Assembly (NCBI GenBank): GCA_900315805.1
Contig: ONAN01000005.1
Coordinates: 1-64,000 of the forward strand
DNA length: 64,000 nucleotides
Direction of reading: 5' to 3'
Source: an uncultured Selenomonadales bacterium
GTDB taxonomy: Bacteria; Bacillota; Negativicutes; Acidaminococcales; Acidaminococcaceae
The number at the start of each line of letters is the position of its first letter. The stretch's first letter is position 1. The notes beneath the pieces were generated by a model. The model was not told the DNA's origin, did no database searches, and saw only the letters and a list, made by a program, of their open reading frames with translations. Both the position numbers and the translations under genes were made by a program. This document shows positions 1-64,000 of this stretch, piece by piece.

Positions 1-55
1 CGATTCCGACACCAAGAACAAGACCATCTGGTCCGAATTCCAGCTGCGCTTCTAA
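1..55 (+). CDS. 3' end of an outer-membrane beta-barrel protein (partial)
   Basis: Only the last 17 codons are in the window, reading in frame from base 2 to a TAA stop. The end is SEFQLRF, with alternating residues and a terminal Phe. That is the classical C-terminal signature recognised by the BamA outer-membrane insertion machinery. In Negativicutes such endings are typical of OmpM-type porins with an N-terminal SLH domain, but the rest of the protein lies outside the window, so that identity is inference. A strong intrinsic terminator follows 40 bases later, so the gene ends its transcription unit. Confidence 0.6.
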   Translation, partial: DSDTKNKTIWSEFQLRF

Positions 56-94
56 TCTGTGACCGTATCAGTTGACAGATTAAGTCAGTCAATC

Positions 95-125
95 AAGAGG
101 GACTGTTCCGACAGTCCCTCTTTTT
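95..125 (+). terminator. Intrinsic terminator of the upstream outer-membrane protein gene
   Basis: A perfect 9-bp stem (GAGGGACTG / CAGTCCCTC) with a 6-nt loop is followed directly by five T residues. It lies 40 bases after the stop codon of the partial gene. The insertion sequence begins immediately after the T-tract. Confidence 0.9.
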
Positions 126-169
126 GGGTTCTTTGTCAAATGTTGGGGTGAGCCAAACCCAAAGTGTTT

Positions 170-1387
170 TTACGAACCAGGCAACGCGGTTGCTTGGCTC
201 TTCTTTTTCAGTGCCGCATAGAGTATCCGGTTCCGAAACCTTCTAAAGTTACGCATTCCAAAAGCCACCCTCTTAATCGTCTTAATCAGATTGTTACAGC
301 CTTCAGTAAATCCGTTGGAATAAGGCTGGATGACCGCCTGGATAATGGCCTCCTTCCAATCCTTAAAGGATTTCAGGACGCCGCGAAAAGAGTATAAGTT
401 GTATCCTGCCGCCATGGCCAGCCATCTTTCCAACGCCTTCCTGGCCCCCCATTCCGTCTTTTCCCCCATCACCTTGTAGAACTCCTCTTTGAGGATATAG
501 GCATGGCGTAATTCATCAGACTGGGCAAGTATGTAACGCAACTTTACCAGTTCATAGTCCCGGAGTTTCAATCCTCGTTTTTGTAAAATTCGTCTGTTCC
601 GCTTCAGAAAGGGAGATGTCTTTGGAAACTGGTGCTGCAAATCCTTCCGGATCCGTTCCATGGCCCACAACACCAGCCGTTGCACGTGGAACCTGTCCAC
701 CACCAGAGTCGCGGCGGGAAACAGGGCCTTGTAGATGGCTCGGAACAGGTTGGACATGTCCATGACGACATAACGGACACGTTTCCGTTCCTCCCGCGGG
801 AAACGTGTGAAATACCGGATAATGGACTCTGCATCCCGCCTCGGAAGGACATCCAGCAGTTTCTTATCCGCCACATCGGTAACGGCGACCTGGTATTTCT
901 GCCCATGGGCGTTTCCTCGAAACTCGTCCATGGCGAGCACTTGGGGAAGGTGGTTCGGATGGGGGAAGTGAAGTTGGTCAAAGCAACGCGTGAGTGTAGG
1001 GGTCGAGACATGGAACTCTTCCGCGATATCCTTGAAACTCCGTTTCTTAAAGCAGGCCTCCATCAGCTGGGCCTGCAGATTCTTCGACCGGCGCTGGTAT
1101 CGCATGACAAAGGGAACCACCTCATAGAAGGTACGGCCACAGGAAGGACAAACATACCGTCTCTTATGCAGCCGGACAAAAGCCGGTCGACCCAGGATAT
1201 TCCCGATAGCGATCTGTTGCCAGCGGTAGTCCTTTATCTGGTCCGTCATCTTATGGCAGTACAGACAGGCAGTAGCCGTGCGTGGAAGCTCAACGGTAAA
1301 CACCATGGAGCCGTTTTCCTCAACACAGCCAAGGATAGATTCCTCTTTGACATTTAAGCTAAACCCGATATAATAAGCAGTGGACAT
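170..1387 (-). CDS. ISL3-family transposase
   Basis: 405 aa, full length for the family. The N-terminal zinc ribbon has Cys41, Cys44, Cys80 and Cys83. A helix-turn-helix segment follows at about residues 117-135 (FKDIAEEFHVSTPTLTR). The DDE nuclease core has candidate catalytic residues Asp154 (AMDEF), Asp210 (VVMDMS) and Glu362 (NGFTEGCNNLIKTIKR, the typical ISL3 C-terminal motif). The ATG at 1387 has a good AAAGGAAG ribosome site 7 bases upstream. The reading frame is intact, so the element may still be active. The start codon lies inside an inverted repeat described separately. Confidence 0.92.
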   Translation of the reverse strand: MSTAYYIGFSLNVKEESILGCVEENGSMVFTVELPRTATACLYCHKMTDQIKDYRWQQIAIGNILGRPAFVRLHKRRYVCPSCGRTFYEVVPFVMRYQRRSKNLQAQLMEACFKKRSFKDIAEEFHVSTPTLTRCFDQLHFPHPNHLPQVLAMDEFRGNAHGQKYQVAVTDVADKKLLDVLPRRDAESIIRYFTRFPREERKRVRYVVMDMSNLFRAIYKALFPAATLVVDRFHVQRLVLWAMERIRKDLQHQFPKTSPFLKRNRRILQKRGLKLRDYELVKLRYILAQSDELRHAYILKEEFYKVMGEKTEWGARKALERWLAMAAGYNLYSFRGVLKSFKDWKEAIIQAVIQPYSNGFTEGCNNLIKTIKRVAFGMRNFRRFRNRILYAALKKKSQATALPGS

Positions 1388-1453
1388 AGATCATCTTCCT
1401 TTCTATTAGGTTTGGCGATTTAATTGTAAGGTGTGGATGTTATCTATGTCCAC
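1380..1453 (-). promoter_or_regulatory. Inverted repeat enclosing the transposase leader and start codon
   Basis: GTGGACATAGAT at 1380-1391 is perfectly complementary to ATCTATGTCCAC at 1442-1453. In the minus-strand transcript the downstream arm contains the transposase ATG, while the upstream arm lies about 60 nt 5'. RNA that starts upstream could therefore fold and hide the start codon. A weak internal promoter candidate (TTACAA, 15 bp, TAATAG on the minus strand) lies inside the loop and would make RNA lacking the upstream arm. The repeat is seen directly; the regulatory role is inference. Confidence 0.5.
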
Positions 1454-1476
1454 TTTTTTTACAAAAAAACCGGGGT

Positions 1477-1508
1477 GAGGAAAGGTTACCTTTCCTCCTT
1501 TTTGTTTT
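1477..1508 (+). terminator. Intrinsic terminator-like hairpin right of the insertion sequence
   Basis: GAGGAAAGG, loop TTA, CCTTTCCTC, then CTTTTTGTTTT. This is a perfect 9-bp stem with a T-rich tail. It lies just outside the IS right end. It could be an old terminator of the upstream transcription unit or could stop transcription leaving the element. Confidence 0.65.
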
Positions 1509-1585
1509 ACAACGGTGGATTTGGATTGTTTTTCAGGATGGGACCGAACTTAAAGAAAGTGTAAAGATTCCTTGAATTTGCTCAT

Positions 1586-1616
1586 TTGGCACTGGAATTC
1601 ACCCGGCAGGTATGAT
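1586..1616 (+). promoter_or_regulatory. Possible promoter for the exported protein at 1670
   Basis: TTGGCA (1586-1591) and TATGAT (1611-1616) are separated by 19 bp, longer than ideal. They lie about 55 bases before the start codon in an otherwise empty stretch (1509-1669) in which I see no gene. Confidence 0.3.
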
Positions 1617-1669
1617 AAAATGAATTCATTGAAAAAGGCTTTCATGGCCGTGATGCAGGAGGAAAAACA

Positions 1670-2218
1670 ATGAAAAAGATTTTAATGCTCATGATGGCGG
1701 TATTGTCCGTATTCTGCCTGACGACCGGATTTACCGGCCGGGCGGAAGCGGCGAAGGTTGCCGTAGTACCGATTCAGGTCAATGAAGAACTGGTGGAACG
1801 CCCCAGCGACTGGAACAGCTGGTATTGGGACATCATGGTGGACCGGTTCCATTACCCCGATTTCGAGCTGCTCGATGACGATACGGTTTCCAAGGTAGTG
1901 CCGGACATGGGTCTGGCATCTTTTGACAAGGCAACACTCATGACCGTTGCGTCCCAGACCGGGGCCGACATCGTGGTTGCCATGCGCATCGATAAAGTCC
2001 ATGAAAAGTTCTACAACTTCCGTACGGAATCCATGATCGGGATGACCGTTAAAGGCCAGTTCGCTTCCTACAACGGCGTAACGGGCAAGTACTACGACAA
2101 GAAGATCAATTACTACGATGAGACGGAAGACGTTTATCTGACCAAGACCGACTGGCAGGCCCGTTGGATGCAGTCCAACCTGAACCGCTATATCAACCGC
2201 ACCATCGAAACGAACTGA
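1670..2218 (+). CDS. Exported protein of unknown function
   Basis: 182 aa with a clear signal peptide (MKKILMLMMAVLSVFCLTTG..., cleavage expected after AEA near residue 27) and no lipobox. The mature part starts KVAVVPIQVNEEL. It has a pattern of a short beta strand, acidic surface segments and a central alternating strand region (ADIVVAMRIDKV), reminiscent of periplasmic proteins with a TolB-N/CsgG-like alpha-beta fold, but I do not recognise a defined family. AGGAGG lies 7 bases before the ATG. A terminator follows 30 bases after the stop, so it is probably monocistronic. Confidence 0.85.
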   Translation: MKKILMLMMAVLSVFCLTTGFTGRAEAAKVAVVPIQVNEELVERPSDWNSWYWDIMVDRFHYPDFELLDDDTVSKVVPDMGLASFDKATLMTVASQTGADIVVAMRIDKVHEKFYNFRTESMIGMTVKGQFASYNGVTGKYYDKKINYYDETEDVYLTKTDWQARWMQSNLNRYINRTIETN

Positions 2219-2247
2219 AGCGCACGGCGCGGCAGTATGATGTTTGG

Positions 2248-2276
2248 GGGCAGCCCGCTGGGGCTGTCCTTTTTTT
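2248..2276 (+). terminator. Intrinsic terminator after the exported protein gene
   Basis: A 9-bp stem GGGCAGCCC / GGGCTGTCC (one G-U pair) with loop GCTG is followed by eight T residues. Confidence 0.88.
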
Positions 2277-2342
2277 GTGTTTCCCCATCCTGTTTTTCGG
2301 GCTCATTTCCCCCATTTTGGACTATCTTTTTTTGCGTGGATT

Positions 2343-2351
2343 TGCTATAAT
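2343..2351 (+). promoter_or_regulatory. Extended -10 promoter
   Basis: TGCTATAAT is a perfect -10 with the TGn extension. There is no good -35 at the normal distance. It lies about 98 bases upstream of the GTG start at 2449. The same TGCTATAAT string recurs before two other genes in this window. Confidence 0.6.
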
Positions 2352-2448
2352 GATATGGCATTATTTTAGGATAGTGTGTACTGTGAAAAGGTATGCCCGT
2401 TTGGCGTGTTTTCCGCCGGACGGCAGCTTGGGATATGGAGGGACTTTG

Positions 2449-2958
2449 GTGAAAACATCGGAATCAAGGGAAATCTGCCGGGAGACGACGCATCGTGCCC
2501 GGGGGAAGATGGCGGCGGCCTATACGGTGCTGCTGCTCATCTGCGTGAGCTGGGCCTACGAGGGCTTCCAGTTCCGTGCGACAGGGCACGTCAGTACGCT
2601 GGGCGTGGGAATGAACCTGCTGTGGCTGGGCCTCTGGATCTGGAAGGTCTTCTACCGGTATGAGGTCATCCTGCGCAAGACACAGCTGGAAATCGTGACC
2701 ATCGGCCTGTGGCGCCAGGGCCGCTATATCGTGGACCTGTCGAAGACCGAGAGCTTTGCCCAGCATTACCGCCACGACTTCTTCCGCCGCACCCGCATCG
2801 GCCACTATATCCACCGCTACAACATGGCGGACGAGAACCCGGCGCGTATTTTGGCGTTCCGTGAAGGAAAGGGGCTGGCGGCGGTCATCTTCTGCTGCAG
2901 CGACGAGTTCCTGCGGGAGCTGCGCCGCCTGATGCCGGACAAGTATCTGGAGTTCTGA
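2449..2958 (+). CDS. Membrane protein of unknown function (PH-like)
   Basis: 169 aa from a GTG start preceded by GGAGG at a good distance. The open frame extends further upstream, but only through the promoter and terminator, so the longer version is rejected. Two hydrophobic segments lie near residues 23-38 (AAAYTVLLLICVSWAY) and 50-65 (LGVGMNLLWLGLWIWK). A soluble C-terminal part follows with a basic stretch (RHDFFRRTRIGHYIHR). The two-helix plus beta-rich tail layout resembles bacterial PH-domain membrane proteins, but this is a guess from topology. It starts a run of closely spaced small membrane genes. Confidence 0.75.
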   Translation: MKTSESREICRETTHRARGKMAAAYTVLLLICVSWAYEGFQFRATGHVSTLGVGMNLLWLGLWIWKVFYRYEVILRKTQLEIVTIGLWRQGRYIVDLSKTESFAQHYRHDFFRRTRIGHYIHRYNMADENPARILAFREGKGLAAVIFCCSDEFLRELRRLMPDKYLEF

Positions 2959-2977
2959 TTGCAAGGGGGTTTCAAAA

Positions 2978-3277
2978 ATGCAGTTTGTTGATTTTACGGC
3001 GGTGGATCCCCAGGCCATCTTGCTGCGCCTGCTCATCGTCTTTACATTCTCGTTCCTCGTCATCATCGCCGCGGCCCGCATCATCGGGTCCGAGAACAAG
3101 GCCCGCTGGTTCAAGCGCCGTACCAAGTACACGTTCTTCAACCGCCGCGGCGTGTTCGGTGAGTATATGAATTTCGGCTATCCCCGCACGTGGCAGGGTC
3201 TGATTGCGGCCCTCATCATGTACGGCATCATTTTCGGCGTGGGAATCTGGTACATCATGATCCATCCCTACGCCTGA
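2978..3277 (+). CDS. Small two-helix membrane protein
   Basis: 99 aa. Transmembrane segments lie at about residues 14-36 (AILLRLLIVFTFSFLVIIAA) and 74-95 (LIAALIMYGIIFGVGIWYIM). They are joined by a strongly basic cytoplasmic loop (ENKARWFKRRTKYTFFNRR). The start lies 20 bases after the preceding stop, with an AAGGGGG ribosome site. No family is recognised. It is co-directional with the genes on both sides and probably co-transcribed with them. Confidence 0.75.
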   Translation: MQFVDFTAVDPQAILLRLLIVFTFSFLVIIAAARIIGSENKARWFKRRTKYTFFNRRGVFGEYMNFGYPRTWQGLIAALIMYGIIFGVGIWYIMIHPYA

Positions 3278-3304
3278 CGGCTTTCCCCGGAAAGGAGTCT
3301 CAAC

Positions 3305-3775
3305 GTGATTAAAGGCACGGTCATATCGAGAAAAGGCGAGCGCGCCAAGGTGCGCATCAATTTCAAGGAAACGGATGAACGGGGCCTGCGCGCCTATGTG
3401 GACTGCTGGAACCCGATCAGCGCCCATCCCGGCGATAATGTCACCATCGAATACCGCAAGGTCGACGAGCGGAAGGCGAAGATCTTCATGATTTCCCTGC
3501 CTATCCTGTGCGTTGTGGCGGGGTTCGTGTTCGGCTATTCCATTGCCAACTATTTCGAGATGGATTTCTGGTATTATCCGTTCATCGTGGGCAGCGTCAT
3601 CGTCTGGAGTTTTGTGGCGTTCAACTATCTGCGCATTTTCAGGCGCGATGCCCTGAGCAGCCAGGAACAGCTGACGGTTGCGTCCATCGATCCGGTGGAA
3701 TTTGTGGTGAACGACGACGACAGTACGGACGGCGATGCGAAGAACACCAAGTCCTTCCTGTACAGCGGCCGCTGA
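3305..3775 (+). CDS. RseC/MucC-like membrane protein (tentative)
   Basis: 156 aa from a GTG start with an AAAGGAG site. The layout is an N-terminal soluble domain of about 55 residues (MIKGTVISRKGERAKVRINF...), two adjacent transmembrane helices (residues 60-78 and 88-108) and a polar tail. This matches the SoxR-reducing system protein RseC/MucC family, which in Rnf-containing bacteria is linked to electron transport or sigma-E control. The usual four-Cys cluster is not present here (a single Cys in DCWNP), so the redox role is doubtful. Maf follows 17 bases after its stop. Confidence 0.55.
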   Translation: MIKGTVISRKGERAKVRINFKETDERGLRAYVDCWNPISAHPGDNVTIEYRKVDERKAKIFMISLPILCVVAGFVFGYSIANYFEMDFWYYPFIVGSVIVWSFVAFNYLRIFRRDALSSQEQLTVASIDPVEFVVNDDDSTDGDAKNTKSFLYSGR

Positions 3776-3792
3776 GTGAGGCAGGTGCGGTG

Positions 3793-4359
3793 ATGAAGGT
3801 ATTGCTGGCTTCGGCTTCCCCGCGGCGGCGGGATTTAATCCGCCAGATTGGCTGGGAAGCGGAAATCCGCCCGGTGGATTTCCCGGAAACGAAAAACGGC
3901 ACGCCGCACGACGTGTGCCTGTACAATGCCCGCGGCAAGGCGGCGGAAGCTGCCCTGCGTTACGGCGACGACTGCCCGGTTGTGGCGGCCGATACGATTG
4001 TGACGTTTGACGGGCGGGTGCTGGGCAAGCCGCGCGATGCCGCTGACGCGGTGCGCATGCTGCGGTCCCTTTCGGGCCGCGTGCACGAGGTCATGACCGG
4101 CGTATCCGTGCGCTTCCATGGCAAGGAACGGGCTGCCGTCGCGACGACGGTGGTGGAGTTCCGCATGCTGACGGAGGCGGAAATCGCGGCCTATGTGGCC
4201 ACGGGGGAACCGCTGGACAAGGCCGGTGCTTACGGCATCCAGGGGAAGGGCGCCGTGCTGGTGGAACGCATCGACGGGTCGTATGATAATGTGGTCGGCC
4301 TGCCGCTGACCCTGGTCTATACGATGCTGCGGGACCTGGGGGCCCTGCAGGCGGACTGA
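3793..4359 (+). CDS. maf: Maf family nucleoside-triphosphate pyrophosphatase
   Basis: 188 aa, the normal Maf length. The signature SASPRRRDLIRQIG is at the N-terminus, and the AADTIV...LGKP motif in the middle contains the catalytic Asp. Maf proteins hydrolyse dTTP, UTP and modified pyrimidine nucleotides. They are commonly found next to radC and mreB in Firmicutes, as here. The ATG at 3793 is preferred over the overlapping GTG at 3790. The apparent upstream extension of the frame overlaps the previous gene out of frame and is rejected. Confidence 0.95.
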   Translation: MKVLLASASPRRRDLIRQIGWEAEIRPVDFPETKNGTPHDVCLYNARGKAAEAALRYGDDCPVVAADTIVTFDGRVLGKPRDAADAVRMLRSLSGRVHEVMTGVSVRFHGKERAAVATTVVEFRMLTEAEIAAYVATGEPLDKAGAYGIQGKGAVLVERIDGSYDNVVGLPLTLVYTMLRDLGALQAD

Positions 4360-4405
4360 GTACCGCAAAACAGGTTCAAACGGTGTAACAAAGGAGTGTG
4401 ATGGC

Positions 4406-5092
4406 TTGACGAATTTCAAAATGCGGGAACTGTGTAAAACGGACCGGCCGCGGGAGCGGCTCTGCGCACTGGGGGCCCAGGCCCTGACCAATGCGGAACT
4501 GCTGGCCATTTTAATCGGCAGCGGCACGAAAGAGAAATCGGCTTTGAAAATAGCCGAGGAACTGACGGTCCATGAACGATTGTACCGCGAAGTCGCCCGC
4601 TGGCGGCGCGTGCAGGATTTCAGCCAGATCAAAGGCTTGGGAACGGCCCGGTCGGCGCGGATTCTGGCGGCGCTGGAGCTGGGCAAACGTGTAGCTTGCG
4701 CATCAGCTGTTGAGTCGGAGTGTATTGACTCTCCCGAAGCAGGAGCTCAGTATCTGATGGGCAGACTAAGGAATGAAACCCACGAGCGGTTTCTGGTTCT
4801 GCTTTTAAACACGAAGAACCGTGTCATTCAAACCGAACAGATTGCCGAAGGTTCGCTGAACAGCGCCATCGTGCACCCGCGCGAGGTGTTCGCCCCGGCC
4901 ATTACGGCCCATGCCGCGAGCATTTTGGTGGCCCATAACCATCCGTCGGGGGACCCGGCGCCCAGCCGCGAAGACCGCAGCCTGACGCGCGTCCTGACGC
5001 AGACCGGGGAAATCATGGGGATACCCGTGCTGGACCACCTGGTCATCGGTGACGGATGCTATTACAGTTTCAAGGAACACGGTGATTTGTGA
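4406..5092 (+). CDS. radC: RadC family protein (JAB1/MPN metallo-domain)
   Basis: 228 aa from a TTG start, with AAAGGAG 9 bases upstream. The nearest ATG (4401) runs into a stop at once. The N-terminal part carries the family pattern RPRERL...ALTNAELLAILIGSG, followed by a helix-hairpin-helix-like segment. The C-terminal JAMM motif is His177-Asn-His179-Pro-Ser-Gly-Asp183, a zinc site. Despite the name, the family has no confirmed DNA-repair role. The position immediately before mreB is the standard arrangement. Confidence 0.95.
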   Translation: MTNFKMRELCKTDRPRERLCALGAQALTNAELLAILIGSGTKEKSALKIAEELTVHERLYREVARWRRVQDFSQIKGLGTARSARILAALELGKRVACASAVESECIDSPEAGAQYLMGRLRNETHERFLVLLLNTKNRVIQTEQIAEGSLNSAIVHPREVFAPAITAHAASILVAHNHPSGDPAPSREDRSLTRVLTQTGEIMGIPVLDHLVIGDGCYYSFKEHGDL

Positions 5093-5125
5093 AGTCCTTT
5101 ATGATTTGATGAGGTGTGAAAAAGG

Positions 5126-6160
5126 ATGTTCAACTTTTTACGGAATTTCTCCCATGACCTGGGCATCGACCTGGGAACGGCGAATACATTGGTACACTGC
5201 AAGGGCAAAGGCATCATCATCCATGAGCCGTCCGTCGTGGCAGTGGACAGCGAAACGAACGAAGTGCTGGAAATCGGCGCGGAAGCCAAGGCCATGATCG
5301 GCCGTACGCCGGGCAACATCGTTGCCATCCGTCCCATGAAGGACGGCGTCATCGCTGATTTCGACATCACCCAGTCCATGCTGAAGTATTTCATTCACCG
5401 GGCCCTGGGCCGGCATACGTTCCTGCGCCCCCGTATCGTCATCGGCGTGCCGAGCGGCGTCACGGAAGTGGAGAAGCGTGCCGTGGTGGACGCGGCCATC
5501 CAGGCCGGCGCCCGCGAAGCCTACCTGATTGAGGAACCCATGGCTGCCGCCATCGGCGCGGGCCTGCCGGTGCAGGAAGCGACGGGCAGCATGGTCGTCG
5601 ATATCGGCGGCGGTACGTGCGAAGTCGCCGTCATTTCCCTCGGCGGCATCGTCGTCTCCCGTTCCATCCGCACGGGCGGCGATGCCATTGACGACGCGAT
5701 TGCCCGCTACATCCGCAAGACCTTCAGCCTGCTCATTGGCGAGCGTACGGCGGAAGAAATCAAGATCAAGATCGGGACGGCCAAGTTCGTGGAAAATCCG
5801 GAAACGATGGAGATCCGCGGCCGCGACATGGTGAGCGGCCTGCCGAAGAACCTGGTCATCAATGCGAACCAGATCTGCACGGGCATCGAGGAGCCGGTGG
5901 CTGCCATCGTGGAAGCGGTGCGCAGCACGCTGGAGAAGACGCCGCCTGAACTGGCGTCGGACATCATCGACCATGGCATCGTCATGACCGGCGGCTCGTC
6001 CCTGCTGCGCAATCTGGACAACCTGCTGAGCGAGCAGACCCATATGCCGGTCTTCGTGAGCGACGATGCCCTGACCTGCGTCGTGCTGGGCACGGGCATC
6101 TGCGTCGAAAACATCGATCAGTACAAGAAAGGCTTTATGTCTTCCAACAGCAAACTGTAA
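5126..6160 (+). CDS. mreB: Rod-shape determining actin-like protein MreB
   Basis: 344 aa. An N-terminal amphipathic stretch (MFNFLRNFS) for membrane contact is followed by the actin-fold phosphate-1 motif [11 protein letters not shown], phosphate-2 [15 protein letters not shown] and the adenosine motif [11 protein letters not shown]. MreB filaments guide the elongasome along the inner membrane. It is the first gene of mreB-mreC-mreD-mrdA-rodA, with 18 bases to mreC. The ATG has a GAGGTG site upstream. Confidence 0.97.
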
Positions 6161-6178
6161 TACACATACTGAAATGCT

Positions 6179-7075
6179 ATGAAGAAACAGCAATTTGTAG
6201 CCGTACTGGCCGCTTTGGCCGTGGTGGCCTGCATGGTGCTGGCTGTCAGCCAACGGTGGCGTTTCCCTCTGGTGAACCGCGCCGTCGGCACGGTGCTGCT
6301 GCCGTTCAATACGGCCGTCCTGTTCGTCCACGACAAGGTGGCGGAGTTTCAGGAATCGCAGCGCCTGAACAGTACGCTTCAGGCGGAAAACGCAACATTG
6401 AAGCAGCGCCTGCAGGAACTGGACAGTGCGGAGTACCGCATTGCCCGGCTGGAAGCGGAGAACGACCAGCTGCGCTCCCTGGTGGGGTACAAGCAGGCAC
6501 ACGGCGAGGAGAAACTTCTGCCGGCCCGTGTCGTGGGTTTCGACCTGGGCGACCTGCATGAATACTTTTTCCTGGATAAGGGATTCAGCGACGGCATCCG
6601 CGAGGATATGCTTGTCACGACGAGCGCCGGCCTGGCCGGTATCGTGGAAGAGGTCTACGACCATTACAGCCGGGTGCTCTACATTTCGAGCAGCCGGTCG
6701 CGCATCGGCGTGAAGGTGCAGCGTTACGGCTCCGACGCCGTCGGCGTGCTGGCGGGCCACGGCCCGAACAGCGCCAACCTGCAGATGCTGTATATCGGGC
6801 AGAACGCGGATATCCGCGAAGGGGACCTTATCGTCACCAACGGCCTGGGCGGCAAATACCCGGCCGGTGTCTATATCGGCAAGGTGCTGAAGGCGGGACC
6901 GGATCCCGTCGGCCTGCAGAAAACGGCGGAAATTGAACCGGCGGCCAACCTGCGCGTGCTGGACAAGGTCTTCGTCGTGCTGCATGTGGACGAAGCGTCG
7001 CTGCTCGCCAAGGAAATCCGCGAGGCGAAGGCGGCGGAAGAAGCGAATAAACCGAAAGCGGGAGGAATGGAATGA
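6179..7075 (+). CDS. mreC: Rod-shape determining protein MreC
   Basis: 298 aa. One N-terminal membrane anchor (residues 5-23), then a coiled coil (about 60-105, VAEFQESQRLNSTLQAENATLKQRLQEL) and the periplasmic beta-barrel domain (about 115-275). MreC links MreB/MreD to PBP2 in the elongasome. The C-terminal tail is charged and Ala/Glu/Lys-rich. It overlaps mreD by 4 bases (ATGA), implying translational coupling. Confidence 0.96.
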   Translation: MKKQQFVAVLAALAVVACMVLAVSQRWRFPLVNRAVGTVLLPFNTAVLFVHDKVAEFQESQRLNSTLQAENATLKQRLQELDSAEYRIARLEAENDQLRSLVGYKQAHGEEKLLPARVVGFDLGDLHEYFFLDKGFSDGIREDMLVTTSAGLAGIVEEVYDHYSRVLYISSSRSRIGVKVQRYGSDAVGVLAGHGPNSANLQMLYIGQNADIREGDLIVTNGLGGKYPAGVYIGKVLKAGPDPVGLQKTAEIEPAANLRVLDKVFVVLHVDEASLLAKEIREAKAAEEANKPKAGGME

Positions 7076-7578
7076 GAATGTGGTCGTGGCTGGTGACGGC
7101 TTTTGTCATCCTGATACTGCAGACTACTTCCATCGGTCTTTTCAGGGGCAGTCTGTTTTTTGACCTGCCCTTGATTTTTATTTATGCCCTTGCTTTGTTT
7201 TACGGTCCCCGCACGGGGCTGCTGGCCGGGCTGCTGTTCGGCCTGCTGCAGGACCTGTCGTCGCCGTCCGTGTTCGGCTTCTGCCTCCTGACGCGCGGCC
7301 TTATGGGGTACGGCATCGGCTGCATCAAGGAAATGATCTTCAAAAACAACTACGGGTACCACGTGCTCCTGGTCGGGGGCATCAGCGTGGCACTGCGTGT
7401 TCTGTACGCCGTGCCGGTGTTTTACCTGAGCGGCGCTGTCGCGGAGACGGCGGCACCCTATCTGTGGGAAAGCATCCGGTACTGCGTGGGCAACATGATC
7501 CTGACTGTCCCCGTGGAACTGCTCCTGTGGAAGCAGTTCAAGTGGCAGCAGGAAGAGGAACCGTCCTATGGAAAATAA
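7072..7578 (+). CDS. mreD: Rod-shape determining membrane protein MreD
   Basis: 168 aa, almost entirely hydrophobic, with five to six predicted membrane helices and the family pattern FFDLPLIFIYALALFYGPRTGLLAGLLFGLLQDL. The start overlaps the end of mreC (ATGA). Its own stop overlaps the start of mrdA by 11 bases, so the three genes are tightly coupled. Confidence 0.95.
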   Translation: MRMWSWLVTAFVILILQTTSIGLFRGSLFFDLPLIFIYALALFYGPRTGLLAGLLFGLLQDLSSPSVFGFCLLTRGLMGYGIGCIKEMIFKNNYGYHVLLVGGISVALRVLYAVPVFYLSGAVAETAAPYLWESIRYCVGNMILTVPVELLLWKQFKWQQEEEPSYGK

Positions 7579-9379
7579 ACTTTCATCGGGCCGGCTCAAG
7601 ATTCTGCTGGCCCTGTCCATCATCGCCTTCGTGATCCTGGTGGGGCGCATGGCGTGGCTGCAGCTGTACAATGGCCTTTATTACGGCGCCCAGGCGGACG
7701 GCAACCGCATGCGCAGCGCTATCCTCATGGCGCCGCGGGGCAAAATCTACGACTGCAACGGCGTCGTGCTGGCCGACAATACGCCGGCCTTCGTCCTGAC
7801 CATCATGCCGGGCCACAAGCTGTCGGACGACGAAATCCGGCGGCTCGCTCCCATTTTGAGCATGACCGAGGAGGACATCCGCGCGAAAGTCGCGAAATCG
7901 AAGGAAACCTACGAGCCCGTGCCCATCAAGACGGAACTGACCATGAAGGAAGTCACGGTCCTGGAGGAGAATGCCAAGGACCTGCCCGGCGTGTCGCTGG
8001 ATTCGCAGGCCATCCGCCGGTACGTGTATCCCGGCCTGGCTTCCCACGTGCTCGGGTACGTGGGGGAAATTTCGGAAGAACAGATGGCCAAGGGCCGTTA
8101 CAAGGGGCTGCCCCAGGGCAGCATCGTCGGCAAGGACGGCCTGGAATGGGTCTACGACGGGGACCTGCGCGGCGTGAACGGCCGCAAGACCGAAGAGGTC
8201 GACGTGCGGGGCCGCGTGGTCCAGCAGCTGGCGGGGCAGCCGCCCCAGTCCGGCAAAAACCTGGTGCTGACCATTGACTACCGCCTGCAGAAGACCCTGG
8301 AAGACGCCATGGACCATCATCTGGCCGAACTGGGCGTACAGGCGGCAGCGGCCGTGGCCGTGGATCCCAATACGGGGGCCGTCAAGGCCCTGGCTTCGCG
8401 GCCGGACTTTGACTCGAACTGGTTCGTCGGCGGCATTTCGGCCAAGAACTGGAGCCGCATCAACGACAATCCCCATCATCCGCTGAACAACAAGGTCATC
8501 GACGGCGAATATCCTGCCGGTTCGACCTTCAAGGTCGTCACCGGTTCGGCGGGCCTGGAAACGCATAAGGTCGCGCCGGAGGAACTGATCTTCGACTCGG
8601 GCCGCCACTGGCTCATCGATATGCGCAATGCCGGCGGCGAAGCACTGGGCTGGCTGAATTTCCAGCGGGCCTTCGCCATGTCGGATAACGTGTACTTTTA
8701 CGAAGTGGGCCGCCGCGTGGGCATCGACACGCTGGACGAGTATGCCCGCAAGTACGGCTTCGGCAAAAAGACGGGCATCACCCTGCCCGGCGAGGCGTCC
8801 GGCGTTGTCGCCAGTCCGGAGGTCAAGAAGAAGCTCCTGAAGGAAGACTGGTATCTGGGCGACACGTTCAACACGGCCATCGGCCAGGGCCTTACCCTGG
8901 TCACGCCCATCCAGCTGGCGCAGATGCTGTCGGCCGTGGCGGCGGGCGGCACCATCCATCCGCCCTATCTGGTGGACAAGATACTGAACAACGACGGTGC
9001 CACGGTCTCCGTGCCGGAGCGTCCCAAGGCGCGCAGCCTGGACATCAGCGACGACACGATCACGCGCATCCAGAACGGCCTCAAGGGCGTGACGCAGCCC
9101 GGCGGCACGGCGGCCTGGTTCTCGGGCCTGCCGCAGGCCATCGCCGGCAAGACCGGCACGGCGGAAAACCCGCACGGCCGCGACCACAGCTGGTTCATCG
9201 CCTACGCGCCGGCGGAGCGCCCGACCCTCGTCCTGGTCTGCATCGTGGAGCAGGGCGGTTTCGGCAGCACGGCGTCGGCACCCATCATCTACGAAGTCTT
9301 GAACAATTATCTGCTGGGGTATCCCAACCTGAAGCCCAAGGCCGAAGGGGACGGAAAACCCGCGGCACAGGGTAAGTGA
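7568..9379 (+). CDS. mrdA: Penicillin-binding protein 2 (elongasome transpeptidase)
   Basis: 603 aa class B PBP. A single N-terminal membrane helix (residues 12-30) is followed by the pedestal domain with the RGKIYDCNGVVLADN motif. The transpeptidase domain has active-site Ser319 in GSTFK, Ser372-Asp-Asn and Lys528-Thr-Gly. It cross-links peptidoglycan during lateral growth together with RodA, encoded next. It lies at the fourth position of the mre operon and overlaps mreD by 11 bases. Confidence 0.96.
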   Translation: MENKLSSGRLKILLALSIIAFVILVGRMAWLQLYNGLYYGAQADGNRMRSAILMAPRGKIYDCNGVVLADNTPAFVLTIMPGHKLSDDEIRRLAPILSMTEEDIRAKVAKSKETYEPVPIKTELTMKEVTVLEENAKDLPGVSLDSQAIRRYVYPGLASHVLGYVGEISEEQMAKGRYKGLPQGSIVGKDGLEWVYDGDLRGVNGRKTEEVDVRGRVVQQLAGQPPQSGKNLVLTIDYRLQKTLEDAMDHHLAELGVQAAAAVAVDPNTGAVKALASRPDFDSNWFVGGISAKNWSRINDNPHHPLNNKVIDGEYPAGSTFKVVTGSAGLETHKVAPEELIFDSGRHWLIDMRNAGGEALGWLNFQRAFAMSDNVYFYEVGRRVGIDTLDEYARKYGFGKKTGITLPGEASGVVASPEVKKKLLKEDWYLGDTFNTAIGQGLTLVTPIQLAQMLSAVAAGGTIHPPYLVDKILNNDGATVSVPERPKARSLDISDDTITRIQNGLKGVTQPGGTAAWFSGLPQAIAGKTGTAENPHGRDHSWFIAYAPAERPTLVLVCIVEQGGFGSTASAPIIYEVLNNYLLGYPNLKPKAEGDGKPAAQGK

Positions 9380-9416
9380 AGCCGGTACGGCGTACCGGCA
9401 GTACGAGGTATCTACC

Positions 9417-10517
9417 TTGCAGCGCTATTTAAGAAACATGGACTGGATCCTGGTCCTGACGGTTGCGGCCCTCATGACCATCGGCATGATCCTGATCGGC
9501 AGCGCGACCCACGCGGACGCCGTCGCTTCGGGACAAAACCGCTTCGTCCTGCGCCAGGGCCTCTTCATTGGAATCAACATCGCCATCGTGATCTTCATGA
9601 TGCGCATCGATTATCACTCGCTGACCGCCATTTCCAAGCAGCTCTACATCATCATGCTGGTCCTGCTGGTGGCGGTGGCCCTCTTCGGCCACACGAGCCT
9701 GGGGGCCCAGCGCTGGATCCGTATCGGTCCCATCACCTTCCAGCCCAGTGAATTTTCGAAGGCCCTCATGATCATCTGTCTGGCGGCCTTCCTGGACAAA
9801 CAGCGGGAATACATGGACAGTATCAAGGATTATGCGGCCCCCATGGTCTTCGTCCTGGTACCGTTCGTGCTGGTCCTGCGGCAGCCAGACCTGGGCACGG
9901 CCCTCGTCTTTGCGGCCATTGCGTGCAGTATGTTCTGGGTCTGCGGCTTCAAAGTGAAGTGGATCGTCATCGCGGCGGCCATCGGCGCCTGCAGCGCGCC
10001 GCTCCTCTGGCACCTGCTTCATGAGTACCAGCGCAACCGGATCCGCGTCTTTTTGTATCCCGAACTGGACCCCTACGGCGCCGGCTACCACGTCATCCAG
10101 TCGAAAATCGCCATCGGCAGCGGCATGCTCTTCGGCAAAGGCTGGATGCAGGGCACCCAGAGCCAGCTGAGTTTCCTGCCCGAAAACCACACGGACTTCA
10201 TCTTCGCCGTGGCCGGGGAGGAATTCGGCTTTATCGGCGTCACCATCATCCTGCTGCTCTACCTGGTCCTGATCTGGCGCGCCCTGAGCATCGCCCTCAA
10301 CGCGGAAGACCGCTTCGGCCAGCTGCTGGCGACGGGCGTCACGGGCATGCTGCTCTTCCATGTCCTCGTCAACGTGGGCATGACGGCAGGCATCATGCCG
10401 GTCACGGGCGTACCGCTCCCGTTCCTCAGTTACGGCGTCAGTTCCCTCACGACGAACATGGTCATGGTGGGACTGCTGCTGAACATCCACATGCACCAGG
10501 CGAAACTGCAGTTCTGA
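9417..10517 (+). CDS. rodA: SEDS-family peptidoglycan glycosyltransferase RodA
   Basis: 366 aa polytopic membrane protein with about ten helices and the SEDS signature GVPLPFLSYGVSSLTTNM near the C-terminus. The catalytic loop pattern LSFLPENHTDFIFAVAGEEFGFIG is present. It starts at TTG with an ACGAGGT site 9 bases upstream. It is the glycan polymerase partner of PBP2 from the preceding gene and lies 37 bases downstream of it. Confidence 0.95.
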   Translation: MQRYLRNMDWILVLTVAALMTIGMILIGSATHADAVASGQNRFVLRQGLFIGINIAIVIFMMRIDYHSLTAISKQLYIIMLVLLVAVALFGHTSLGAQRWIRIGPITFQPSEFSKALMIICLAAFLDKQREYMDSIKDYAAPMVFVLVPFVLVLRQPDLGTALVFAAIACSMFWVCGFKVKWIVIAAAIGACSAPLLWHLLHEYQRNRIRVFLYPELDPYGAGYHVIQSKIAIGSGMLFGKGWMQGTQSQLSFLPENHTDFIFAVAGEEFGFIGVTIILLLYLVLIWRALSIALNAEDRFGQLLATGVTGMLLFHVLVNVGMTAGIMPVTGVPLPFLSYGVSSLTTNMVMVGLLLNIHMHQAKLQF

Positions 10518-10583
10518 CAAGGGCCCCCGGCGGCACGATGTACTGTCCGTCCGGTTGCCAACGAAACGAAGGAGACATCTTAC

Positions 10584-12614
10584 ATGAAGAAAGAGTTAAC
10601 GATAGATATGCTGGCGGCGGTGAAGCGGCCGGACCGCTACACGGGCGGGGAATTCGGCAGCATCGTCAAACAGGACGCCGAAGTGCGCATGGCCCTGGCT
10701 TTCCCCGATGTGTACGAGGTCGGTATGAGCTACCTGGGCTTCAAGATCCTCTACCACCTGGTGAACAAGATGGACGGCATCGCGGCGGAACGCGTGTACG
10801 CGCCCTGGGTAGACATGGAACAGCTCATGCGCGAGCGCGGCGTGGTCCTGACGACGCTGGAGACGAAGCAGGCTTTGTCGGAACTGGATGCCGTCGGATT
10901 CACCCTTCAGTATGAATTGTCCTATACGAACATCCTCAATATGCTGGACCTGGGCGGCGTGACCGTGCGCAAGGCCGAACGGCGCGACGACGAACCCATC
11001 GTCATGGTGGGCGGTCCCTGCGTGTTCAATCCGGAACCGCTGGCGGATTTTATCGACCTGGCCATCATCGGCGACGGCGAAGAGGCCCTGCCCGAAGTGC
11101 TCGAGGCCCTGCGCCAGTGGAAGCAGGAAGGCCGTCCCGGCGGCCGCAAAGGCTTTTTGCACCGCGCCCAGCAGATTCCCGGCATCTACGTGCCGGAATT
11201 TTATGAACCGGAATACAACGCGGACGGCACGCTGGCCCGCATGAAGGTGACGGACCCGGCGGCGCCGGCCTGCGTCGAAAAACGCGTCGTGGCGGACCTC
11301 AACAAGGTAGACTTCCCGACGGCACCCATCGTGCCTTTCGGCGAAATCGTCCACGACCGCATCATGCTCGAAGTGTTCCGTGGCTGCAGCCGCGGCTGCC
11401 GTTTCTGCCACGCCGGCATGGTCTACCGCCCCGTGCGGGAACGCCGGCCCGAAGTGCTGCGCGAGTTGGCCCACCGCCAGGTCGACAACACGGGCTACGA
11501 CGAAATCTCCCTCGTGTCCCTGAGCACGGCGGATTATTCCTGCCTGCCCTGCTTCCTCGACACCATGATCGCCGACTTCAAGTCCCGCGACGTGAGCGTG
11601 TCCCTGCCGAGCCTGCGCATCGACGCCTTTTCCGTCGACATCGCGAAAAAGGTGCAGGTCGTGCGCAAGAGCGGCCTGACCTTCGCACCGGAGGCGGGGA
11701 GCCAGCGCATGCGCGACATCATCAACAAGGGCGTGACGGAAGAGGACCTGATGAATGCCGTCAGCGGCGCCTTCGAGAACGGCTGGAGCAAAGTCAAGCT
11801 GTACTTTATGATCGGCCTGCCCGGCGAAACGGACGACGATGTCCTGGCTATCGCCAAGCTGGCCCGCAAAGTGCAGTGGAAGTATAAGGAGATCACGGGC
11901 CACGGCGGCTGTCAGGTGACGGTCAGCGTCGCCTCCTTCGTGCCGAAGCCCTATACGGCGTTCCAGTGGGTCCCCCAGGACACGCTGGACGAAATCCGGC
12001 GCAAGCAGCGCCTTTTGATCGAGGCCCTGCGCGTCAAGAACATCACGTTCCAGTACCATGACAGCCAGACGAGCATCATGGAGGGCGTCTTCGCCCGCGG
12101 CGACCGCCGCCTGGGCAAGGCCCTGTACCTGGCTTGGAAGGCCGGTGAATCCTTCGACGGCTGGGGCGACCAGTTCAATTACGAGCGCTGGCAGCAGGCC
12201 CTGCAGGAGGCCGGTGTGGATCCGGACTTCTACAACCACCGCCTGCGCGGCGAAAAGGAAACGTTCCCGTGGGAACACCTGCAGCCCGGCGTGAGCCGTG
12301 CCTTTCTGGCACATGAATACGCCAAGGCGAAGGAACAGATGCTGACGAAGGACTGCCGCCAGGGAAAGTGCAACGGCTGCGGCATCTGCCAGAAACTGGG
12401 TGTTTCGATTATGGATTACAGCGGTCATGCCTACGACGCTTCCGCGGAACCGAAGTTCGTGCCTGTGGAGGAACGGACGGCGGCCGTGCGCAAAGCGCTG
12501 CGGGATGCGGCCGCGGCGGCCGGTTACGACCTGCTTGCGCCGAGCGTGGCACAGGTGGCGGCGGCAACGGCGTATAAGGCTGCCGGCACGGCGGCAGAGG
12601 GGGTGGCAGAATGA
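10584..12614 (+). CDS. TIGR03960-type B12-binding/radical SAM protein
   Basis: 676 aa. The N-terminal B12-binding-like domain (to about residue 200) is followed by a radical SAM core with the 4Fe-4S motif CSRGCRFC. A second Cys cluster near the C-terminus (CRQGKCNGCGIC) is also characteristic. The C-terminus is Ala-rich. The reaction of this family is not established. It is normally paired with the next gene, overlapping here by 4 bases, and with ribonuclease G, suggesting an RNA or ribosome-related role (inference). ATG has a GAAGGAG site. Confidence 0.9.
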   Translation: MKKELTIDMLAAVKRPDRYTGGEFGSIVKQDAEVRMALAFPDVYEVGMSYLGFKILYHLVNKMDGIAAERVYAPWVDMEQLMRERGVVLTTLETKQALSELDAVGFTLQYELSYTNILNMLDLGGVTVRKAERRDDEPIVMVGGPCVFNPEPLADFIDLAIIGDGEEALPEVLEALRQWKQEGRPGGRKGFLHRAQQIPGIYVPEFYEPEYNADGTLARMKVTDPAAPACVEKRVVADLNKVDFPTAPIVPFGEIVHDRIMLEVFRGCSRGCRFCHAGMVYRPVRERRPEVLRELAHRQVDNTGYDEISLVSLSTADYSCLPCFLDTMIADFKSRDVSVSLPSLRIDAFSVDIAKKVQVVRKSGLTFAPEAGSQRMRDIINKGVTEEDLMNAVSGAFENGWSKVKLYFMIGLPGETDDDVLAIAKLARKVQWKYKEITGHGGCQVTVSVASFVPKPYTAFQWVPQDTLDEIRRKQRLLIEALRVKNITFQYHDSQTSIMEGVFARGDRRLGKALYLAWKAGESFDGWGDQFNYERWQQALQEAGVDPDFYNHRLRGEKETFPWEHLQPGVSRAFLAHEYAKAKEQMLTKDCRQGKCNGCGICQKLGVSIMDYSGHAYDASAEPKFVPVEERTAAVRKALRDAAAAAGYDLLAPSVAQVAAATAYKAAGTAAEGVAE

Positions 12615-13366
12615 AACTGCGGTTCCGTATCACGAAGGACAAAGAGATCCGCTTCATTTCGCACCTGGAATACCTGCGTACCATCGGCCGCGCCTTCCGG
12701 CGCGCCAAGCTGCCCGTGGCCTATTCCCAGGGCTTCAACCCCCACATGAAGTTCTCCCTGGCGTCGGCCCTCGGCGTAGGCGTCGTGAGCCAGGCGGAAT
12801 ATGTGGAACTGGAATTGACGGAACCCATGGTGCCGGCCAAGGCGGCGGAAGCGTTCGCCAAGGCCCTGCCCCGGGGTATCCGCGTGCTGGATTACGATGC
12901 CGCCGATGACCACGCCCAGGCCCTTATGGCGGCGGCCGGCGGAGCGGGCTACCGCGTGACCGTGCCCTACGCCGGCAGCGTGGAGCAGGCCGAAGCGGCT
13001 GTGGAACAGTTCAACGCGGCGCCGGAGCTGTTTTTCGAAAAGGCGGCTCCCAAAGCGAAAAAGAAAGTCAAACGCATCGACGTGAAGCAGTATATTCCCC
13101 GCCTGGCCATGACCACGGCGGCGATTACGGGCGAAGCGGCACAGGACGCAAAGGCGCGGGGCGAAATCGCCCTGGTGTTCACCTTCGACATCCGCATCAC
13201 GCCCAGCGGCAGCATGAAGGCCGTGGACCTGCTGAACACGCTGCGTGAAGCATACGGCCTCGACCTGCCCGTCGTCCGGGCGGACATCGAACGGCTGAGT
13301 TTGTACCGCGTCGGGCCGGACGGGGCGCACCTGCCCCTGCTCGACAACAAGGCCGTCTGCCACTGA
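12611..13366 (+). CDS. TIGR03936/DUF2344 family protein
   Basis: 251 aa. The family pattern RFRITKDKEIRFISHLEYLRTIGRA...YSQGFNPHMKFSLASALGVG lies at the N-terminus, and a lysine-rich segment (KAAPKAKKKVKRID) is near residue 150. In some bacteria this domain is fused to the preceding radical SAM protein, so the two probably act together. The ATGA overlap with it supports coupling. Exact function unknown. Confidence 0.9.
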   Translation: MKLRFRITKDKEIRFISHLEYLRTIGRAFRRAKLPVAYSQGFNPHMKFSLASALGVGVVSQAEYVELELTEPMVPAKAAEAFAKALPRGIRVLDYDAADDHAQALMAAAGGAGYRVTVPYAGSVEQAEAAVEQFNAAPELFFEKAAPKAKKKVKRIDVKQYIPRLAMTTAAITGEAAQDAKARGEIALVFTFDIRITPSGSMKAVDLLNTLREAYGLDLPVVRADIERLSLYRVGPDGAHLPLLDNKAVCH

Positions 13367-13406
13367 GCGGCGGCTGCTATCCGGGAACCGGAAAGGAGGG
13401 ACGGCC

Positions 13407-14810
13407 ATGGCACAGCAGATCATCATCGGGAGTACGCCGGAAGAAGTGCGCATGGGCCTCGTCGAAGACGGGGTGCTGCAGGAATACCTGGTGGAACGGG
13501 CCATGTCGGCCCACCTGGTCGGGAGTATTTTCCTGGGCCGCGTGAGCAACATCGTACCGGGCATCCAGGCGGCGTTCGTGGACATCGGCCTGGAGCGCAA
13601 TGCCTTTTTGTATCTCGGCGACAGCCACGACCTGACGGAGGGCATGTCCGTCATGGTGCAGATCACGAAGGACCCGCGCGGCACGAAGGGACCCACGGCC
13701 AGCCGGGAAATCACATTCCCCGGGCGCTATGTCGTCCTCTTCCCCCAGTCTGATTCCATCGGCATCTCGCGCAAAATCGGCGATGCGGCGGAACGGGACC
13801 GGCTGCACGCCATCGCGTCGCAATACCGGCCGGAACGGATGGGCATCGTGGTCCGCACGGCGGCGGAGGGCATCAGTGCCGATGTCATCGAGGCGGATAT
13901 TGCGAGCCTTTTGTCGGAGTGGAAGATCGTCGAGACGAAGGCGAAGCTGGCGAAGGCGCCGGCTTTCCTGCACCGCGAACTGGATCTGTCCGTCCGCATC
14001 GTGCGGGATTACCTGAACAAGGACATCGACCGCATCGTCATCGACAGTCCCGATGCCTTCGGGCGCGTCAAGGCCCTGCTGGAGCGCCTGCCCCGCGCCC
14101 GCACGGACATGCTGGAACTGTACACCGGCGCGGAAGATGTATTTGCGGCCCGGGGGCTGGCGGACATCGTCGCGTCCCTGTCGGACCGGCGCGTGGACCT
14201 GCCGGGCGGCGGCTACCTGGTCATCGACCATGCCGAGGCCATGACGGTCATCGACGTCAACAGCGGCAGTTACAGCGGCAAGGAGAACCTGGAAGAGACC
14301 ATCATGGAGATCAACCGCCAGGCGGCACGCGAGATTGCGCACCAGCTGCGGCTCCGCGATATCGGCGGCATCATCGTCGTCGATTTCATCGACATGCATT
14401 CCGAGGCGCACCAGAAGGAGATCCTGTCCCTGCTGGAGGAGGCCTTCCGGGGCGACCGCATGCGGCCCCGCATCCAGGACATCACGGTCCTGAACCTGGT
14501 GGAGATCACCCGCAAAAAGTCGCGGCAGAACCTGGAGGCCGTGCTTTATACGGACTGCCCCACGTGCAACGGCACGGGGCGCGTACAGTCGAAAGAGGCG
14601 ATTGCGCTGGAAATCAAGCGGCGCATCCGCACCCTGCTGAAGAAGCAGGGCAGCACGAAGGACATCCTCGTCGTGGCCCATCCGCTGGAGGCGGAGTACC
14701 TGCAGCAGAACCTGGTCCGCGGCTGGAACCGCGAACTGGCGTGCCACGTGAAGGTGGAAAGCGATCCGTCGCTCCACGTGGAGGCCTTCATGATTTTGGA
14801 CAATGGTTGA
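13407..14810 (+). CDS. rng: Ribonuclease G/E family endoribonuclease
   Basis: 467 aa, RNase G size. An S1 domain (about 35-110, GSIFLGRVSNIVPGIQAAFVDIG) is followed by the catalytic DNase I-like domain with metal-binding Asp residues in VIDVNSGSYSG and VVDFIDM. The zinc-link CPTCNGTG joins subunits. It processes rRNA and initiates mRNA decay. In many Firmicutes rng is followed by rplU-rpmA; here a VirK/YbjX-like gene follows instead. Confidence 0.95.
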   Translation: MAQQIIIGSTPEEVRMGLVEDGVLQEYLVERAMSAHLVGSIFLGRVSNIVPGIQAAFVDIGLERNAFLYLGDSHDLTEGMSVMVQITKDPRGTKGPTASREITFPGRYVVLFPQSDSIGISRKIGDAAERDRLHAIASQYRPERMGIVVRTAAEGISADVIEADIASLLSEWKIVETKAKLAKAPAFLHRELDLSVRIVRDYLNKDIDRIVIDSPDAFGRVKALLERLPRARTDMLELYTGAEDVFAARGLADIVASLSDRRVDLPGGGYLVIDHAEAMTVIDVNSGSYSGKENLEETIMEINRQAAREIAHQLRLRDIGGIIVVDFIDMHSEAHQKEILSLLEEAFRGDRMRPRIQDITVLNLVEITRKKSRQNLEAVLYTDCPTCNGTGRVQSKEAIALEIKRRIRTLLKKQGSTKDILVVAHPLEAEYLQQNLVRGWNRELACHVKVESDPSLHVEAFMILDNG

Positions 14811-14837
14811 GAGAACGCTGGAATAAGGAGAGTTTAC

Positions 14838-15773
14838 ATGGATACGGACATGTTGCACTATATCGGGCACCGCCTGTACAATACGGAGCACCTGAAGGAA
14901 ATGAAGCGCTATCTGGTGTTCCGCGCGCGCTGCCGCATGCATTCCGCCCTCATGGACGAGGTGCTCGGCTTTTTCACGGCCACGCCGGAACGGGCGGCCA
15001 TGCTGAAAGGCACGCCGGCATTTGCGGAACAGGTGACCCGGGCCTTCTTCTATAAAGGGTCCGACTGGCAGGACCGCTGGGACCTGGTCCGCGGCCACGT
15101 GGAATTCATGGAGCGCCGCTTCAAACCGGAAGCGCTGCGCACGCTCTATGCGGACGTCGACGAGCGGACGAACACGGGCGGGCGCATCACCCTCTGGCAG
15201 GAGGAGTCGGACGGCAAGCCCCTGCACATGGACCTGTGGTTCAACGCGGGCCAGCGCAAGGAAGGCTGCCTGTCCCTGGTCCTGGAGCTGGAGGACGAGG
15301 CGCTGTACCAGATCATGTTCTGGTTCGGCAAAAGCCTGACGGATCCCGCGAAGGACGCCATCTGGGTCGGCGCCCTGCAGGGTACGCCCAACGGCAGCGC
15401 CGTCATCAAGCGGCTGACGAAGGAGTTTTTCGGCTACCGCACGAAGAACCTGATTTTCTACGGCCTGCGGAATCTGGCCCGCTGCCTGGGCATGGACGAG
15501 ATTTACGCCGTGACGAACGAGGGCTATTACGCCATGAACCACGTGCGCCGCGACCGCAAGCTGAAGACGGATTTCGGGGCTTTCTGGAAGGAGTGCGAAG
15601 GCGTTCCCTGCGAGACGGACAGCCGCTTCTTCCGCCTGCCTGTGAAGGAGTACCGCAAGGACATGAGCGAACTGAAGCCTTCGAAGCGGGCGCAGCACCG
15701 GCGCCGTTTCGCGCGGCTCGATGCCATCGACGCGGCCTTCGACGGGAGCTGCAGCAAGTGGAAAAAGGAATAA
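14838..15773 (+). CDS. VirK/YbjX (DUF535) family protein
   Basis: 311 aa. The C-terminal half has the family pattern: YAVTNEGYYAMNHVRRDRKLKTDFGAFWKE then FRLPVKEYRKDMSELKPSKRAQHRRRFARLD. Members in enterobacteria have been linked to virulence-protein export and peptide resistance, but no biochemical activity is defined. There is no signal peptide. AAGGAG precedes the ATG. It lies 27 bases after rng and is probably the last gene of that transcript; a promoter for the next unit starts 85 bases downstream. Confidence 0.85.
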   Translation: MDTDMLHYIGHRLYNTEHLKEMKRYLVFRARCRMHSALMDEVLGFFTATPERAAMLKGTPAFAEQVTRAFFYKGSDWQDRWDLVRGHVEFMERRFKPEALRTLYADVDERTNTGGRITLWQEESDGKPLHMDLWFNAGQRKEGCLSLVLELEDEALYQIMFWFGKSLTDPAKDAIWVGALQGTPNGSAVIKRLTKEFFGYRTKNLIFYGLRNLARCLGMDEIYAVTNEGYYAMNHVRRDRKLKTDFGAFWKECEGVPCETDSRFFRLPVKEYRKDMSELKPSKRAQHRRRFARLDAIDAAFDGSCSKWKKE

Positions 15774-15857
15774 GGAACGGAAACAGCGTGGACAAACCGG
15801 GATTTTTTAAAAAAATTGTGGTTTGTTCACGTTTTTTCACATTTTAAACACTAAATA

Positions 15858-15866
15858 TGCTATAAT
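15858..15866 (+). promoter_or_regulatory. Extended -10 promoter
   Basis: TGCTATAAT in an AT-rich island, 36 bases before the start of the repeat-bearing exported protein. There is no convincing -35; the TGn extension would compensate. Confidence 0.65.
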
Positions 15867-15901
15867 ATTTATATATTTGAGAAGGTGAGGAGGAAGCCCA
15901 A

Positions 15902-16894
15902 ATGAAAAAACTCGTTTCGTTGATTGCAGCCCTCGTCGTCTGCCTCGGCCTCGCCACGACGGCTTTCGCCGAAGTGACGCATGTGGCTTCGGAGCAGCTG
16001 GACGCCATGGAGAACACCTTATACGGCACGCACCAGGAGAATTCCATGCTGGCCCGTATCCAGAGCCTGGAAGACGACCTGTACGGCCACGAGGACAACG
16101 GCCAGAACATCCTGGACCGCATCCAGACATCGTATGACTATGTGTGCGGCACCAATGGCGGCAACGGCAGTTTCCTGCAGCAGCTGAATGCGGTGGACAG
16201 CCGCTTTAACGCGCGCCTGACGGCCGGCCCGGCCAAGACCCGCATCGAGGAACTGGAAACGACGATTTACGGCGCGCCGAAGAGCGGTTCGCTGGAAGGA
16301 CGCCTGGGCTCCCTCGTGGAAACGGCCTATACGGGCGGCCAGGTACCTGTGGAGAACACGGTCCTGCCGAAGGATTCCCTCGTGAAGATCGAATTCACGG
16401 CGCCCCTGTCCAGCAAGACGGCGCAGCCCGGTGACCCGGTCAGCTTCATGGTGGCCGACAATGTGTACGTCAATGACGTGCTGGTCCTGGCCAAAGGCGC
16501 TTCGGGCGTGGCCAAGGTGAAAGAAGTCAAGCAGCCCGGCAGCTTCGGCCGCGATGCCAAGATCAACGTGGAATTCAGCCATGTCTATGCCGTGGACGGC
16601 TCCACCGTTCCGGTCTACATCGGCAAGCTGGCCAAACAGCAGGCTAAGACGGCAGCCGGCGCAGCCGGTGCCAGCATCGGCGGCATGGTCGTTCTCGGAC
16701 CCATCGGCGCCATCGGCGGTGCGTTCGTGACGGGCCAGTCCATCGTTATTCCGGAAGGTTCCACGACCTACGTGCAGGTCACGCAGGACCAGAACGTGAA
16801 CGGCATCATCTACACCACGTCCGACAGCGACGCGGCGGCAACGGCGGGTGTCGACACGGGTGCTACGGATTCCGACGTGGCAGCTGCCAAATAA
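15902..16894 (+). CDS. Exported protein with YG repeats and a glycine-zipper segment
   Basis: 330 aa. The signal peptide (MKKLVSLIAALVVCLGLATTAFA) is followed by degenerate repeats of about 20-40 residues between residues 30 and 140. Each has a core like LEDDLYG then a Gly/Ser turn then LxxRI (TLYG, DLYG, YVCG, TIYG). A beta-rich middle domain (about 150-240) follows. Then comes a Gly/Ala-rich hydrophobic stretch (GAAGASIGGMVVLGPIGAIGG) that looks like a glycine zipper able to enter or associate with a membrane. Alternating coil and zipper suggest an envelope-spanning or peptidoglycan-associated protein; function unknown. AGGAGG precedes the ATG. Confidence 0.8.
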   Translation: MKKLVSLIAALVVCLGLATTAFAEVTHVASEQLDAMENTLYGTHQENSMLARIQSLEDDLYGHEDNGQNILDRIQTSYDYVCGTNGGNGSFLQQLNAVDSRFNARLTAGPAKTRIEELETTIYGAPKSGSLEGRLGSLVETAYTGGQVPVENTVLPKDSLVKIEFTAPLSSKTAQPGDPVSFMVADNVYVNDVLVLAKGASGVAKVKEVKQPGSFGRDAKINVEFSHVYAVDGSTVPVYIGKLAKQQAKTAAGAAGASIGGMVVLGPIGAIGGAFVTGQSIVIPEGSTTYVQVTQDQNVNGIIYTTSDSDAAATAGVDTGATDSDVAAAK

Positions 16895-16913
16895 AATATT
16901 CTTAAACACGCCG

Positions 16914-16953
16914 TACCGGCGGGAGAAAAGGCTCTCCCGCCGGTATTTTTTTC
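16914..16953 (+). terminator. Strong intrinsic terminator
   Basis: TACCGGCGGGAGA and TCTCCCGCCGGTA form a 13-bp stem with a 6-nt loop, followed by a run of seven T residues. It ends the exported-protein transcript and separates it from the LPS genes. Confidence 0.93.
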
Positions 16954-16963
16954 TTGCAATTTA

Positions 16964-16972
16964 TGTTATAAT
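16964..16972 (+). promoter_or_regulatory. Extended -10 promoter for the LPS gene cluster
   Basis: TGTTATAAT (TGn plus perfect TATAAT) lies 52 bases before the LptD-like gene and directly after the terminator. The -35 position falls in the T-tract and is weak. Confidence 0.6.
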
Positions 16973-17023
16973 GTTGAATGGACTATTGTCCGACGAACCT
17001 GAATGGAAGACGGAGGTTTTCCC

Positions 17024-18769
17024 ATGAATAAAAAGACAGCAGCTGCCATCCTGCTGGCAAGCCTGACGTTGACGACGCAGGCCTTTGCTTCGGATGACAC
17101 GGTGGATGAATACAACCACTTTGACAAATACGCCAACCCGGGTACCCAGGCGGCACCGGTCATCGTCAATGACTGGAAACGGCCGGCCGGGGAAGAGGAG
17201 GAAGGCATCCTGGCGGAGAAGTCCGACGTCCAGCCCCGCAAAAAGGATGAAGCCGCGGAACGGCGCGCGGCGGCACGCAAGAGCGGCAAAACCGGGGAAG
17301 CGGCCCGGGAAGCTGCCGACCAGGCGCCGGAACAGACCTATGAAAACGGTGTCCTGTCCCGTACGAAACAGGGTACGGCGGCCAATTCGGAAACGCGTAC
17401 GCTGCCGCTGACGATTACGGGCGACGAAGCGCAGTACGCCAACGGGTCGGGCGACTTCATCGTCACGGGCAACGTGAAGATGGTGCAGGGCACGCAGACC
17501 CTGTACACGACGAAGGCCGTGGGCAATGCCAAGACGGGCGACGTGTGGCTGCTGGAAGGCGGGACCCTGGTGGAACCCCTGAACCGCATGACCGGCCAGT
17601 GGGCCCATTACAACTTCAACACGGAGACTGGCGAAATCCGCCGTCTGGAAGGCAAGAGCCAGAAGGATTTCTACCGGGCGCCCCACGCGGTCATTGAAAA
17701 CGGCATGATCGTCATCGACGAGGGCGGCACGACGACGCGCTGCCCGGCGGTCAAACACCCGCCCTGCCTTTCCGTGAAGGCGAAGACCATCACCATCGTA
17801 CCGAACAAGCGGATTGTGGCCCGCGACGTGCAGGTCTTCCTCCGCGGCGTCCATGTCTATTCCCGCAAGACCTGGATCAACGATTTCACCCAGTCGACGG
17901 AACGTACCATGCCCCGTATCGGCTGGAACGACGATAAAGGCTTCTATGTGGCTCTCGATTACGAGACGCCGATCGGCAACCCCCTGCTGAAGAACCCGAC
18001 GAAGTTCTACATGCACCAGATTTATTACAGCAAGTCCCATTACAAGCCTTACTACAGCCTGCGGCACGACCAGCCGGACTTTTACGTGCGCTTTAACGAC
18101 GGCTGGATTTACGACAGCGATAACGACGACATCGACGAAGGCATCTGGCTGCACAAGAAGACCGACTGGGGTCTGTTCCTGAAGCCGCACCGCATCGCGA
18201 AAGGACTGCCCCTGAGCGTGTCCGGCCATATCACCCACGGTCTGTGGCGTTACAACGTGAACCGCTGGCAGAGCTGGCATACGGACAAGGTGATCATGGT
18301 GAACCATGACCGCATCTATCCGTTGGGCGGCAAAAAGCTGTACCTGGACCTGGCAGCCGGACGGCGGTGGGTCGACGAGAGCAACCCCGTCAGACAGCGG
18401 CGCTGGGGCAAGCATCTGAACTCCAACATCTACCAGGGCACGCTGGGCTACAACTTCTCGCCCAAGTGGAGCGTCTGGGAAACCTATCACGACGAACACA
18501 AGACGAGCTATAACTTCTCCCTGGGCCAGCCGGACTTTGCGAAGGAATGGCGCTCGGGTATTTCGTGGCGCCCCGATGACCACAACACCTTCACCATCGT
18601 GGACCGCTACAATTCGGACAAAGGCTCGTGGACGCACGGACACTATTCGACGACCTATATCTGGTCGCACCGGTTCTGCTGCTGGGTACTGTCCGGTGCC
18701 TACGAACAGAAACATTACGACGGCGGCGACAACGAATGGACGGTCAAACTGGACCTGCTGTTCTGGTAA
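17024..18769 (+). CDS. lptD: LptD/OstA-like LPS-assembly outer-membrane protein
   Basis: 581 aa. Start at ATG 17024 (GGAGG 8 bases upstream) rather than the in-frame ATG at 17003. A signal peptide (to about residue 22) and a charged Lys/Glu/Ala-rich linker (to about 125) precede an OstA jelly-roll domain (about 125-215, TITGDEAQYANGSGDFIVTGNVKM). A conserved two-Cys segment (RCPAVKHPPC) and a C-terminal barrel region of alternating aromatic strands ending DLLFW follow. It inserts LPS into the outer membrane. It is shorter than proteobacterial LptD (about 780 aa). Position upstream of heptose synthesis supports the role; family call is strong, exact orthology less so. Confidence 0.75.
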   Translation: MNKKTAAAILLASLTLTTQAFASDDTVDEYNHFDKYANPGTQAAPVIVNDWKRPAGEEEEGILAEKSDVQPRKKDEAAERRAAARKSGKTGEAAREAADQAPEQTYENGVLSRTKQGTAANSETRTLPLTITGDEAQYANGSGDFIVTGNVKMVQGTQTLYTTKAVGNAKTGDVWLLEGGTLVEPLNRMTGQWAHYNFNTETGEIRRLEGKSQKDFYRAPHAVIENGMIVIDEGGTTTRCPAVKHPPCLSVKAKTITIVPNKRIVARDVQVFLRGVHVYSRKTWINDFTQSTERTMPRIGWNDDKGFYVALDYETPIGNPLLKNPTKFYMHQIYYSKSHYKPYYSLRHDQPDFYVRFNDGWIYDSDNDDIDEGIWLHKKTDWGLFLKPHRIAKGLPLSVSGHITHGLWRYNVNRWQSWHTDKVIMVNHDRIYPLGGKKLYLDLAAGRRWVDESNPVRQRRWGKHLNSNIYQGTLGYNFSPKWSVWETYHDEHKTSYNFSLGQPDFAKEWRSGISWRPDDHNTFTIVDRYNSDKGSWTHGHYSTTYIWSHRFCCWVLSGAYEQKHYDGGDNEWTVKLDLLFW

Positions 18770-18826
18770 GGGCCGCAGGCGGATCCGCCGGGAGCGGAAT
18801 CCGTACAGGGAAAGGATGATTACGAT

Positions 18827-19390
18827 TTGAACCAGCTTATCACAAAGCGGATGGAAGAACACCGGGAAGTACTGGAGCGCCTCATGGCGTCGGACCTGCC
18901 GGAAAAACTCGGACAGGCGGCGGACCTGGTGGAAAAGGCCCTGGCCGCGGGGCACAAGGTGCTGTTCTGCGGTAACGGCGGCAGTGCGGCCGACAGTCAG
19001 CATCTGGCGGCGGAATTCGTCGGCCGGTTCCAGAAGGAACGGCGCGGCCTGCCCGCCATCGCCCTGACGGTCGACACGTCGATCCTGACGGCTGTGGCCA
19101 ACGATTACGGGTACGAAACGGTCTTCGCCCGCCAGGTACAGGCCCTGGGCGAAGCCGGCGACGTGCTGTTCGGCATTTCCACGTCGGGCAGCAGCAAGAA
19201 TGTGCTGCTGGCCATTGAGGAAGCAAAAAAGAAGGGCATCGCCTGCGTCGGCATGACCGCCGAAGGCGGCGGCAAAATGGCCTCGGCCTGCGACATCTGC
19301 CTGGCCGTGCCTGCCAAAGTGACGGCCCGGGCCCAGGAAATGCATATCCTCATGGGCCATATCCTGTGTGAATTGGTGGATCACGAATGA
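18827..19390 (+). CDS. gmhA: Sedoheptulose-7-phosphate isomerase
   Basis: 187 aa SIS-domain protein, family length. The motif FCGNGGSAADSQHLAAEFVGRF holds the substrate loop, and the C-terminal AQEMHILMGHILC carries active-site His residues. It converts sedoheptulose-7-P to D-glycero-D-manno-heptose-7-P, the first committed step for LPS heptose. It starts at TTG with AAAGGA about 10 bases upstream, and overlaps hldE by 4 bases. Confidence 0.95.
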   Translation: MNQLITKRMEEHREVLERLMASDLPEKLGQAADLVEKALAAGHKVLFCGNGGSAADSQHLAAEFVGRFQKERRGLPAIALTVDTSILTAVANDYGYETVFARQVQALGEAGDVLFGISTSGSSKNVLLAIEEAKKKGIACVGMTAEGGGKMASACDICLAVPAKVTARAQEMHILMGHILCELVDHE

Positions 19391-20868
19391 ATAACTTGGA
19401 TTGTACGACCTTTGTAGCGGAAAAAATCCAGAACCTGCGCATCGCCGTCGTGGGGGACGTGATGGTGGACCGCTACTTTTACGGCGAAGTGAAGCGTATT
19501 TCCCCGGAAGCACCGGTTCCCGTGAACCATGTGCAGCAGATCAAGTCTGTATTGGGCGGCGCCGCCAATGTGGCAGCGAACCTGGCGGGCCTGGGCTGCC
19601 AGGTCTTCGTGGCCGGCGTGACGGGGGACGACGACAACCGCCGCATCCTGGACGGGCTGCTGGCGGACGCCCGCATTGATGCTTCGGGCCTGGTGAAGTC
19701 GCCGCACCGCTCCACCATTACGAAGATGCGCATCCTCGGCGCGCGGCAGCAGATGCTCCGCCTCGATTTCGAGGAAGTGGGCGATCTGGACCGTGCGGAA
19801 GCCGATGCGCTGAAACAATGGTTCCTCGACCGGGTGGAAAAGGGCCTCGACGGCATCGCCGTTTCGGACTACGCCAAAGGCGTCTGCTCCGACGACTTCT
19901 GCCAGTGGCTCATCCGCATGGCCCAGGTGCACAACATCCCCGTCCTGGTGGACCCGAAGGGGCCGCACTGGGAAAAGTACGACGGCTGCACCTTCATCAC
20001 GCCGAACCTGAAGGAAATGTGCGAAGCCGCCGGGCAGACTGTTCCGAATGAAGACGGCCCGGTGCTGCAGCTGGCCTCCATGGCGCGGGAACGCTACCAC
20101 ATCGAGAATGTGGTCGTGACGCGCAGCGAAAAGGGCATGACCCTCGTGGGCGGCCACCGCACGGTCATCCACAGCCCCGCGACGGCCCTGGAAGTGTTCG
20201 ATGTGTCCGGCGCCGGCGACACGGCGGCGGCCAGCCTTATCGCGGCGGCGGCCGGCGGGCTGTCCCTGCCGGAAGCGGTCTATATGGCCAACCGGGCTTC
20301 GGGCATCGTGGTCGGCAAGGTCGGCACCTATCCCGTGCACCGGGACGAGCTGCTGACGGACCTGCTGGCGGAAGAGCGGAAACTCGGCTACGGGTTCCGG
20401 CCCCTGTCCTGGAAGGAGATTTCCGATCTGGCTTCGATCTGGCGTAAAGGCGGCGAAAAAATCGTCTTTACGAACGGCTGCTTCGATATCCTCCACGTGG
20501 GACACGTGTCCTATCTGGAAAAGGCGGCCAAACTGGGCAAGCACCTCATCGTCGGCCTCAATTCCGACGACTCCGTGCGGCGCCTGAAGGGAGAGACGCG
20601 CCCCCTGGTCCACGAACTGGACCGGGCCCGCATCCTGGCCTCCCTGTCGTGCGTGGACGCCGTGGTCATCTTCCACGAAGACACGCCGACGAAACTGATC
20701 AAAATGATCCGGCCGGACATCCTCGTCAAGGGCGGCGACTACCGTCCTGACCAGGTGGCAGGCCGTGAATATGCCGGTAAAGTGGAAATCATCAAATTTG
20801 AAGAAGGATATTCGACGACGGGCCTGATTGAAAAGATCGCAGGCCTCGTGCGGGAGGGAAAATTATGA
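19387..20868 (+). CDS. hldE: Bifunctional heptose-7-P kinase / heptose-1-P adenylyltransferase
   Basis: 493 aa. The N-terminal PfkB-type kinase (to about residue 330) has VVGDVMVDRYFYGEVKRISPEAPVPV and the catalytic SGAGDTAAASL motif. The C-terminal nucleotidyltransferase (from about 355) has FTNGCFDILHVGHVSYL with the HxGH motif. It makes ADP-D-glycero-beta-D-manno-heptose after GmhB has removed the 7-phosphate. It overlaps gmhA and hldD by 4 bases each, so the set is translationally coupled. Confidence 0.96.
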   Translation: MNNLDCTTFVAEKIQNLRIAVVGDVMVDRYFYGEVKRISPEAPVPVNHVQQIKSVLGGAANVAANLAGLGCQVFVAGVTGDDDNRRILDGLLADARIDASGLVKSPHRSTITKMRILGARQQMLRLDFEEVGDLDRAEADALKQWFLDRVEKGLDGIAVSDYAKGVCSDDFCQWLIRMAQVHNIPVLVDPKGPHWEKYDGCTFITPNLKEMCEAAGQTVPNEDGPVLQLASMARERYHIENVVVTRSEKGMTLVGGHRTVIHSPATALEVFDVSGAGDTAAASLIAAAAGGLSLPEAVYMANRASGIVVGKVGTYPVHRDELLTDLLAEERKLGYGFRPLSWKEISDLASIWRKGGEKIVFTNGCFDILHVGHVSYLEKAAKLGKHLIVGLNSDDSVRRLKGETRPLVHELDRARILASLSCVDAVVIFHEDTPTKLIKMIRPDILVKGGDYRPDQVAGREYAGKVEIIKFEEGYSTTGLIEKIAGLVREGKL

Positions 20869-21842
20869 TCATCGTAACCGGTGGTGCCGGATTCATCGGC
20901 AGTAACATCGTCAAAGGCCTGAACGAACGGGGCCGCGACGACATCCTCGTCGTGGACAACCTGACCAACATGGTGAAGTTCAAGAACATCCAGGCCCTGA
21001 AGGTCATGGACTACATGGACAAGGTCGCCTTCGGCGAAGCCCTGCAGGCAGGGAAATTCGACCACGAGAAGATCGACGTCATCTTCCACGAAGGCGCCTG
21101 CTCGGACACCATGGAATACAACGGCAAGTACATGATGGAAAACAACTTCGAATACACGAAGCGCCTGTTCCATTTCGCCACGGACCGCAAGATCCAGTTC
21201 ATGTACGCTTCGTCCGCCTCGACCTACGGCAGCGGCAAGCACGGTTTCACGGAGAAACCGGAATGCGAAGAGGCGCTGAACGTCTACGCCTTCTCGAAAC
21301 TGTTCTTCGACAACTATTTCCGCCGTTACGCAGCGAACCTGGAAAGCCAGGTCGTAGGCCTGCGCTATTTCAACGTATACGGCCCCCAGGAAAACCACAA
21401 GGGCAAAATGTCTTCCATGGCCTTCCAGATGTATAACCAGTTCAAGGCCGAAGGCAAAGTGAAGCTCTTCGGCGCCTACGAAGGCTACGGCCCGGGCGAA
21501 CAGACCCGCGACTTCGTCTATGTGAAAGATGTCGTGAAGGTCAACTTCTTCTTCTGGGACCATCCGGAACTGTCGGGCATCTACAACTGCGGCACGGGGC
21601 ACGCCCATCCGTTCAACACGGTGGCCAAGGCCGTGCTGAAGCATTTCGACGCTCCCCTGGAGAAACTCGAATACATCGATTTCCCGGAAGTGCTGAAAGG
21701 CAAGTACCAGAGCTACACCCAGGCCGACGACACGAAACTGCTGGCGGCCGGGTATGACGGCGGCTTCACGGATATCGAAAAGGCCGTCGGCGAATACTGC
21801 GACCTGCTGGACAAGACCGGCGGGTACTACACGAAGTTCTGA
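20865..21842 (+). CDS. hldD: ADP-L-glycero-D-manno-heptose 6-epimerase
   Basis: 325 aa short-chain dehydrogenase. Rossmann motif VTGGAGFIGSNIV at the N-terminus, SSASTYGSG with the catalytic Ser/Thr, and a YAFSK Tyr-Lys pair near residue 145. It performs the last step of ADP-L-glycero-D-manno-heptose synthesis. It overlaps hldE by 4 bases; gmhB follows after 7 bases. Confidence 0.96.
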   Translation: MIIVTGGAGFIGSNIVKGLNERGRDDILVVDNLTNMVKFKNIQALKVMDYMDKVAFGEALQAGKFDHEKIDVIFHEGACSDTMEYNGKYMMENNFEYTKRLFHFATDRKIQFMYASSASTYGSGKHGFTEKPECEEALNVYAFSKLFFDNYFRRYAANLESQVVGLRYFNVYGPQENHKGKMSSMAFQMYNQFKAEGKVKLFGAYEGYGPGEQTRDFVYVKDVVKVNFFFWDHPELSGIYNCGTGHAHPFNTVAKAVLKHFDAPLEKLEYIDFPEVLKGKYQSYTQADDTKLLAAGYDGGFTDIEKAVGEYCDLLDKTGGYYTKF

Positions 21843-21849
21843 GGCGGCC

Positions 21850-22380
21850 ATGAAGGAAAAAGGTGCGAAACTGTGCCTGTTCGACCGCGACGGCGTGCTG
21901 AACGTGGACAAGGCCTACCTGTACCGTCCCGAGGACGCCGAATGGATTCCCGGCAGCCGCGAAGCCGTGGCCTGGCTGAACCGTCAGGGCTACACCGTGG
22001 TCGTCGTGACGAACCAGAGCGGCGTGGCCCGCGGGTATTACACGGAAGACGACGTGCACCGCTTTCACGCGTGGATGGCAGGCGAATTCGCCAAGGCCGG
22101 CGCGAAGATCGACCGGTTCTATTATTGCCCCCACCTGAAAGAAGGCACGGTGGCGGCGTATGCCGTCGACTGCGAGTGCCGCAAGCCGAAACCGGGCATG
22201 GTGCTCGCGGCCCTGCGGGACTACGGCGCCGCCCCGGAAGACTGCTTCCTCGTGGGCGACAGCCCGCGCGATATCGAGGCAGCGCAGGCGGCCGGCGTGG
22301 CGGGGTACCTGTTTCAAGGCGGGAACCTGCTGGACTTTGTACAGTCCATCGACGCGGCGCGGCAAGGCAAAACGAAATAA
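21850..22380 (+). CDS. gmhB: D-glycero-D-manno-heptose-1,7-bisphosphate 7-phosphatase
   Basis: 176 aa HAD-family phosphatase. Nucleophile motif LFDRDGVLN, motif II TNQSGVARGYY, a zinc-binding loop CPHLKEG...CECRKPKPGM, and motif III/IV VGDSPRDIEAA. The size and zinc loop are typical of GmhB and separate it from other HAD enzymes. The start at ATG 21850 is used because the longer frame overlaps hldD. It completes the four-gene heptose pathway. Confidence 0.95.
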   Translation: MKEKGAKLCLFDRDGVLNVDKAYLYRPEDAEWIPGSREAVAWLNRQGYTVVVVTNQSGVARGYYTEDDVHRFHAWMAGEFAKAGAKIDRFYYCPHLKEGTVAAYAVDCECRKPKPGMVLAALRDYGAAPEDCFLVGDSPRDIEAAQAAGVAGYLFQGGNLLDFVQSIDAARQGKTK

Positions 22381-22393
22381 GGATTTGGCATAG

Positions 22394-23434
22394 ATGGAAT
22401 ACCGTAACATCCTCCTGATCAAAATGAGCTCATTGGGCGACGTATTGCATACGTTGCCCTTTGTTGCGGTTTTAAGGGACCGTTTCCCCAAAGCCCGCAT
22501 CACCTGGCTCGTCCATCCGCAGTTCTCCGGGTTCGTGCCGGACCCGCCCATGGTGGACGAAGTGCTCTATTTTGACAAAAAGAAATTCAATAAGGCCGGC
22601 TGGGCGGAAAAGTGGCGCACGCTGAAGCAGCTGCGCGCCGCACTGCACGCCCGCCATTTCGACCTGGTCATCGACATGCAGGGCCTGGCCAAAAGCGCCC
22701 TGATGGCCCTTCTGAGCGGCTGCTCGAACCGCATCGGCTACTGCGAGATGCGCGAGGGAAGCGGCCTCGTGAGCCGCGCCATCAAAGGGGACCACGCTCA
22801 TGACCACGTCATCGAGCGGTATCTCGACGTGGCCCGCTATCTGGGCTGTACGGTCGATGAAATCCGGTTCCCCATGCCGAATCTCGACAAGGAGTGGGAG
22901 AGCCTGCGGGGCAAATGCCCGCTGGACCTGACGCGGCCCTACGTGGTGTTCTGCCCGGGCGCCCGCTGGGAAACCAAAAAGTGGCCGGCGGAACATTACG
23001 CCGCCCTGGCCCGCCTGATTCTGGCCGACGGCCCCGGGGTCGTCCTGGCCGGCGGACCCGACGACAAGGAGCTGGGCGCGCGTATCGCCGCCCTGACGCC
23101 GGGCGTGACGGACCTGACGGGGCAGACCTCGCTGCGCGAACTGGGCGCCCTCATCAGCCACTGCGCCGTCTATATCAGCGGTGACACGGGCCCCCTGTTC
23201 ATCGCGACGGCTTTTAAAAAGCCCCTCGTCGCCCTCTACGGGCCGACGAAGGCCGACCGCACGGGCCCCTACGGAAGCGACGCCTCGACCATCCTCATCG
23301 CCCCCGTGCCCTGTGCCGGGTGCCTGAAGAAACACTGCGGCGACTGGAAATGCATGCCGGCCCTCACGCCGGAGCGCGTGTTCCAGGAATATAAGCAAAA
23401 GATGACGGCCCTCCGGGCCGGGGAAAGGAAGTGA
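22394..23434 (+). CDS. GT9 heptosyltransferase (WaaC/WaaF-like)
   Basis: 346 aa. The N-terminal family signature is ILLIKMSSLGDVLHTLPFVAVLRDRFPKARITWLVHPQF. The nucleotide-sugar half has CPGARWETKKWPAEHYAAL and ISGDTGPLFIATAFKKPLVALYGPT. It transfers heptose from ADP-heptose to the LPS inner core on the cytoplasmic face. The KMSSLGDVLHTLP form resembles heptosyltransferase I (WaaC), but acceptor specificity cannot be read from sequence. A Cys-rich tail (CAGCLKKHCGDWKCM) is seen in both GT9 proteins here. Confidence 0.88.
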   Translation: MEYRNILLIKMSSLGDVLHTLPFVAVLRDRFPKARITWLVHPQFSGFVPDPPMVDEVLYFDKKKFNKAGWAEKWRTLKQLRAALHARHFDLVIDMQGLAKSALMALLSGCSNRIGYCEMREGSGLVSRAIKGDHAHDHVIERYLDVARYLGCTVDEIRFPMPNLDKEWESLRGKCPLDLTRPYVVFCPGARWETKKWPAEHYAALARLILADGPGVVLAGGPDDKELGARIAALTPGVTDLTGQTSLRELGALISHCAVYISGDTGPLFIATAFKKPLVALYGPTKADRTGPYGSDASTILIAPVPCAGCLKKHCGDWKCMPALTPERVFQEYKQKMTALRAGERK

Positions 23435-24495
23435 AGGACGTGGAACTCAACCGGAAACGGATCCTGGTGACATTCCTCATGCACCTGGGCGACCTGACGC
23501 TGACGACGCCCTTCATCCGCGCCCTGCGGCAGGCAGCGCCGGATTCCTACATCGCCATGCTCGTCGACGAAAAACTCAAGGATGTGGTGCTCCACAATCC
23601 CTGCCTCGACGAGGTCATCACCATCGATAAAAAAGGACGGGACAACCACCTGCTGTCCCTGATAGCCTGCGCCCATAAACTGAGCGGCATGCATTTCGAC
23701 ATCCTCATCAACCTGCACCCCAACGAGCGGTGCTCCTTCATCTGCGCCATGACGAAGGTGCCCGTCCGCGCGGGTACCACGAACTGGCTCTTCAAGCCCT
23801 GGTTCAAGCCCTATACGCCCCTGGACCGCACGAAACACGCGGCGGACATGTATCTCGACGTCCTCACCCAGCTGGGCGTGAAGAAGCTGCAGCACCACGG
23901 CCTGGAAATCTTCCCGGGCGAAGAAAACACGGAAACGGCCCGGAAGTTCTGGGAAGGGCAGGGGGTGAAACCGGAAGACAAACTGGTCGGCTTCAACATC
24001 GGCAGTGCCGTGGAAACGAAGCGCTGGGCCCCCGAACGGTTCGCCGACGTGGCGGACACCCTCGCGGAACGGGGCTACCGGCCGGTCTTTTTCGGCGGCA
24101 CCATGGACCTGGACATGGTCCACGACGCCGTCAGCCACATGAAGACCCGTCCCATCATCGCGACGGGGGAATTCGGCATCGGCGAACTGGCGGCAGCCAT
24201 GCGGCGCTGCAGCCTCATCGTGACGAACGACAGCGGCCCCATGCACGTGGCCATCAGCCAGCGGGTGCCCATCGTGGCCATGTACGGCCCGAGCCACCCG
24301 GACCTGTACGGTCCTTATACGGACAAAGCCACGATCGTGACGGCCATACCGCCCTGTCCGGGCTGTGCGGCCGGCATGAAGCATCACTGCGATGACAAGC
24401 GGTACAACATGCGCTGCATGAAGGATCTGACAGTCCAGCAGGTGCTGGACGCCTGCTTCCGCTGGATTCCGTCCCGGGCGGACGCGCTCCGGTAA
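23431..24495 (+). CDS. Second GT9 glycosyltransferase (heptosyltransferase-like)
   Basis: 354 aa from a GTG start overlapping the previous gene by 4 bases. It has the GT9 pattern: ILVTFLMHLGDLTLTTPFIRALRQAAPDSYIAMLVDE, then GFNIGSAVETKRWAPERFADVA and VTNDSGPMHVAISQRVPIVAMYGPSHPDLYGPY. The C-terminal Cys motif CPGCAAGMKHHC...MRCM parallels the preceding protein. It probably adds the second heptose or a related sugar to the LPS core. Which enzyme is first is not determinable here. Confidence 0.85.
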   Translation: MKDVELNRKRILVTFLMHLGDLTLTTPFIRALRQAAPDSYIAMLVDEKLKDVVLHNPCLDEVITIDKKGRDNHLLSLIACAHKLSGMHFDILINLHPNERCSFICAMTKVPVRAGTTNWLFKPWFKPYTPLDRTKHAADMYLDVLTQLGVKKLQHHGLEIFPGEENTETARKFWEGQGVKPEDKLVGFNIGSAVETKRWAPERFADVADTLAERGYRPVFFGGTMDLDMVHDAVSHMKTRPIIATGEFGIGELAAAMRRCSLIVTNDSGPMHVAISQRVPIVAMYGPSHPDLYGPYTDKATIVTAIPPCPGCAAGMKHHCDDKRYNMRCMKDLTVQQVLDACFRWIPSRADALR

Positions 24496-24533
24496 CGCGG
24501 AACGGAACCAAAACCATCAGGAGGAGTTTTTAC

Positions 24534-25481
24534 ATGAAACCTGCTACTCAGGTCGATGTCCAACAGTTCAAAAAGGTCTTCATCCTTTTCAACCGTTACT
24601 CCGGCAAACAGCTCTTTGCCACCACACCGGCCCGTATTTATGAAATCTACCGGCTCCTGCGGGAACACCTGCAGGCCCATGTGGAGATGCTCGACGTGCG
24701 TTATTTCGAGCAGATGCCGGAGCTGGCCCGCCGCGTGGTGGACGAACACTGCGACTGGGTCATCATCGCCGGCGGCGACGGGACCATCCGCGCCTTCGTT
24801 GAGGATATGCTGCGCCTAGACTACCATCCCTACATCAGCGTGTTCCCTGCCGGCACGGTCAATCTGATCGCCAAGGAAATGACGCTGCGCCGCGACCCCG
24901 TGCGCTGGGTCCGGCGGGCCCTGCGCGGCAACGTGTACGATTTCTACACGGCCTGGGCCAACGGCAACCTGTTCCTGACGGTCGCCAGCGTCGGCTTCGA
25001 CTCCCTCGTCGTGGACAACGTCGGTTTCATGGAAAAGCGGCTTCTGAACAAGTTCGCCTACATTTTGACGGGGACGCAGACCCTGCGAAAGGAAGTCCTG
25101 TTCAACAACTGGAAATACGAATTCGAGGCCCGCTTCGACGACGAGGAGGAATGGCATCCCGCTTCCTCCATCATCGTCGGGAAGAGCCGTTATTACGCGG
25201 GACGGTACAACCTGTTCCCGGAGGCGGCCATCACGTCGCCGGACCTGCATGTGGCCCTGTTCCCCGGACGGACCCGTTCGGACCTGTTGAAATACGCCTC
25301 CCTCATCACGCTGGAAGGCCTGGGCCTGGACAAGGGCATTGTGCGCCGCGCGGCCCGGAAGGTGGAAATCCGCTGCCTGACGGACGACGGTGAGTTCCCG
25401 GTCGAACTGGACGGCGACGCCGTGACATCGACGCCGCTGAAAATCGTCATGGGCGAGAAACCCATGAAACTCATTCCCTGA
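24534..25481 (+). CDS. Diacylglycerol/lipid kinase family protein
   Basis: 315 aa with the DAGK catalytic signature IIAGGDGTIRAFVEDML near residue 80 and FPAGTVNLIAKEM. The C-terminal beta-sandwich (VELDGDAV) is normal for YegS/DgkB-like soluble lipid kinases, which bind the membrane peripherally and phosphorylate diacylglycerol using ATP. AGGAG precedes the ATG. The next gene, 45 bases downstream, encodes an LtaS-like head-group transferase. Enzymes of that fold release diacylglycerol, so recycling of that product is a reasonable inference. Confidence 0.85.
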   Translation: MKPATQVDVQQFKKVFILFNRYSGKQLFATTPARIYEIYRLLREHLQAHVEMLDVRYFEQMPELARRVVDEHCDWVIIAGGDGTIRAFVEDMLRLDYHPYISVFPAGTVNLIAKEMTLRRDPVRWVRRALRGNVYDFYTAWANGNLFLTVASVGFDSLVVDNVGFMEKRLLNKFAYILTGTQTLRKEVLFNNWKYEFEARFDDEEEWHPASSIIVGKSRYYAGRYNLFPEAAITSPDLHVALFPGRTRSDLLKYASLITLEGLGLDKGIVRRAARKVEIRCLTDDGEFPVELDGDAVTSTPLKIVMGEKPMKLIP

Positions 25482-25526
25482 CTGTATCCCAGTTGAAATT
25501 TCCCTTTGAGAAAGGTGTTTAGTACA

Positions 25527-27599
25527 TTGGATTGGAAGAAGCTTCTCGGCCGCACGGGCCGCATCGTACTGCTGGTGCTGTTCTGTGCCGCCGTGTTCTG
25601 GGCTGAAAACGAGCATGCCATCGCGCTGTTCAAAGGCATCGAACCGTTCCCCTTCGGGGATTACATGGAACGGCTCGTCAATGCCTTGCTGCGCGATGTT
25701 TTTGTGCTGCTTCTGGCCGGCCTGCTCTGGTTCCGACGCAAACGCATTCCGGACCGGCTCTGGCGCTACGAACCGGCCGTCGTCCTGGGCGTGCTCTACC
25801 TGGTCTTTGCCGGGTTCATCTGCAGCAAAATGGCCCTGGACCCCTTCTTCCTGACCACCATGGCCATTCCGGCCGGCCTGATGAACAACGTGGTCATCGT
25901 GCTCCTGGCGGGCATCTGGTTCCACCGCAACCCCATCCGCCGCAACGAGGTCATCTACTTCACAATCTACTACGTGTGCGCCGTCATCATGCTGACGGAC
26001 ATGATCTATTTCTGGCAGACGTCGATGCACGTGCAGAGCATCTTTTTCCGCAACTTCAACATCTATTCCATCGAAGGCGTCTTTTCGTCCTTCTCCAAGA
26101 AGGAGTGGGCAGGCATCGTGGCCTTCCTGGCCGTCATGTGGTTCGCCTTCCGCCTGCCGGGCCCGCGGCGCCACAAACCGAACACCCCCTGGGCCCTCAT
26201 GGTCGTCCTGGGCTATACCATGGCCTTCAACCTGCTCTATTTCTCGGGCAGCCAGCTCGGCCTCTTCGCTCTGCATGAATCGGGCCTGTGGTCCGAGGAA
26301 CAGGTGGAGAAGAGCCGCCGCGAATTCCGCGACATGCTCGTGACGCCCATTGTGCCGAACTTCGTCGGCAAGGCCGTCTTCAAAAAGGAGAAGAACCAGC
26401 TCCGGACGGCCCGCAAGACCCGCAAACTGACGGAAAAGGACAAGGACCTCATGTACCGCCTCGGCGTCATGCGCCACGAACCGTTCCAGGTGAACCGGAA
26501 ACCGGCGTACGACCGCATCGTCCTCATCATTTTCGAGTCGGTGCACCGCGACTACCTGCACATCTACAACAAGAACATCCCCAAGGAAGCGACGCCCTAC
26601 CTGGACGGCCTGGTCCGCACCTATCCCCATATCGACCATTATTATTCGTCGGCCATTCCGACGACGGAAGGCCTCAACGCCACGTTCCGTTCGCAGCTGC
26701 TCTTCGACGGCGACATCGACGGCCGCGACAAGCCGTCCTTGTTCCGCAGCCTGGCGCAGCACGGCTATGAAAGCTATTTCCAGAGCGCCTCGAGCCGCTA
26801 TTACAACAGCGAATTCCGGGAGTACACGGAACAGTTCGGCATGACCCACTACGAAGCCCGCGAAGACCTGGAAAAGGCCGGCTACACGGGCGCCTCGGGC
26901 TGGGGCTTCCACAACGACCAGATGTACAAGCGCATGCTGGAGCAATTGAAGAAGCTCAAAGGGCAGCGGTTCATCTATGTCACGAAGACCCTCGACATGC
27001 ACCAGCCGTACCCCTATTACGCGACCAAGTGGGAAGACACGCCGGAATCGTTCCGGAACAACCAGATCGTCACCATCCACGGCATGTACTGGGTGGACCA
27101 GACGCTGCAGCACTTCTTTTCCGAAGCGCTGAAGGAAGGCCTCTTCGACGAGCGGACCCTCTACATCGTCACGTCGGACCACAACCCCCATTCGGGCGGG
27201 GAATACACGAAACTCGTCGCCGACCCGAAGGACCGCCAGAGCATCGCGCCCATTCCGCTGATCTTCATCTCGAAGAACGTGGAACCCCTGCGCAGCCTGC
27301 GCTGCAGCACCTACGCCTCCCAGGTCGACCTGGCCCCGACGCTGCTGTGCCTCATGGGCATCCAGCCGCCGGCGCGCTTCATCGGCCGCAACCTGCTCCA
27401 GGACTACTACGAACCGGACAACGCCCTCGGCTTCTTCGGCGACAAGGCCTATTACTTCTCGCGGTCCCTGTCCTTCGTGGACAAGGTCGACGAACCCTAT
27501 CCGGCCCACGATTACGAAGACAGCCTGGCCAACTTCGTCATGTACACCTATTACCGCAACGGCCTTCCCCTGAAGGACGACGCCAAGGAAAAACACTGA
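25527..27599 (+). CDS. LtaS/sulfatase-fold membrane phospho-head-group transferase
   Basis: 690 aa from a TTG start with AAAGGTG 9 bases upstream; an earlier in-frame TTG at 25506 has no ribosome site. About five N-terminal transmembrane helices (residues 10-225) precede an extracytoplasmic sulfatase-fold domain (about 335-650). Metal-site candidates are Glu in IIFESVHRD, the nucleophile Thr in SAIPTTEGLNATF and Asp-His in VTSDHNPHSGGEY. This family includes lipoteichoic acid synthases, phosphoglycerol transferases and phosphoethanolamine transferases. Substrate unknown; in an LPS cluster a role in decorating LPS or a periplasmic glycan is plausible. Confidence 0.82.
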   Translation: MDWKKLLGRTGRIVLLVLFCAAVFWAENEHAIALFKGIEPFPFGDYMERLVNALLRDVFVLLLAGLLWFRRKRIPDRLWRYEPAVVLGVLYLVFAGFICSKMALDPFFLTTMAIPAGLMNNVVIVLLAGIWFHRNPIRRNEVIYFTIYYVCAVIMLTDMIYFWQTSMHVQSIFFRNFNIYSIEGVFSSFSKKEWAGIVAFLAVMWFAFRLPGPRRHKPNTPWALMVVLGYTMAFNLLYFSGSQLGLFALHESGLWSEEQVEKSRREFRDMLVTPIVPNFVGKAVFKKEKNQLRTARKTRKLTEKDKDLMYRLGVMRHEPFQVNRKPAYDRIVLIIFESVHRDYLHIYNKNIPKEATPYLDGLVRTYPHIDHYYSSAIPTTEGLNATFRSQLLFDGDIDGRDKPSLFRSLAQHGYESYFQSASSRYYNSEFREYTEQFGMTHYEAREDLEKAGYTGASGWGFHNDQMYKRMLEQLKKLKGQRFIYVTKTLDMHQPYPYYATKWEDTPESFRNNQIVTIHGMYWVDQTLQHFFSEALKEGLFDERTLYIVTSDHNPHSGGEYTKLVADPKDRQSIAPIPLIFISKNVEPLRSLRCSTYASQVDLAPTLLCLMGIQPPARFIGRNLLQDYYEPDNALGFFGDKAYYFSRSLSFVDKVDEPYPAHDYEDSLANFVMYTYYRNGLPLKDDAKEKH

Positions 27600-27702
27600 C
27601 GGCGGCCCGGGCGGGCACGATGTCCCCTGCCGGCGCACCGGAAATTTTCCGGCGGGACAAGGTTTTGCGGCGATTGTGTAACCTATGAAACACAAGTGCT
27701 TC

Positions 27703-27731
27703 TTGACGTGTCCTGCCGGCAGGAGTACACT
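27703..27731 (+). promoter_or_regulatory. Promoter of the aromatic amino-acid operon
   Basis: TTGACG (27703-27708), 17 bp, TACACT (27726-27731): close to the sigma-70/sigma-A consensus with ideal spacing. Transcription would start near 27738, giving a leader of about 300 nt before aroF. The spacer holds a perfect palindrome, listed separately. Between the preceding gene's stop (27599) and this promoter I see only a GC-rich hairpin lacking a T-tract. Confidence 0.75.
27711..27724 (+). promoter_or_regulatory. Candidate operator inside the promoter spacer
   Basis: TCCTGCCGGCAGGA is a perfect 14-bp palindrome lying exactly between the -35 and -10 boxes. A dimeric repressor bound there would block RNA polymerase. 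No regulator gene is adjacent and I cannot name the protein. The palindrome is directly visible; the operator role is inference. Confidence 0.45.
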
Positions 27732-27771
27732 TTACATATGCAGCAAATATAAGGAAACAGGTGTAACCATC

Positions 27772-27894
27772 ATGAGTATGACGCACAACGTCGCAACTGC
27801 ATATGCCTTTACCTACGGCTATAGCTACTATTACGGCTATGGCTATTTTGGCGTGGCAAAATGCGACGTAGAAGCGCGTACCCCTGAAGCATAA
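27772..27894 (+). CDS. Tyr/Phe-rich attenuation leader peptide
   Basis: 40 codons, ATG to TAA, with CAGGTG 8 bases upstream; a second ATG is at 27778. Codons 11-26 read YAFTYGYSYYYGYGYF: Tyr at 11, 15, 17, 19, 20, 21, 23 and 25, and Phe at 13 and 26. No protein function is likely. Such a run makes ribosomes pause when charged tRNA-Tyr (and tRNA-Phe) is scarce. It is followed by overlapping hairpins and a terminator, then aroF, as in classical amino-acid operon attenuation. A longer frame from 27685 would begin upstream of the transcription start and is rejected. Confidence 0.88.
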   Translation: MSMTHNVATAYAFTYGYSYYYGYGYFGVAKCDVEARTPEA

Positions 27895-27906
27895 GGCGAC
27901 AGGTTT

Positions 27907-27975
27907 CCGGCAGTGCGGCCGGGCCTGGCGGACAGCCAATTCAGGCGGGCTCTTTTACGGAGCCCGCCTTTTTTG
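27907..27975 (+). terminator. Attenuator: competing hairpins ending in an intrinsic terminator
   Basis: The terminator is a perfect 10-bp stem AGGCGGGCTC (27943-27952) / GAGCCCGCCT (27960-27969) with a 7-nt loop and a T-run to 27974. Its 5' arm can alternatively pair with GGGCCTG (27921-27927) via CGGGCTC (27946-27952), 7 bp including two G-U pairs. An earlier hairpin CCGGC (27907-27911) / GCCGG (27918-27922) shares two bases with that antiterminator. This gives the expected 1:2, 2:3, 3:4 logic downstream of the leader peptide. Pairings were found by eye, not by energy calculation. Confidence 0.8.
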
Positions 27976-28037
27976 TTGCAGGAGCAATCAGTTACCAGGC
28001 AGAAACAAAAAGGACAAAGGAAAAGGAGAGAACCATC

Positions 28038-29051
28038 ATGATCATCGTAATGAAACCCAACGCCCCCGTCGAGGAACGGGACAGAATCATCAACAGACTG
28101 CAGGAACGCGGCTACAAAGTCGACATCAGCGCCGGCAACCAGCGGACCATTTTAGGTATCATCGGCGATACGAGCGTGCTCAATCCCCATGACCTGATGG
28201 TCAACGACTGGATTGAGAAGGTCATGCGCGTGGAAGAACCGTTCAAACGCGCCAACCGGGCCTTCCATCCCGAAGACACCGTCGTTGATGTGGGCGGTGT
28301 CAAGATCGGCGGCCGGACCATCCAGGTCATGGCCGGTCCGTGCAGCGTGGAAAACCACGACCAGGTCGTGAGCATCGCGAAGTCCGTCAAGATGGCCGGT
28401 GCCCACCTGCTCCGCGGCGGCGCCTTCAAACCCCGCACCTCGCCGTACTCCTTCCAGGGCCTCGGCGCACCGGGCCTGGACCTGTTGAAGGAAGCCCGCG
28501 AAGAAACGGGCCTGCCGATTGTGACGGAAATCATGAGCGCCGATATGCTCGACCGTTTCGTGGAAGACGTGGACATGATCCAGGTCGGCGCCCGCAACAT
28601 GCAGAACTACACCCTGCTCAAGGAGCTGGGCCGGACGCGCAAACCCATCCTGCTGAAACGCGGCCTGGCGGCCACGGTCCAGGAATGGCTCATGAGCGCC
28701 GAATATATCCTGGCCGAAGGCAACCCCAACGTGGTCCTGTGCGAACGGGGTATCCGCACCTTTGAAAACTATACGCGCAATACCCTGGACCTGAGCGCCG
28801 TGCTGGCGGCGAAAAAGCTGAGCCACCTGCCGGTCATCGTCGATCCGAGCCATGCGGCGGGCCTGTGGTGGATGGTGCCGCAGCTGGCCAAGGCCGCCGT
28901 GGCAGCCGGTGCGGACGGCCTGCTGATCGAAGTGCACAACGATCCGGAAAAAGCCCTGTGCGACGGGGCCCAGTCCCTGAAACCGGAACGGTTTGCCGAA
29001 CTCATGGGCGAACTGAAGGGCATTGCCCGCATCATCGGGCGTGATATGTGA
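28038..29051 (+). CDS. aroF: 3-deoxy-7-phosphoheptulonate (DAHP) synthase
   Basis: 337 aa type I-beta enzyme. The N-terminal ferredoxin-like regulatory domain (about residues 1-70, MIIVMKPNAPVEERDRII) is the Thermotoga/Firmicutes kind that can mediate Tyr/Phe inhibition. The barrel has VMAGPCSVENHDQ, LRGGAFKPRTSPYSFQGLG and VDPSHAAGLW. It condenses phosphoenolpyruvate and erythrose-4-P, the first step of the shikimate pathway. It is first in a nine-gene operon downstream of the attenuator. AAAGGAG precedes the ATG. Confidence 0.96.
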   Translation: MIIVMKPNAPVEERDRIINRLQERGYKVDISAGNQRTILGIIGDTSVLNPHDLMVNDWIEKVMRVEEPFKRANRAFHPEDTVVDVGGVKIGGRTIQVMAGPCSVENHDQVVSIAKSVKMAGAHLLRGGAFKPRTSPYSFQGLGAPGLDLLKEAREETGLPIVTEIMSADMLDRFVEDVDMIQVGARNMQNYTLLKELGRTRKPILLKRGLAATVQEWLMSAEYILAEGNPNVVLCERGIRTFENYTRNTLDLSAVLAAKKLSHLPVIVDPSHAAGLWWMVPQLAKAAVAAGADGLLIEVHNDPEKALCDGAQSLKPERFAELMGELKGIARIIGRDM

Positions 29052-29062
29052 GGAGGCACGAC

Positions 29063-29965
29063 ATGAGCGGATCCTTTTCCGACCGTCCGGCGGACCCCGG
29101 TTTGTTCGGGAACCGTCCCCTGGAAGACCTGACGTTCGCCATCGTGGGCCTGGGTCTGATCGGCGGTTCCTATGCCAAGGCGCTGCGTAACCTGCGGGTG
29201 AAGCGCGTCCTGGGCGCGGACATCAGCCACGGCATCGCCCACGCGTGCCTGAACGCCAACATGATCGACGACATCGTGGAACCCGGCGGGGCCTCCCTGT
29301 CGGAGGCCGACGTGGTCATCTTCTGCATCTACCCGAGCGCCGTGGAAGCCTTTGTACGGGAACACCGGCAGGACTTCCGGCCGGGCATGCTCCTGACGGA
29401 TGCGACCGGCGTCAAGGGACACCTGCCTGCGGCCATCCAGGCCATGCTGCCGGAAGGCTGCGAGTTCCTTTCGGGACACCCCATGGCGGGGCGCCAGGGC
29501 AGCGGCCTGGGCATGTCCGACGCGGCCATCTTCCGGAACGCGAACTATATTTTGGTGCCGACGGAGAAAAACACGAAGGCGGCCATCGCCTGGATGCAGG
29601 CTTTCGCCAAGGCCCTTGGCTGCGCCCGTACCGTGTCCGTCACCATGGAGGAACACGACCGCATCATTGCCTACACGAGCGACCTGCCGCACATAACGGC
29701 GGTTTCCCTCGTCAATAGTTCGTCGTATAATGAGAATACAAGGTATTTCATCGCCGGCGGGTTCCGGGACGCGACGCGCGTCGCCGACATCAACCCGGAA
29801 CTGTGGAGCGACCTGTTCCTGGCCAACCGGGAAAACGTACTGGCGGAAATCGAGAAACTGCAGAAACAGCTCGACCGCTGGCACAAGGCCGTGGCTGACA
29901 ATGACCGCGAGGCCCTCAAGGCCATTTTGAAAGAGGCGGGCCCGCGGCGCCGTCAATTGTATTGA
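29063..29965 (+). CDS. tyrA: Prephenate dehydrogenase
   Basis: 300 aa. Start at ATG 29063 with AGGAGG upstream (an in-frame GTG at 29048 has no site). Rossmann motif FAIVGLGLIGGSYAKAL, then DATGVKG, and the substrate motif LSGHPMAGRQGSG, with EEHDRIIAYTSDLPHITAV in the helical domain. It converts prephenate to 4-hydroxyphenylpyruvate for tyrosine using NAD(P). There is no C-terminal ACT domain, so feedback control probably lies elsewhere (leader, AroF, PheA). Confidence 0.95.
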   Translation: MSGSFSDRPADPGLFGNRPLEDLTFAIVGLGLIGGSYAKALRNLRVKRVLGADISHGIAHACLNANMIDDIVEPGGASLSEADVVIFCIYPSAVEAFVREHRQDFRPGMLLTDATGVKGHLPAAIQAMLPEGCEFLSGHPMAGRQGSGLGMSDAAIFRNANYILVPTEKNTKAAIAWMQAFAKALGCARTVSVTMEEHDRIIAYTSDLPHITAVSLVNSSSYNENTRYFIAGGFRDATRVADINPELWSDLFLANRENVLAEIEKLQKQLDRWHKAVADNDREALKAILKEAGPRRRQLY

Positions 29966-29997
29966 GCGGCACGAAGACGGACAAACGAGGTGGAACG

Positions 29998-31071
29998 ATG
30001 CGTAAGGTACAGGTTGCCCTGGGCAGCAGAAGTTATGACATTGAAATAGAGAAGGGCCTGCTGGCGCAGGTCGGCGCGAAGGTACACGCCCTGCTGCCGC
30101 AGGCGGAAACCGTCGCCGTCATCACCGATTCGAATGTGGGACCCCTTTACAGCGGCGCCTTGTGCAAGGGACTGACGGAAGCGGGCGTCAAGGCGCCCGT
30201 GCTGACGTTCCCCGCCGGCGAGGAAAGCAAGAACCTGACGACCCTGGGCCATTTGTATGAAGGCCTTGCAGAGGCCGGCGTCACCCGCAGCGACGCGGTC
30301 CTCGCCCTGGGCGGCGGCGTGACCGGCGACATGGCGGGCCTGGCAGCGGCCACGTTTTTACGGGGCGTGGCTTTCATCCAGGTGCCCACGTCGCTTCTGG
30401 CGGCGGTGGACAGCAGCGTCGGCGGCAAGGTGGCCGTAGATCTGCCCTGCGGCAAGAACCTCGTGGGAGCCTTTTTGCAGCCGAAAGCGGTCTACATCGA
30501 CCCGGACCTGCTGCGGACCCTGCCGGCCCGGTTCCTGCACGACGGCATGGCCGAGGTGATCAAATACGGCTGCATTTTCGACGCGGACCTGTTCGAACGC
30601 CTGGGCCGGATCCATTCCGATGCGGAACTGCTGGACGCGGCGGACGACATCATCGAGCGCTGCTGCGCCCATAAGGCCCGTGTCGTGGAACACGATGAAT
30701 TTGAAAAAGGGGAGCGCATGCTCCTTAACTTTGGCCACACCCTGGGCCACGCCGTGGAAAAGACCTTCCATTACGAGACCTATTCCCACGGGGAAGCCGT
30801 CGGCATCGGCATGGTGCTGCTCACGCGGCAGACGGAGCAGCTGGGCCTGACGGAACGGGGTACGGCGGACCGCATCGCGGCGCTGCTGCGGCAGTACAGC
30901 CTGCCGACGGATGTGAAGATGGCCTCTGCCGATTTCCTGCAGACCATCGCCATGGATAAAAAGAAGCGGGGCGACCACATCACGCTGATCGTGCTGCACG
31001 CCATCGGGGACAGCTTCCGCCACCCCGTCGCGTTCCGCGGCCTGGCGGCCTATCTGCCTAAGGAGGACTGA
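29998..31071 (+). CDS. aroB: 3-dehydroquinate synthase
   Basis: 357 aa. NAD-binding and active-site motif ALGGGVTGDMAGLAAATFLRG, then VPTSLLAAVDSSVGGKVAVDLPCGKNLVGAF, and zinc-ligand regions MLLNFGHTLGHAVE and YSHGEAVGIGM. It converts DAHP to 3-dehydroquinate. The ATG at 29998 has an ACGAGGTGG site; a longer frame starting in tyrA is rejected. aroA begins one base after its stop. Confidence 0.96.
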   Translation: MRKVQVALGSRSYDIEIEKGLLAQVGAKVHALLPQAETVAVITDSNVGPLYSGALCKGLTEAGVKAPVLTFPAGEESKNLTTLGHLYEGLAEAGVTRSDAVLALGGGVTGDMAGLAAATFLRGVAFIQVPTSLLAAVDSSVGGKVAVDLPCGKNLVGAFLQPKAVYIDPDLLRTLPARFLHDGMAEVIKYGCIFDADLFERLGRIHSDAELLDAADDIIERCCAHKARVVEHDEFEKGERMLLNFGHTLGHAVEKTFHYETYSHGEAVGIGMVLLTRQTEQLGLTERGTADRIAALLRQYSLPTDVKMASADFLQTIAMDKKKRGDHITLIVLHAIGDSFRHPVAFRGLAAYLPKED

Positions 31072-31072
31072 C

Positions 31073-32401
31073 ATGACGCGTTACCAAGTGATTCCGGCCC
31101 GCCTGCACGGCACGGTGCCGGTTCCCTCGTCCAAGAGCATGGGCCACCGCCTGTGCATCTGCGCCGGCCTGTCCGAAGGCACCTGCACGGTGGACAACAT
31201 CGCCCTGTCGAAGGATATCGAGGCGACGAACCGCTGCCTGGCGGCCCTGGATGTCCCCATAGCGGAGGCGGAACCGGCCGCGGCGGGGCGCAAGGCCTTC
31301 ACCTACGGAAAAGGCGGGGCCTGGAAACAGCTGGACGGCGCCCGCGCGGCGGACTGCGGGGAATCGGGCTCGACACTGCGCTTCTTCATTCCCCTGGCTG
31401 CCCTGACAGGCGTTCCGTTTACCTTTACGGGCCACGGGAAACTCGTATCCCGTCCGGAACAGCCCTATTACGATATTTTTGCTAAACAGGGACTGCCGTA
31501 CCGGACGGGAACGGACGGTCATCTGCCCCTGACGGTGCATGGCCGCCTGCAGCCGGGAGATTACGTGCTTCCCGGCGACGTGAGTTCCCAGTTCGTGTCG
31601 GGCCTTTTGTTCGCCCTGCCGCTGCTGGACGGCGATTCGGACCTGACCATTGTGCCACCCCTGGAATCGGCGAGCTACATCGGCCTGACACTGCAGAGCA
31701 TCCGCCGCTTCGGGATTACGGTGGAGCAGCAGGACGACCTGCATTACCATATTCCCGGCCGGCAGACCTACCGGGCTCCGGCGCCGCGTGTCGCCGTCGA
31801 AGGGGACTGGTCCCAGGCGGCTTTCTGGCTCGTGGCCGGCAGCCTCGGCGCCACGCCGGACGGCATCACCTGCGCCGGCCTGGACGGTTCTTCCGGGCAG
31901 GGCGACAAAGCTGTGCTTGCGATTCTGCGCCGCATGGGGGCGGACATTACGGAAAAGGACGGCTGTTACACGGCCCGTCCGGCCCGTCTGCACGGCACGG
32001 TCATCGATGCGTCGGACTGCCCGGACCTGGTGCCGGTCCTGTCCGTCGCGGCAGCGCTGGCCGACGGAGAGACACATATTGTCCATGCGGGCCGCCTGCG
32101 TCTCAAGGAATGCGACCGCCTGGCCGCCATGGCGGCGGAACTGGGCAAGTTGGGCGCCCGGGTGGACGAGGAGCCGGAAGGGCTGCGCATCCACGGCTGT
32201 CCTGACGGACTGGCCGGCGGCGCCGTGACGCAATCCTGGAACGACCACCGCGTGGCCATGAGCCTCGCCGTGGCTGCCCTGGGCTGCAAAGCACCCGTTG
32301 AAATCAGCGGCGGGGAGAGCGTGACGAAATCCTATCCCGGATTCTGGACGGATTACGGGGCGTTAGGTGGAAAATACAGGGGGATGGAGGAAGGAAAATG
32401 A
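31073..32401 (+). CDS. aroA: 5-enolpyruvylshikimate-3-phosphate synthase
   Basis: 442 aa. N-terminal PSSKSMGHRLCICAGLSEG, then CGESGSTLRFFIPLAAL, GDVSSQFVSGLLFALPLL, and C-terminal RLKECDRLAAMAAEL and WNDHRVAMSLAVAAL. It transfers the enolpyruvyl group of PEP to shikimate-3-P. The SKS..HR start differs slightly from the usual SKSxxNR. Whether the enzyme is glyphosate class I or II was not worked out. It overlaps aroC by 4 bases. Confidence 0.94.
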   Translation: MTRYQVIPARLHGTVPVPSSKSMGHRLCICAGLSEGTCTVDNIALSKDIEATNRCLAALDVPIAEAEPAAAGRKAFTYGKGGAWKQLDGARAADCGESGSTLRFFIPLAALTGVPFTFTGHGKLVSRPEQPYYDIFAKQGLPYRTGTDGHLPLTVHGRLQPGDYVLPGDVSSQFVSGLLFALPLLDGDSDLTIVPPLESASYIGLTLQSIRRFGITVEQQDDLHYHIPGRQTYRAPAPRVAVEGDWSQAAFWLVAGSLGATPDGITCAGLDGSSGQGDKAVLAILRRMGADITEKDGCYTARPARLHGTVIDASDCPDLVPVLSVAAALADGETHIVHAGRLRLKECDRLAAMAAELGKLGARVDEEPEGLRIHGCPDGLAGGAVTQSWNDHRVAMSLAVAALGCKAPVEISGGESVTKSYPGFWTDYGALGGKYRGMEEGK

Positions 32402-33501
32402 GCGCAACATACGGAGAAACGGTCCGGCTGACCATTTTCGGCGAATCCCACGGCAAGGGCATCGGCCTCGTGCTGGACGGCGTGCCGGCGGGTACGCCTG
32501 TGGACGAGGACTTCATCCGTTCCGAAATGGCGCGGCGCGCGCCGGGACAGAACCTGATGTCGACGCAGCGCAAGGAGACGGACGCCTTTATCATCGAAAG
32601 CGGCGTCTTCGAAGGCCGGGCTGCCGGAACGCCGATCTGCGTGCTGATTCCCAACAGCGACCAGCATTCGAAGGATTATTCCATTTTGAAGGACACCATG
32701 CGTCCGGGCCATGCCGATTATGCCGGCAAGGTCAAGTACCGCGGTTACAATGACTACCGCGGCGGCGGACACTTTTCCGGCCGTCTGACGGCACCTCTCG
32801 TGTGGGCCGGCGCCCTGGCGAAGACGGTCCTGGCGAAGGAAGGCATCCTGATCGGTGCCCACATCGCCCGCCTGGCCGATGTGACGGACAAGGCCTTCGA
32901 CCCCATGGGGGAGAAGGCGGAAACCCTGTTGGCCCTGCGGACGCACGTGCTGCCCACCCTGGACGCGGACGCGGCACCGCGCATGGAAGCCGCCGTCCTG
33001 GCTGCCCGGGAAGCCCTGGACAGCGTCGGCGGTGTGGTGGAGGTCATGGTCACGGGCCTGCCGGCCGGACTGGGGGATCCCTTCTTCGATTCCCTGGAAA
33101 GCCGCCTGGCCCACGCCCTCTTTTCCGTGCCGGCCGTGAAGGGCCTGGAGTTCGGCGACGGCTTCGGCATCGCCGCCCTGCGCGGCAGCCAGGCCAACGA
33201 TGCCATGCATTACGAAGGCGGCACCGTGAAGACCCTGACCAACCATAACGGCGGCATCACCGGCGGCATCACGAACGGCATGCCCGTCGTGTTCCGCGCC
33301 GCCGTCAAACCGACGCCGTCCATCGCGCGCCCCCAGCGCACGGTGAACCTGGCGGAAGGACGCGATACGGTACTGGAAATCAAAGGCCGCCACGATCCCT
33401 GCATCGTGCCCCGTGCCGTGCCGGTCCTGGAGGCCGTGACGGCGTGGACGCTGTGGGACGTGCTGCTGTGCGGTCAGAGAGGAGACAGAGATACATTATG
33501 A
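32398..33501 (+). CDS. aroC: Chorismate synthase
   Basis: 367 aa. The N-terminal motif TIFGESHGKGIGLVLDGVPAG, YRGGGHFSGRLTAPLVWAGALAK and the C-terminal RHDPCIVPRAVPVLEAVTAW are diagnostic. It uses reduced FMN to eliminate phosphate from EPSP, giving chorismate. It overlaps aroA at its start and pheA at its end by 4 bases each (ATGA junctions). Confidence 0.96.
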   Translation: MSATYGETVRLTIFGESHGKGIGLVLDGVPAGTPVDEDFIRSEMARRAPGQNLMSTQRKETDAFIIESGVFEGRAAGTPICVLIPNSDQHSKDYSILKDTMRPGHADYAGKVKYRGYNDYRGGGHFSGRLTAPLVWAGALAKTVLAKEGILIGAHIARLADVTDKAFDPMGEKAETLLALRTHVLPTLDADAAPRMEAAVLAAREALDSVGGVVEVMVTGLPAGLGDPFFDSLESRLAHALFSVPAVKGLEFGDGFGIAALRGSQANDAMHYEGGTVKTLTNHNGGITGGITNGMPVVFRAAVKPTPSIARPQRTVNLAEGRDTVLEIKGRHDPCIVPRAVPVLEAVTAWTLWDVLLCGQRGDRDTL

Positions 33502-34637
33502 CGGAACCGGATTTGGAACAGCTGCGGGCGGAAATCGACCGGCTCGACAACACGCTGGTGGAGACACTGGAAGCGCGCTTCAACGCCGTGCGCCACGTGG
33601 CTGCCTATAAAGATGCCCGCAAGATGCCCGTCCTCGACCGGGAACGGGAACTCAAGGTCATCGCCAAGACCGTCGGGCGCCTGCACGACAAAGCCTATGC
33701 GCCCCAGCTGCAGGAGATCATGGAGAAGGTCATGGCCGTGAGCCGCAACCTGCAGATCGATATCCTGGCGGACAACATCCGCAAACGGGAGCAGGCCGGC
33801 GACCCCATCCGCGTAGGCTACCAGGGCGTGAAGGGCTCCTTCAGCCACCAGGCCCTGGAAGACTATTTCGCCGGCGTGCCGAAGGTCGAAATGAACTATG
33901 TCCATTTCGAGGATGTCGTCGTGGCCGTCAAGAACCACGAAATCAAGTACGGCGTCCTGCCCATTGAAAACTCGTCCACGGGCGGCATCACGGAAGTCTA
34001 CGACCTGGTCCGCCGCTATGACTGCCACATCGTCGGCGAAAAAGGCATCAAGGTGGACCAGAACCTGCTTGCCTTGCCGGGCGCGGCACTGGAGGACATC
34101 CGCAAGGTCTATTCCCATCCCCAGGGCTTCGAGCAGTCCCGGGCCTTCTTCCGCAAACACCCGTCCATGGAGTTCGTGCCGTTCTTCAACACGGCGCGGA
34201 GCGCGAAGATGGTCGCCGAGAGCGGGGACAAGACCAAGGCCGCCATCGCGTCCAGGCAGGCGGCGAAACTCTACGGCCTGACGGTGCTGGCGGAAAACAT
34301 CAACTACAACAATGCGAACACGACGCGGTTCATCATCATTGCCGACGAACCGGAACACCGTCCCGACGCGAACAAGATCACCGTGGTCATCGCCACGAAA
34401 CACGAACCAGGTTCCCTGTACAAGGTCCTGGGACATTTTTATGCCTGCGGCCTGAACATGACGAACCTGGAGTCGCGTCCCATTGACGGGCGGTCGTGGG
34501 AGTACTTCTTCCATATCGACCTGACGGGCAACCTGGACGATCCCAAGGTGCGCCAGGGCCTGCAGGAAATTGCCGAACACAGTGCCTACTGCAAGATTCT
34601 GGGCAACTACGTGTCCGACGAAGATGTCATGTTGTGA
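33498..34637 (+). CDS. pheA: Bifunctional chorismate mutase / prephenate dehydratase (P-protein)
   Basis: 379 aa. The N-terminal AroQ-type chorismate mutase (about residues 1-90, LRAEIDRLDNTLVETLEARFNAV) precedes the dehydratase (about 95-280) with VGYQGVKGSFSHQA, GVLPIENSSTGGITEVYDL and NTTRFIII. A C-terminal ACT domain has GSLYKVLGHFYACGLNMTNLESRP, the ESRP site for Phe feedback. It makes phenylpyruvate from chorismate; its mutase also supplies prephenate to TyrA, since no separate mutase is in the operon. Confidence 0.95.
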   Translation: MTEPDLEQLRAEIDRLDNTLVETLEARFNAVRHVAAYKDARKMPVLDRERELKVIAKTVGRLHDKAYAPQLQEIMEKVMAVSRNLQIDILADNIRKREQAGDPIRVGYQGVKGSFSHQALEDYFAGVPKVEMNYVHFEDVVVAVKNHEIKYGVLPIENSSTGGITEVYDLVRRYDCHIVGEKGIKVDQNLLALPGAALEDIRKVYSHPQGFEQSRAFFRKHPSMEFVPFFNTARSAKMVAESGDKTKAAIASRQAAKLYGLTVLAENINYNNANTTRFIIIADEPEHRPDANKITVVIATKHEPGSLYKVLGHFYACGLNMTNLESRPIDGRSWEYFFHIDLTGNLDDPKVRQGLQEIAEHSAYCKILGNYVSDEDVML

Positions 34638-34646
34638 GGTGCGCAA

Positions 34647-35453
34647 ATGATCCGACTGGGTTTACTGGGGGCGAAGCTGGGCCACAGCATTTCGCCGCAG
34701 ATTCACGAGGCCGTGGCGGACAAGCTGGGCCTGGAACTGACGTATGAGCGCATCGAGGTGCCGGCGGAAGCGCTGCCGGCCAAGGTGCGTGCCCTGCGGC
34801 AGTCCTACCGGGGCGTCAATGTGACGATTCCCCATAAAGTGGCCGTCATGAAGGAACTGGACTGGATTTCGCCCGAAGCGGCGGCCATCGGGGCCGTCAA
34901 TACGGTTTTGTTCAAGCCGGACCGGGCCGAAGGGTACAATACGGACTATTTCGGGTTCTACCGCCTGCTGGAACACAACGGCCTTCTGCCGCGGGGCAAA
35001 AAGGTCTGCGTCCTCGGCACGGGCGGGGCCTCGCGGGCCATTCTGCAATGCCTGCAGGACGAAGGGGCGGCTTCCATCCATGTCATTTCGCGCCATCCGG
35101 AAACGGCGACGGATGACCTGCGCCGCCGTTTCGCCATGGCCGATTACGACCAGCTGCGCCAGATGGACGGCGACCTGCTCGTCAACTGCACGCCCGTGGG
35201 CATGTTCCCGAAAGTGGACGCGGCACCGGTGGATGCGGCCGTCATGGACCGTTTCGGCGCCGCCGTGGACATTGTCTACAACCCGGCGGAGACGCAGTTC
35301 ATGAAACTGGCCCGGAGCCAGGGAAAAAAGGCCGTCAACGGGCTCTACATGCTCGTCGCGCAGGCCGTCAAGGCCGATGAAATCTGGCTGGGACGCACCC
35401 TCGACGCCGGCCTGATTGACGAAGTGGCTGCCCGCGTGCGCGGCTTATTGTGA
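34647..35453 (+). CDS. aroE: Shikimate dehydrogenase
   Basis: 268 aa. Substrate domain LGLLGAKLGHSISPQIHEAV and VNVTIPHKVAVMKELD (catalytic Lys), NTDYFGF, then the NADP Rossmann motif VCVLGTGGASRAILQCL. It reduces 3-dehydroshikimate to shikimate. It lies 9 bases after pheA and 7 before aroK. Confidence 0.95.
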   Translation: MIRLGLLGAKLGHSISPQIHEAVADKLGLELTYERIEVPAEALPAKVRALRQSYRGVNVTIPHKVAVMKELDWISPEAAAIGAVNTVLFKPDRAEGYNTDYFGFYRLLEHNGLLPRGKKVCVLGTGGASRAILQCLQDEGAASIHVISRHPETATDDLRRRFAMADYDQLRQMDGDLLVNCTPVGMFPKVDAAPVDAAVMDRFGAAVDIVYNPAETQFMKLARSQGKKAVNGLYMLVAQAVKADEIWLGRTLDAGLIDEVAARVRGLL

Positions 35454-35460
35454 GGTTACC

Positions 35461-35970
35461 ATGAAGAACATTGTGTTGATCGGCATGCCCGGCTGCGGCA
35501 AAACGACCTTCGGGCGCTACCTGGCGGAGCTGCTGCAGATGGATTTCATCGACGCCGACCCGGAAATCGAAAAAGACACGGGCAAGACCATTCCGGAACT
35601 TTTCGCCGTCAGCGAGGACTGGTTCCGGCAATGCGAAACGGCGACGGTGCGGCGCCTGGCCAGACTGGAAGGAAAGGTACTCGCCATGGGCGGCGGCGTG
35701 ATTCTGCGGCCGGAGAACATCCGCGCCTTGAAGGAGAACGGCGTCGTCATCTACCTGGACCGGCACCCCGATGACATCGTCAGCGACGTGGACATGGCCT
35801 ACCGGCCTTTGCTGAAGGGCGGCACGGGGCGCGTCTATGAACTGTACGACCAGCGGCACCGGCTCTACGAAGAGGCCGCCGACATCACCGTCCCCAACAA
35901 GGGCACACGCAAAGATGTATTGAAAGCCCTGCTGGAAGCGGGACGCAAGATCAGGGAGGAATCGAAATGA
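35461..35970 (+). CDS. aroK: Shikimate kinase
   Basis: 169 aa. Walker A GMPGCGKTTFGRYLA, shikimate-binding DADPEIEKDTG and GGGVILRPENI, and lid-domain Arg in YRPLL. It phosphorylates shikimate with ATP. The start at ATG 35461 immediately follows GAGGTTACC; longer frames reaching into aroE are rejected. It overlaps aroQ by 4 bases. Confidence 0.94.
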   Translation: MKNIVLIGMPGCGKTTFGRYLAELLQMDFIDADPEIEKDTGKTIPELFAVSEDWFRQCETATVRRLARLEGKVLAMGGGVILRPENIRALKENGVVIYLDRHPDDIVSDVDMAYRPLLKGGTGRVYELYDQRHRLYEEAADITVPNKGTRKDVLKALLEAGRKIREESK

Positions 35971-36392
35971 AGAAGATCCTGGTATTGAACGGGCCGAACA
36001 TCAACCTGCTCGGCATCCGCGAAAAGAACATTTACGGCAGCACGACTTACGCCGATCTGTGCCGTTACATTGAAGACACGGCGGCCAAACTGGGCCTGGA
36101 CGTGGAAATCAAACAGAGCAACTCCGAAGGACAGCTCGTGACCTGGATCCAGGAATGCTACGGCACCAAAGACGGCATCATTATGAATCCCGGTGCCTAC
36201 ACGCACTACAGCATCGCCATCCTGGACGCCCTGAAAGGCGTGAACCTGCCTGCGGTGGAAGTGCATATCAGCAACATCCACCAGCGCGAGGAATTCCGGC
36301 ACCACTGCGTGACCACGGCCGGCTGCACGGGTCAGATCTGCGGCCTGGGGCTGAAGGGGTATGCCTTGGCGCTGCAGTATTTTGCCGATTAA
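35967..36392 (+). CDS. aroQ: Type II 3-dehydroquinate dehydratase
   Basis: 141 aa. The lid motif VLNGPNINLLGIREKNIYGSTTYADL, the NPGAYTHYSIAILDAL segment and the C-terminal EVHISNIHQREEFRHHCVT define the dodecameric type II family. It converts 3-dehydroquinate to 3-dehydroshikimate. It is the last gene of the operon; with it every shikimate-pathway step is encoded between 28.0 and 36.4 kb. Confidence 0.96.
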   Translation: MKKILVLNGPNINLLGIREKNIYGSTTYADLCRYIEDTAAKLGLDVEIKQSNSEGQLVTWIQECYGTKDGIIMNPGAYTHYSIAILDALKGVNLPAVEVHISNIHQREEFRHHCVTTAGCTGQICGLGLKGYALALQYFAD

Positions 36393-36406
36393 TTTGTCCG
36401 AAAAAT

Positions 36407-36459
36407 AAAGTCCCGCAACAGCTTTCCGTTCGTACGGAAAGTCTGACTGCGGGACTTTT
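36407..36459. terminator. Bidirectional terminator between the aro operon and the convergent RND operon
   Basis: An outer stem AAAGTCCCGCA / TGCGGGACTTT encloses an inner stem CTTTCCG / CGGAAAG. T-rich sequence follows on the plus strand, and the AAAGT arm gives T residues on the minus strand. It separates the convergent operons. From there to 36512 I see no gene. Confidence 0.8.
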
Positions 36460-36512
36460 GGGTTTCCTGCTTCCGCGGGGTTGGGGGTGCGGGAGCAGGG
36501 AGATCCGGGGGG

Positions 36513-39500
36513 TCAGTTTTCATTCGGAATATGGAAGACCATGCAATAGAGCACGGGCATGATGACCAAGGTGATCATGGTGGCCACGGTCAGGCCTGCG
36601 GCCATGGCGATGGCGAGGCCGCGCCAGAAGTCGCTGGGGAACATGGGGATGAGGCCCAGGACGGTGGTGAGGGCCGTCAGCATGATGGGACGGAAGCGGA
36701 CGATGACCGAGCTCACGACGGCCTGGTAAGGCGTCATGCCGTCGGCCAGGTGCTGGTCGATCTGGTCCACAAGGACCGTGGAGTTACGGATGATGGTGCC
36801 GACGAGTGCCAGGGCGCCGATTTCGGCCATGACGCTCAGGGGCGTATTGAAGAGGAACAGGCCCAGGATGACGCCGATGAGGCCCAGGGGGGCCGTGCAG
36901 ACGACGACGAAGAGCTTGCGGACATCTTTCAGCATGATCATGAGCAGTACCAGCATGATGACGAGCATGGCCGGCACCGGCTTCATGATGGATTCCGTCG
37001 CTTCGACGCTGTCTTCGGCGGAGCCGTCCTGCTCAATGGTCACGCCGCCGGGCAGGTTCTTGATGAGCGTCTTGGACTGGTCCAGGATTTCGTGGGTGAC
37101 ATCGTTGCCGGTGACGCCGGACACGATACCTGCGTTGACGGTGACGGTCGGTTTCAGGTTGCGGCGCCAGATCATGCCGTCTTCGTTGACATAGCTCAGG
37201 TGGGCCACCTGTTTCAGCTGGACGGCGCCTCTCGCCGTAGGAATGGCCAGGTTGCCGACTTCCTCGATGCTGGAGTGGTCGACGGGGTTCAGGCGGAAGA
37301 CCATGTCGATGGCCTGGTCGCCTTCGTAGTACTGGCTCACGGTGTAACCGGAGATTTCCGCGTACAGGGCGGAGGAAACGGTTTTCCGTGTCAGGCCCAT
37401 CTGGCGCAGTTTGTCGTCATCCAGTTCGACCTTGAGGGCCGGGGCCTTTTCCATCCAGTCGTAGCGGATCATGGTGATCTTCTTGTTGGCCATCATGACC
37501 TGTTTCAGCTTGTCCGCGTACTCCTTGGCCAAAGCGTCCGTCGGGGCGCTGACGCGGATCATGACGGGGTAGGGGCTCGGCGGGCCGAGCGGAATGGAGC
37601 GGGAATAGGTCTGGACCGTGGGGAACTGCTGTTCCACGATCTTCGTGATCTTCTTTTCCATGCGCTTGCGGGCGTCGATGTCCTTGGCGACGACGACGAG
37701 CTGGGCGTAATTGTTACGCGGCAGGACGGGGTCGAGGACGAGGACGAAACGGGGGCACGATTTGCCGACGTAGGTCGAGACGCTGGCGACATCTTTGTCT
37801 TTGAGGACGATGTCCGTCAGCTGTTTGGCCACTTTATCGCTGGCGGCGAGGCTGGATCCTTCGGGCAGGTTCAGTTCGACCAGCAGTTCCGGCCGCACGG
37901 AGGCGGGGAAGAATTCCTGTGTCAGTTTGGTGCCCAGCAGCAGGAAGGCGCAGAACACGGCGATGGCACCGGCGATGACGGTCTTGCGGTGTTCCAGGGC
38001 CCAGCGCAGCACTGTACGGAATTTCTTGTAGAATGGTTTCTGGTACAGAGGGTTGTCTTCGGGGGCGATCTTTTTGCCGGCCGCGGCCCCCTGGTTGGTC
38101 GGCACAATCCACTGGTAGGCCAGGGTCGGGGCGACGGTGGCGGCAATGAACCAGCTCGACATGAGGGTGACCGTGATGACGGCGAAGAGGCTGCCCGCGT
38201 ATTCGCCGACGTTCGATTTGGCGAAGGCGATAGGCATGAAGCTGGAGCAGGTGATCATGGTGCCTGTCAGCAGCGGCTTGGAACAGCTTTCAAAGGCGAA
38301 GGAACAGGCTTTGATGCGGTCCCAGCCTTCGTTTATCTTGTTTTCTATCATCTCGACGACGACGACGGAGTCATCGACGAGCATGCCCAGCGCGATGACC
38401 AGGGCGCCCAGGGACACCTTGTGCAGGTCGATGCCGAGCAGGTACATGCCCACCATGCTGCACGTCAGTACCAGAGGAATGCAGCACGAAATGACGTAGC
38501 CGCTCTTGCGTCCCAGGGTCATGAGGCTGACGACGAGGACGATGGCGATGGCTTCCAGCAGGCTCTCCATGAAGTCATTGATGGAGTTCTTGACGACCTG
38601 GGGCTGGTTCAGGACCTGGCTGATCTCGAACCCGACCGGCAGTTTGCCGCGGATTTCCTTGATCTTCTTGTCCAGGTTTTCCCCGAGGCGCAGGTTGTTG
38701 CCGCCGTCGGTCATGGAGATGGCGATGCCGATGCAGGGCTTGCCGTTGAAATACATTTTCGGTTCCGCCGGATCCGCATAGCCGCGCTGGATGACGGCGA
38801 TGTCGCCGAGGCGCATTACGCGGCCGTTGCCGCTGACCGGCAGGGATTCGATGTTCTTGACCGTGTCGGGAATGCCCGTGAGGCGCAGGTACGTGTTATG
38901 CGTGTCGTCGTGCTTCATGGCGGCCGGCGTCACGGACGTTTCCGCCGCAATCACGCGGGCCAGGTCGTCGACGCTCAGGCCCAGTTCCGACAGCTTCGTG
39001 TTGTCGACCTGGATATAGACTTTTTCGGGCTGCACGCCCAGCAGCTCGACCTTCTTGACGTCGGGAACCTGGACGAACATGTCCTTGATTTTGCTGGCCA
39101 CGCGGCGCATTTCTTCGTACGAAAAACTATCCGATGTAATGGCATAGACGTTGCCAAAGACATCGTCGAAGTGGTCGTCGAAGTACGGCCCGTAGATGTC
39201 GGACGGCAGATTCCGCTTGTTGTCCGAAACCAGGTTGCGCACTTCCTGCCAGCGGGCCTTCATCTGTTCGCTGGAGGTCGAATTCTTCAGGAACACGTTG
39301 ACGACGGACACACCGGGACGGGAGTAACTCGTCACATAGTCCACGTCGGGCACGGTCTGGGCGACTTTTTCGATTTTATCGGTCACCTGCATTTCCATCT
39401 GCTTGGCCGTGGCGCCGGGCCAGCTGGTCGAAATGACCATCTGCTTGACGGCGAAGTTCGGGTCTTCCTGCCGCCCCAGGGTGAAATAGGAAATGATACC

Positions 39501-39578
39501 CATGACGGCGACGAGGGCAGCGAAAAAGTAGACGACCTGCTTATGCTTGATGGACCATTCTGCCCAGTTGCTGCTCAT
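36513..39578 (-). CDS. RND-family efflux permease
   Basis: 1021 aa. Twelve-helix RND layout with one N-terminal helix (residues 13-31), a large periplasmic loop, then helices including GMLVDDSVVVVEMIENK with the proton-relay Asp pair in TM4, a second loop and a C-terminal helix bundle. In TM10 the usual GxxxKN motif reads GTIIRNSTVLVDQ, with Arg for Lys. It belongs to the HAE/multidrug side of the family by overall pattern; substrate unknown. It overlaps the adaptor gene by 4 bases. No outer-membrane channel gene is adjacent. Confidence 0.93.
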   Translation of the reverse strand: MSSNWAEWSIKHKQVVYFFAALVAVMGIISYFTLGRQEDPNFAVKQMVISTSWPGATAKQMEMQVTDKIEKVAQTVPDVDYVTSYSRPGVSVVNVFLKNSTSSEQMKARWQEVRNLVSDNKRNLPSDIYGPYFDDHFDDVFGNVYAITSDSFSYEEMRRVASKIKDMFVQVPDVKKVELLGVQPEKVYIQVDNTKLSELGLSVDDLARVIAAETSVTPAAMKHDDTHNTYLRLTGIPDTVKNIESLPVSGNGRVMRLGDIAVIQRGYADPAEPKMYFNGKPCIGIAISMTDGGNNLRLGENLDKKIKEIRGKLPVGFEISQVLNQPQVVKNSINDFMESLLEAIAIVLVVSLMTLGRKSGYVISCCIPLVLTCSMVGMYLLGIDLHKVSLGALVIALGMLVDDSVVVVEMIENKINEGWDRIKACSFAFESCSKPLLTGTMITCSSFMPIAFAKSNVGEYAGSLFAVITVTLMSSWFIAATVAPTLAYQWIVPTNQGAAAGKKIAPEDNPLYQKPFYKKFRTVLRWALEHRKTVIAGAIAVFCAFLLLGTKLTQEFFPASVRPELLVELNLPEGSSLAASDKVAKQLTDIVLKDKDVASVSTYVGKSCPRFVLVLDPVLPRNNYAQLVVVAKDIDARKRMEKKITKIVEQQFPTVQTYSRSIPLGPPSPYPVMIRVSAPTDALAKEYADKLKQVMMANKKITMIRYDWMEKAPALKVELDDDKLRQMGLTRKTVSSALYAEISGYTVSQYYEGDQAIDMVFRLNPVDHSSIEEVGNLAIPTARGAVQLKQVAHLSYVNEDGMIWRRNLKPTVTVNAGIVSGVTGNDVTHEILDQSKTLIKNLPGGVTIEQDGSAEDSVEATESIMKPVPAMLVIMLVLLMIMLKDVRKLFVVVCTAPLGLIGVILGLFLFNTPLSVMAEIGALALVGTIIRNSTVLVDQIDQHLADGMTPYQAVVSSVIVRFRPIMLTALTTVLGLIPMFPSDFWRGLAIAMAAGLTVATMITLVIMPVLYCMVFHIPNEN

Positions 39579-40684
39579 TTGAATTCACTGCCTTCCAGTT
39601 GGACTTCTTCCCCTTCGGAAATCTTGTTGGCACCGCCCGTGACGACGATGTCCCCTTTGACAAGGCCGGAAGAGATCTTGACGTTGCTGCCTTCGTAACC
39701 GGCTACGGTGACGTCGGTCTTGACGGCTTTCCGGTCGCGTACGACCCAGACCTGGGGCTGGCTGCCCGTCTGGTAGATGGCGCTGGACGGAATGACGATG
39801 GCGCTTTCCACGCCCGTGTCCAGGGTCACTTTGGCTGTCATGCCCAGTTTGGCGGCATCGGGCCAGTTATCGACGGCAACGCGCACGCGGTACGTGCGGG
39901 TCACGCTGTCCGCCATGGAGGCGATTTCCGTGACCGTGCCGTGGGCCGTCACGTTGTTGAGGGCCCAGAAGGTGACCGTGGCGTCCATGCCGGGATGGAC
40001 TTCGCCCAGACGGTTTTCCGGTACGTAGAACTGGATTTCCCGGTTGCCGGACTGGACGACCGTCGCCACCGGCGTGCCGGCGGACACGACCTGGCCCACT
40101 TCGCCGGACAGGGACGAAACACTGCCGTCGTGGTCGGACACGAGCTGCGTGTAGCCCATCTGGTTCTGTGCCTGGGTCAGGTTTGCCTCGGCGCTGCGGA
40201 GCGACGCTTCGGCCGCTTCGTACTGGGTCTTGTATTGGTCGCGCGTCATGGTGCTGACGGCGCCTTTTTCAAACAGGGATGCATAGCGGGCGTAGTTGTC
40301 CCGGGCCAGCTTGTAGTTCGACTGGGCCGAGTTGTAGGCGGCCTGGGCCGCGTTCAGGGACTGGCGTACGTCCTTCGGGTCGATTTCCATGAGCACCTGG
40401 CCGGCGCGGACCGTATCGCCTACATTGACGTTGCGGCGGATGATTTTGCCGGATACCTGGAAGGCCAGGCTGCTTTCGTATTTACCGCGCACCGTGCCGG
40501 GATAGACGGCCTTGTTGTCCGTCGAGGTTTCGCCGACGGTGATGGTGCGCACCACGGGAACCATGCGCTCGTCCTTGATGTCCGGGAACAGGGCGGCGTA
40601 CACGCGCCAGAGGACGAACAATACGACGACGACCCCCAGTATGATATAATGAGTACGGGTCAGTTTGACCGACGGAAGTTTCAT
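39575..40684 (-). CDS. RND periplasmic adaptor (membrane fusion protein)
   Basis: 369 aa. An N-terminal membrane anchor (residues 12-30) is followed by a lipoyl-like half (VSGKIIRRNVNVGDTVRAGQVLMEIDPKD), a helical hairpin (about 95-160, rich in Ala/Gln), the second lipoyl half (YTQLVSDHDGSVSSLSGEVGQVVSAGTPVATV), and beta-barrel and membrane-proximal domains. It joins the inner-membrane pump to an outer-membrane channel. It overlaps tetR and the permease gene by 4 bases each, so the three genes are coupled. Confidence 0.93.
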   Translation of the reverse strand: MKLPSVKLTRTHYIILGVVVVLFVLWRVYAALFPDIKDERMVPVVRTITVGETSTDNKAVYPGTVRGKYESSLAFQVSGKIIRRNVNVGDTVRAGQVLMEIDPKDVRQSLNAAQAAYNSAQSNYKLARDNYARYASLFEKGAVSTMTRDQYKTQYEAAEASLRSAEANLTQAQNQMGYTQLVSDHDGSVSSLSGEVGQVVSAGTPVATVVQSGNREIQFYVPENRLGEVHPGMDATVTFWALNNVTAHGTVTEIASMADSVTRTYRVRVAVDNWPDAAKLGMTAKVTLDTGVESAIVIPSSAIYQTGSQPQVWVVRDRKAVKTDVTVAGYEGSNVKISSGLVKGDIVVTGGANKISEGEEVQLEGSEFK

Positions 40685-41310
40685 GGTTCCAGCTTCTCCT
40701 TTCCTGTCAGCAGCGACCGCAGATAGGTCATGTAGGTGCTGCGGACGCGCTCGAAATCGTTGGTGCCCTTCAGGCGCCGTTCATGCGGATTGTACTGATA
40801 GGTCATCAGGTAAAATGCCAGGATGGAGAGCAGGGTGAAGGCAGCGGCGTAATTATCCACGTCGGGCCGGATGGAACCGTCCGCCTTGGCCTGGTCGAAG
40901 AGCGCGGCCATATGGTCGTAGAACGCGTAGATGGCGGTGCCGAACTTCTGCTCGCTTTCCTTGGTCGGCATCAGCAGTTCGCGGTAGATGACGCGCATGC
41001 TTCTGTTATCCTGCAGATGGGTCTTCGCCTGCTCGTCCATGAGCTGCCGGATGCGCTGCAGCCCCGTCAGCCGGGAGTTGCGCGTCCGCAGGATGCTGTT
41101 GTTGAAGATATCGATCTGCGCTTTCAGGACGGCTTCGTACAGCTGGCGCTTGCCGCCGAAATGGTAGCTGATGAGCGCGCTGTTGACGTGTGCCGCCGCG
41201 GCAATCGTCTTGATGGAGACCGCTTCGTAGTTGTTTTCCGCAAACAGCTGCGTTGCCGCCTGCAGGATCTTTTCTGTTGTGTCCGGTCCCTGGACATCGT
41301 TCTTTGCCAT
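40681..41310 (-). CDS. TetR-family repressor of the RND operon
   Basis: 209 aa. Start at ATG 41310 with a G-rich ribosome site (GGGGGG) upstream; an in-frame TTG at 41331 is possible but less likely. The N-terminal helix-turn-helix is EKILQAATQLFAENNYEAVSIKTIAAAAHVNSALISYHFGGKRQLYEAVL, and the C-terminal domain is of the CerR/YbiH kind. It is first in the operon tetR-adaptor-permease, so autoregulation is expected. The 125-bp divergent region before 41436 likely contains its operator. Confidence 0.92.
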   Translation of the reverse strand: MAKNDVQGPDTTEKILQAATQLFAENNYEAVSIKTIAAAAHVNSALISYHFGGKRQLYEAVLKAQIDIFNNSILRTRNSRLTGLQRIRQLMDEQAKTHLQDNRSMRVIYRELLMPTKESEQKFGTAIYAFYDHMAALFDQAKADGSIRPDVDNYAAAFTLLSILAFYLMTYQYNPHERRLKGTNDFERVRSTYMTYLRSLLTGKEKLEP

Positions 41311-41365
41311 TTGAATTTCCCCCCAACCCAAGATGTCTTGTCATGGCACGACACAAATAGTTCGT

Positions 41366-41394
41366 TTGACATTAATTAATCGTTTATTTAAAAT
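41366..41394 (+). promoter_or_regulatory. Promoter for the exported protein at 41436
   Basis: TTGACA (41366-41371), 17 bp, TAAAAT (41389-41394): near-consensus. The spacer contains the palindrome ATTAATTAAT (41371-41380), a possible TetR contact, since this divergent region serves both directions. Confidence 0.75.
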
Positions 41395-41395
41395 T

Positions 41396-41423
41396 ATTAT
41401 ATCACAGGTATGTTCGATGTAAA
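41396..41423 (-). promoter_or_regulatory. Divergent promoter for the tetR-RND operon
   Basis: On the minus strand TTTACA, 16 bp, TATAAT. It faces the opposite way from, and starts next to, the plus-strand promoter, so one bound regulator could affect both. Confidence 0.55.
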
Positions 41424-41435
41424 GGAGGTATTTCC

Positions 41436-41885
41436 ATGAAAAAGAAATGGATTGCGGCTGCCGCTTTGTGCGGCTATCTGGCAGGCAGCGCCCTGCCGCT
41501 GGCGACGGTACAGGCCGGCGGCGTGCTGGGTACCATCGGGTCCGTCGTGAAGACCGGCGGCATCGTCTATCTGGTGGATACATACGCGGACCAGATCAAC
41601 ACGTTCATCAATAAACTGACGTCGAAATACCCCATCAGCCAGGAGTATGCCACGAAGGTCGTGCCCATCATCGCCGTAGGCACCAAGGGTTACGTGGGCG
41701 CGGCGCAGATCAGCGGTCCCGTTTCGAAGGTGGAGCAATGCAAGGGCGCCCTGGCCGTCGAAGGGGAGTTCCTGAACCGTACGTTCCGCATCCAGGCCCT
41801 GATTCCCGTTGATTCCCTCGACCCGTCGAACTGCACCCGCATCCAGGGCGTCGGCGTGAGCGCCAAGATCGATGTCGCCATCTGA
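41436..41885 (+). CDS. Exported protein of unknown function
   Basis: 149 aa. Signal peptide MKKKWIAAAALCGYLAGSALPLATVQA, then a hydrophobic Gly-rich start of the mature part (GGVLGTIGSVVKTGGIVYLVDTYADQINTFINKLTSKY). A C-terminal half contains two Cys (KVEQCKG and PSNCTR) that could form a periplasmic disulfide. No family recognised. AAAGGAGG precedes the ATG. Divergent from the tetR-RND operon, it may be co-regulated with it. Confidence 0.8.
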   Translation: MKKKWIAAAALCGYLAGSALPLATVQAGGVLGTIGSVVKTGGIVYLVDTYADQINTFINKLTSKYPISQEYATKVVPIIAVGTKGYVGAAQISGPVSKVEQCKGALAVEGEFLNRTFRIQALIPVDSLDPSNCTRIQGVGVSAKIDVAI

Positions 41886-41976
41886 CGGGGCCTTTGCGCC
41901 GGGCGGACTGGTACATCTTTTTGAAAAAAAGGCGAAGAATCGCCCTGTTCTGTTTCAAAGGTGACACAACTGCCCT

Positions 41977-42005
41977 TTGACATTCCGTGCAAAGGGTCCT
42001 ATAAT
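41977..42005 (+). promoter_or_regulatory. Consensus promoter of the serA T-box transcript
   Basis: TTGACA (41977-41982), 17 bp, TATAAT (42000-42005): both boxes perfect with ideal spacing. Transcription would start near 42012. Confidence 0.92.
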
Positions 42006-42040
42006 TGCATGTATAAACGAAAAACACAATCCCGTGAAGG

Positions 42041-42287
42041 AGAAAAGTAGACCGTAGGTCGTTCAGGGAGACGGTGGTCAGTGCAAACCGTCCGGCCGCA
42101 GATCGAATTCCGCTCCGGAGGAGCCAGGGGTAACAACCTGGCCGGGCACCGGCCGATATACCGGAAATGAGGCCGGCAGGCAGCTGTCGGCGAACTAAGG
42201 TGGCACCACGTGGGCAGGCCGGGACGGTTCCCGGCGTTGATTCAGACGAATTGAGGCTCTCGTCCTTATCGGGACGGGAGCCTTTTT
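42041..42287 (+). promoter_or_regulatory. T-box riboswitch, serine type, controlling serA
   Basis: The Stem I AGTAGA motif is near 42050. A GGGAGA...GTGCAAACCG block in Stem I is followed by a specifier-loop GAA. The antiterminator T-box AAGGTGGCACCACG (42197-42210) and a terminator (GGCTCTCGTCC / GGGACGGGAGCC, 42255-42282, then TTTTT) complete it. The candidate specifier is UCC (Ser, 42109-42111); UUC (Phe) one base earlier is the alternative. The UGGC bulge predicts a tRNA with discriminator G, which fits tRNA-Ser and not tRNA-Phe (A). Uncharged tRNA-Ser would allow serA transcription. Confidence 0.88.
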
Positions 42288-42355
42288 AGCTGCCCCGTCC
42301 TTCAGTGGTCCGGCGGGCAGACCGGCGGACGGAAATCGCGAGGAGGCAGCATATC

Positions 42356-43933
42356 ATGTACAAAGTATTGGTAACGGAACGCATTTCGGACAAGGGTGTG
42401 GCAAAGCTCCAGGCCCAGCAGGATTTCCAGGTCGACGTGAAGCTGAACCTGCCGCGGGAAGAACTGCTGCAGATCATTCCGGATTACGACGCCATCGTCG
42501 TCCGTTCTGTCACGAAAATCAATGAGGAATTTTATGAACATGCCACGAACCTGAAGGTCGTGGGCCGCGCCGGCAACGGCGTCGACAACATTGAAATGGA
42601 AGGCGCCACGCAGCGCGGCATCATCGTCGTGAACACGCCGGAATCCAACATCATTTCGGCCTGCGAGCACACCATCGGCCTGCTGCTGGCTTCGTGCCGC
42701 AACACGGTGCGCGCCCATAAGATGATTGAGAGCCGCAAGTGGGACCGCGACGGCCTGAAGGGCATGGAACTGTACGGCAAGACGCTGGGCATCATCGGCC
42801 TCGGCCGTATCGGCGGCCTGTTGTCCACGCGTATGCAGGCGTTCGGCATGAAGATCATCGCCTATGATCCGTACATTGCCGATGCGCGCTTCAAGAAATA
42901 CAACGCCCGCAAGTGCGAGACCCTGGACGAACTGCTGAAGGACGCCGATGTCATCAGCATCCATACGCCGAAGACCGAAGAGACCATGAACATGATCACC
43001 TACAAGGAATGGCTCAAGTGCAAGAAGGGCGTCCGCGTCGTGAACTGCGCCCGCGGCGGCCTGTACAATGAGCAGGACCTGGCCCGCGCCATCAAGGAAG
43101 GCATTGTGGCCAGCGCCGGTATCGACGTGCTCGTGGACGAACCGAAACCCATTTCCCCGCTGATCGACCTGCCGCAGTGTGTCCTGACGCCGCATCTGGG
43201 CGCCGACACGTACGAGGCACAGGACAACGTGGGCCTCGCCATTGCGGAAGAAGTCATTGCGGCCCTGCACGGCGAAATCGTGGCCAACGCCGTCAACCTG
43301 CCGGCCCTGCCGGCCAGCGAGCTGGACGCCGTGAAGGTGCAGATGACCCTGGCCGAGGACCTGGGCAAACTGTATTACCAGCTGCAGCATGAGGCCATCA
43401 ACAAGGTGGAAGTCATCTACAGCGGCGCCATGGCCGAAATGGAGACGAACATGATCACCCGCGCCGTCCTCAAGGGCGTTTTCGAACCGGTCCTGAAGGA
43501 ACGCGTCAATTACGTCAATGCCATGATCACGGCCAACGGCCGCGGCGTGGAAGTCGTGGAAAGCAAGGAATCCGGCACGGTCAACCTGCTCCGCGTCAAC
43601 ATCTACACGAAGAGCGGCAAGTTCACCGTGGCGGGCAATACGACGCCGGAAGGCGCCATCCGCATCAAGGATATCGACGGCTACCAGTTCGACTGCGAAC
43701 CGGCACCGTACATGCTCGGCATCAACAACGTCGATAAACCGGGCATGATCGGCCGCATCGGCACGGTGCTCGGCGCGGAAAACGTCAACATCGGCAACAT
43801 GCAGGTCAGCCGCAACGCCAAGAACGATGTGGCCATGATGCTCATGACCGTCGACAGCGCGGTCGATCCGACGACGCTGCACACAATCCAGGCTTTCGAA
43901 GGCATCACCAAGGCGGCCAATATCCGCATGTGA
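42356..43933 (+). CDS. serA: D-3-phosphoglycerate dehydrogenase
   Basis: 525 aa, the long type. The N-terminal catalytic/NAD part has GRAGNGVDNIEMEGAT, GIIGLGRIGGLLSTRMQAFG, the VNCARGG Arg, the DVLVDEP Glu and TPHLGADT His. An intervening ASB domain (about 320-450) precedes a C-terminal ACT domain (from about 455, MLGINNVDKPGMIGRIGTVLG), the usual serine-feedback module. It oxidises 3-phosphoglycerate, the first step of serine synthesis. It is a single gene behind the T-box; AGGAGG precedes the ATG. Confidence 0.95.
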   Translation: MYKVLVTERISDKGVAKLQAQQDFQVDVKLNLPREELLQIIPDYDAIVVRSVTKINEEFYEHATNLKVVGRAGNGVDNIEMEGATQRGIIVVNTPESNIISACEHTIGLLLASCRNTVRAHKMIESRKWDRDGLKGMELYGKTLGIIGLGRIGGLLSTRMQAFGMKIIAYDPYIADARFKKYNARKCETLDELLKDADVISIHTPKTEETMNMITYKEWLKCKKGVRVVNCARGGLYNEQDLARAIKEGIVASAGIDVLVDEPKPISPLIDLPQCVLTPHLGADTYEAQDNVGLAIAEEVIAALHGEIVANAVNLPALPASELDAVKVQMTLAEDLGKLYYQLQHEAINKVEVIYSGAMAEMETNMITRAVLKGVFEPVLKERVNYVNAMITANGRGVEVVESKESGTVNLLRVNIYTKSGKFTVAGNTTPEGAIRIKDIDGYQFDCEPAPYMLGINNVDKPGMIGRIGTVLGAENVNIGNMQVSRNAKNDVAMMLMTVDSAVDPTTLHTIQAFEGITKAANIRM

Positions 43934-43953
43934 CGGCAGCGCAAGGTATCCGG

Positions 43954-43971
43954 CCGGCCCCCCGGGGCCGG
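43954..43971 (+). other. GC-only hairpin downstream of serA
   Basis: CCGGCCCC and GGGGCCGG are separated by two C residues, 21 bases after the serA stop. There is no T-tract, so it is not a canonical intrinsic terminator. It could slow polymerase or protect the mRNA 3' end. Confidence 0.35.
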
Positions 43972-44026
43972 GTTGGGAAATACACAGTAAATTCACAAAC
44001 TTTTCCGTGCATTTCCCGGCGGAATC

Positions 44027-44035
44027 TGTTATACT
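44027..44035 (+). promoter_or_regulatory. Extended -10 promoter of the candidate small RNA
   Basis: TGTTATACT (TGn plus TATACT) with a poor -35. It places a transcription start near 44042, at the 5' arm of a long-range stem in the candidate RNA. Confidence 0.45.
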
Positions 44036-44041
44036 AAGCCT

Positions 44042-44237
44042 AGCAGTGTGAATCCCTACAAAAATCGTAGCCGATTCTGCCGCTGCGGTAAAACAGCCAA
44101 ATGCGGGCTGTGCCCGGTGCACGGTCCTCATCAATATAACTCTCTTTCCCTTATAATCCTATATCTTGTTTTCTTTTCACGTGTCTGTGTTTCACGATGC
44201 AGGTACATACCGGCAGGTTTCTGCCGGTTTTTTTTTG
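44042..44237 (+). ncRNA. Candidate structured small RNA (6S-like), about 195 nt
   Basis: A 440-base gap between serA and the permease holds no credible gene but does hold its own promoter and terminator. Within it, GCAGTGTGAA (44043-44052) can pair with TTCACGATGC (44191-44200), apart from a 2x2 internal loop, closing the whole molecule. An apical hairpin ACAGCC (44093-44098) / GGCTGT (44106-44111) lies between, with long unpaired pyrimidine-rich flanks (CTCTCTTTCCCTTATAATCC). Closing stem, large central bubble and apical hairpin, about 190 nt long, resemble 6S RNA. I could not verify by alignment; an unrelated RNA or untranslated leader is possible. Confidence 0.4.
44209..44236 (+). terminator. 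Intrinsic terminator of the candidate small RNA
   Basis: ACCGGCAG, loop GTTT, CTGCCGGT, then a run of nine T residues: a strong terminator inside an intergenic region, 137 bases before the next gene. Confidence 0.92.
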
Positions 44238-44310
44238 CACGTTCCAAGGGTCCGGAACGGAGAATTTTGCGGCGGGACGGGAAATACATCTGCCCAAGGA
44301 GGGCGCCATA

Positions 44311-44319
44311 TGATATAAT
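44311..44319 (+). promoter_or_regulatory. Extended -10 promoter of the permease gene
   Basis: TGATATAAT, followed 10 bases later by a second TATAAT (44324-44329). Either would give a short leader for the permease at 44374, independent of the upstream RNA. Confidence 0.55.
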
Positions 44320-44373
44320 TAGGTATAATTTTTTGTGCCGCCGTGGCACACCGCATACTGAGGGAGGTCCATC

Positions 44374-45762
44374 ATGCAAGAGGGTATCTTAGAGAGGGTA
44401 TTTCATTTGAAGGAAAACGGGACAACGGTCCGTACGGAACTGATGGCCGGTCTGACGACGTTCATGACCATGGCCTATATCCTGGCCGTCAACCCGTCGA
44501 TTCTGAGCGTCACCGGCATGGATAAGGGGGCCCTGCTCACCGTCACGGCGCTGGCTTCGTGCCTGGCGACCCTGATGATGGCGGCCTTTGCCAACTATCC
44601 GTTCGCCTTGTCCGCCGGCATGGGCCTGAACGCCTATTTCGCCTTCACCGTCGTCAAGCAGATGGGCTATTCCTGGGAAATGGCCCTGGCCGCGGTCTTC
44701 GTGGAAGGCATCATCTTCATCGTCATGTCCCTGACCAATATCCGGCAGGCCATCTTCAACACGATTCCGTTGAGCATGAAGCAGGCCGTGTCCGTCGGCA
44801 TCGGCTTGTTCATCGCCCTCATCGGCCTGTTCAACGCCCATGTCATCGTGGCGAACCCGGCGACGAAGATCGCCCTGTTCTCCTTTAAGCAGTCCCTGCT
44901 GGGCGGCACGTTCCACAGCGTCGGCATCACGGTCGTCCTGTCCCTGATCGGCATCCTGGCCACGGGCATCATGATGGCCAAGAACATCAAGGGCAATATC
45001 CTGTGGGGTATCCTGCTGACCTGGCTGCTGGGCGTCGTGTGCGAGCTGACGGGCCTCTATGTGCCCAACCCGAAACTGGGTATGTTCAGCGTGCTGCCGA
45101 ACTTCTCCGCCGGCCTGGCTTCGTTCCTGCCGGCTGATCCGTCGCCGATCTTCCTGAAACTGGATCTGTCCCGGGTGGCGTCCCTGGATTTCCTGGTCGT
45201 CGTCCTGGCCTTCCTCTTCGTCGACCTCTTTGATACGCTGGGCACGCTGATGGGCGTTGCCTCGAAAGCCGACATGCTGCGTCCGGACGGGACCCTGCCC
45301 CGCATCAAGGGCGCCCTCATGGCCGATGCCTGCGGCACCGTGCTCGGCTCCCTCATGGGCACCAGCACCGTCACGACCTTCGTCGAAAGCGCCTCGGGCG
45401 TCAGCGAAGGCGGCCGCACGGGCCTGACGAGCGTCACCGTCGCCGTCCTCTTCTTCCTGTCCCTGTTCCTGTCGCCGATCTTCATGGCCATTCCGGCTTT
45501 CGCCACGGCTCCGGCCCTGGTCATCGTCGGATTCCTCATGGTTTCGTCCATCACGAAGATCGACTTCACGAATCTGACGGAAGCGATTCCGGCGTATATC
45601 TGCATCATCGCCATGCCGTTCGCTTACAGCATTTCCGAAGGCATCTCCTTCGGCATCATTTCCTACGCCATCATCAACACCCTCACGGGCCATGCCAAAC
45701 GGGTGAGCCCGCTGATGTATGTTTTGGCGGTCATCTTCATCTGCAAGTACATCTTATTGTAA
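44374..45762 (+). CDS. NCS2/AzgA-family purine permease
   Basis: 462 aa, about 12-14 membrane helices. The N-terminal family pattern [28 protein letters not shown] is followed by [34 protein letters not shown] and [26 protein letters not shown], all diagnostic of the AzgA (adenine/guanine/hypoxanthine) branch of NCS2. It imports purine bases with protons. GAGGGAGG precedes the ATG. No purine riboswitch is seen in its leader. Confidence 0.93.
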
Positions 45763-45794
45763 CGAACGTTACACAAATAAATTTACACTTCATA

Positions 45795-45823
45795 TTGACT
45801 TGTCAGCAAATATTTGCGATAAT
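45795..45823 (+). promoter_or_regulatory. Promoter of the leuCDB T-box transcript
   Basis: TTGACT (45795-45800), 17 bp, GATAAT (45818-45823). It lies 33 bases after the permease stop, in an AT-rich patch with no terminator visible between them. Confidence 0.8.
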
Positions 45824-45834
45824 GTAACAGTAGT

Positions 45835-46073
45835 CCTGATGCATTGGGACAAAGAAAGGCGAAGAACGGAAATTGACCATCTTCGACCCGCCAAAGAGAG
45901 GAAGCGGCCGGTGCAAGCTTCCGCGGAGGGGTGGTCATCTGGGCCGGGAGCCGTGGCCGGGAACAGAGTACCGGCTGCCGTGGCAGCGCGTCAAGCAGTG
46001 CACAATGAAGTGATAAACCAGGGTGGTACCGCGAATTTTCGCCCCTGTCTGCAAGAGCAGGCAGGGGCGTTTT
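45835..46073 (+). promoter_or_regulatory. T-box riboswitch controlling leuCDB
   Basis: Stem I AGAGAG block near 45895 with GGTGCAA following, a canonical T-box AGGGTGGTACCGCG (46020-46033), and a terminator of 13 paired bases (CGCCCCTGTCTGC / GCAGGCAGGGGCG, 46040-46069) then TTTTC. The UGGU bulge predicts discriminator A, consistent with tRNA-Leu. A Leu codon CUG occurs at 45939-45941 in the 3' part of Stem I, but I could not assign the specifier with confidence. Gene context makes leucine the likely ligand tRNA. Confidence 0.92.
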
Positions 46074-46129
46074 CTATGAGTGAACACAGGGCAGACGGAC
46101 TGCCCGCAAGAGAAGGAGAGTGTATTGTT

Positions 46130-47395
46130 ATGGGAATGACGATGACACAGAAGATTCTGGCCAACCATGTCGGCCGTCCTTTTGTGGAAGAAGGGGACCT
46201 GCTGGTCTCCCAGGTGGATCTGGTGCTGGCGAACGACATTACGGGACCGCCCGCCATCAACGTGTTCAATGAAATCGGAGTGCCGGTCTTCGACAAGGAC
46301 AAAATCGCCCTGGTGCCGGACCATTTTTCGCCGTGCAAGGATATCAAGTCCGCCACGTTGTGCAAGCAGATGCGCGATTTCGCCCGCAAGCATCAGATTA
46401 CGAACTATTTCGAAGTAGGCCGCATGGGCATCGAACACGCCCTGCTGCCGAACAAGGGCCTCGTCGCCCCCGGTGAGATCATCGTCGGCGCCGACTCCCA
46501 CACCTGCACCTATGGTGCCCTGAACGCCCTGTCCACCGGCATGGGCCAGACCGATATCGGCTGCGCCATGGCCAGCGGCACGGCCTGGTTCAAAGTGCCT
46601 GCGGCCATCAAGGTCGAATTGACGGGTAAGATGCCCAAGTATGTCAAGGGCAAAGACCTGATCCTCACACTGATCGGCATGATCGGCGTCGACGGCGCCC
46701 GCTACCAGAGCCTGGAATTCACGGGACCCGGCGTTCACGAACTGGATATGTCCGACCGCTTCACCATCTGCAACATGGCCATCGAGGCCGGCGGCAAGAA
46801 CGGCATCTTCCCCGTGGACGACAAGACGGAAGCCTTCCTGAAGGGCCGCGTCACCCGTCCGTGGAAAGCCGTGGAACCCGATCCGGACGCCCATTACGTG
46901 CGGACGGTCCGGATTGATTTGAGCAAACTGGTGCCGGTCACGGCCTATCCGCACCTGCCGGAAAACACGCACCCCGTCAGCGAATCCCATGACATCGTCA
47001 TCGACCAGGTCGTCATCGGGTCCTGCACGAACGGCCGGCTGGAAGACCTGGCCCAGGCCGCCGAAGTGCTGAAGGACCATAAAGTTTGCGACCATGTGCG
47101 CTGCATCATCATCCCGGCCACGCAGGAAATTTACGAAGAGGCCATCCGCCTCGGCTATATCGACACCTTCATCAAGGCCAACGCGGCCGTTTCGACGCCG
47201 ACGTGCGGTCCCTGCCTGGGCGGCTACATGGGCATCCTGGCGGCAGGCGAGCGCTGCGTTTCCACGACGAACCGCAATTTCCGCGGCCGCATGGGACACG
47301 TGGACAGCGAAGTCTACCTGGCCAGCCCCTACACCGCGGCGGCCAGCGCCGTGAAAGGCTATATCGCTTCGGCAGAGGAGGTGCTGGGAAAATGA
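46130..47395 (+). CDS. leuC: 3-isopropylmalate dehydratase large subunit
   Basis: 421 aa, the short (archaeal/Firmicutes-type) LeuC. The 4Fe-4S ligands lie in VIGSCTNGR and CGPCLGG, and the N-terminal pattern [20 protein letters not shown] is typical. It isomerises 2-isopropylmalate to 3-isopropylmalate with LeuD. Start at ATG 46130 (AGAAGGAG upstream); ATGs at 46136 and 46142 are alternatives. The upstream extension of the frame runs through the T-box and is rejected. The end overlaps leuD by 4 bases. leuA is not in the window. Confidence 0.95.
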
Positions 47396-47877
47396 GCAAG
47401 ATCTGGCGTTATGGAGACCACGTGGACACGGATGTCATCATTCCGGCCCGCTATCTGAACATTGCAGACTTCAAGGAACTGGCGGAACACGCCATGGAAG
47501 ATATCGATACCTCGTTCGCGCCGAACGTAAAACCCGGTGATGTCATCGTGGCCGGCAAGAACTTCGGCTGCGGCTCCTCCCGGGAGCACGCGCCCGTCGT
47601 CCTCAAGGTGAAGGGCGTCAAGTGCATCGTGGCGGACAGTTTCGCCCGTATCTTTTACCGCAATGCCATCAACATCGGCCTGCCGGTCCTGGAAATCGGG
47701 AACGAGGTCGAACAGATCGAGGCCGGCGACGATGTCGAAGTGGACACGCAGACCGGCACGGTCGTGGTGAAGAACAAGGGTATCACCATCAAGACGAAAC
47801 CGCTGCCCGATTTCTGCCGCCATATCGGCGAGGCAGGCGGCCTGGTGAACTACGTCAAGAGCCAGTTGAAAAAGTAA
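47392..47877 (+). CDS. leuD: 3-isopropylmalate dehydratase small subunit
   Basis: 161 aa. Swivel-domain motifs [17 protein letters not shown] and [18 protein letters not shown]. It partners LeuC. It starts within the leuC stop (ATGA) and ends 14 bases before leuB. Confidence 0.95.
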
Positions 47878-47891
47878 GGGAGGATCCATTC

Positions 47892-48968
47892 ATGAAGATT
47901 GTGTTGCTGCCGGGCGACGGAATTGGCCCGGAGATCATGGATGCCACGGTCAGCGTCATGGACGCGGCAGCCAAAAAGTTCGGCTTTACCCTGGAATACG
48001 ATAAGCAGCTGCTGGGCGGCTGCGCCATCGACGCCTACGGCGACCCCTTTCCGGAAGTGACGGAAAAGGCTGCCCACGCGGCGGACGCCGTCATGCTCGG
48101 TGCCGTCGGCGGCCCGAAATGGGACCATGTGGACCCGTCCATCCGCCCCGAAAAAGGCCTGCTGCGCATCCGTAAATCCCTGGGTCTGTACTGCAACCTG
48201 CGTCCCATGAAGGTCAGCCGTTTCACGACCCACCTGTCCCCGCTGAAGGAGGACCGCGTGGCCGGCACGGACCTGCTCATCGTCCGCGAACTGACGGGCG
48301 GCATCTATTTCGGCACCCACAATGAGGCGGCCCTCGTGAACGGCGTGGAAACGGCGTCCGACGTGGACCTCTACACCCGTCCCGAAGTGGAACGCATTGC
48401 CCGCAAGGCCTTCGAAGCGGCGAAGAAGCGCCGCGGCAAGGTATCGTCCGTCGACAAGGCGAACGTGCTGGCCGAATCGCGCATGTGGCGCCGCATTGTG
48501 ACGGAAATGCAGGAAAAGGACTATCCCGACGTGGAACTGAACCATTTTTACGTGGACAACTGCGCCATGCAGCTCGTCCTCAATCCCGCCCAGTTCGACG
48601 TCATTTTGACGAACAACATTTTCGGCGACATCTTATCCGATGAAGCGTCCGTCCTGGGCGGTTCCATCGGCCTCTTGCCCAGCGCCAGCCTCGGCGACGG
48701 CACGGGCCTCTACGAGCCGATTCACGGCAGTGCGCCGGATATCGCCGGGCAGGGCATCGCCAACCCGACGGGCACCATCCTGTCGGCGGCCATGATGTTC
48801 CGCTATTCCCTGGACAAACCGGAAGCGGCCGACGCCATCGAAGCGGCGGTCGACAAGGTCTATGCCGACGGGTTCCGCACGCCGGACCTGGCCGGTGCGG
48901 GCCTGACGAAGGTCAACACGGCGAAACTGGGCGAACTGGTGGCACAGGCGGTGCTGGACGCCAAATAG
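47892..48968 (+). CDS. leuB: 3-isopropylmalate dehydrogenase
   Basis: 358 aa. N-terminal LLPGDGIGPEIM, ELTGGIYFG, the metal/NAD region NNIFGDILSDEASVLGGSIGLLPSASLG and EPIHGSAPDIAGQGIANP. It oxidatively decarboxylates 3-isopropylmalate. It is the last gene of the T-box operon; a terminator follows about 45 bases after the stop. Confidence 0.96.
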   Translation: MKIVLLPGDGIGPEIMDATVSVMDAAAKKFGFTLEYDKQLLGGCAIDAYGDPFPEVTEKAAHAADAVMLGAVGGPKWDHVDPSIRPEKGLLRIRKSLGLYCNLRPMKVSRFTTHLSPLKEDRVAGTDLLIVRELTGGIYFGTHNEAALVNGVETASDVDLYTRPEVERIARKAFEAAKKRRGKVSSVDKANVLAESRMWRRIVTEMQEKDYPDVELNHFYVDNCAMQLVLNPAQFDVILTNNIFGDILSDEASVLGGSIGLLPSASLGDGTGLYEPIHGSAPDIAGQGIANPTGTILSAAMMFRYSLDKPEAADAIEAAVDKVYADGFRTPDLAGAGLTKVNTAKLGELVAQAVLDAK

Positions 48969-49013
48969 GGAATTGCCTTCCCACCCGGAAATGTATTACA
49001 ATAGAATCAGGTA

Positions 49014-49046
49014 CAGGCCCCCGGGCGATGTCCGGGGGCCTGTTTG
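49014..49046 (+). terminator. Intrinsic terminator after leuB
   Basis: Perfect 11-bp stem CAGGCCCCCGG / CCGGGGGCCTG with a 7-nt loop and a short TTTG tail. Confidence 0.8.
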
Positions 49047-49097
49047 ATTGTACGAAGCGGCAGTTGTGTGCAGACCGCGGAAAGGAAGCAGACCGTC

Positions 49098-50732
49098 ATG
49101 TCCAACCGGTTCCCACCGTATATTGTGCAGATCCTGTCGGCCCTGACGGCCGCGGGTTACGAAGCCTACGTCGTGGGCGGCGCCGTGCGGGACCTGCTTT
49201 CCGGCCAGACGCCGGGCGATTTCGATGTGACGACGTCCGCCCGGCCGGAACAGGTCTGCGAAATTGCCAGCCGCAAAGGCTGGAAGATCGTGGACAAGCT
49301 GGGCCAGAACATGGGCGTCGTCGTGGTCGTCGTGGACGGCCACGGCACCGAAGTGGCGACTTTCCGCGGCGAACGCTACAGCACGGACGTCCACCGGCCC
49401 GCCGAAGTCTGGTTCTGCGACAACCTGCGGGACGACCTGTCCCGCCGCGATTTTACGGTAAACGCCATGGCCATGGACCTGGACGGCCGGGTCTACGACT
49501 ACTACGGCGGCCAGGAAGACCTGAAACGGCGCATTCTGCGCACTGTCGGCGACCCGCGCCGGCGCTACGCCGAAGACGCCCTGCGCATGTACCGGGCCTG
49601 CCGGTTCGTCGCCCAGCTCGACTTTACGTACGTAGAAGGCAGCGACACACCGGACGACGTGCGCTGGGACTACGATCCCGCCCGGTCCCTGGAAGACAAC
49701 CTGCGCCGCGGCGCCGCCGAAGCGGCGGCCTTCGAAGCGGAGCACGGTACGCCCTATGGTTTCGGCATGCCCGGCACACCCTATTTTCTCCGCAAACGCT
49801 ATGTGTTTGATACCTCGCGCTGTAAGGAACTCTCCCTGGAGCGGGTCCGGACGGAGCTGGAGAAGATGCTCACGTCCCGGGCGGCCGGCAAAGGCCTTAT
49901 GCTGTACCTGGCCACCGGCCTGGCGGATTGCTCCTGCCGCGTCCGCGAGCGCGGGCAGGACACGTACGTGCCCGTCCTGCCGGAACTGCGCCACCTGGTC
50001 AATCTGCACCAGAACCCCCGCTACCATTGCTACGATGTCTGGGAACATACGCTGCAGGCCGTGGACAACGGCCCGCGCGACCTGATCCTGCGCTGGGCCC
50101 TGCTCCTGCACGATGTGGCCAAAGGCCTGCCCGGCGTGCGGGGCGTCAACAAGGAGGGGCAGCCCAGTGACCACGGCCACGAAAAGGAGAGCGCCAAACT
50201 GGCCCAGGGAATCTTCCCGCGCCTCGGCTACGCCCGTCCCTTCGTGAAACGCGCCGTGTGGCTCATTGCCAACCACATGCGCTTTGCCCCCATGCTTATC
50301 GCCAAAAAGAACACCCTGTACCGCTGGGTGCGCAGCGAAGCCGCCAGCGGCCGTTTCCGCAGCGAAGCCGAGCTCGCCGAAGCCTACGCCCAGGTAGCCG
50401 CCGTCTTCCTCGCCGACATGGGTGCTACCTGGTCCGGCATCCGCCACGACCCCGTCTTCGACGACGGCCGCGCCCTCGCCCGCGAGGTCGTGCACATCGC
50501 CGCCACCGAAGTGCCGGTCCACACCGGCGACCTGGCCCTTTCCGGAAAAGATGTCCAGGGACTTCTGCCTCCGCAAAGTCCCCTGACGGTGGGCGAAGCC
50601 CTGCAGTACCTGCTGCGGCGTGTGCAGAACGGCAGCGCTGCCAACGACGCGGAAGCCCTGAAAGAACTGCTCCGGCACAAACTGGACCGGGAGCTGCATA
50701 AAGGAGGAACCGGAGATGACCCACAAGCTTAA
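49098..50732 (+). CDS. cca: CCA-adding tRNA nucleotidyltransferase with HD domain
   Basis: 544 aa. The N-terminal polymerase-beta fold has YVVGGAVRDLLSGQTPGDFDVTTSA (catalytic Asp pair), the RRDFTVNAMAMD motif and a tRNA-binding head DPRRRYAEDALRMYRACRF. A C-terminal HD phosphohydrolase domain (from about residue 310) has YDVWEHTLQAVDN and LLHDVAKG. It adds or repairs the tRNA 3' CCA. A roughly 60-residue Ala/Glu-rich insertion (about 185-235) makes it longer than many homologues. Start at ATG 49098 with AAAGGAAG upstream; it overlaps the next gene by 17 bases. Confidence 0.94.
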   Translation: MSNRFPPYIVQILSALTAAGYEAYVVGGAVRDLLSGQTPGDFDVTTSARPEQVCEIASRKGWKIVDKLGQNMGVVVVVVDGHGTEVATFRGERYSTDVHRPAEVWFCDNLRDDLSRRDFTVNAMAMDLDGRVYDYYGGQEDLKRRILRTVGDPRRRYAEDALRMYRACRFVAQLDFTYVEGSDTPDDVRWDYDPARSLEDNLRRGAAEAAAFEAEHGTPYGFGMPGTPYFLRKRYVFDTSRCKELSLERVRTELEKMLTSRAAGKGLMLYLATGLADCSCRVRERGQDTYVPVLPELRHLVNLHQNPRYHCYDVWEHTLQAVDNGPRDLILRWALLLHDVAKGLPGVRGVNKEGQPSDHGHEKESAKLAQGIFPRLGYARPFVKRAVWLIANHMRFAPMLIAKKNTLYRWVRSEAASGRFRSEAELAEAYAQVAAVFLADMGATWSGIRHDPVFDDGRALAREVVHIAATEVPVHTGDLALSGKDVQGLLPPQSPLTVGEALQYLLRRVQNGSAANDAEALKELLRHKLDRELHKGGTGDDPQA

Positions 50733-51513
50733 ATACGTGGTCCTGCCCGTGGCCCTTGCCATGATTGTGACAGGCCTCAACATACTGCAGCATGCCGATG
50801 CGGAAGAAGCGGGCCCGCTGACGAGCTTGACCAACAGCATCATCGCCGTCCTGCAGCAGGATGGCGGCGGTGCCAATGCCGTCCTGCACCAGGCCGATGT
50901 GAAAGACTCGCCGTACTTCAAGCACGTCGATGTGTATCACCTCAAGAACGGCGGCTCCCTGACCATCCTGGAACAATACAAGACCACGCAGCAGCATACG
51001 GAATACACCTGCGGCCCGGCCGCGGCCTGGACCGTGATGACCCATTTCCTGGGTACGGCGCCGGACGACGAACTGGCCATCGCCAAAGTCATGAATACCC
51101 ACACGGCGTCCATGAAGGATCCCGGCACCAACACGCGCAACATGTCCCGGTACTTTGAACAGAAAGGCTGGACCGTCCACAATGCCCTCAAGGACGGCTC
51201 GCCCAAGGACTTTGAAGCCTTCCGGGCCTTCGTCCTGAAAAACCTGAAGGCCGGCACGCCCATTATGGTGGAAAACATCGACTGGGGCGGCCACTGGCGC
51301 GTCATTATCGGCTATGACACCATGGGCGACGACAAGGATGCCAACGACGTCCTGATCCTCGCCGATCCCTACGATACCACGGACCACCTGCAGGACGGGT
51401 ACAACCTCGTTTCCGCCGAGCGGTTCTACTACTCCTGGTTCGACGCCCACCTGTTCAAAAAAGGCGAACAGCAACGGCAGTGGGTGACGGCGGTGCCGCC
51501 GCGCCAGGAATGA
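50716..51513 (+). CDS. Exported papain-fold (C39-like) protein
   Basis: 265 aa. An N-terminal signal or anchor (LKYVVLPVALAMIVTGLNIL) is followed by a C39-like domain: the Cys motif EYTCGPAAAWTVMTHFLG (near residue 100) and the His motif GGHWRVIIGYD (near residue 195), followed by VLILADPYD with a possible Asp. The Cys-His pair is intact, so a periplasmic peptidase or related activity is plausible; substrate unknown. It is probably co-transcribed with cca (17-base overlap, AAAGGAGG site). Confidence 0.8.
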   Translation: MTHKLKYVVLPVALAMIVTGLNILQHADAEEAGPLTSLTNSIIAVLQQDGGGANAVLHQADVKDSPYFKHVDVYHLKNGGSLTILEQYKTTQQHTEYTCGPAAAWTVMTHFLGTAPDDELAIAKVMNTHTASMKDPGTNTRNMSRYFEQKGWTVHNALKDGSPKDFEAFRAFVLKNLKAGTPIMVENIDWGGHWRVIIGYDTMGDDKDANDVLILADPYDTTDHLQDGYNLVSAERFYYSWFDAHLFKKGEQQRQWVTAVPPRQE

Positions 51514-51540
51514 CCGGAAGTTCATCGATGCATAAAATAA

Positions 51541-51585
51541 CCCCATGACACAGCAATCCGCATGGATTGCTGTCATGGGGTTTTT
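51541..51585 (+). terminator. Intrinsic terminator
   Basis: CCCCATGAC / GTCATGGGG, a 2-nt bulge, AGCAATCC / GGATTGCT, loop GCAT, then five T residues. It ends the cca unit and faces the convergent LysR gene. Confidence 0.9.
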
Positions 51586-51630
51586 ATGTTGGCCGGGCTT
51601 AAAGATTCCTTGACAACCCCTAAATAAACC

Positions 51631-52566
51631 TTAAACCACCGGCTGCATTTCCTTTCTCGCGAACTCCATGAACTTATCCAGCATGATCCACCGGTCGCGG
51701 TGCCGCTTGCAGCCGAAAGAGATGGTGTAGGAGGCGTCGGGCAGGCCGAAGATGCGGACGCGCCGCGCTTCACCGGGCTGCAGGAGCCGCGCGACGAGGT
51801 TGTCGGGACTGAACATGGCGCCTGTGCCGAGGACGCAGAGGGAAAGGAGCGTTTCCAGGTTGTTGGATTCGATGCGGATGTCCGGCTGGACGCCGCAGCG
51901 GGAGAACAGGCGGCGGGCGGTCTGGCCGGCGATGTTGGTATCGGCGTTGAGGAGCACGGGGCACTGCTGCAGGAAGGTCCGCCAGGCCGGTGTGTCGGAA
52001 ACGGCCTTCGTTTCCAACCGGAGACCGGCTTCGGGAGCGCCTTTTTCCCACAGGGAGGCGGGGCAGACGAGGACGATCTTTTCCTTATAAAAAGGATGCA
52101 GTTCCAGGCCCGGGACGGATTTGCCGAAGAGGGCGATGGCCAGGTCGATCTGGCCGTCCAGGAGGCGCTGGCGCAGGTTCAGGTTCGAGCCTTCGGTCAA
52201 AAGGAAGCGGATGCGCGGGTACTGTTTCTGGAAGGCGGCCAATAGGTCGGGCAGGATGAGGCGTTCCCGGGTGGCGGCCGTGCCGATGCGGATTTCCCCG
52301 ATTTCCTGGTCCGTCACGCCGGCCAGGGTCTGGCGCAGGCTGCGGTAGTCTTTCTGGATGGCGACGGCATAGCGGTAGAAGACCTGGCCGGCATAGGTCA
52401 GTTCCAGGGGCACGTGGCGCACGAAGAGGGGCGCGCCGACCTCTTTTTCCAGGGCGGCGATGTGGGCGCTCAGGGTCTGCTGCGTGATGTGCAGGCGCAT
52501 GGCGGCGTGGGTGAAGTTGCGCTCTTCCGCCAGGGCCGTAAAGTAGTCCATTGTCAGGAAGTTCAT
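51631..52566 (-). CDS. LysR-family transcriptional regulator
   Basis: 311 aa. N-terminal winged helix-turn-helix LAEERNFTHAAMRLHITQQTLSAHIAALEKEVGAPLFVR, then a periplasmic-binding-protein-like effector domain (from about residue 90, GEIRIGTAATRERLILPDLLAAF). It is transcribed divergently from the SLC13 transporter gene, 145 bases apart, the usual arrangement for a LysR activator of its neighbour. The effector is unknown but may be a dicarboxylate, given that neighbour. Confidence 0.93.
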   Translation of the reverse strand: MNFLTMDYFTALAEERNFTHAAMRLHITQQTLSAHIAALEKEVGAPLFVRHVPLELTYAGQVFYRYAVAIQKDYRSLRQTLAGVTDQEIGEIRIGTAATRERLILPDLLAAFQKQYPRIRFLLTEGSNLNLRQRLLDGQIDLAIALFGKSVPGLELHPFYKEKIVLVCPASLWEKGAPEAGLRLETKAVSDTPAWRTFLQQCPVLLNADTNIAGQTARRLFSRCGVQPDIRIESNNLETLLSLCVLGTGAMFSPDNLVARLLQPGEARRVRIFGLPDASYTISFGCKRHRDRWIMLDKFMEFARKEMQPVV

Positions 52567-52630
52567 GGTATGCCTTCTTTCGGAAAATTTCCGGATGCGG
52601 TGGTCCGGGACATCTTATACAATAAAAGCA

Positions 52631-52655
52631 CTGTAATATAAACAAATTATAACAG
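52631..52655. promoter_or_regulatory. Candidate LysR operator in the divergent region
   Basis: CTGTAATAT and ATTATAACAG are inverted half-sites (CTGT...ACAG) around an AT-rich centre, matching the T-N11-A style of LysR sites. The flanking -10 candidates are TATAAT at 52675-52680 (plus) and TATAAG on the minus strand near 52612-52617. Confidence 0.5.
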
Positions 52656-52711
52656 TTTTATTTCGATAATGTAAAGCGGTATAATGAAGCTGCAAGGAAG
52701 GAGTGATCCTC

Positions 52712-54121
52712 ATGAACAAAAGAACGGTGCAGCTGCTGTCCGGCCCGGTGCTGTTCGCGCTGACCATCGTGCTGCTGCGCGATTCCTTCGGCTTCAAGGG
52801 CGCCACGGCCCTGGCGACGGCGGTCTGGATGGCGGCGTGGTGGATTTTCCGGCCCGTCTCCATTTCCGTGACGTCGCTGCTGCCCATCGTCATCAACGCC
52901 TGGTTCGCCCTGGTGCCGAACAGCGTCGTCATCAGCAAGTATTTTTCGGAAATCGTGGTCCTGCTTCTGGGGTCGGACATGATCTGCATGACCTGGACCC
53001 TGACGGGGCTCGACAAGCGCGTGTCGGTCAAGGCGCTGTGCGCCATCGGGCCGTCCATGAAGCAGCAGATCTTCGTCTGGCTGCTGGCGTCGGCGGGCCT
53101 GTCCATTTTCCTGCCGAACGTGGTGGTGGCGGAAATCTTCTGCCCCATCGCCGTCGCCATGTTCCATTTCGTCGGGGAAAAGGATATCCAGAAGAGTATG
53201 CTCGCCGTGCCCATTTTCCTGGCCATCGGCTGGGGCTCCGGCTTCGGCGGTTTCGGGTCGCCCATCGGCAGCAGTGCCAACCTGGTGGCCATCAGCTACA
53301 TTGAAAAGATGACGGGCCACGAGTTCATGTACCTGGACTGGGTCGTGCGGTTCCTGCCGATCCTGGCCTGCGTGTTCCTCCTGAACCTGTTCTTTTTGTG
53401 GCGTCTGAAACTGCCGGCGAAGGAACTGAACGGCAGCCGCGAATTCTTCCGTCAGACCTACGCGAAATTCGGCCCCATGAAGAAAGGGGAAAAAATCGCC
53501 CTGACGCTCTTCGTCCTGGCCACCATCCTGGCCTTTGCGCGGCCCCTGTTCGCGGGCATCCTGCCGGCCATGAAACCGGCTTACTGCTTCCTGCTGCTCG
53601 GCCTGTTGACCTTCGTCCTGAAGGATGAAAAGGGCCAGGTCATGCTGAACTGGAAATACGCCGAAAGCCACGCCATGTGGGGCATGTATTTCCTGTTCGC
53701 CAGCGGCATCGCCCTGGGCCAGATGATCATCCAGACCGGCGCTGTGGGCAGACTGGCGGTCCTCATCGCCGGCCTGCACCTGGACGGCGGCATCGGGACG
53801 CTCCTCGTGTTCGCGGCCTTTACGACCCTTATGGCCGAAATTTCGAGCAACACGGCGGCGGCATCCATCTCGATTCCCGTCGTGACGAGCATCTGCCAGG
53901 CCCTGTCCCTGAACCCCATTCCGTATGTGCTGTGCACCATCGTGGCCCAGAGCTGCGCCTACGTGCTGCCGGTCTCGACCCGCGCGATTCCCGTCTCCTT
54001 CGGCCTCGACGCGGGCGTCCAGATCCGGGAGGGCATCAAACTGACCCTCCTGAACGTCATCATGACGGCCCTTGTGTGCTATGCCTGCATGCGCTTCCTT
54101 CCGTATTTTTCCAGCCTGTAA
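52712..54121 (+). CDS. SLC13/DASS-family anion transporter
   Basis: 469 aa, about 11-12 membrane helices. Two family regions are visible: SPIGSSANLVAISYI in the first half and LMAEISSNTAAASISIPVVTSICQAL in the second (the SNT substrate/sodium motif). These carriers take up dicarboxylates, citrate or sulfate, usually with sodium. The ATG at 52712 has an AAGGAAGGAG site; an in-frame GTG at 52703 overlaps that site. Its divergent LysR neighbour probably controls it. Confidence 0.9.
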   Translation: MNKRTVQLLSGPVLFALTIVLLRDSFGFKGATALATAVWMAAWWIFRPVSISVTSLLPIVINAWFALVPNSVVISKYFSEIVVLLLGSDMICMTWTLTGLDKRVSVKALCAIGPSMKQQIFVWLLASAGLSIFLPNVVVAEIFCPIAVAMFHFVGEKDIQKSMLAVPIFLAIGWGSGFGGFGSPIGSSANLVAISYIEKMTGHEFMYLDWVVRFLPILACVFLLNLFFLWRLKLPAKELNGSREFFRQTYAKFGPMKKGEKIALTLFVLATILAFARPLFAGILPAMKPAYCFLLLGLLTFVLKDEKGQVMLNWKYAESHAMWGMYFLFASGIALGQMIIQTGAVGRLAVLIAGLHLDGGIGTLLVFAAFTTLMAEISSNTAAASISIPVVTSICQALSLNPIPYVLCTIVAQSCAYVLPVSTRAIPVSFGLDAGVQIREGIKLTLLNVIMTALVCYACMRFLPYFSSL

Positions 54122-54139
54122 GGCCCGATGTATCGGCCC

Positions 54140-54177
54140 GGCGGTCCGCAAATTTCGTTGCGGGCCGTCTTTTTTTG
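54140..54177 (+). terminator. Intrinsic terminator after the SLC13 gene
   Basis: A 12-bp stem (GGCGGTCCGCAA / TTGCGGGCCGTC, two G-U pairs), 6-nt loop, then eight T residues. Confidence 0.9.
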
Positions 54178-54231
54178 TTACACTTTTGTAACAATCTCGT
54201 ACAAGATTTTTCACAAATGCAATGGCAAAGT

Positions 54232-54240
54232 TGCTATAAT
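54232..54240 (+). promoter_or_regulatory. Extended -10 promoter
   Basis: TGCTATAAT, identical to the elements at 2343 and 15858, lies 53 bases before the TTG start of the next gene in an AT-rich patch. Confidence 0.6.
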
Positions 54241-54292
54241 AAAATAGTAATGGACTAACAAGTCCGTCAGTTTTTACATCGAGGTAATCAAA

Positions 54293-56077
54293 TTGCTTAT
54301 GTGGAAGAAACTTGCATTGACGATGAGTGCCGCCTTTTTACTGCAGGCACCGGTGTCCCAGGCGTTCGCGGCGACGCTGGCTTCCGTGGAGGCCAACGTG
54401 ACCGGCGACAGCGCGGCGGAAACGGTGGAACTGCAGGGCGACAAAATGCCCGGCGACAGCAACTATTACCAGCACCTGCTGGTGGTGGTGCGCAACGCCA
54501 AGGGCGATATGCTGGGAGTCTGGAACCCGGACCTGAACGGCGGGTACAACTGCCTGCTGCGCAGTGTGCCGTCCCGCAAGGCCATGGAAGCGGCCGACCG
54601 GAAAGCGGCGGCAAAGGACGAAGCGGCGTTGAAGGCGGCTGCCGGGAAGACGGCGGAAGATGCCGGCGCGGCGAAGAGCGGGGCCGCGGCGGAGGCGAAA
54701 GCCGAAGGGAAGGTCGAAGCGAAGGCCGGTGATACGGACGGGAAGGCGGCCAAACCGGCCCGCAAAAAGGGCGAAACCATGGTGTCGACCCGGAACGAGA
54801 CGGATATGGATACGCTGATCCGGGAACGGCAAAAGGCCATGGAACGGTCGCAGCAGTCCCTGCTCGAGGATATGCAGGATATCATGACGGAAGAGCAGAA
54901 GGCCTTCCTGAAAGATATGATGAAGGACCAGCAGGCGTTCCAGGAACGCATGGACGCCATGGACAAGGAAATGGCCCGTCTGCAGGAGGAATCGCAGAAG
55001 GCCATGGACGAGCTCTTCGTCAAGGAACAAAAACAGATGCAGGCGAAGGACGACGGCTACGACCGCATCCTGCTCCTCGCGGGGCGGGGCGGCAAGGACG
55101 GCGCCGTGGACGGCCGCCTGCTCAACTTTACGCAGCCGAAGAAGGCGAAAGTGGAATTTACGGGCGTGGACAGTCTGGGCATCACCGCCGAGGCGGCCTA
55201 CCTGCCGGATTACCGGTACCGCGTGACCGTGAAGATTCCCGGCCGCACCGTGACGTCGGCCCTGCAGTTTACGGGCCGGGCGGAGAACGTGCTGGGTGTA
55301 TACGGCGACGACGGGAAGATTGCCCGCTCCTACCTGCATCCCCATGTGACGCCCATCAAGTCGCTGTCGGCCTGGCTCGGCCAGTTGTTTACGACGCAGG
55401 ATGTGCTGGCGGCGGACAAGAAATCCGCCCTGGGCACGATCCGCGTGCGCTGGTCCGGCGGGGAAGACGGTTCCTGGACTCCGGCCGATGTGTCCTGGCA
55501 GCCCGCCCCCCGCAGCAAGGCGGAGTCGGCGGATATGCTGGTGCAGACCGCGGCAGCCGGTGACTGGCGCCTTTATCCGCAGACGGCCTGGGTCGGCGAA
55601 CGGGTCATCCAGTGGCCCGTCGTGTCCGTGAGCGGCAATCCGGACGTGCAGAACCGTGTCAACAGCGTGCTGGACAGCTGGCTGCACGAAGGCCGTGCCG
55701 ACGGGGAACGGTCGTACCAGGTGAAGTTCGCCGGCAAGAACCTGCTGTGCATCGAGGCCGGCCGGCGCCTGCCCGATGACGGCGTGGCCCGCCGTATCTT
55801 CAATTTCGATATGCGGACCGGGGCCGAAGTGTCCCTGGCGGACGCGTACGATATCCAGAACCCGGACTTCCGGAAAATCATCAACCTGACCGGCAAACCG
55901 AAAAACGCCTTCGAAACGGCGGAACCGGCGCACTGGTTCCGGGAAGGGAACCAGGTCGTGTTCACGGACCGGATCCTCGAAGCCGGTTTCCAGGATGAAG
56001 AAGCCATCCACCGTGCATCCGTCGACGAGGAAGACCTGGACAATTTCGTGAAGGACGCGGCGTTATTCGAATCCTGA
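54293..56077 (+). CDS. Large exported protein with low-complexity segment, coiled coil and DUF3298-like C-terminus
   Basis: 594 aa from a TTG start (GAGGT 7 bases upstream); the in-frame ATG at 54299 is an alternative. Signal peptide to about residue 27 (QAFA). A short N-terminal beta domain (about 28-95) is followed by an Ala/Lys/Glu-rich, probably disordered segment (about 98-160). A coiled coil rich in Met/Gln/Glu (about 165-245), a beta-rich domain, and a C-terminal part with RRIFNFDMRTGAEVSLADAYD follow. That C-terminal pattern resembles DUF3298/PdaC-type domains of cell-wall-associated proteins. Function unknown; flanked by its own promoter and terminator. Confidence 0.78.
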   Translation: MLMWKKLALTMSAAFLLQAPVSQAFAATLASVEANVTGDSAAETVELQGDKMPGDSNYYQHLLVVVRNAKGDMLGVWNPDLNGGYNCLLRSVPSRKAMEAADRKAAAKDEAALKAAAGKTAEDAGAAKSGAAAEAKAEGKVEAKAGDTDGKAAKPARKKGETMVSTRNETDMDTLIRERQKAMERSQQSLLEDMQDIMTEEQKAFLKDMMKDQQAFQERMDAMDKEMARLQEESQKAMDELFVKEQKQMQAKDDGYDRILLLAGRGGKDGAVDGRLLNFTQPKKAKVEFTGVDSLGITAEAAYLPDYRYRVTVKIPGRTVTSALQFTGRAENVLGVYGDDGKIARSYLHPHVTPIKSLSAWLGQLFTTQDVLAADKKSALGTIRVRWSGGEDGSWTPADVSWQPAPRSKAESADMLVQTAAAGDWRLYPQTAWVGERVIQWPVVSVSGNPDVQNRVNSVLDSWLHEGRADGERSYQVKFAGKNLLCIEAGRRLPDDGVARRIFNFDMRTGAEVSLADAYDIQNPDFRKIINLTGKPKNAFETAEPAHWFREGNQVVFTDRILEAGFQDEEAIHRASVDEEDLDNFVKDAALFES

Positions 56078-56100
56078 GGAAGAACAAAATATTGATATGA

Positions 56101-56135
56101 AAGAAGGCGGAACCGGCGGTTCCGCCTTCTTTTTG
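56101..56135 (+). terminator. Intrinsic terminator
   Basis: GAAGGCGGAACC / GGTTCCGCCTTC, loop GGC, then TTTTT; it ends the preceding single gene. Confidence 0.92.
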
Positions 56136-56180
56136 GCTATATGTCAAAAAATGTGGCAAAACTGTAAAATATCCGCTAAA

Positions 56181-56196
56181 CTGACTGTCCAGTCAG
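56181..56196. promoter_or_regulatory. TetR-type operator dyad upstream of the second RND operon
   Basis: CTGACTGTCCAGTCAG: 7-bp perfect inverted arms (CTGACTG / CAGTCAG) with a TC centre. The TGACTGnCCAGTCA form is typical of TetR/AcrR-family sites. It is 70 bases upstream of the -35 box at 56266. No tetR gene is adjacent; the only TetR gene in the window is 15 kb away. Confidence 0.55.
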
Positions 56197-56265
56197 ACTT
56201 TTTTAAAAATCGGAGAAAGTGAAAGAAAAACGGAGAATTTGAAGCATAAATGCGGATAATCTTGG

Positions 56266-56294
56266 TTGCGTTTTGCTCCTTTATCCAGTATAAT
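56266..56294 (+). promoter_or_regulatory. Promoter of the second RND operon
   Basis: TTGCGT (56266-56271), 17 bp, TATAAT (56289-56294). The leader of about 118 nt contains a GGCGGG / CCCGCC hairpin (56365-56385) shortly before the ribosome site AGGGAGGA. The rest of the 56136-56417 gap shows no gene. Confidence 0.7.
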
Positions 56295-56417
56295 TACCAA
56301 TATGTCAATGTAGGGAATTATCGCCTCCGGCGCGTCCCTCATGATATAGCTTTCGATTCCGTACGGCGGGAATGAGGAGCCCGCCGCAGCGGTTTTCAAT
56401 TCAGGGAGGACTGTTAT

Positions 56418-57617
56418 ATGCTAAGCATTCGGAACAGCAAGTGGAGCAAAGGAATTGCTGTGACACTGGCTCTTGCCGGCATGATGGCTTTCGCCGGCTG
56501 CGGACAGAAACAGCAGGCCAAGAGCAACGTGATACCTGTCAAATCCATGCAGGTCAAACGGCAGGACACGCCGGACACGCATGAGTTCACGGGCTTCGTA
56601 GAGGCCCAGCAGGAAGCCAAGATCACGGCGAACGTCTCCGGCCGCATTACGAGCAAGAATTTCAACGGCGGCGACTACGTGCAGGCCGGCCAGGTGTTGT
56701 TCACCATCGACCAGCGCACGTATCAGGCCAACGTGCTGAAGGCCCAGGCCGACCTGGCGAACGCCAAGTCGGAACTGATCCGCCTCAACCGCGATGCCGA
56801 CCGCTATACCCAATTGTATAACCAGCATGCCGTTTCCAAGCAGACCTACGACAACGCCATCGCCCAGCGCGACCAGGCGCAGGCTTCGGTAGACGCCTAC
56901 CAGGCCCTGTTGGAAAATGCCCGCATCAGCATGCACGATACGGAAGTCGTGGCGCCTTTCTCCGGCCGCATCGATACGAGCGACCTGGCAGTAGGCAACT
57001 ATGTGACGGCCGGCCAGACCGTGCTCGCCACCATGAGCAACCTCGACCCGGTCCGCATCAAGTTCAGTATTTCTGAAAATGAATACCTGCAGCTGGCCAA
57101 GGCCTATTCCGAAAACGGCGTCAAATCGCTGGAAGACCTGAAACTGATCCTCTCCGACGGCACGGTCTACTCCGGCCGCGGCGTAGTGGACCAGGCCAAC
57201 CGTGAAATCACGAGCGGCACGGGTACCCTGACCCTGAAGGCCCGTTACGACAACCCGAACCATATGCTCATGCCGGGCATGTTCGCCCGCGTCCAGGCCA
57301 ATGCCGGCACCCTGCAGAACGCCATCCTGATTCCGCAGCGCGCCGTGAAGGAGATGCTGTATAAGAAATTCGTCTTCGTCATCGGCTCCGACAACAAGGT
57401 GGATATGAAGGAAGTCAAACTGGGCGCCCGCGTGGGACGGTTCTACATTGTGGAATCGGGCCTGGAAGGCAATGAAAACCTTGTCGTGGAAGGCGTGCAG
57501 AAGGTCAGCAAGGGTTCCGAAGTCAAGGCGACGCCCATGACGGAAGCCGATCTGGATACGACCGTCGACACGACCGGCGACAGTGCTTCTTCCGGCAGCA
57601 GCTCTTCCAGTAAATGA
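56418..57617 (+). CDS. RND periplasmic adaptor lipoprotein
   Basis: 399 aa. Lipoprotein signal with lipobox MAFAGC (Cys near residue 27). Adaptor modules follow in order: lipoyl half EAKITANVSGRITSKNFNGGDYVQAGQVLFTID, helical hairpin (about 105-165), second lipoyl half ISMHDTEVVAPFSGRIDTSDLAVGNYVTAGQ, beta barrel, and membrane-proximal domain. A Ser/Thr/Asp-rich tail (SASSGSSSSS) ends the protein. AcrA/MexA type. The permease gene follows after 15 bases; no outer-membrane channel gene is present. Confidence 0.94.
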   Translation: MLSIRNSKWSKGIAVTLALAGMMAFAGCGQKQQAKSNVIPVKSMQVKRQDTPDTHEFTGFVEAQQEAKITANVSGRITSKNFNGGDYVQAGQVLFTIDQRTYQANVLKAQADLANAKSELIRLNRDADRYTQLYNQHAVSKQTYDNAIAQRDQAQASVDAYQALLENARISMHDTEVVAPFSGRIDTSDLAVGNYVTAGQTVLATMSNLDPVRIKFSISENEYLQLAKAYSENGVKSLEDLKLILSDGTVYSGRGVVDQANREITSGTGTLTLKARYDNPNHMLMPGMFARVQANAGTLQNAILIPQRAVKEMLYKKFVFVIGSDNKVDMKEVKLGARVGRFYIVESGLEGNENLVVEGVQKVSKGSEVKATPMTEADLDTTVDTTGDSASSGSSSSSK

Positions 57618-57632
57618 CAGGAGGCAGTGTAA

Positions 57633-60600
57633 GTGGCTAAGTTTTTTATCGATCGGCCTATCTTCGCGATTGCCCTGTCCCTGATCATCGTCTTCACAGG
57701 CATCATTTCGGGGTTCAACCTGCCAATCGCGCAGTATCCGAATATCACCAAACCACAGATTGAAGTGTCGACGACGTACGTCGGCGCAAACTCGACGACG
57801 GTTGAGGAATCCATCGCCCAGGCCGTTGAACAGAAAGTCAACGGCGTCGAGAACATGCGCGACATGCGCTCTACGTCGACGAACACCGGCGGATACACCC
57901 TCGACGTCTACTTCAATCTGGAAAAGAACGGCGACATCGCGTCCGTCGAAGTCCAGAACCGTGTTGACCAGGCGAAGGCCTCCCTGCCTTCGGAAGTCAC
58001 GAGTTACGGCATCACGACGACGAAGAAGTCGTCCCAGACGATCATGTATTTTACGCTGACGTCGCCGGGCGGCACCTATGATTCCATGTTCCTGAAAGCC
58101 TACGGTGCATCCAACGTCGTCGACCCCATCAAACGTGTCAAAGGCGTTTCGTCCGTTGATGAATACGGTCCGGAATACTCCATGCGTGTGGAACTGAAAC
58201 CGGACCTGATGGCCAAGGAAGGCATCACCGTTTCCGATGTCCAGAGCGCCATCCAGTCCCAGAACATTCAGGCGCCTGTCGGCTCCATCGGTTCCCGCCC
58301 CACGACGAGCGAGCAGGAGTTCAAATACTCCGCCAGCGCCCAGGGCCGTCTGAAAACGCCGGAACAATTCGGCAACATCGTCGTCCGTGCAAGCAACGGC
58401 AGCATCCTGAAACTGAAGGAAATCGCCAACGTATACGAAGGCGCCCGTATGGACACGCCGATGTCCTACTTCCTGGACGAAGGCAAGGGCGGCGAATCCG
58501 TTACCTATCCTGTTTCGCTGACCACCGACGCCAACGCCCTCGATACGGTTTCGGAAATCCGTAAAGTGCTGGCCGACGCGGAAACCCGTTTTCCGCCGGA
58601 CATGAAGCTGGTCATCGCCAGCGATAAGACCCAGTTCGTACGCGAATCCCTGACGAAAGTGGCCCACACCTTCGTGGAAGCCCTGATTCTGGTATTGATC
58701 GTCGTGTACATTTTCCTGGGCAACTTCCGCGCCACCATGGTGCCGATGCTGGCCATTCCTGTATCGCTGGTCGGTACCTTCGCGGCGTTCCAGGTCTTAG
58801 GTTTCTCCATTAACACGCTGTCCATGTTCGCCATGATCCTGGCCATCGGCCTGGTCGTCGACGACGCCATCGTCGTCGTCGAAGCGGTCGAACATCATAT
58901 TCAGGATACGGGCCTGTCCCCGCGGGAAGCCACGTACCGGGCCATGAAGGAAGTTTCGGGCCCTGTCGTCGCCATCGCCTGCGTGCTGGCCGCCGTATTC
59001 GTCCCTATTTCGTTCATGAGCGGGTCCACGGGCCAGCTGTACAAACAGTTCGCCCTGACCATTTCCGTGTCCATGGCCCTGTCGGCCCTGGTCGCCCTGT
59101 CCCTTACGCCGGCCCTGTGCGCGAAACTGTTGAAGCCGCAGCACGCCGTCACGAGTGACGAAGCGAAAAAGGGCATCGTCGGCAAAGTCATCTACTACTT
59201 CAACGTCTGGTACAACAAGACGCTGGAAAAATACACGCGCCAGGTGCGCCGCTGCATTGAACATTCCAAGCTGATGATGCTCGGCCTCGTCGCCATCGTC
59301 GTCCTGGCCGGTGTCTTCTTCAAGATTACCCCGACGGGCTACGTGCCGGACGAAGACCAGGGCATGTTCCTGATTTCCTACAACATGCAGGAAGGCGCTT
59401 CGTCCAACCGCGGTATCCAGTCCATGATCGAATTGTCCCGTGACGTTGCCAAGATTGACGGCGTACGGTACGTAATGCCGGTCAACGGCTTCGATATCCT
59501 GACCATGGCGCAGAAATCCAGCGCCGGCATCCTGCCGGTCATGATGGAGGAATATGACAAACGCACCAATACGGTGTTCAACGCCATCAAATCCGTCTAC
59601 GCCCTGGCTCCCAAGTACCCGGGCCTGAACATCATGGCCTTCCCGGAACCGGCCCTGCCGGGCCTGTCTTCCACGGGTTCCCTGTCCCTGTATGTCATGA
59701 ACCTCGGCGGTGACGATGTCAACACCATGAACAACTACGCCAAGCAGTTCGTGGCCAAGGCCAACCAGCGTCCGGAAATCGGCGTAGCCTACACGACGTT
59801 CAACACGGATACGCCGGGTTACAAGTTTGTCGTAGACCGTGAAAAGGCGGAATCCCTGAATGTGCCCGTTTCGAGCGTGTTCACCACCCTCCAGGCCTTC
59901 CTGGGCGGCTCCGAAGTCAACGACTTCAACAACTTCGGCCGTACGTGGAAAGTCGTCGTCCAGGCCCAGCCTCAATACCGCGACGACGTCAAGAACATGC
60001 GTTTCTTCTTCGTCAAGAGCAACAATGGCGACATGGTGCCGCTGGATACGCTCGTCAAGGCGGATCCGGATATGACGGTTCCTTCCGTGTCCCGTTTCAA
60101 TGGCGCCAGCGCCTTCAAGATCGCCGGTTCCCCGGCTGACGGATATTCCACCGGCCAGGCCATGGCCGCCCTGGAAGAAATCGCCAAAGAAGTGCTGCCG
60201 ACGACCTACACCTACCAGTGGACGGACCAGAGCCGCGACGAACTGGAAGCCGGCAACCAGGCTTACGGCCTGTACGCCATTTCCATGGTCTTCGTCTTCC
60301 TGGTCCTGTGCGCCCTGTACGAAAGCTGGACGATCCCTATCGCCGTTATGCTTTCCGTACCGCCTGCAGTCCTCGGCTGCCTGGCTTCGCAGTATATCCG
60401 CGGCCAGAACAACGATATCTACATGCAGGTCGCTATGATCATGCTGATCGGCCTGGCGGCAAAGAACGCCATCCTGATCGTCGAATATGCGAAGATGAAC
60501 CTGGAAAACGGCCAGGACGTGGTAACGGCAGCCGTCAATGCGGCTCACCTCCGTCTGCGCCCCATCCTGATGACGTCCTTCGCGTTCATCCTGGGCTGCG

Positions 60601-60818
60601 TGCCCCTGGCCATTGCAACCGGCCCGGGCGCCGGCTCCCGTGTATCCATGGGTAACGCCGTCGTCGGCGGCATGACCTTCAACACCTTCGTCGGTGTCTT
60701 CCTGATTCCGGTGTTGTTCGTCGTCGTCGAACGGTTCTTCAGCAAGACGCCGAAACCGAGGAATCCCTTCCGGCGCCGCAGAAATAAGGAAAACGAGTCA
60801 GCCACCCCGGCGGACTGA
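57633..60818 (+). CDS. HAE1-type RND multidrug efflux permease (AcrB-like)
   Basis: 1061 aa from a GTG start with an ACAGGAGG site. N-terminal MAKFFIDRPIFAIALSLIIVFTGIISGFNLPIAQYPNITKPQI is typical HAE1. TM4 has GLVVDDAIVVVEAVE with the Asp-Asp proton relay, and TM10 has GLAAKNAILIVEYAKM with the conserved Lys. It exports drugs, bile salts or other amphiphiles with its adaptor and an outer-membrane channel encoded elsewhere. A strong terminator follows. Confidence 0.96.
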   Translation: MAKFFIDRPIFAIALSLIIVFTGIISGFNLPIAQYPNITKPQIEVSTTYVGANSTTVEESIAQAVEQKVNGVENMRDMRSTSTNTGGYTLDVYFNLEKNGDIASVEVQNRVDQAKASLPSEVTSYGITTTKKSSQTIMYFTLTSPGGTYDSMFLKAYGASNVVDPIKRVKGVSSVDEYGPEYSMRVELKPDLMAKEGITVSDVQSAIQSQNIQAPVGSIGSRPTTSEQEFKYSASAQGRLKTPEQFGNIVVRASNGSILKLKEIANVYEGARMDTPMSYFLDEGKGGESVTYPVSLTTDANALDTVSEIRKVLADAETRFPPDMKLVIASDKTQFVRESLTKVAHTFVEALILVLIVVYIFLGNFRATMVPMLAIPVSLVGTFAAFQVLGFSINTLSMFAMILAIGLVVDDAIVVVEAVEHHIQDTGLSPREATYRAMKEVSGPVVAIACVLAAVFVPISFMSGSTGQLYKQFALTISVSMALSALVALSLTPALCAKLLKPQHAVTSDEAKKGIVGKVIYYFNVWYNKTLEKYTRQVRRCIEHSKLMMLGLVAIVVLAGVFFKITPTGYVPDEDQGMFLISYNMQEGASSNRGIQSMIELSRDVAKIDGVRYVMPVNGFDILTMAQKSSAGILPVMMEEYDKRTNTVFNAIKSVYALAPKYPGLNIMAFPEPALPGLSSTGSLSLYVMNLGGDDVNTMNNYAKQFVAKANQRPEIGVAYTTFNTDTPGYKFVVDREKAESLNVPVSSVFTTLQAFLGGSEVNDFNNFGRTWKVVVQAQPQYRDDVKNMRFFFVKSNNGDMVPLDTLVKADPDMTVPSVSRFNGASAFKIAGSPADGYSTGQAMAALEEIAKEVLPTTYTYQWTDQSRDELEAGNQAYGLYAISMVFVFLVLCALYESWTIPIAVMLSVPPAVLGCLASQYIRGQNNDIYMQVAMIMLIGLAAKNAILIVEYAKMNLENGQDVVTAAVNAAHLRLRPILMTSFAFILGCVPLAIATGPGAGSRVSMGNAVVGGMTFNTFVGVFLIPVLFVVVERFFSKTPKPRNPFRRRRNKENESATPAD

Positions 60819-60871
60819 CGCCTGAGGCGGCACGGCCGTGAAACCGTAAAATTACATTTTGTTCAAACTTT

Positions 60872-60914
60872 GCCTGACAAGATTGTGGTATCTTAATCTT
60901 GTCAGGCTTTTTTC
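60872..60914 (+). terminator. Intrinsic terminator after the RND permease gene
   Basis: GCCTGACAAGATT / AATCTTGTCAGGC, a perfect 13-bp stem with a 10-nt loop, then seven T residues. Confidence 0.93.
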
Positions 60915-60989
60915 TTTTCGTTACAATAAAACTATGTAATGGCAGGACAGAAGCTGTCAGGAAAGGAGTGGGCGGCCGGCCCGGAAGGG

Positions 60990-62777
60990 ATGGCTGCCGT
61001 GCATACAGACATGGACGAACAAGGCAGGGAAACGGCCGGCACGCGCCAGAAACCGGTGGCGAGCCTCCGCTTCTTCAAAAATGTGTGGCTCTTGACGAAG
61101 AGCTACTGGCAGAGCGAGGAAAAGAAGCGCGCCTTTTTGCTGCTGGGGGCCATTATCGCCCTCACGCTGGGCGTGGTCTTCATGCTCGTACAGATCAACC
61201 AGTGGTACAACACGTTCTACAGCGCGCTGCAGAACTACGAAACGGAAAAGATATTCCACGAGCTCGTGCGCTTTTGCTGGCTGGCGTTCATCTACATCAT
61301 ACTGGCCGTGTACGCCTTCTACCTGCGGCAGGTCCTGGCCATCCGCTGGCGGCGCTGGCTGACAAACGCCTATATCGACCGCTGGATGGAGGACAAGACC
61401 TACTACCGCCTGCAGATGTTCGGGACGGCGACGGATAACCCGGACCAGCGTATCAGTGAAGACGTGCGCCTTTTCGTGGACTACACCCTGCAGTTCGGCA
61501 TCGGCATCCTGAAGGCCCTGGTGACGTTCATTTCCTTCGTCTTCGTGCTCTACCAGCTGTCGGGGCCCCTCGATTTCCACGTCGGGTCCATGCCCGTCCA
61601 CATTCCGGGCTACATGGTCTGGACGGCCCTGCTCTATTCGGGCATCGGCACGTGGCTGACCTGGAAGGTGGGCAACAAGCTGGTCGGCCTGAATTTCGTA
61701 CAGCAACGTTTCGAAGCCGATTTCCGTTTCTCCATGATGCGCATGCGCGAAAACTGTGAGAGCGTGGCGTTCTATAACGGCGAGGAACACGAGCGGGGCA
61801 TCTTCAAGAAGCGCTTCCGCCTGCTGCTGGACAACTTCTGGAGCATCATCCGGAAGCAGAAGCAGCTGATCTGGCTGAACAGCGGCTATTCGCAGATCGC
61901 CATCATCTTCCCCCTCGTCGTGGCCATGCCGCGTTTTCTGGCGCACGAAATCACCCTGGGCGGCCTCATGCAGATCGCCAGCGCCTTCGGGCGCGTGCAG
62001 GAATCCCTGTCCTACTTCGTCGACATGTACACGTCCATCGCCGAGTGGCAGGCCGTGGTCGAACGACTCACGGGCTTCGGGCAGCACATGGAGCAGGTGA
62101 AGGAGACGCACCGGCAGGACCAGCTCGTGCGGTCCGTCAGTGCCCGGGACGATGTAGAGGCTGAGGGGCTGGAAATCGACCTGCCCAACGGCACGCCGCT
62201 CATCCGCCCGGCGGACTTTACGCTGGAGCCGGGGCGCAATGTGCTCATCAAGGGCGTGTCGGGCAGCGGCAAGAGCACGCTCCTGCGCGTGCTGGCGGGC
62301 ATCTGGCCCTTTACGAAGGGACGCCTGGCCATGCCGGACAGCACGGCCGTCATGTTCATCCCCCAGCGGCCCTACCTGCCTTTGGGGACCTTGAAGGAGG
62401 CCATCTTATACCCGGGCACGAAGGACCTGACGGATGCAGAGGTGCGGCAATATATGGAAACGTGCCGCATCGGCTACCTGGCGGAAAAACTGCACGTCGA
62501 GGCGGACTGGGGCCATGTCCTGTCCATCGGCGAACAGCAGCGCCTGGCTTTTGCGCGGGCCCTGATCTACCAGCCGCGGTGGCTCTTCCTCGACGAGGCG
62601 TCGTCCGCCCTGGACGAGGAGACGGAGGCCCACGTGTACGGCATGCTGCAGCAGCAGGCGCCGCGGACCACGCTGGTTTCGGTGGGGCACCGCAGTACAC
62701 TGGCAAAGTATCATACAGACGTGTTATACTTAGATAAAACGACACAGACCCTGCGCCGACCCGTTCCGGCCCTTTGA
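60990..62777 (+). CDS. BacA/YddA-like ABC transporter (fused permease and ATPase)
   Basis: 595 aa from ATG 60990. The membrane domain (to about residue 340, with YRLQMFGTATDNPDQRISEDVRLFVDYTLQ, the SbmA/BacA family signature) is followed by an ATPase with Walker A IKGVSGSGKSTLL, signature LSIGEQQR and Walker B ALIYQPRWLFLDEASSALD. Family members move peptides, vitamin B12 or long-chain acyl compounds. The start is uncertain: the frame opens at 60939 without a ribosome site, and a GTG at 60999 has GGAAGGG at a better distance. Confidence 0.85.
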   Translation: MAAVHTDMDEQGRETAGTRQKPVASLRFFKNVWLLTKSYWQSEEKKRAFLLLGAIIALTLGVVFMLVQINQWYNTFYSALQNYETEKIFHELVRFCWLAFIYIILAVYAFYLRQVLAIRWRRWLTNAYIDRWMEDKTYYRLQMFGTATDNPDQRISEDVRLFVDYTLQFGIGILKALVTFISFVFVLYQLSGPLDFHVGSMPVHIPGYMVWTALLYSGIGTWLTWKVGNKLVGLNFVQQRFEADFRFSMMRMRENCESVAFYNGEEHERGIFKKRFRLLLDNFWSIIRKQKQLIWLNSGYSQIAIIFPLVVAMPRFLAHEITLGGLMQIASAFGRVQESLSYFVDMYTSIAEWQAVVERLTGFGQHMEQVKETHRQDQLVRSVSARDDVEAEGLEIDLPNGTPLIRPADFTLEPGRNVLIKGVSGSGKSTLLRVLAGIWPFTKGRLAMPDSTAVMFIPQRPYLPLGTLKEAILYPGTKDLTDAEVRQYMETCRIGYLAEKLHVEADWGHVLSIGEQQRLAFARALIYQPRWLFLDEASSALDEETEAHVYGMLQQQAPRTTLVSVGHRSTLAKYHTDVLYLDKTTQTLRRPVPAL

Positions 62778-62820
62778 GCCGCGGGAAGCAGGGAAATGCA
62801 CAGCAAAGGAGACTGTAACG

Positions 62821-63366
62821 ATGGCATTGGAAGAATTGAAGGCACAAGTGGAACAGAGCAAGAAACCCCGCGTCAAGGCGCAAATGTTCGATAAATTCAT
62901 GGCGGACCACGAAGTGACGGGGTTCGTGAAACAGGAATACGACGACGAATTCCGCACGGTCGGCTACTACAGCAGCGTCACGGCCAATGACCAGAACTGC
63001 AAGGTCCAGGTCCTCATGAACGACGCGATTTACACGTATATCAAGATCCTGTGCGGCTACAAGGTCGTGAACACGGAAAACGAGGACAAGGTGCTCCAGT
63101 ACCTGAACCGCCTGAACAACCGCGGCCTGGCCTACAAGTTCGTCGTGACGGCCGAAGGCAGCATCGAACTGGATATCTGCCTCATTGCCGACGAAATGCA
63201 TTTCGACCCCCAGATGATTCTCGTCATGCTGCTCCAGGTCGGCGTACCGTACCTGGATGACGAACTGAAACGCCTGCCGGCAGTGGTCGGCACGGAACTG
63301 GATGTGAACGAACCGGGCCGCCGCGAGGCGGAAGAAGGCCCGGCCGGCACAACTCCCGAAAACTAA
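62821..63366 (+). CDS. YbjN-domain protein
   Basis: 181 aa, soluble. The central alpha-beta domain (about residues 40-150, VGYYSSVTANDQNCKVQVLMNDAIYTYIKI, then VLQYLNRLNNRGLAYKFVVTAEGSIELDICL) follows the YbjN pattern related to type III secretion chaperone folds. The C-terminal tail is Pro/Glu-rich. No enzymatic motifs. AAAGGAG precedes the ATG. It lies between the ABC transporter and the ATPase; role unknown. Confidence 0.7.
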   Translation: MALEELKAQVEQSKKPRVKAQMFDKFMADHEVTGFVKQEYDDEFRTVGYYSSVTANDQNCKVQVLMNDAIYTYIKILCGYKVVNTENEDKVLQYLNRLNNRGLAYKFVVTAEGSIELDICLIADEMHFDPQMILVMLLQVGVPYLDDELKRLPAVVGTELDVNEPGRREAEEGPAGTTPEN

Positions 63367-63387
63367 ACTGTTGGAAAGGATCCCTAC

Positions 63388-64000
63388 ATGTCAAAAATCG
63401 GTTTAACGACGGAAGAAGCCCGGCGTTCCCTGGAGGCGCACGGCAATAACGCCCTGTCCACGCCGCCACGGGAAACGTTCTTCCGCAAGCTCCTGGGCAA
63501 TTTCAACGACCCGATCATCCGCATCCTGCTCGTGGCCCTGTTGGTGAACGTCGTGTTCGTCTACATGGGCCAGGCGGATGTCCTGGAAACGATCGGCATT
63601 TTTGTTGCCATCCTGCTGGCGACCTTCGTTTCGACGTGGGCCGAGTACAGCAACGAGAACGCCTTCCGCAAGCTGCAGGAAGAGGCGAGCCGCATCACGT
63701 GCAAGGTCTGGCGTGACGGCGAGCCGGTGGAACTGCCCATCGACGATATCGTGACGGGCGACGCCGTGCAGCTCGAAGCGGGCGACAAAGTGGCCGTCGA
63801 TGGCGTGCTGCTGTCCGGTTCGGTGAAGCTGGACCAGGCCGCCCTGAACGGCGAAAGCGAAGAAGCGGAAAAACAGCCGGCTCCGGCGGATTTCGCCTGG
63901 GGCACGGAAACGGATTTCCTGAATCCCTACCGCCTCTACCGCGGCTCCGTCGTGGTGGAAGGCCAGGGCCTGATGCGGGCGGAAAAGGTGGGCGACGCCT
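63388..64000 (+). CDS. P2-type cation-transporting ATPase (partial, N-terminal part)
   Basis: The first 204 codons are in the window; the frame is open to the edge. The N-terminal cation-ATPase domain (LTTEEARRSLEAHGNNALS) is followed by two membrane helices (about residues 38-80) and the actuator domain with DIVTGDAVQLEAGDKVAVDGVLL and DQAALNGESEEAEK. The usual TGES actuator motif reads NGES, keeping the Glu. The layout fits calcium-transporting P-type ATPases; the phosphorylation DKTGT site is outside the window. GGAAAGGA precedes the ATG. Confidence 0.88.
   Translation, partial: MSKIGLTTEEARRSLEAHGNNALSTPPRETFFRKLLGNFNDPIIRILLVALLVNVVFVYMGQADVLETIGIFVAILLATFVSTWAEYSNENAFRKLQEEASRITCKVWRDGEPVELPIDDIVTGDAVQLEAGDKVAVDGVLLSGSVKLDQAALNGESEEAEKQPAPADFAWGTETDFLNPYRLYRGSVVVEGQGLMRAEKVGDA

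Follow-up and report, generated by a model that had tools for sequence, protein, structure and literature searches.

Between serA (42353–43930) and a permease gene (44374–45762; Pfam match Xan_ur_permease) in the genome of an uncultured Selenomonadales bacterium lies a gap that raises a simple question: does it contain a gene of its own and, if so, what kind of RNA does that gene specify? The stretch of DNA analysed here, referred to as the window, is 64,000 nucleotides long and belongs to the genome designated G000; two relatives, G004 and G009, also carry the RNA unit. The initial annotation had proposed an independently promoted structured RNA at this position, possibly 6S RNA. Conservation of the promoter, the RNA and the terminator in three species argues for the first part of this proposal; the 6S identity is not supported. 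We consider the unit to be, more likely than not, a stand-alone gene for a trans-acting, base-pairing regulatory RNA of uncultured Selenomonadales, restricted to one clade as far as searched.

A probable transcription unit in the serA–permease gap

The features of the unit are collected in Table 1. The initial annotation had described an extended −10 promoter, a strong terminator about 195 nt later, a second promoter for the permease and the lack of a credible open reading frame, and each of these observations is confirmed. The pattern TCTGTTATANTNAGC matches the window only once, at the promoter of the RNA (two mismatches allowed; 0.28 matches expected). The −35 element of this promoter is poor, and a promoter scan requiring both hexamers returned none in 43800–44500. 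All three species share the region immediately upstream, and the intergenic sequence flanking it is less conserved. Within this region, the TTCC/GGAA arms of the palindrome (44011–44025) are retained in the promoter spacer of all three and its centre varies; overlapping the −35/spacer, it is possibly a regulator site (operator). Near-matches to the palindrome occur in the window at chance level, with five at up to two mismatches, the site itself counted, against 4.9 expected.

Table 1. Features of the RNA unit and its surroundings, in window coordinates
Feature	Position	Strand	Remarks
Upstream promoter region	43992–44025	+	TTCACAAA box (43992–43999) and imperfect palindrome ATTTCCC-N3-GGAAT (44011–44025)
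Extended −10 promoter TGTTATACT	44027–44035	+	read directly; identical in G004 and G009
Small RNA gene	44042–44236	+	putative start 7 nt past the −10, hence a length of about 195 nt
5′ hairpin P1	44043–44086	+	from predicted folds; variable, absent in G009
Hairpin P2	44101–44131	+	same position, altered sequence in G009
CU-rich tract	44130–44178	+	49 bases, mostly unpaired, invariant; proposed interaction region
Hairpin P3	44181–44206	+	from predicted folds
Intrinsic terminator with U tract	44209–44236	+	stem 44209–44228, then T run; kept in all three species
Separate extended −10 of the permease, TGATATAAT	44311–44319	+	read directly; kept as TGnTATAAT in both relatives

The one reading frame that had to be weighed, 44048–44392, reads across the terminator, matches nothing in Pfam (E 0.001), is shifted by a one-base indel in G004 and is lost in G009. 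Because the frame is broken in the relatives, we regard it as non-coding; a small Cys-rich protein encoded there is rejected on account of the broken frame together with the lack of a Pfam match. The unit would therefore have its own promoter, its own intrinsic terminator and no coding function, as judged from sequence and conservation, which is what a gene for a trans-acting base-pairing small RNA would be expected to have.

Distribution and conservation among relatives

Searching 61 genomes at the DNA level recovered the unit from G000, G004 and G009, and all other matches were short, with E of at least 0.012. Within the genus this amounts to 3 of 14 genomes with the window's own included (2 of the 13 others), and the copies in the relatives (loci L003 and L004) occupy the same serA–permease gap. 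A serA tree with 16 rows groups the three genomes in one clade (support 100/100). An exact 22-mer scan of named genomes returned two records, the same two relatives, and a plasmid search for the unit gave no match. A covariance model built on the 3′ part, run against 59 genomes of the family with stricter filters that lose some weak matches, scored 182 bits in G000, 182 in G004 and 141 in G009; eight weaker matches in seven other genomes lay at 17.6–22.9 bits (E 0.05–1). Since the effective sequence number in this model is about 1, remote relatives may have been missed.

Closer to the locus, BLAST of the unit against 20 stretches, those of G010 and G007 among them, produced one 16-base match (L108, E 0.39). 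Two serA–permease gaps from other species were examined in full, those of G006 and G013, and contain no such unit; the stretches from G010 and G007 stop at contig ends and give incomplete gaps. In G013 (L096, G013:C6:15300–16350), a gene read as CBS-domain-like lies between serA and the permease gene in place of the RNA gene.

Within the three species, conservation is concentrated in the promoter, the CU-rich tract, P3 and the terminator, with the flanks conserved much less. The promoter and the 3′ half are nearly unchanged, and the alignment of the flanks to G009 is poor. P1 is not the same in G000 and G004; in G009 the 5′ half of the RNA, P1 included, is missing, so that the RNA there would be only about 152 nt long. 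The 49-base tract is identical in all three except that G009 has one extra T in a run of Ts. Between G000 and G009, four-fold degenerate sites are 71% identical in serA (230 sites) and 61% in the permease gene (242 sites). With four-fold identity of only 61–71%, the probability of 49 of 49 identical bases by drift alone is well below one in a million, an estimate that is 0.713 to the power 49 for a stretch picked after inspection.

Sequences resembling parts of the tract do occur elsewhere. A partial copy with three mismatches is present at G000:C22:67904 and in G004, on the opposite strand beside a T-box leader, and G056 has a three-mismatch match to part of the tract; we take all of these as chance. 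Scanning viral contigs for exact 17-mers turned up six stretches, three of which extend for four more tract bases and the others for none or one, and these too are taken as chance. The T-box leader itself (RF00230, 100.1 bits; L119 1226–1469, on G000:C22 at about 67904, outside the window but on its contig, further along) adjoins a gene that reads as a 2-isopropylmalate synthase type.

Predicted fold and conservation of base pairs

The segment 44039–44236 folds with a predicted energy of −58.6 kcal/mol, compared with −43.0 ± 3.75 for shuffled versions (z −4.15; 0 of 200 shuffles as good). In the predicted minimum-energy structures of all three species, separate hairpins are joined by a long open linker. 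Comparing G000 with G004, P1 has a single two-sided change (A-U to G-C) and one broken pair. P2 has two pairs altered on both sides (G-C to A-U and G-U to C-G) and two pairs broken in G009, and all 11 counted pairs of P3 are kept in the three species, two of them through a change from U-G to U-A.

Aligned on this fold, the three species have 93.4% of cells paired, against 30–52% in slid versions; the terminator arm of G009 is out of register in this alignment, which lowers the pair count for that genome. Two pairs changed on both sides, a level reached by 60 of 500 shuffles, and the single two-sided change in the alignment of G000 with G004 was reached by 219 of 500, so that with only three sequences the covariation is without significance. 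The pair counts lean towards the predicted fold, although three sequences are no proof of it.

The CU-rich tract has a mean unpaired probability of 0.81–0.86 in the predicted ensembles, with single bases dropping to 0.02–0.09; in the minimum-energy fold of G009, the 5′ end of the RNA pairs with four bases of the tract. Mostly open in these models, the tract may be a conserved single-stranded pairing region.

Candidate targets and a possible role of Hfq

It is informative to consider what such a tract might pair with, given that it is complementary to purine-rich ribosome-binding sites. For a 16-base part of the tract there are 37 non-self complementary sites in the three genomes (up to three mismatches) and 32 sites for the backward pattern; complementary sites are thus hardly more frequent than those of the control. 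Seven of the 37, in six distinct genes, are followed after 1–9 nt by an ATG that begins a frame of 60 codons or more, as are 2 of the 30 control sites examined (two further control sites without a locus were left out); this excess is suggestive only. Five of the six candidate genes match a Pfam family and the sixth does not.

The predicted duplexes are strongest for a resolvase-type recombinase (−30.3 kcal/mol), a PhzF-like gene (−28.6, with 17 contiguous pairs including one G-U by reading) and a DctM transporter (−27.7), followed by queF (−26.4 in G004, with 13 contiguous pairs by reading, and −22.0 in G000), a DUF2922 gene of G009 (−23.6) and the frame without a Pfam match, in G004 (−22.8). 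For comparison, the start regions of the permease gene and serA give −17.3 and −10.1 kcal/mol. Neither of the two candidate sites that were followed, those of the PhzF-like gene and queF, is conserved in all three species: the PhzF-like gene has no homologue in G004 or G009 (E 1e-20), and the queF site, shared unchanged by G000 and G004, has not been retained in G009 or in three further genus members examined. Across the 50 genes called in the window, predicted pairing of the tract is better at start regions than in mid-gene sequence; however, dinucleotide-shuffled tracts equal or exceed its pairing with start regions in 115 of 200 cases, and in 125 of 200 they reach the same difference between start and mid-gene. 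Because shuffled tracts do equally well, the start-region preference is explained by the composition of the tract.

An hfq gene (PF17209) is present in all three genomes, and on this basis the RNA is perhaps Hfq-associated. The mode of action that we favour would begin with transcription from the RNA's own promoter, ended at its own terminator. The variable 5′ hairpins would form a cap, the invariant and mostly unpaired CU-rich tract would be the pairing region, and P3 together with the terminator and its U tail may make up a 3′ module of a kind that binds Hfq. Masking of purine-rich ribosome-binding sites on a few mRNAs would be the likely outcome.

Relation to known small RNAs

No Rfam family reaches its gathering score in the window or in the loci of the two relatives. 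Below that threshold, frnS/FnrS (RF01796) aligns weakly to 44152–44232, mostly P3 and the terminator, at 23.7 bits (gathering score 60; E 0.11), and Giardia U2 gives a weak alignment at the locus; both are taken as chance.

A closer likeness, in generally known features, is to the CU-rich or C-rich small RNAs RoxS/RsaE, LhrC and IsrR of Firmicutes. These are stand-alone genes with hairpins and an intrinsic terminator, and they have an exposed C/U-rich segment that can mask purine-rich ribosome-binding sites. Small RNAs limited to one clade are common in general. The likeness is one of features: unlike these RNAs, the window RNA has no Rfam match at gathering score and was found in one small clade only. 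It is a new, clade-restricted small RNA of a familiar kind. Papers on the Firmicutes RNAs include PMC5419742, PMC6435200, PMC4132741 and PMC9410917. Among the papers on Hfq and small RNAs in Megasphaera or Negativicutes found in the open library searched, none has such RNAs as its subject according to its title and the start of its abstract. A conserved candidate with clear boundaries offers a starting point for work on RNA-based regulation in these bacteria. One can go further and imagine a new family of small RNAs, with an unusually long invariant unpaired tract of 49 bases at the heart of its function, an exchangeable 5′ module and a palindrome-regulated promoter, acting as a main post-transcriptional regulator of the clade, but we hold this larger picture to be doubtful and offer it tentatively.

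Alternative explanations

A base-pairing small RNA is the most likely explanation, with the particular targets as candidates only, and a serious rival is a noncoding RNA that mainly sequesters a non-Hfq protein, such as an RNA-binding regulator or an RNase, through the CU-rich tract. The seed of a small RNA is usually shorter than 49 bases, and invariance over the whole tract, as well as pairing to start regions no better than that of shuffles, would fit protein binding. However, titrating RNAs usually carry a repeated motif and by eye the tract has none, and we judge sequestration to be unlikely as the main function.

It is also worth considering a cis-acting leader, either a riboswitch or an attenuator, that controls the permease gene. 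The unit lies directly upstream of that gene on the same strand and ends in a terminator, and this synteny is kept in three species. Nonetheless, a conserved extended −10 belonging to the permease itself follows the terminator, and conservation within the unit is highest in an unpaired tract instead of an aptamer-like fold. Inspection by eye gave a single antiterminator candidate (CTGCCG in P1 against the terminator arm), which is not kept in G004 or G009, no conserved alternative pairing could be seen, and the lack of any Rfam match at gathering score extends to riboswitches even at E ≤ 10 in 43800–44500. A leader is accordingly a poor prospect, and quite unlikely.

That the gap might hold a conserved DNA element, or a non-functional intergenic relic, has to be entertained in that the transcript is a predicted one and that short −10-like boxes are present within the tract. 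Conservation nonetheless tracks the layout of an RNA, with promoter, hairpins, open tract and terminator, and the pairs of P3 are maintained, which makes this explanation improbable.

A 6S RNA, or a second 6S-like RNA binding RNA polymerase by open-promoter mimicry, is extremely improbable. The RNA shares with 6S RNA (RF00013) its length of about 195 nt and an independent transcription unit with its own promoter, and two 6S RNAs occur in some bacteria. However, 6S is not among the two Rfam matches at E ≤ 10 in 43800–44500. The predicted folds of the three species contain separate hairpins and a long open tract where 6S RNA would have a long rod of closing stem, central bubble and apical stem, and the G009 copy lacks the 5′ half. 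The closing stem had been proposed to form between the 5′ end and the segment just before the terminator; this pairing is absent from all three minimum-energy folds, and its summed weight over the first 12 bases is 0.098 pairs in G000, 0.003 in G004 and 0.335 in G009. The pairing is thus possible, with little weight in the computed ensembles for G000 and G004 and modest weight in that for G009.

The initial annotation had also named in advance what would count against it, namely that the genome has a 6S gene at another place and that homologues lack conserved pairing. On the second point three sequences are too few to settle the matter; on the first, such a gene is found at G000:C30:13297–13479 (L001 1501–1683), where the match scores 90.8 bits against a cut-off of 46.4 and is the sole 6S match in the genome. 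The position of the 6S gene is thereby settled as far as sequence allows, and it sits between genes read from their translations as aspS and rarA.
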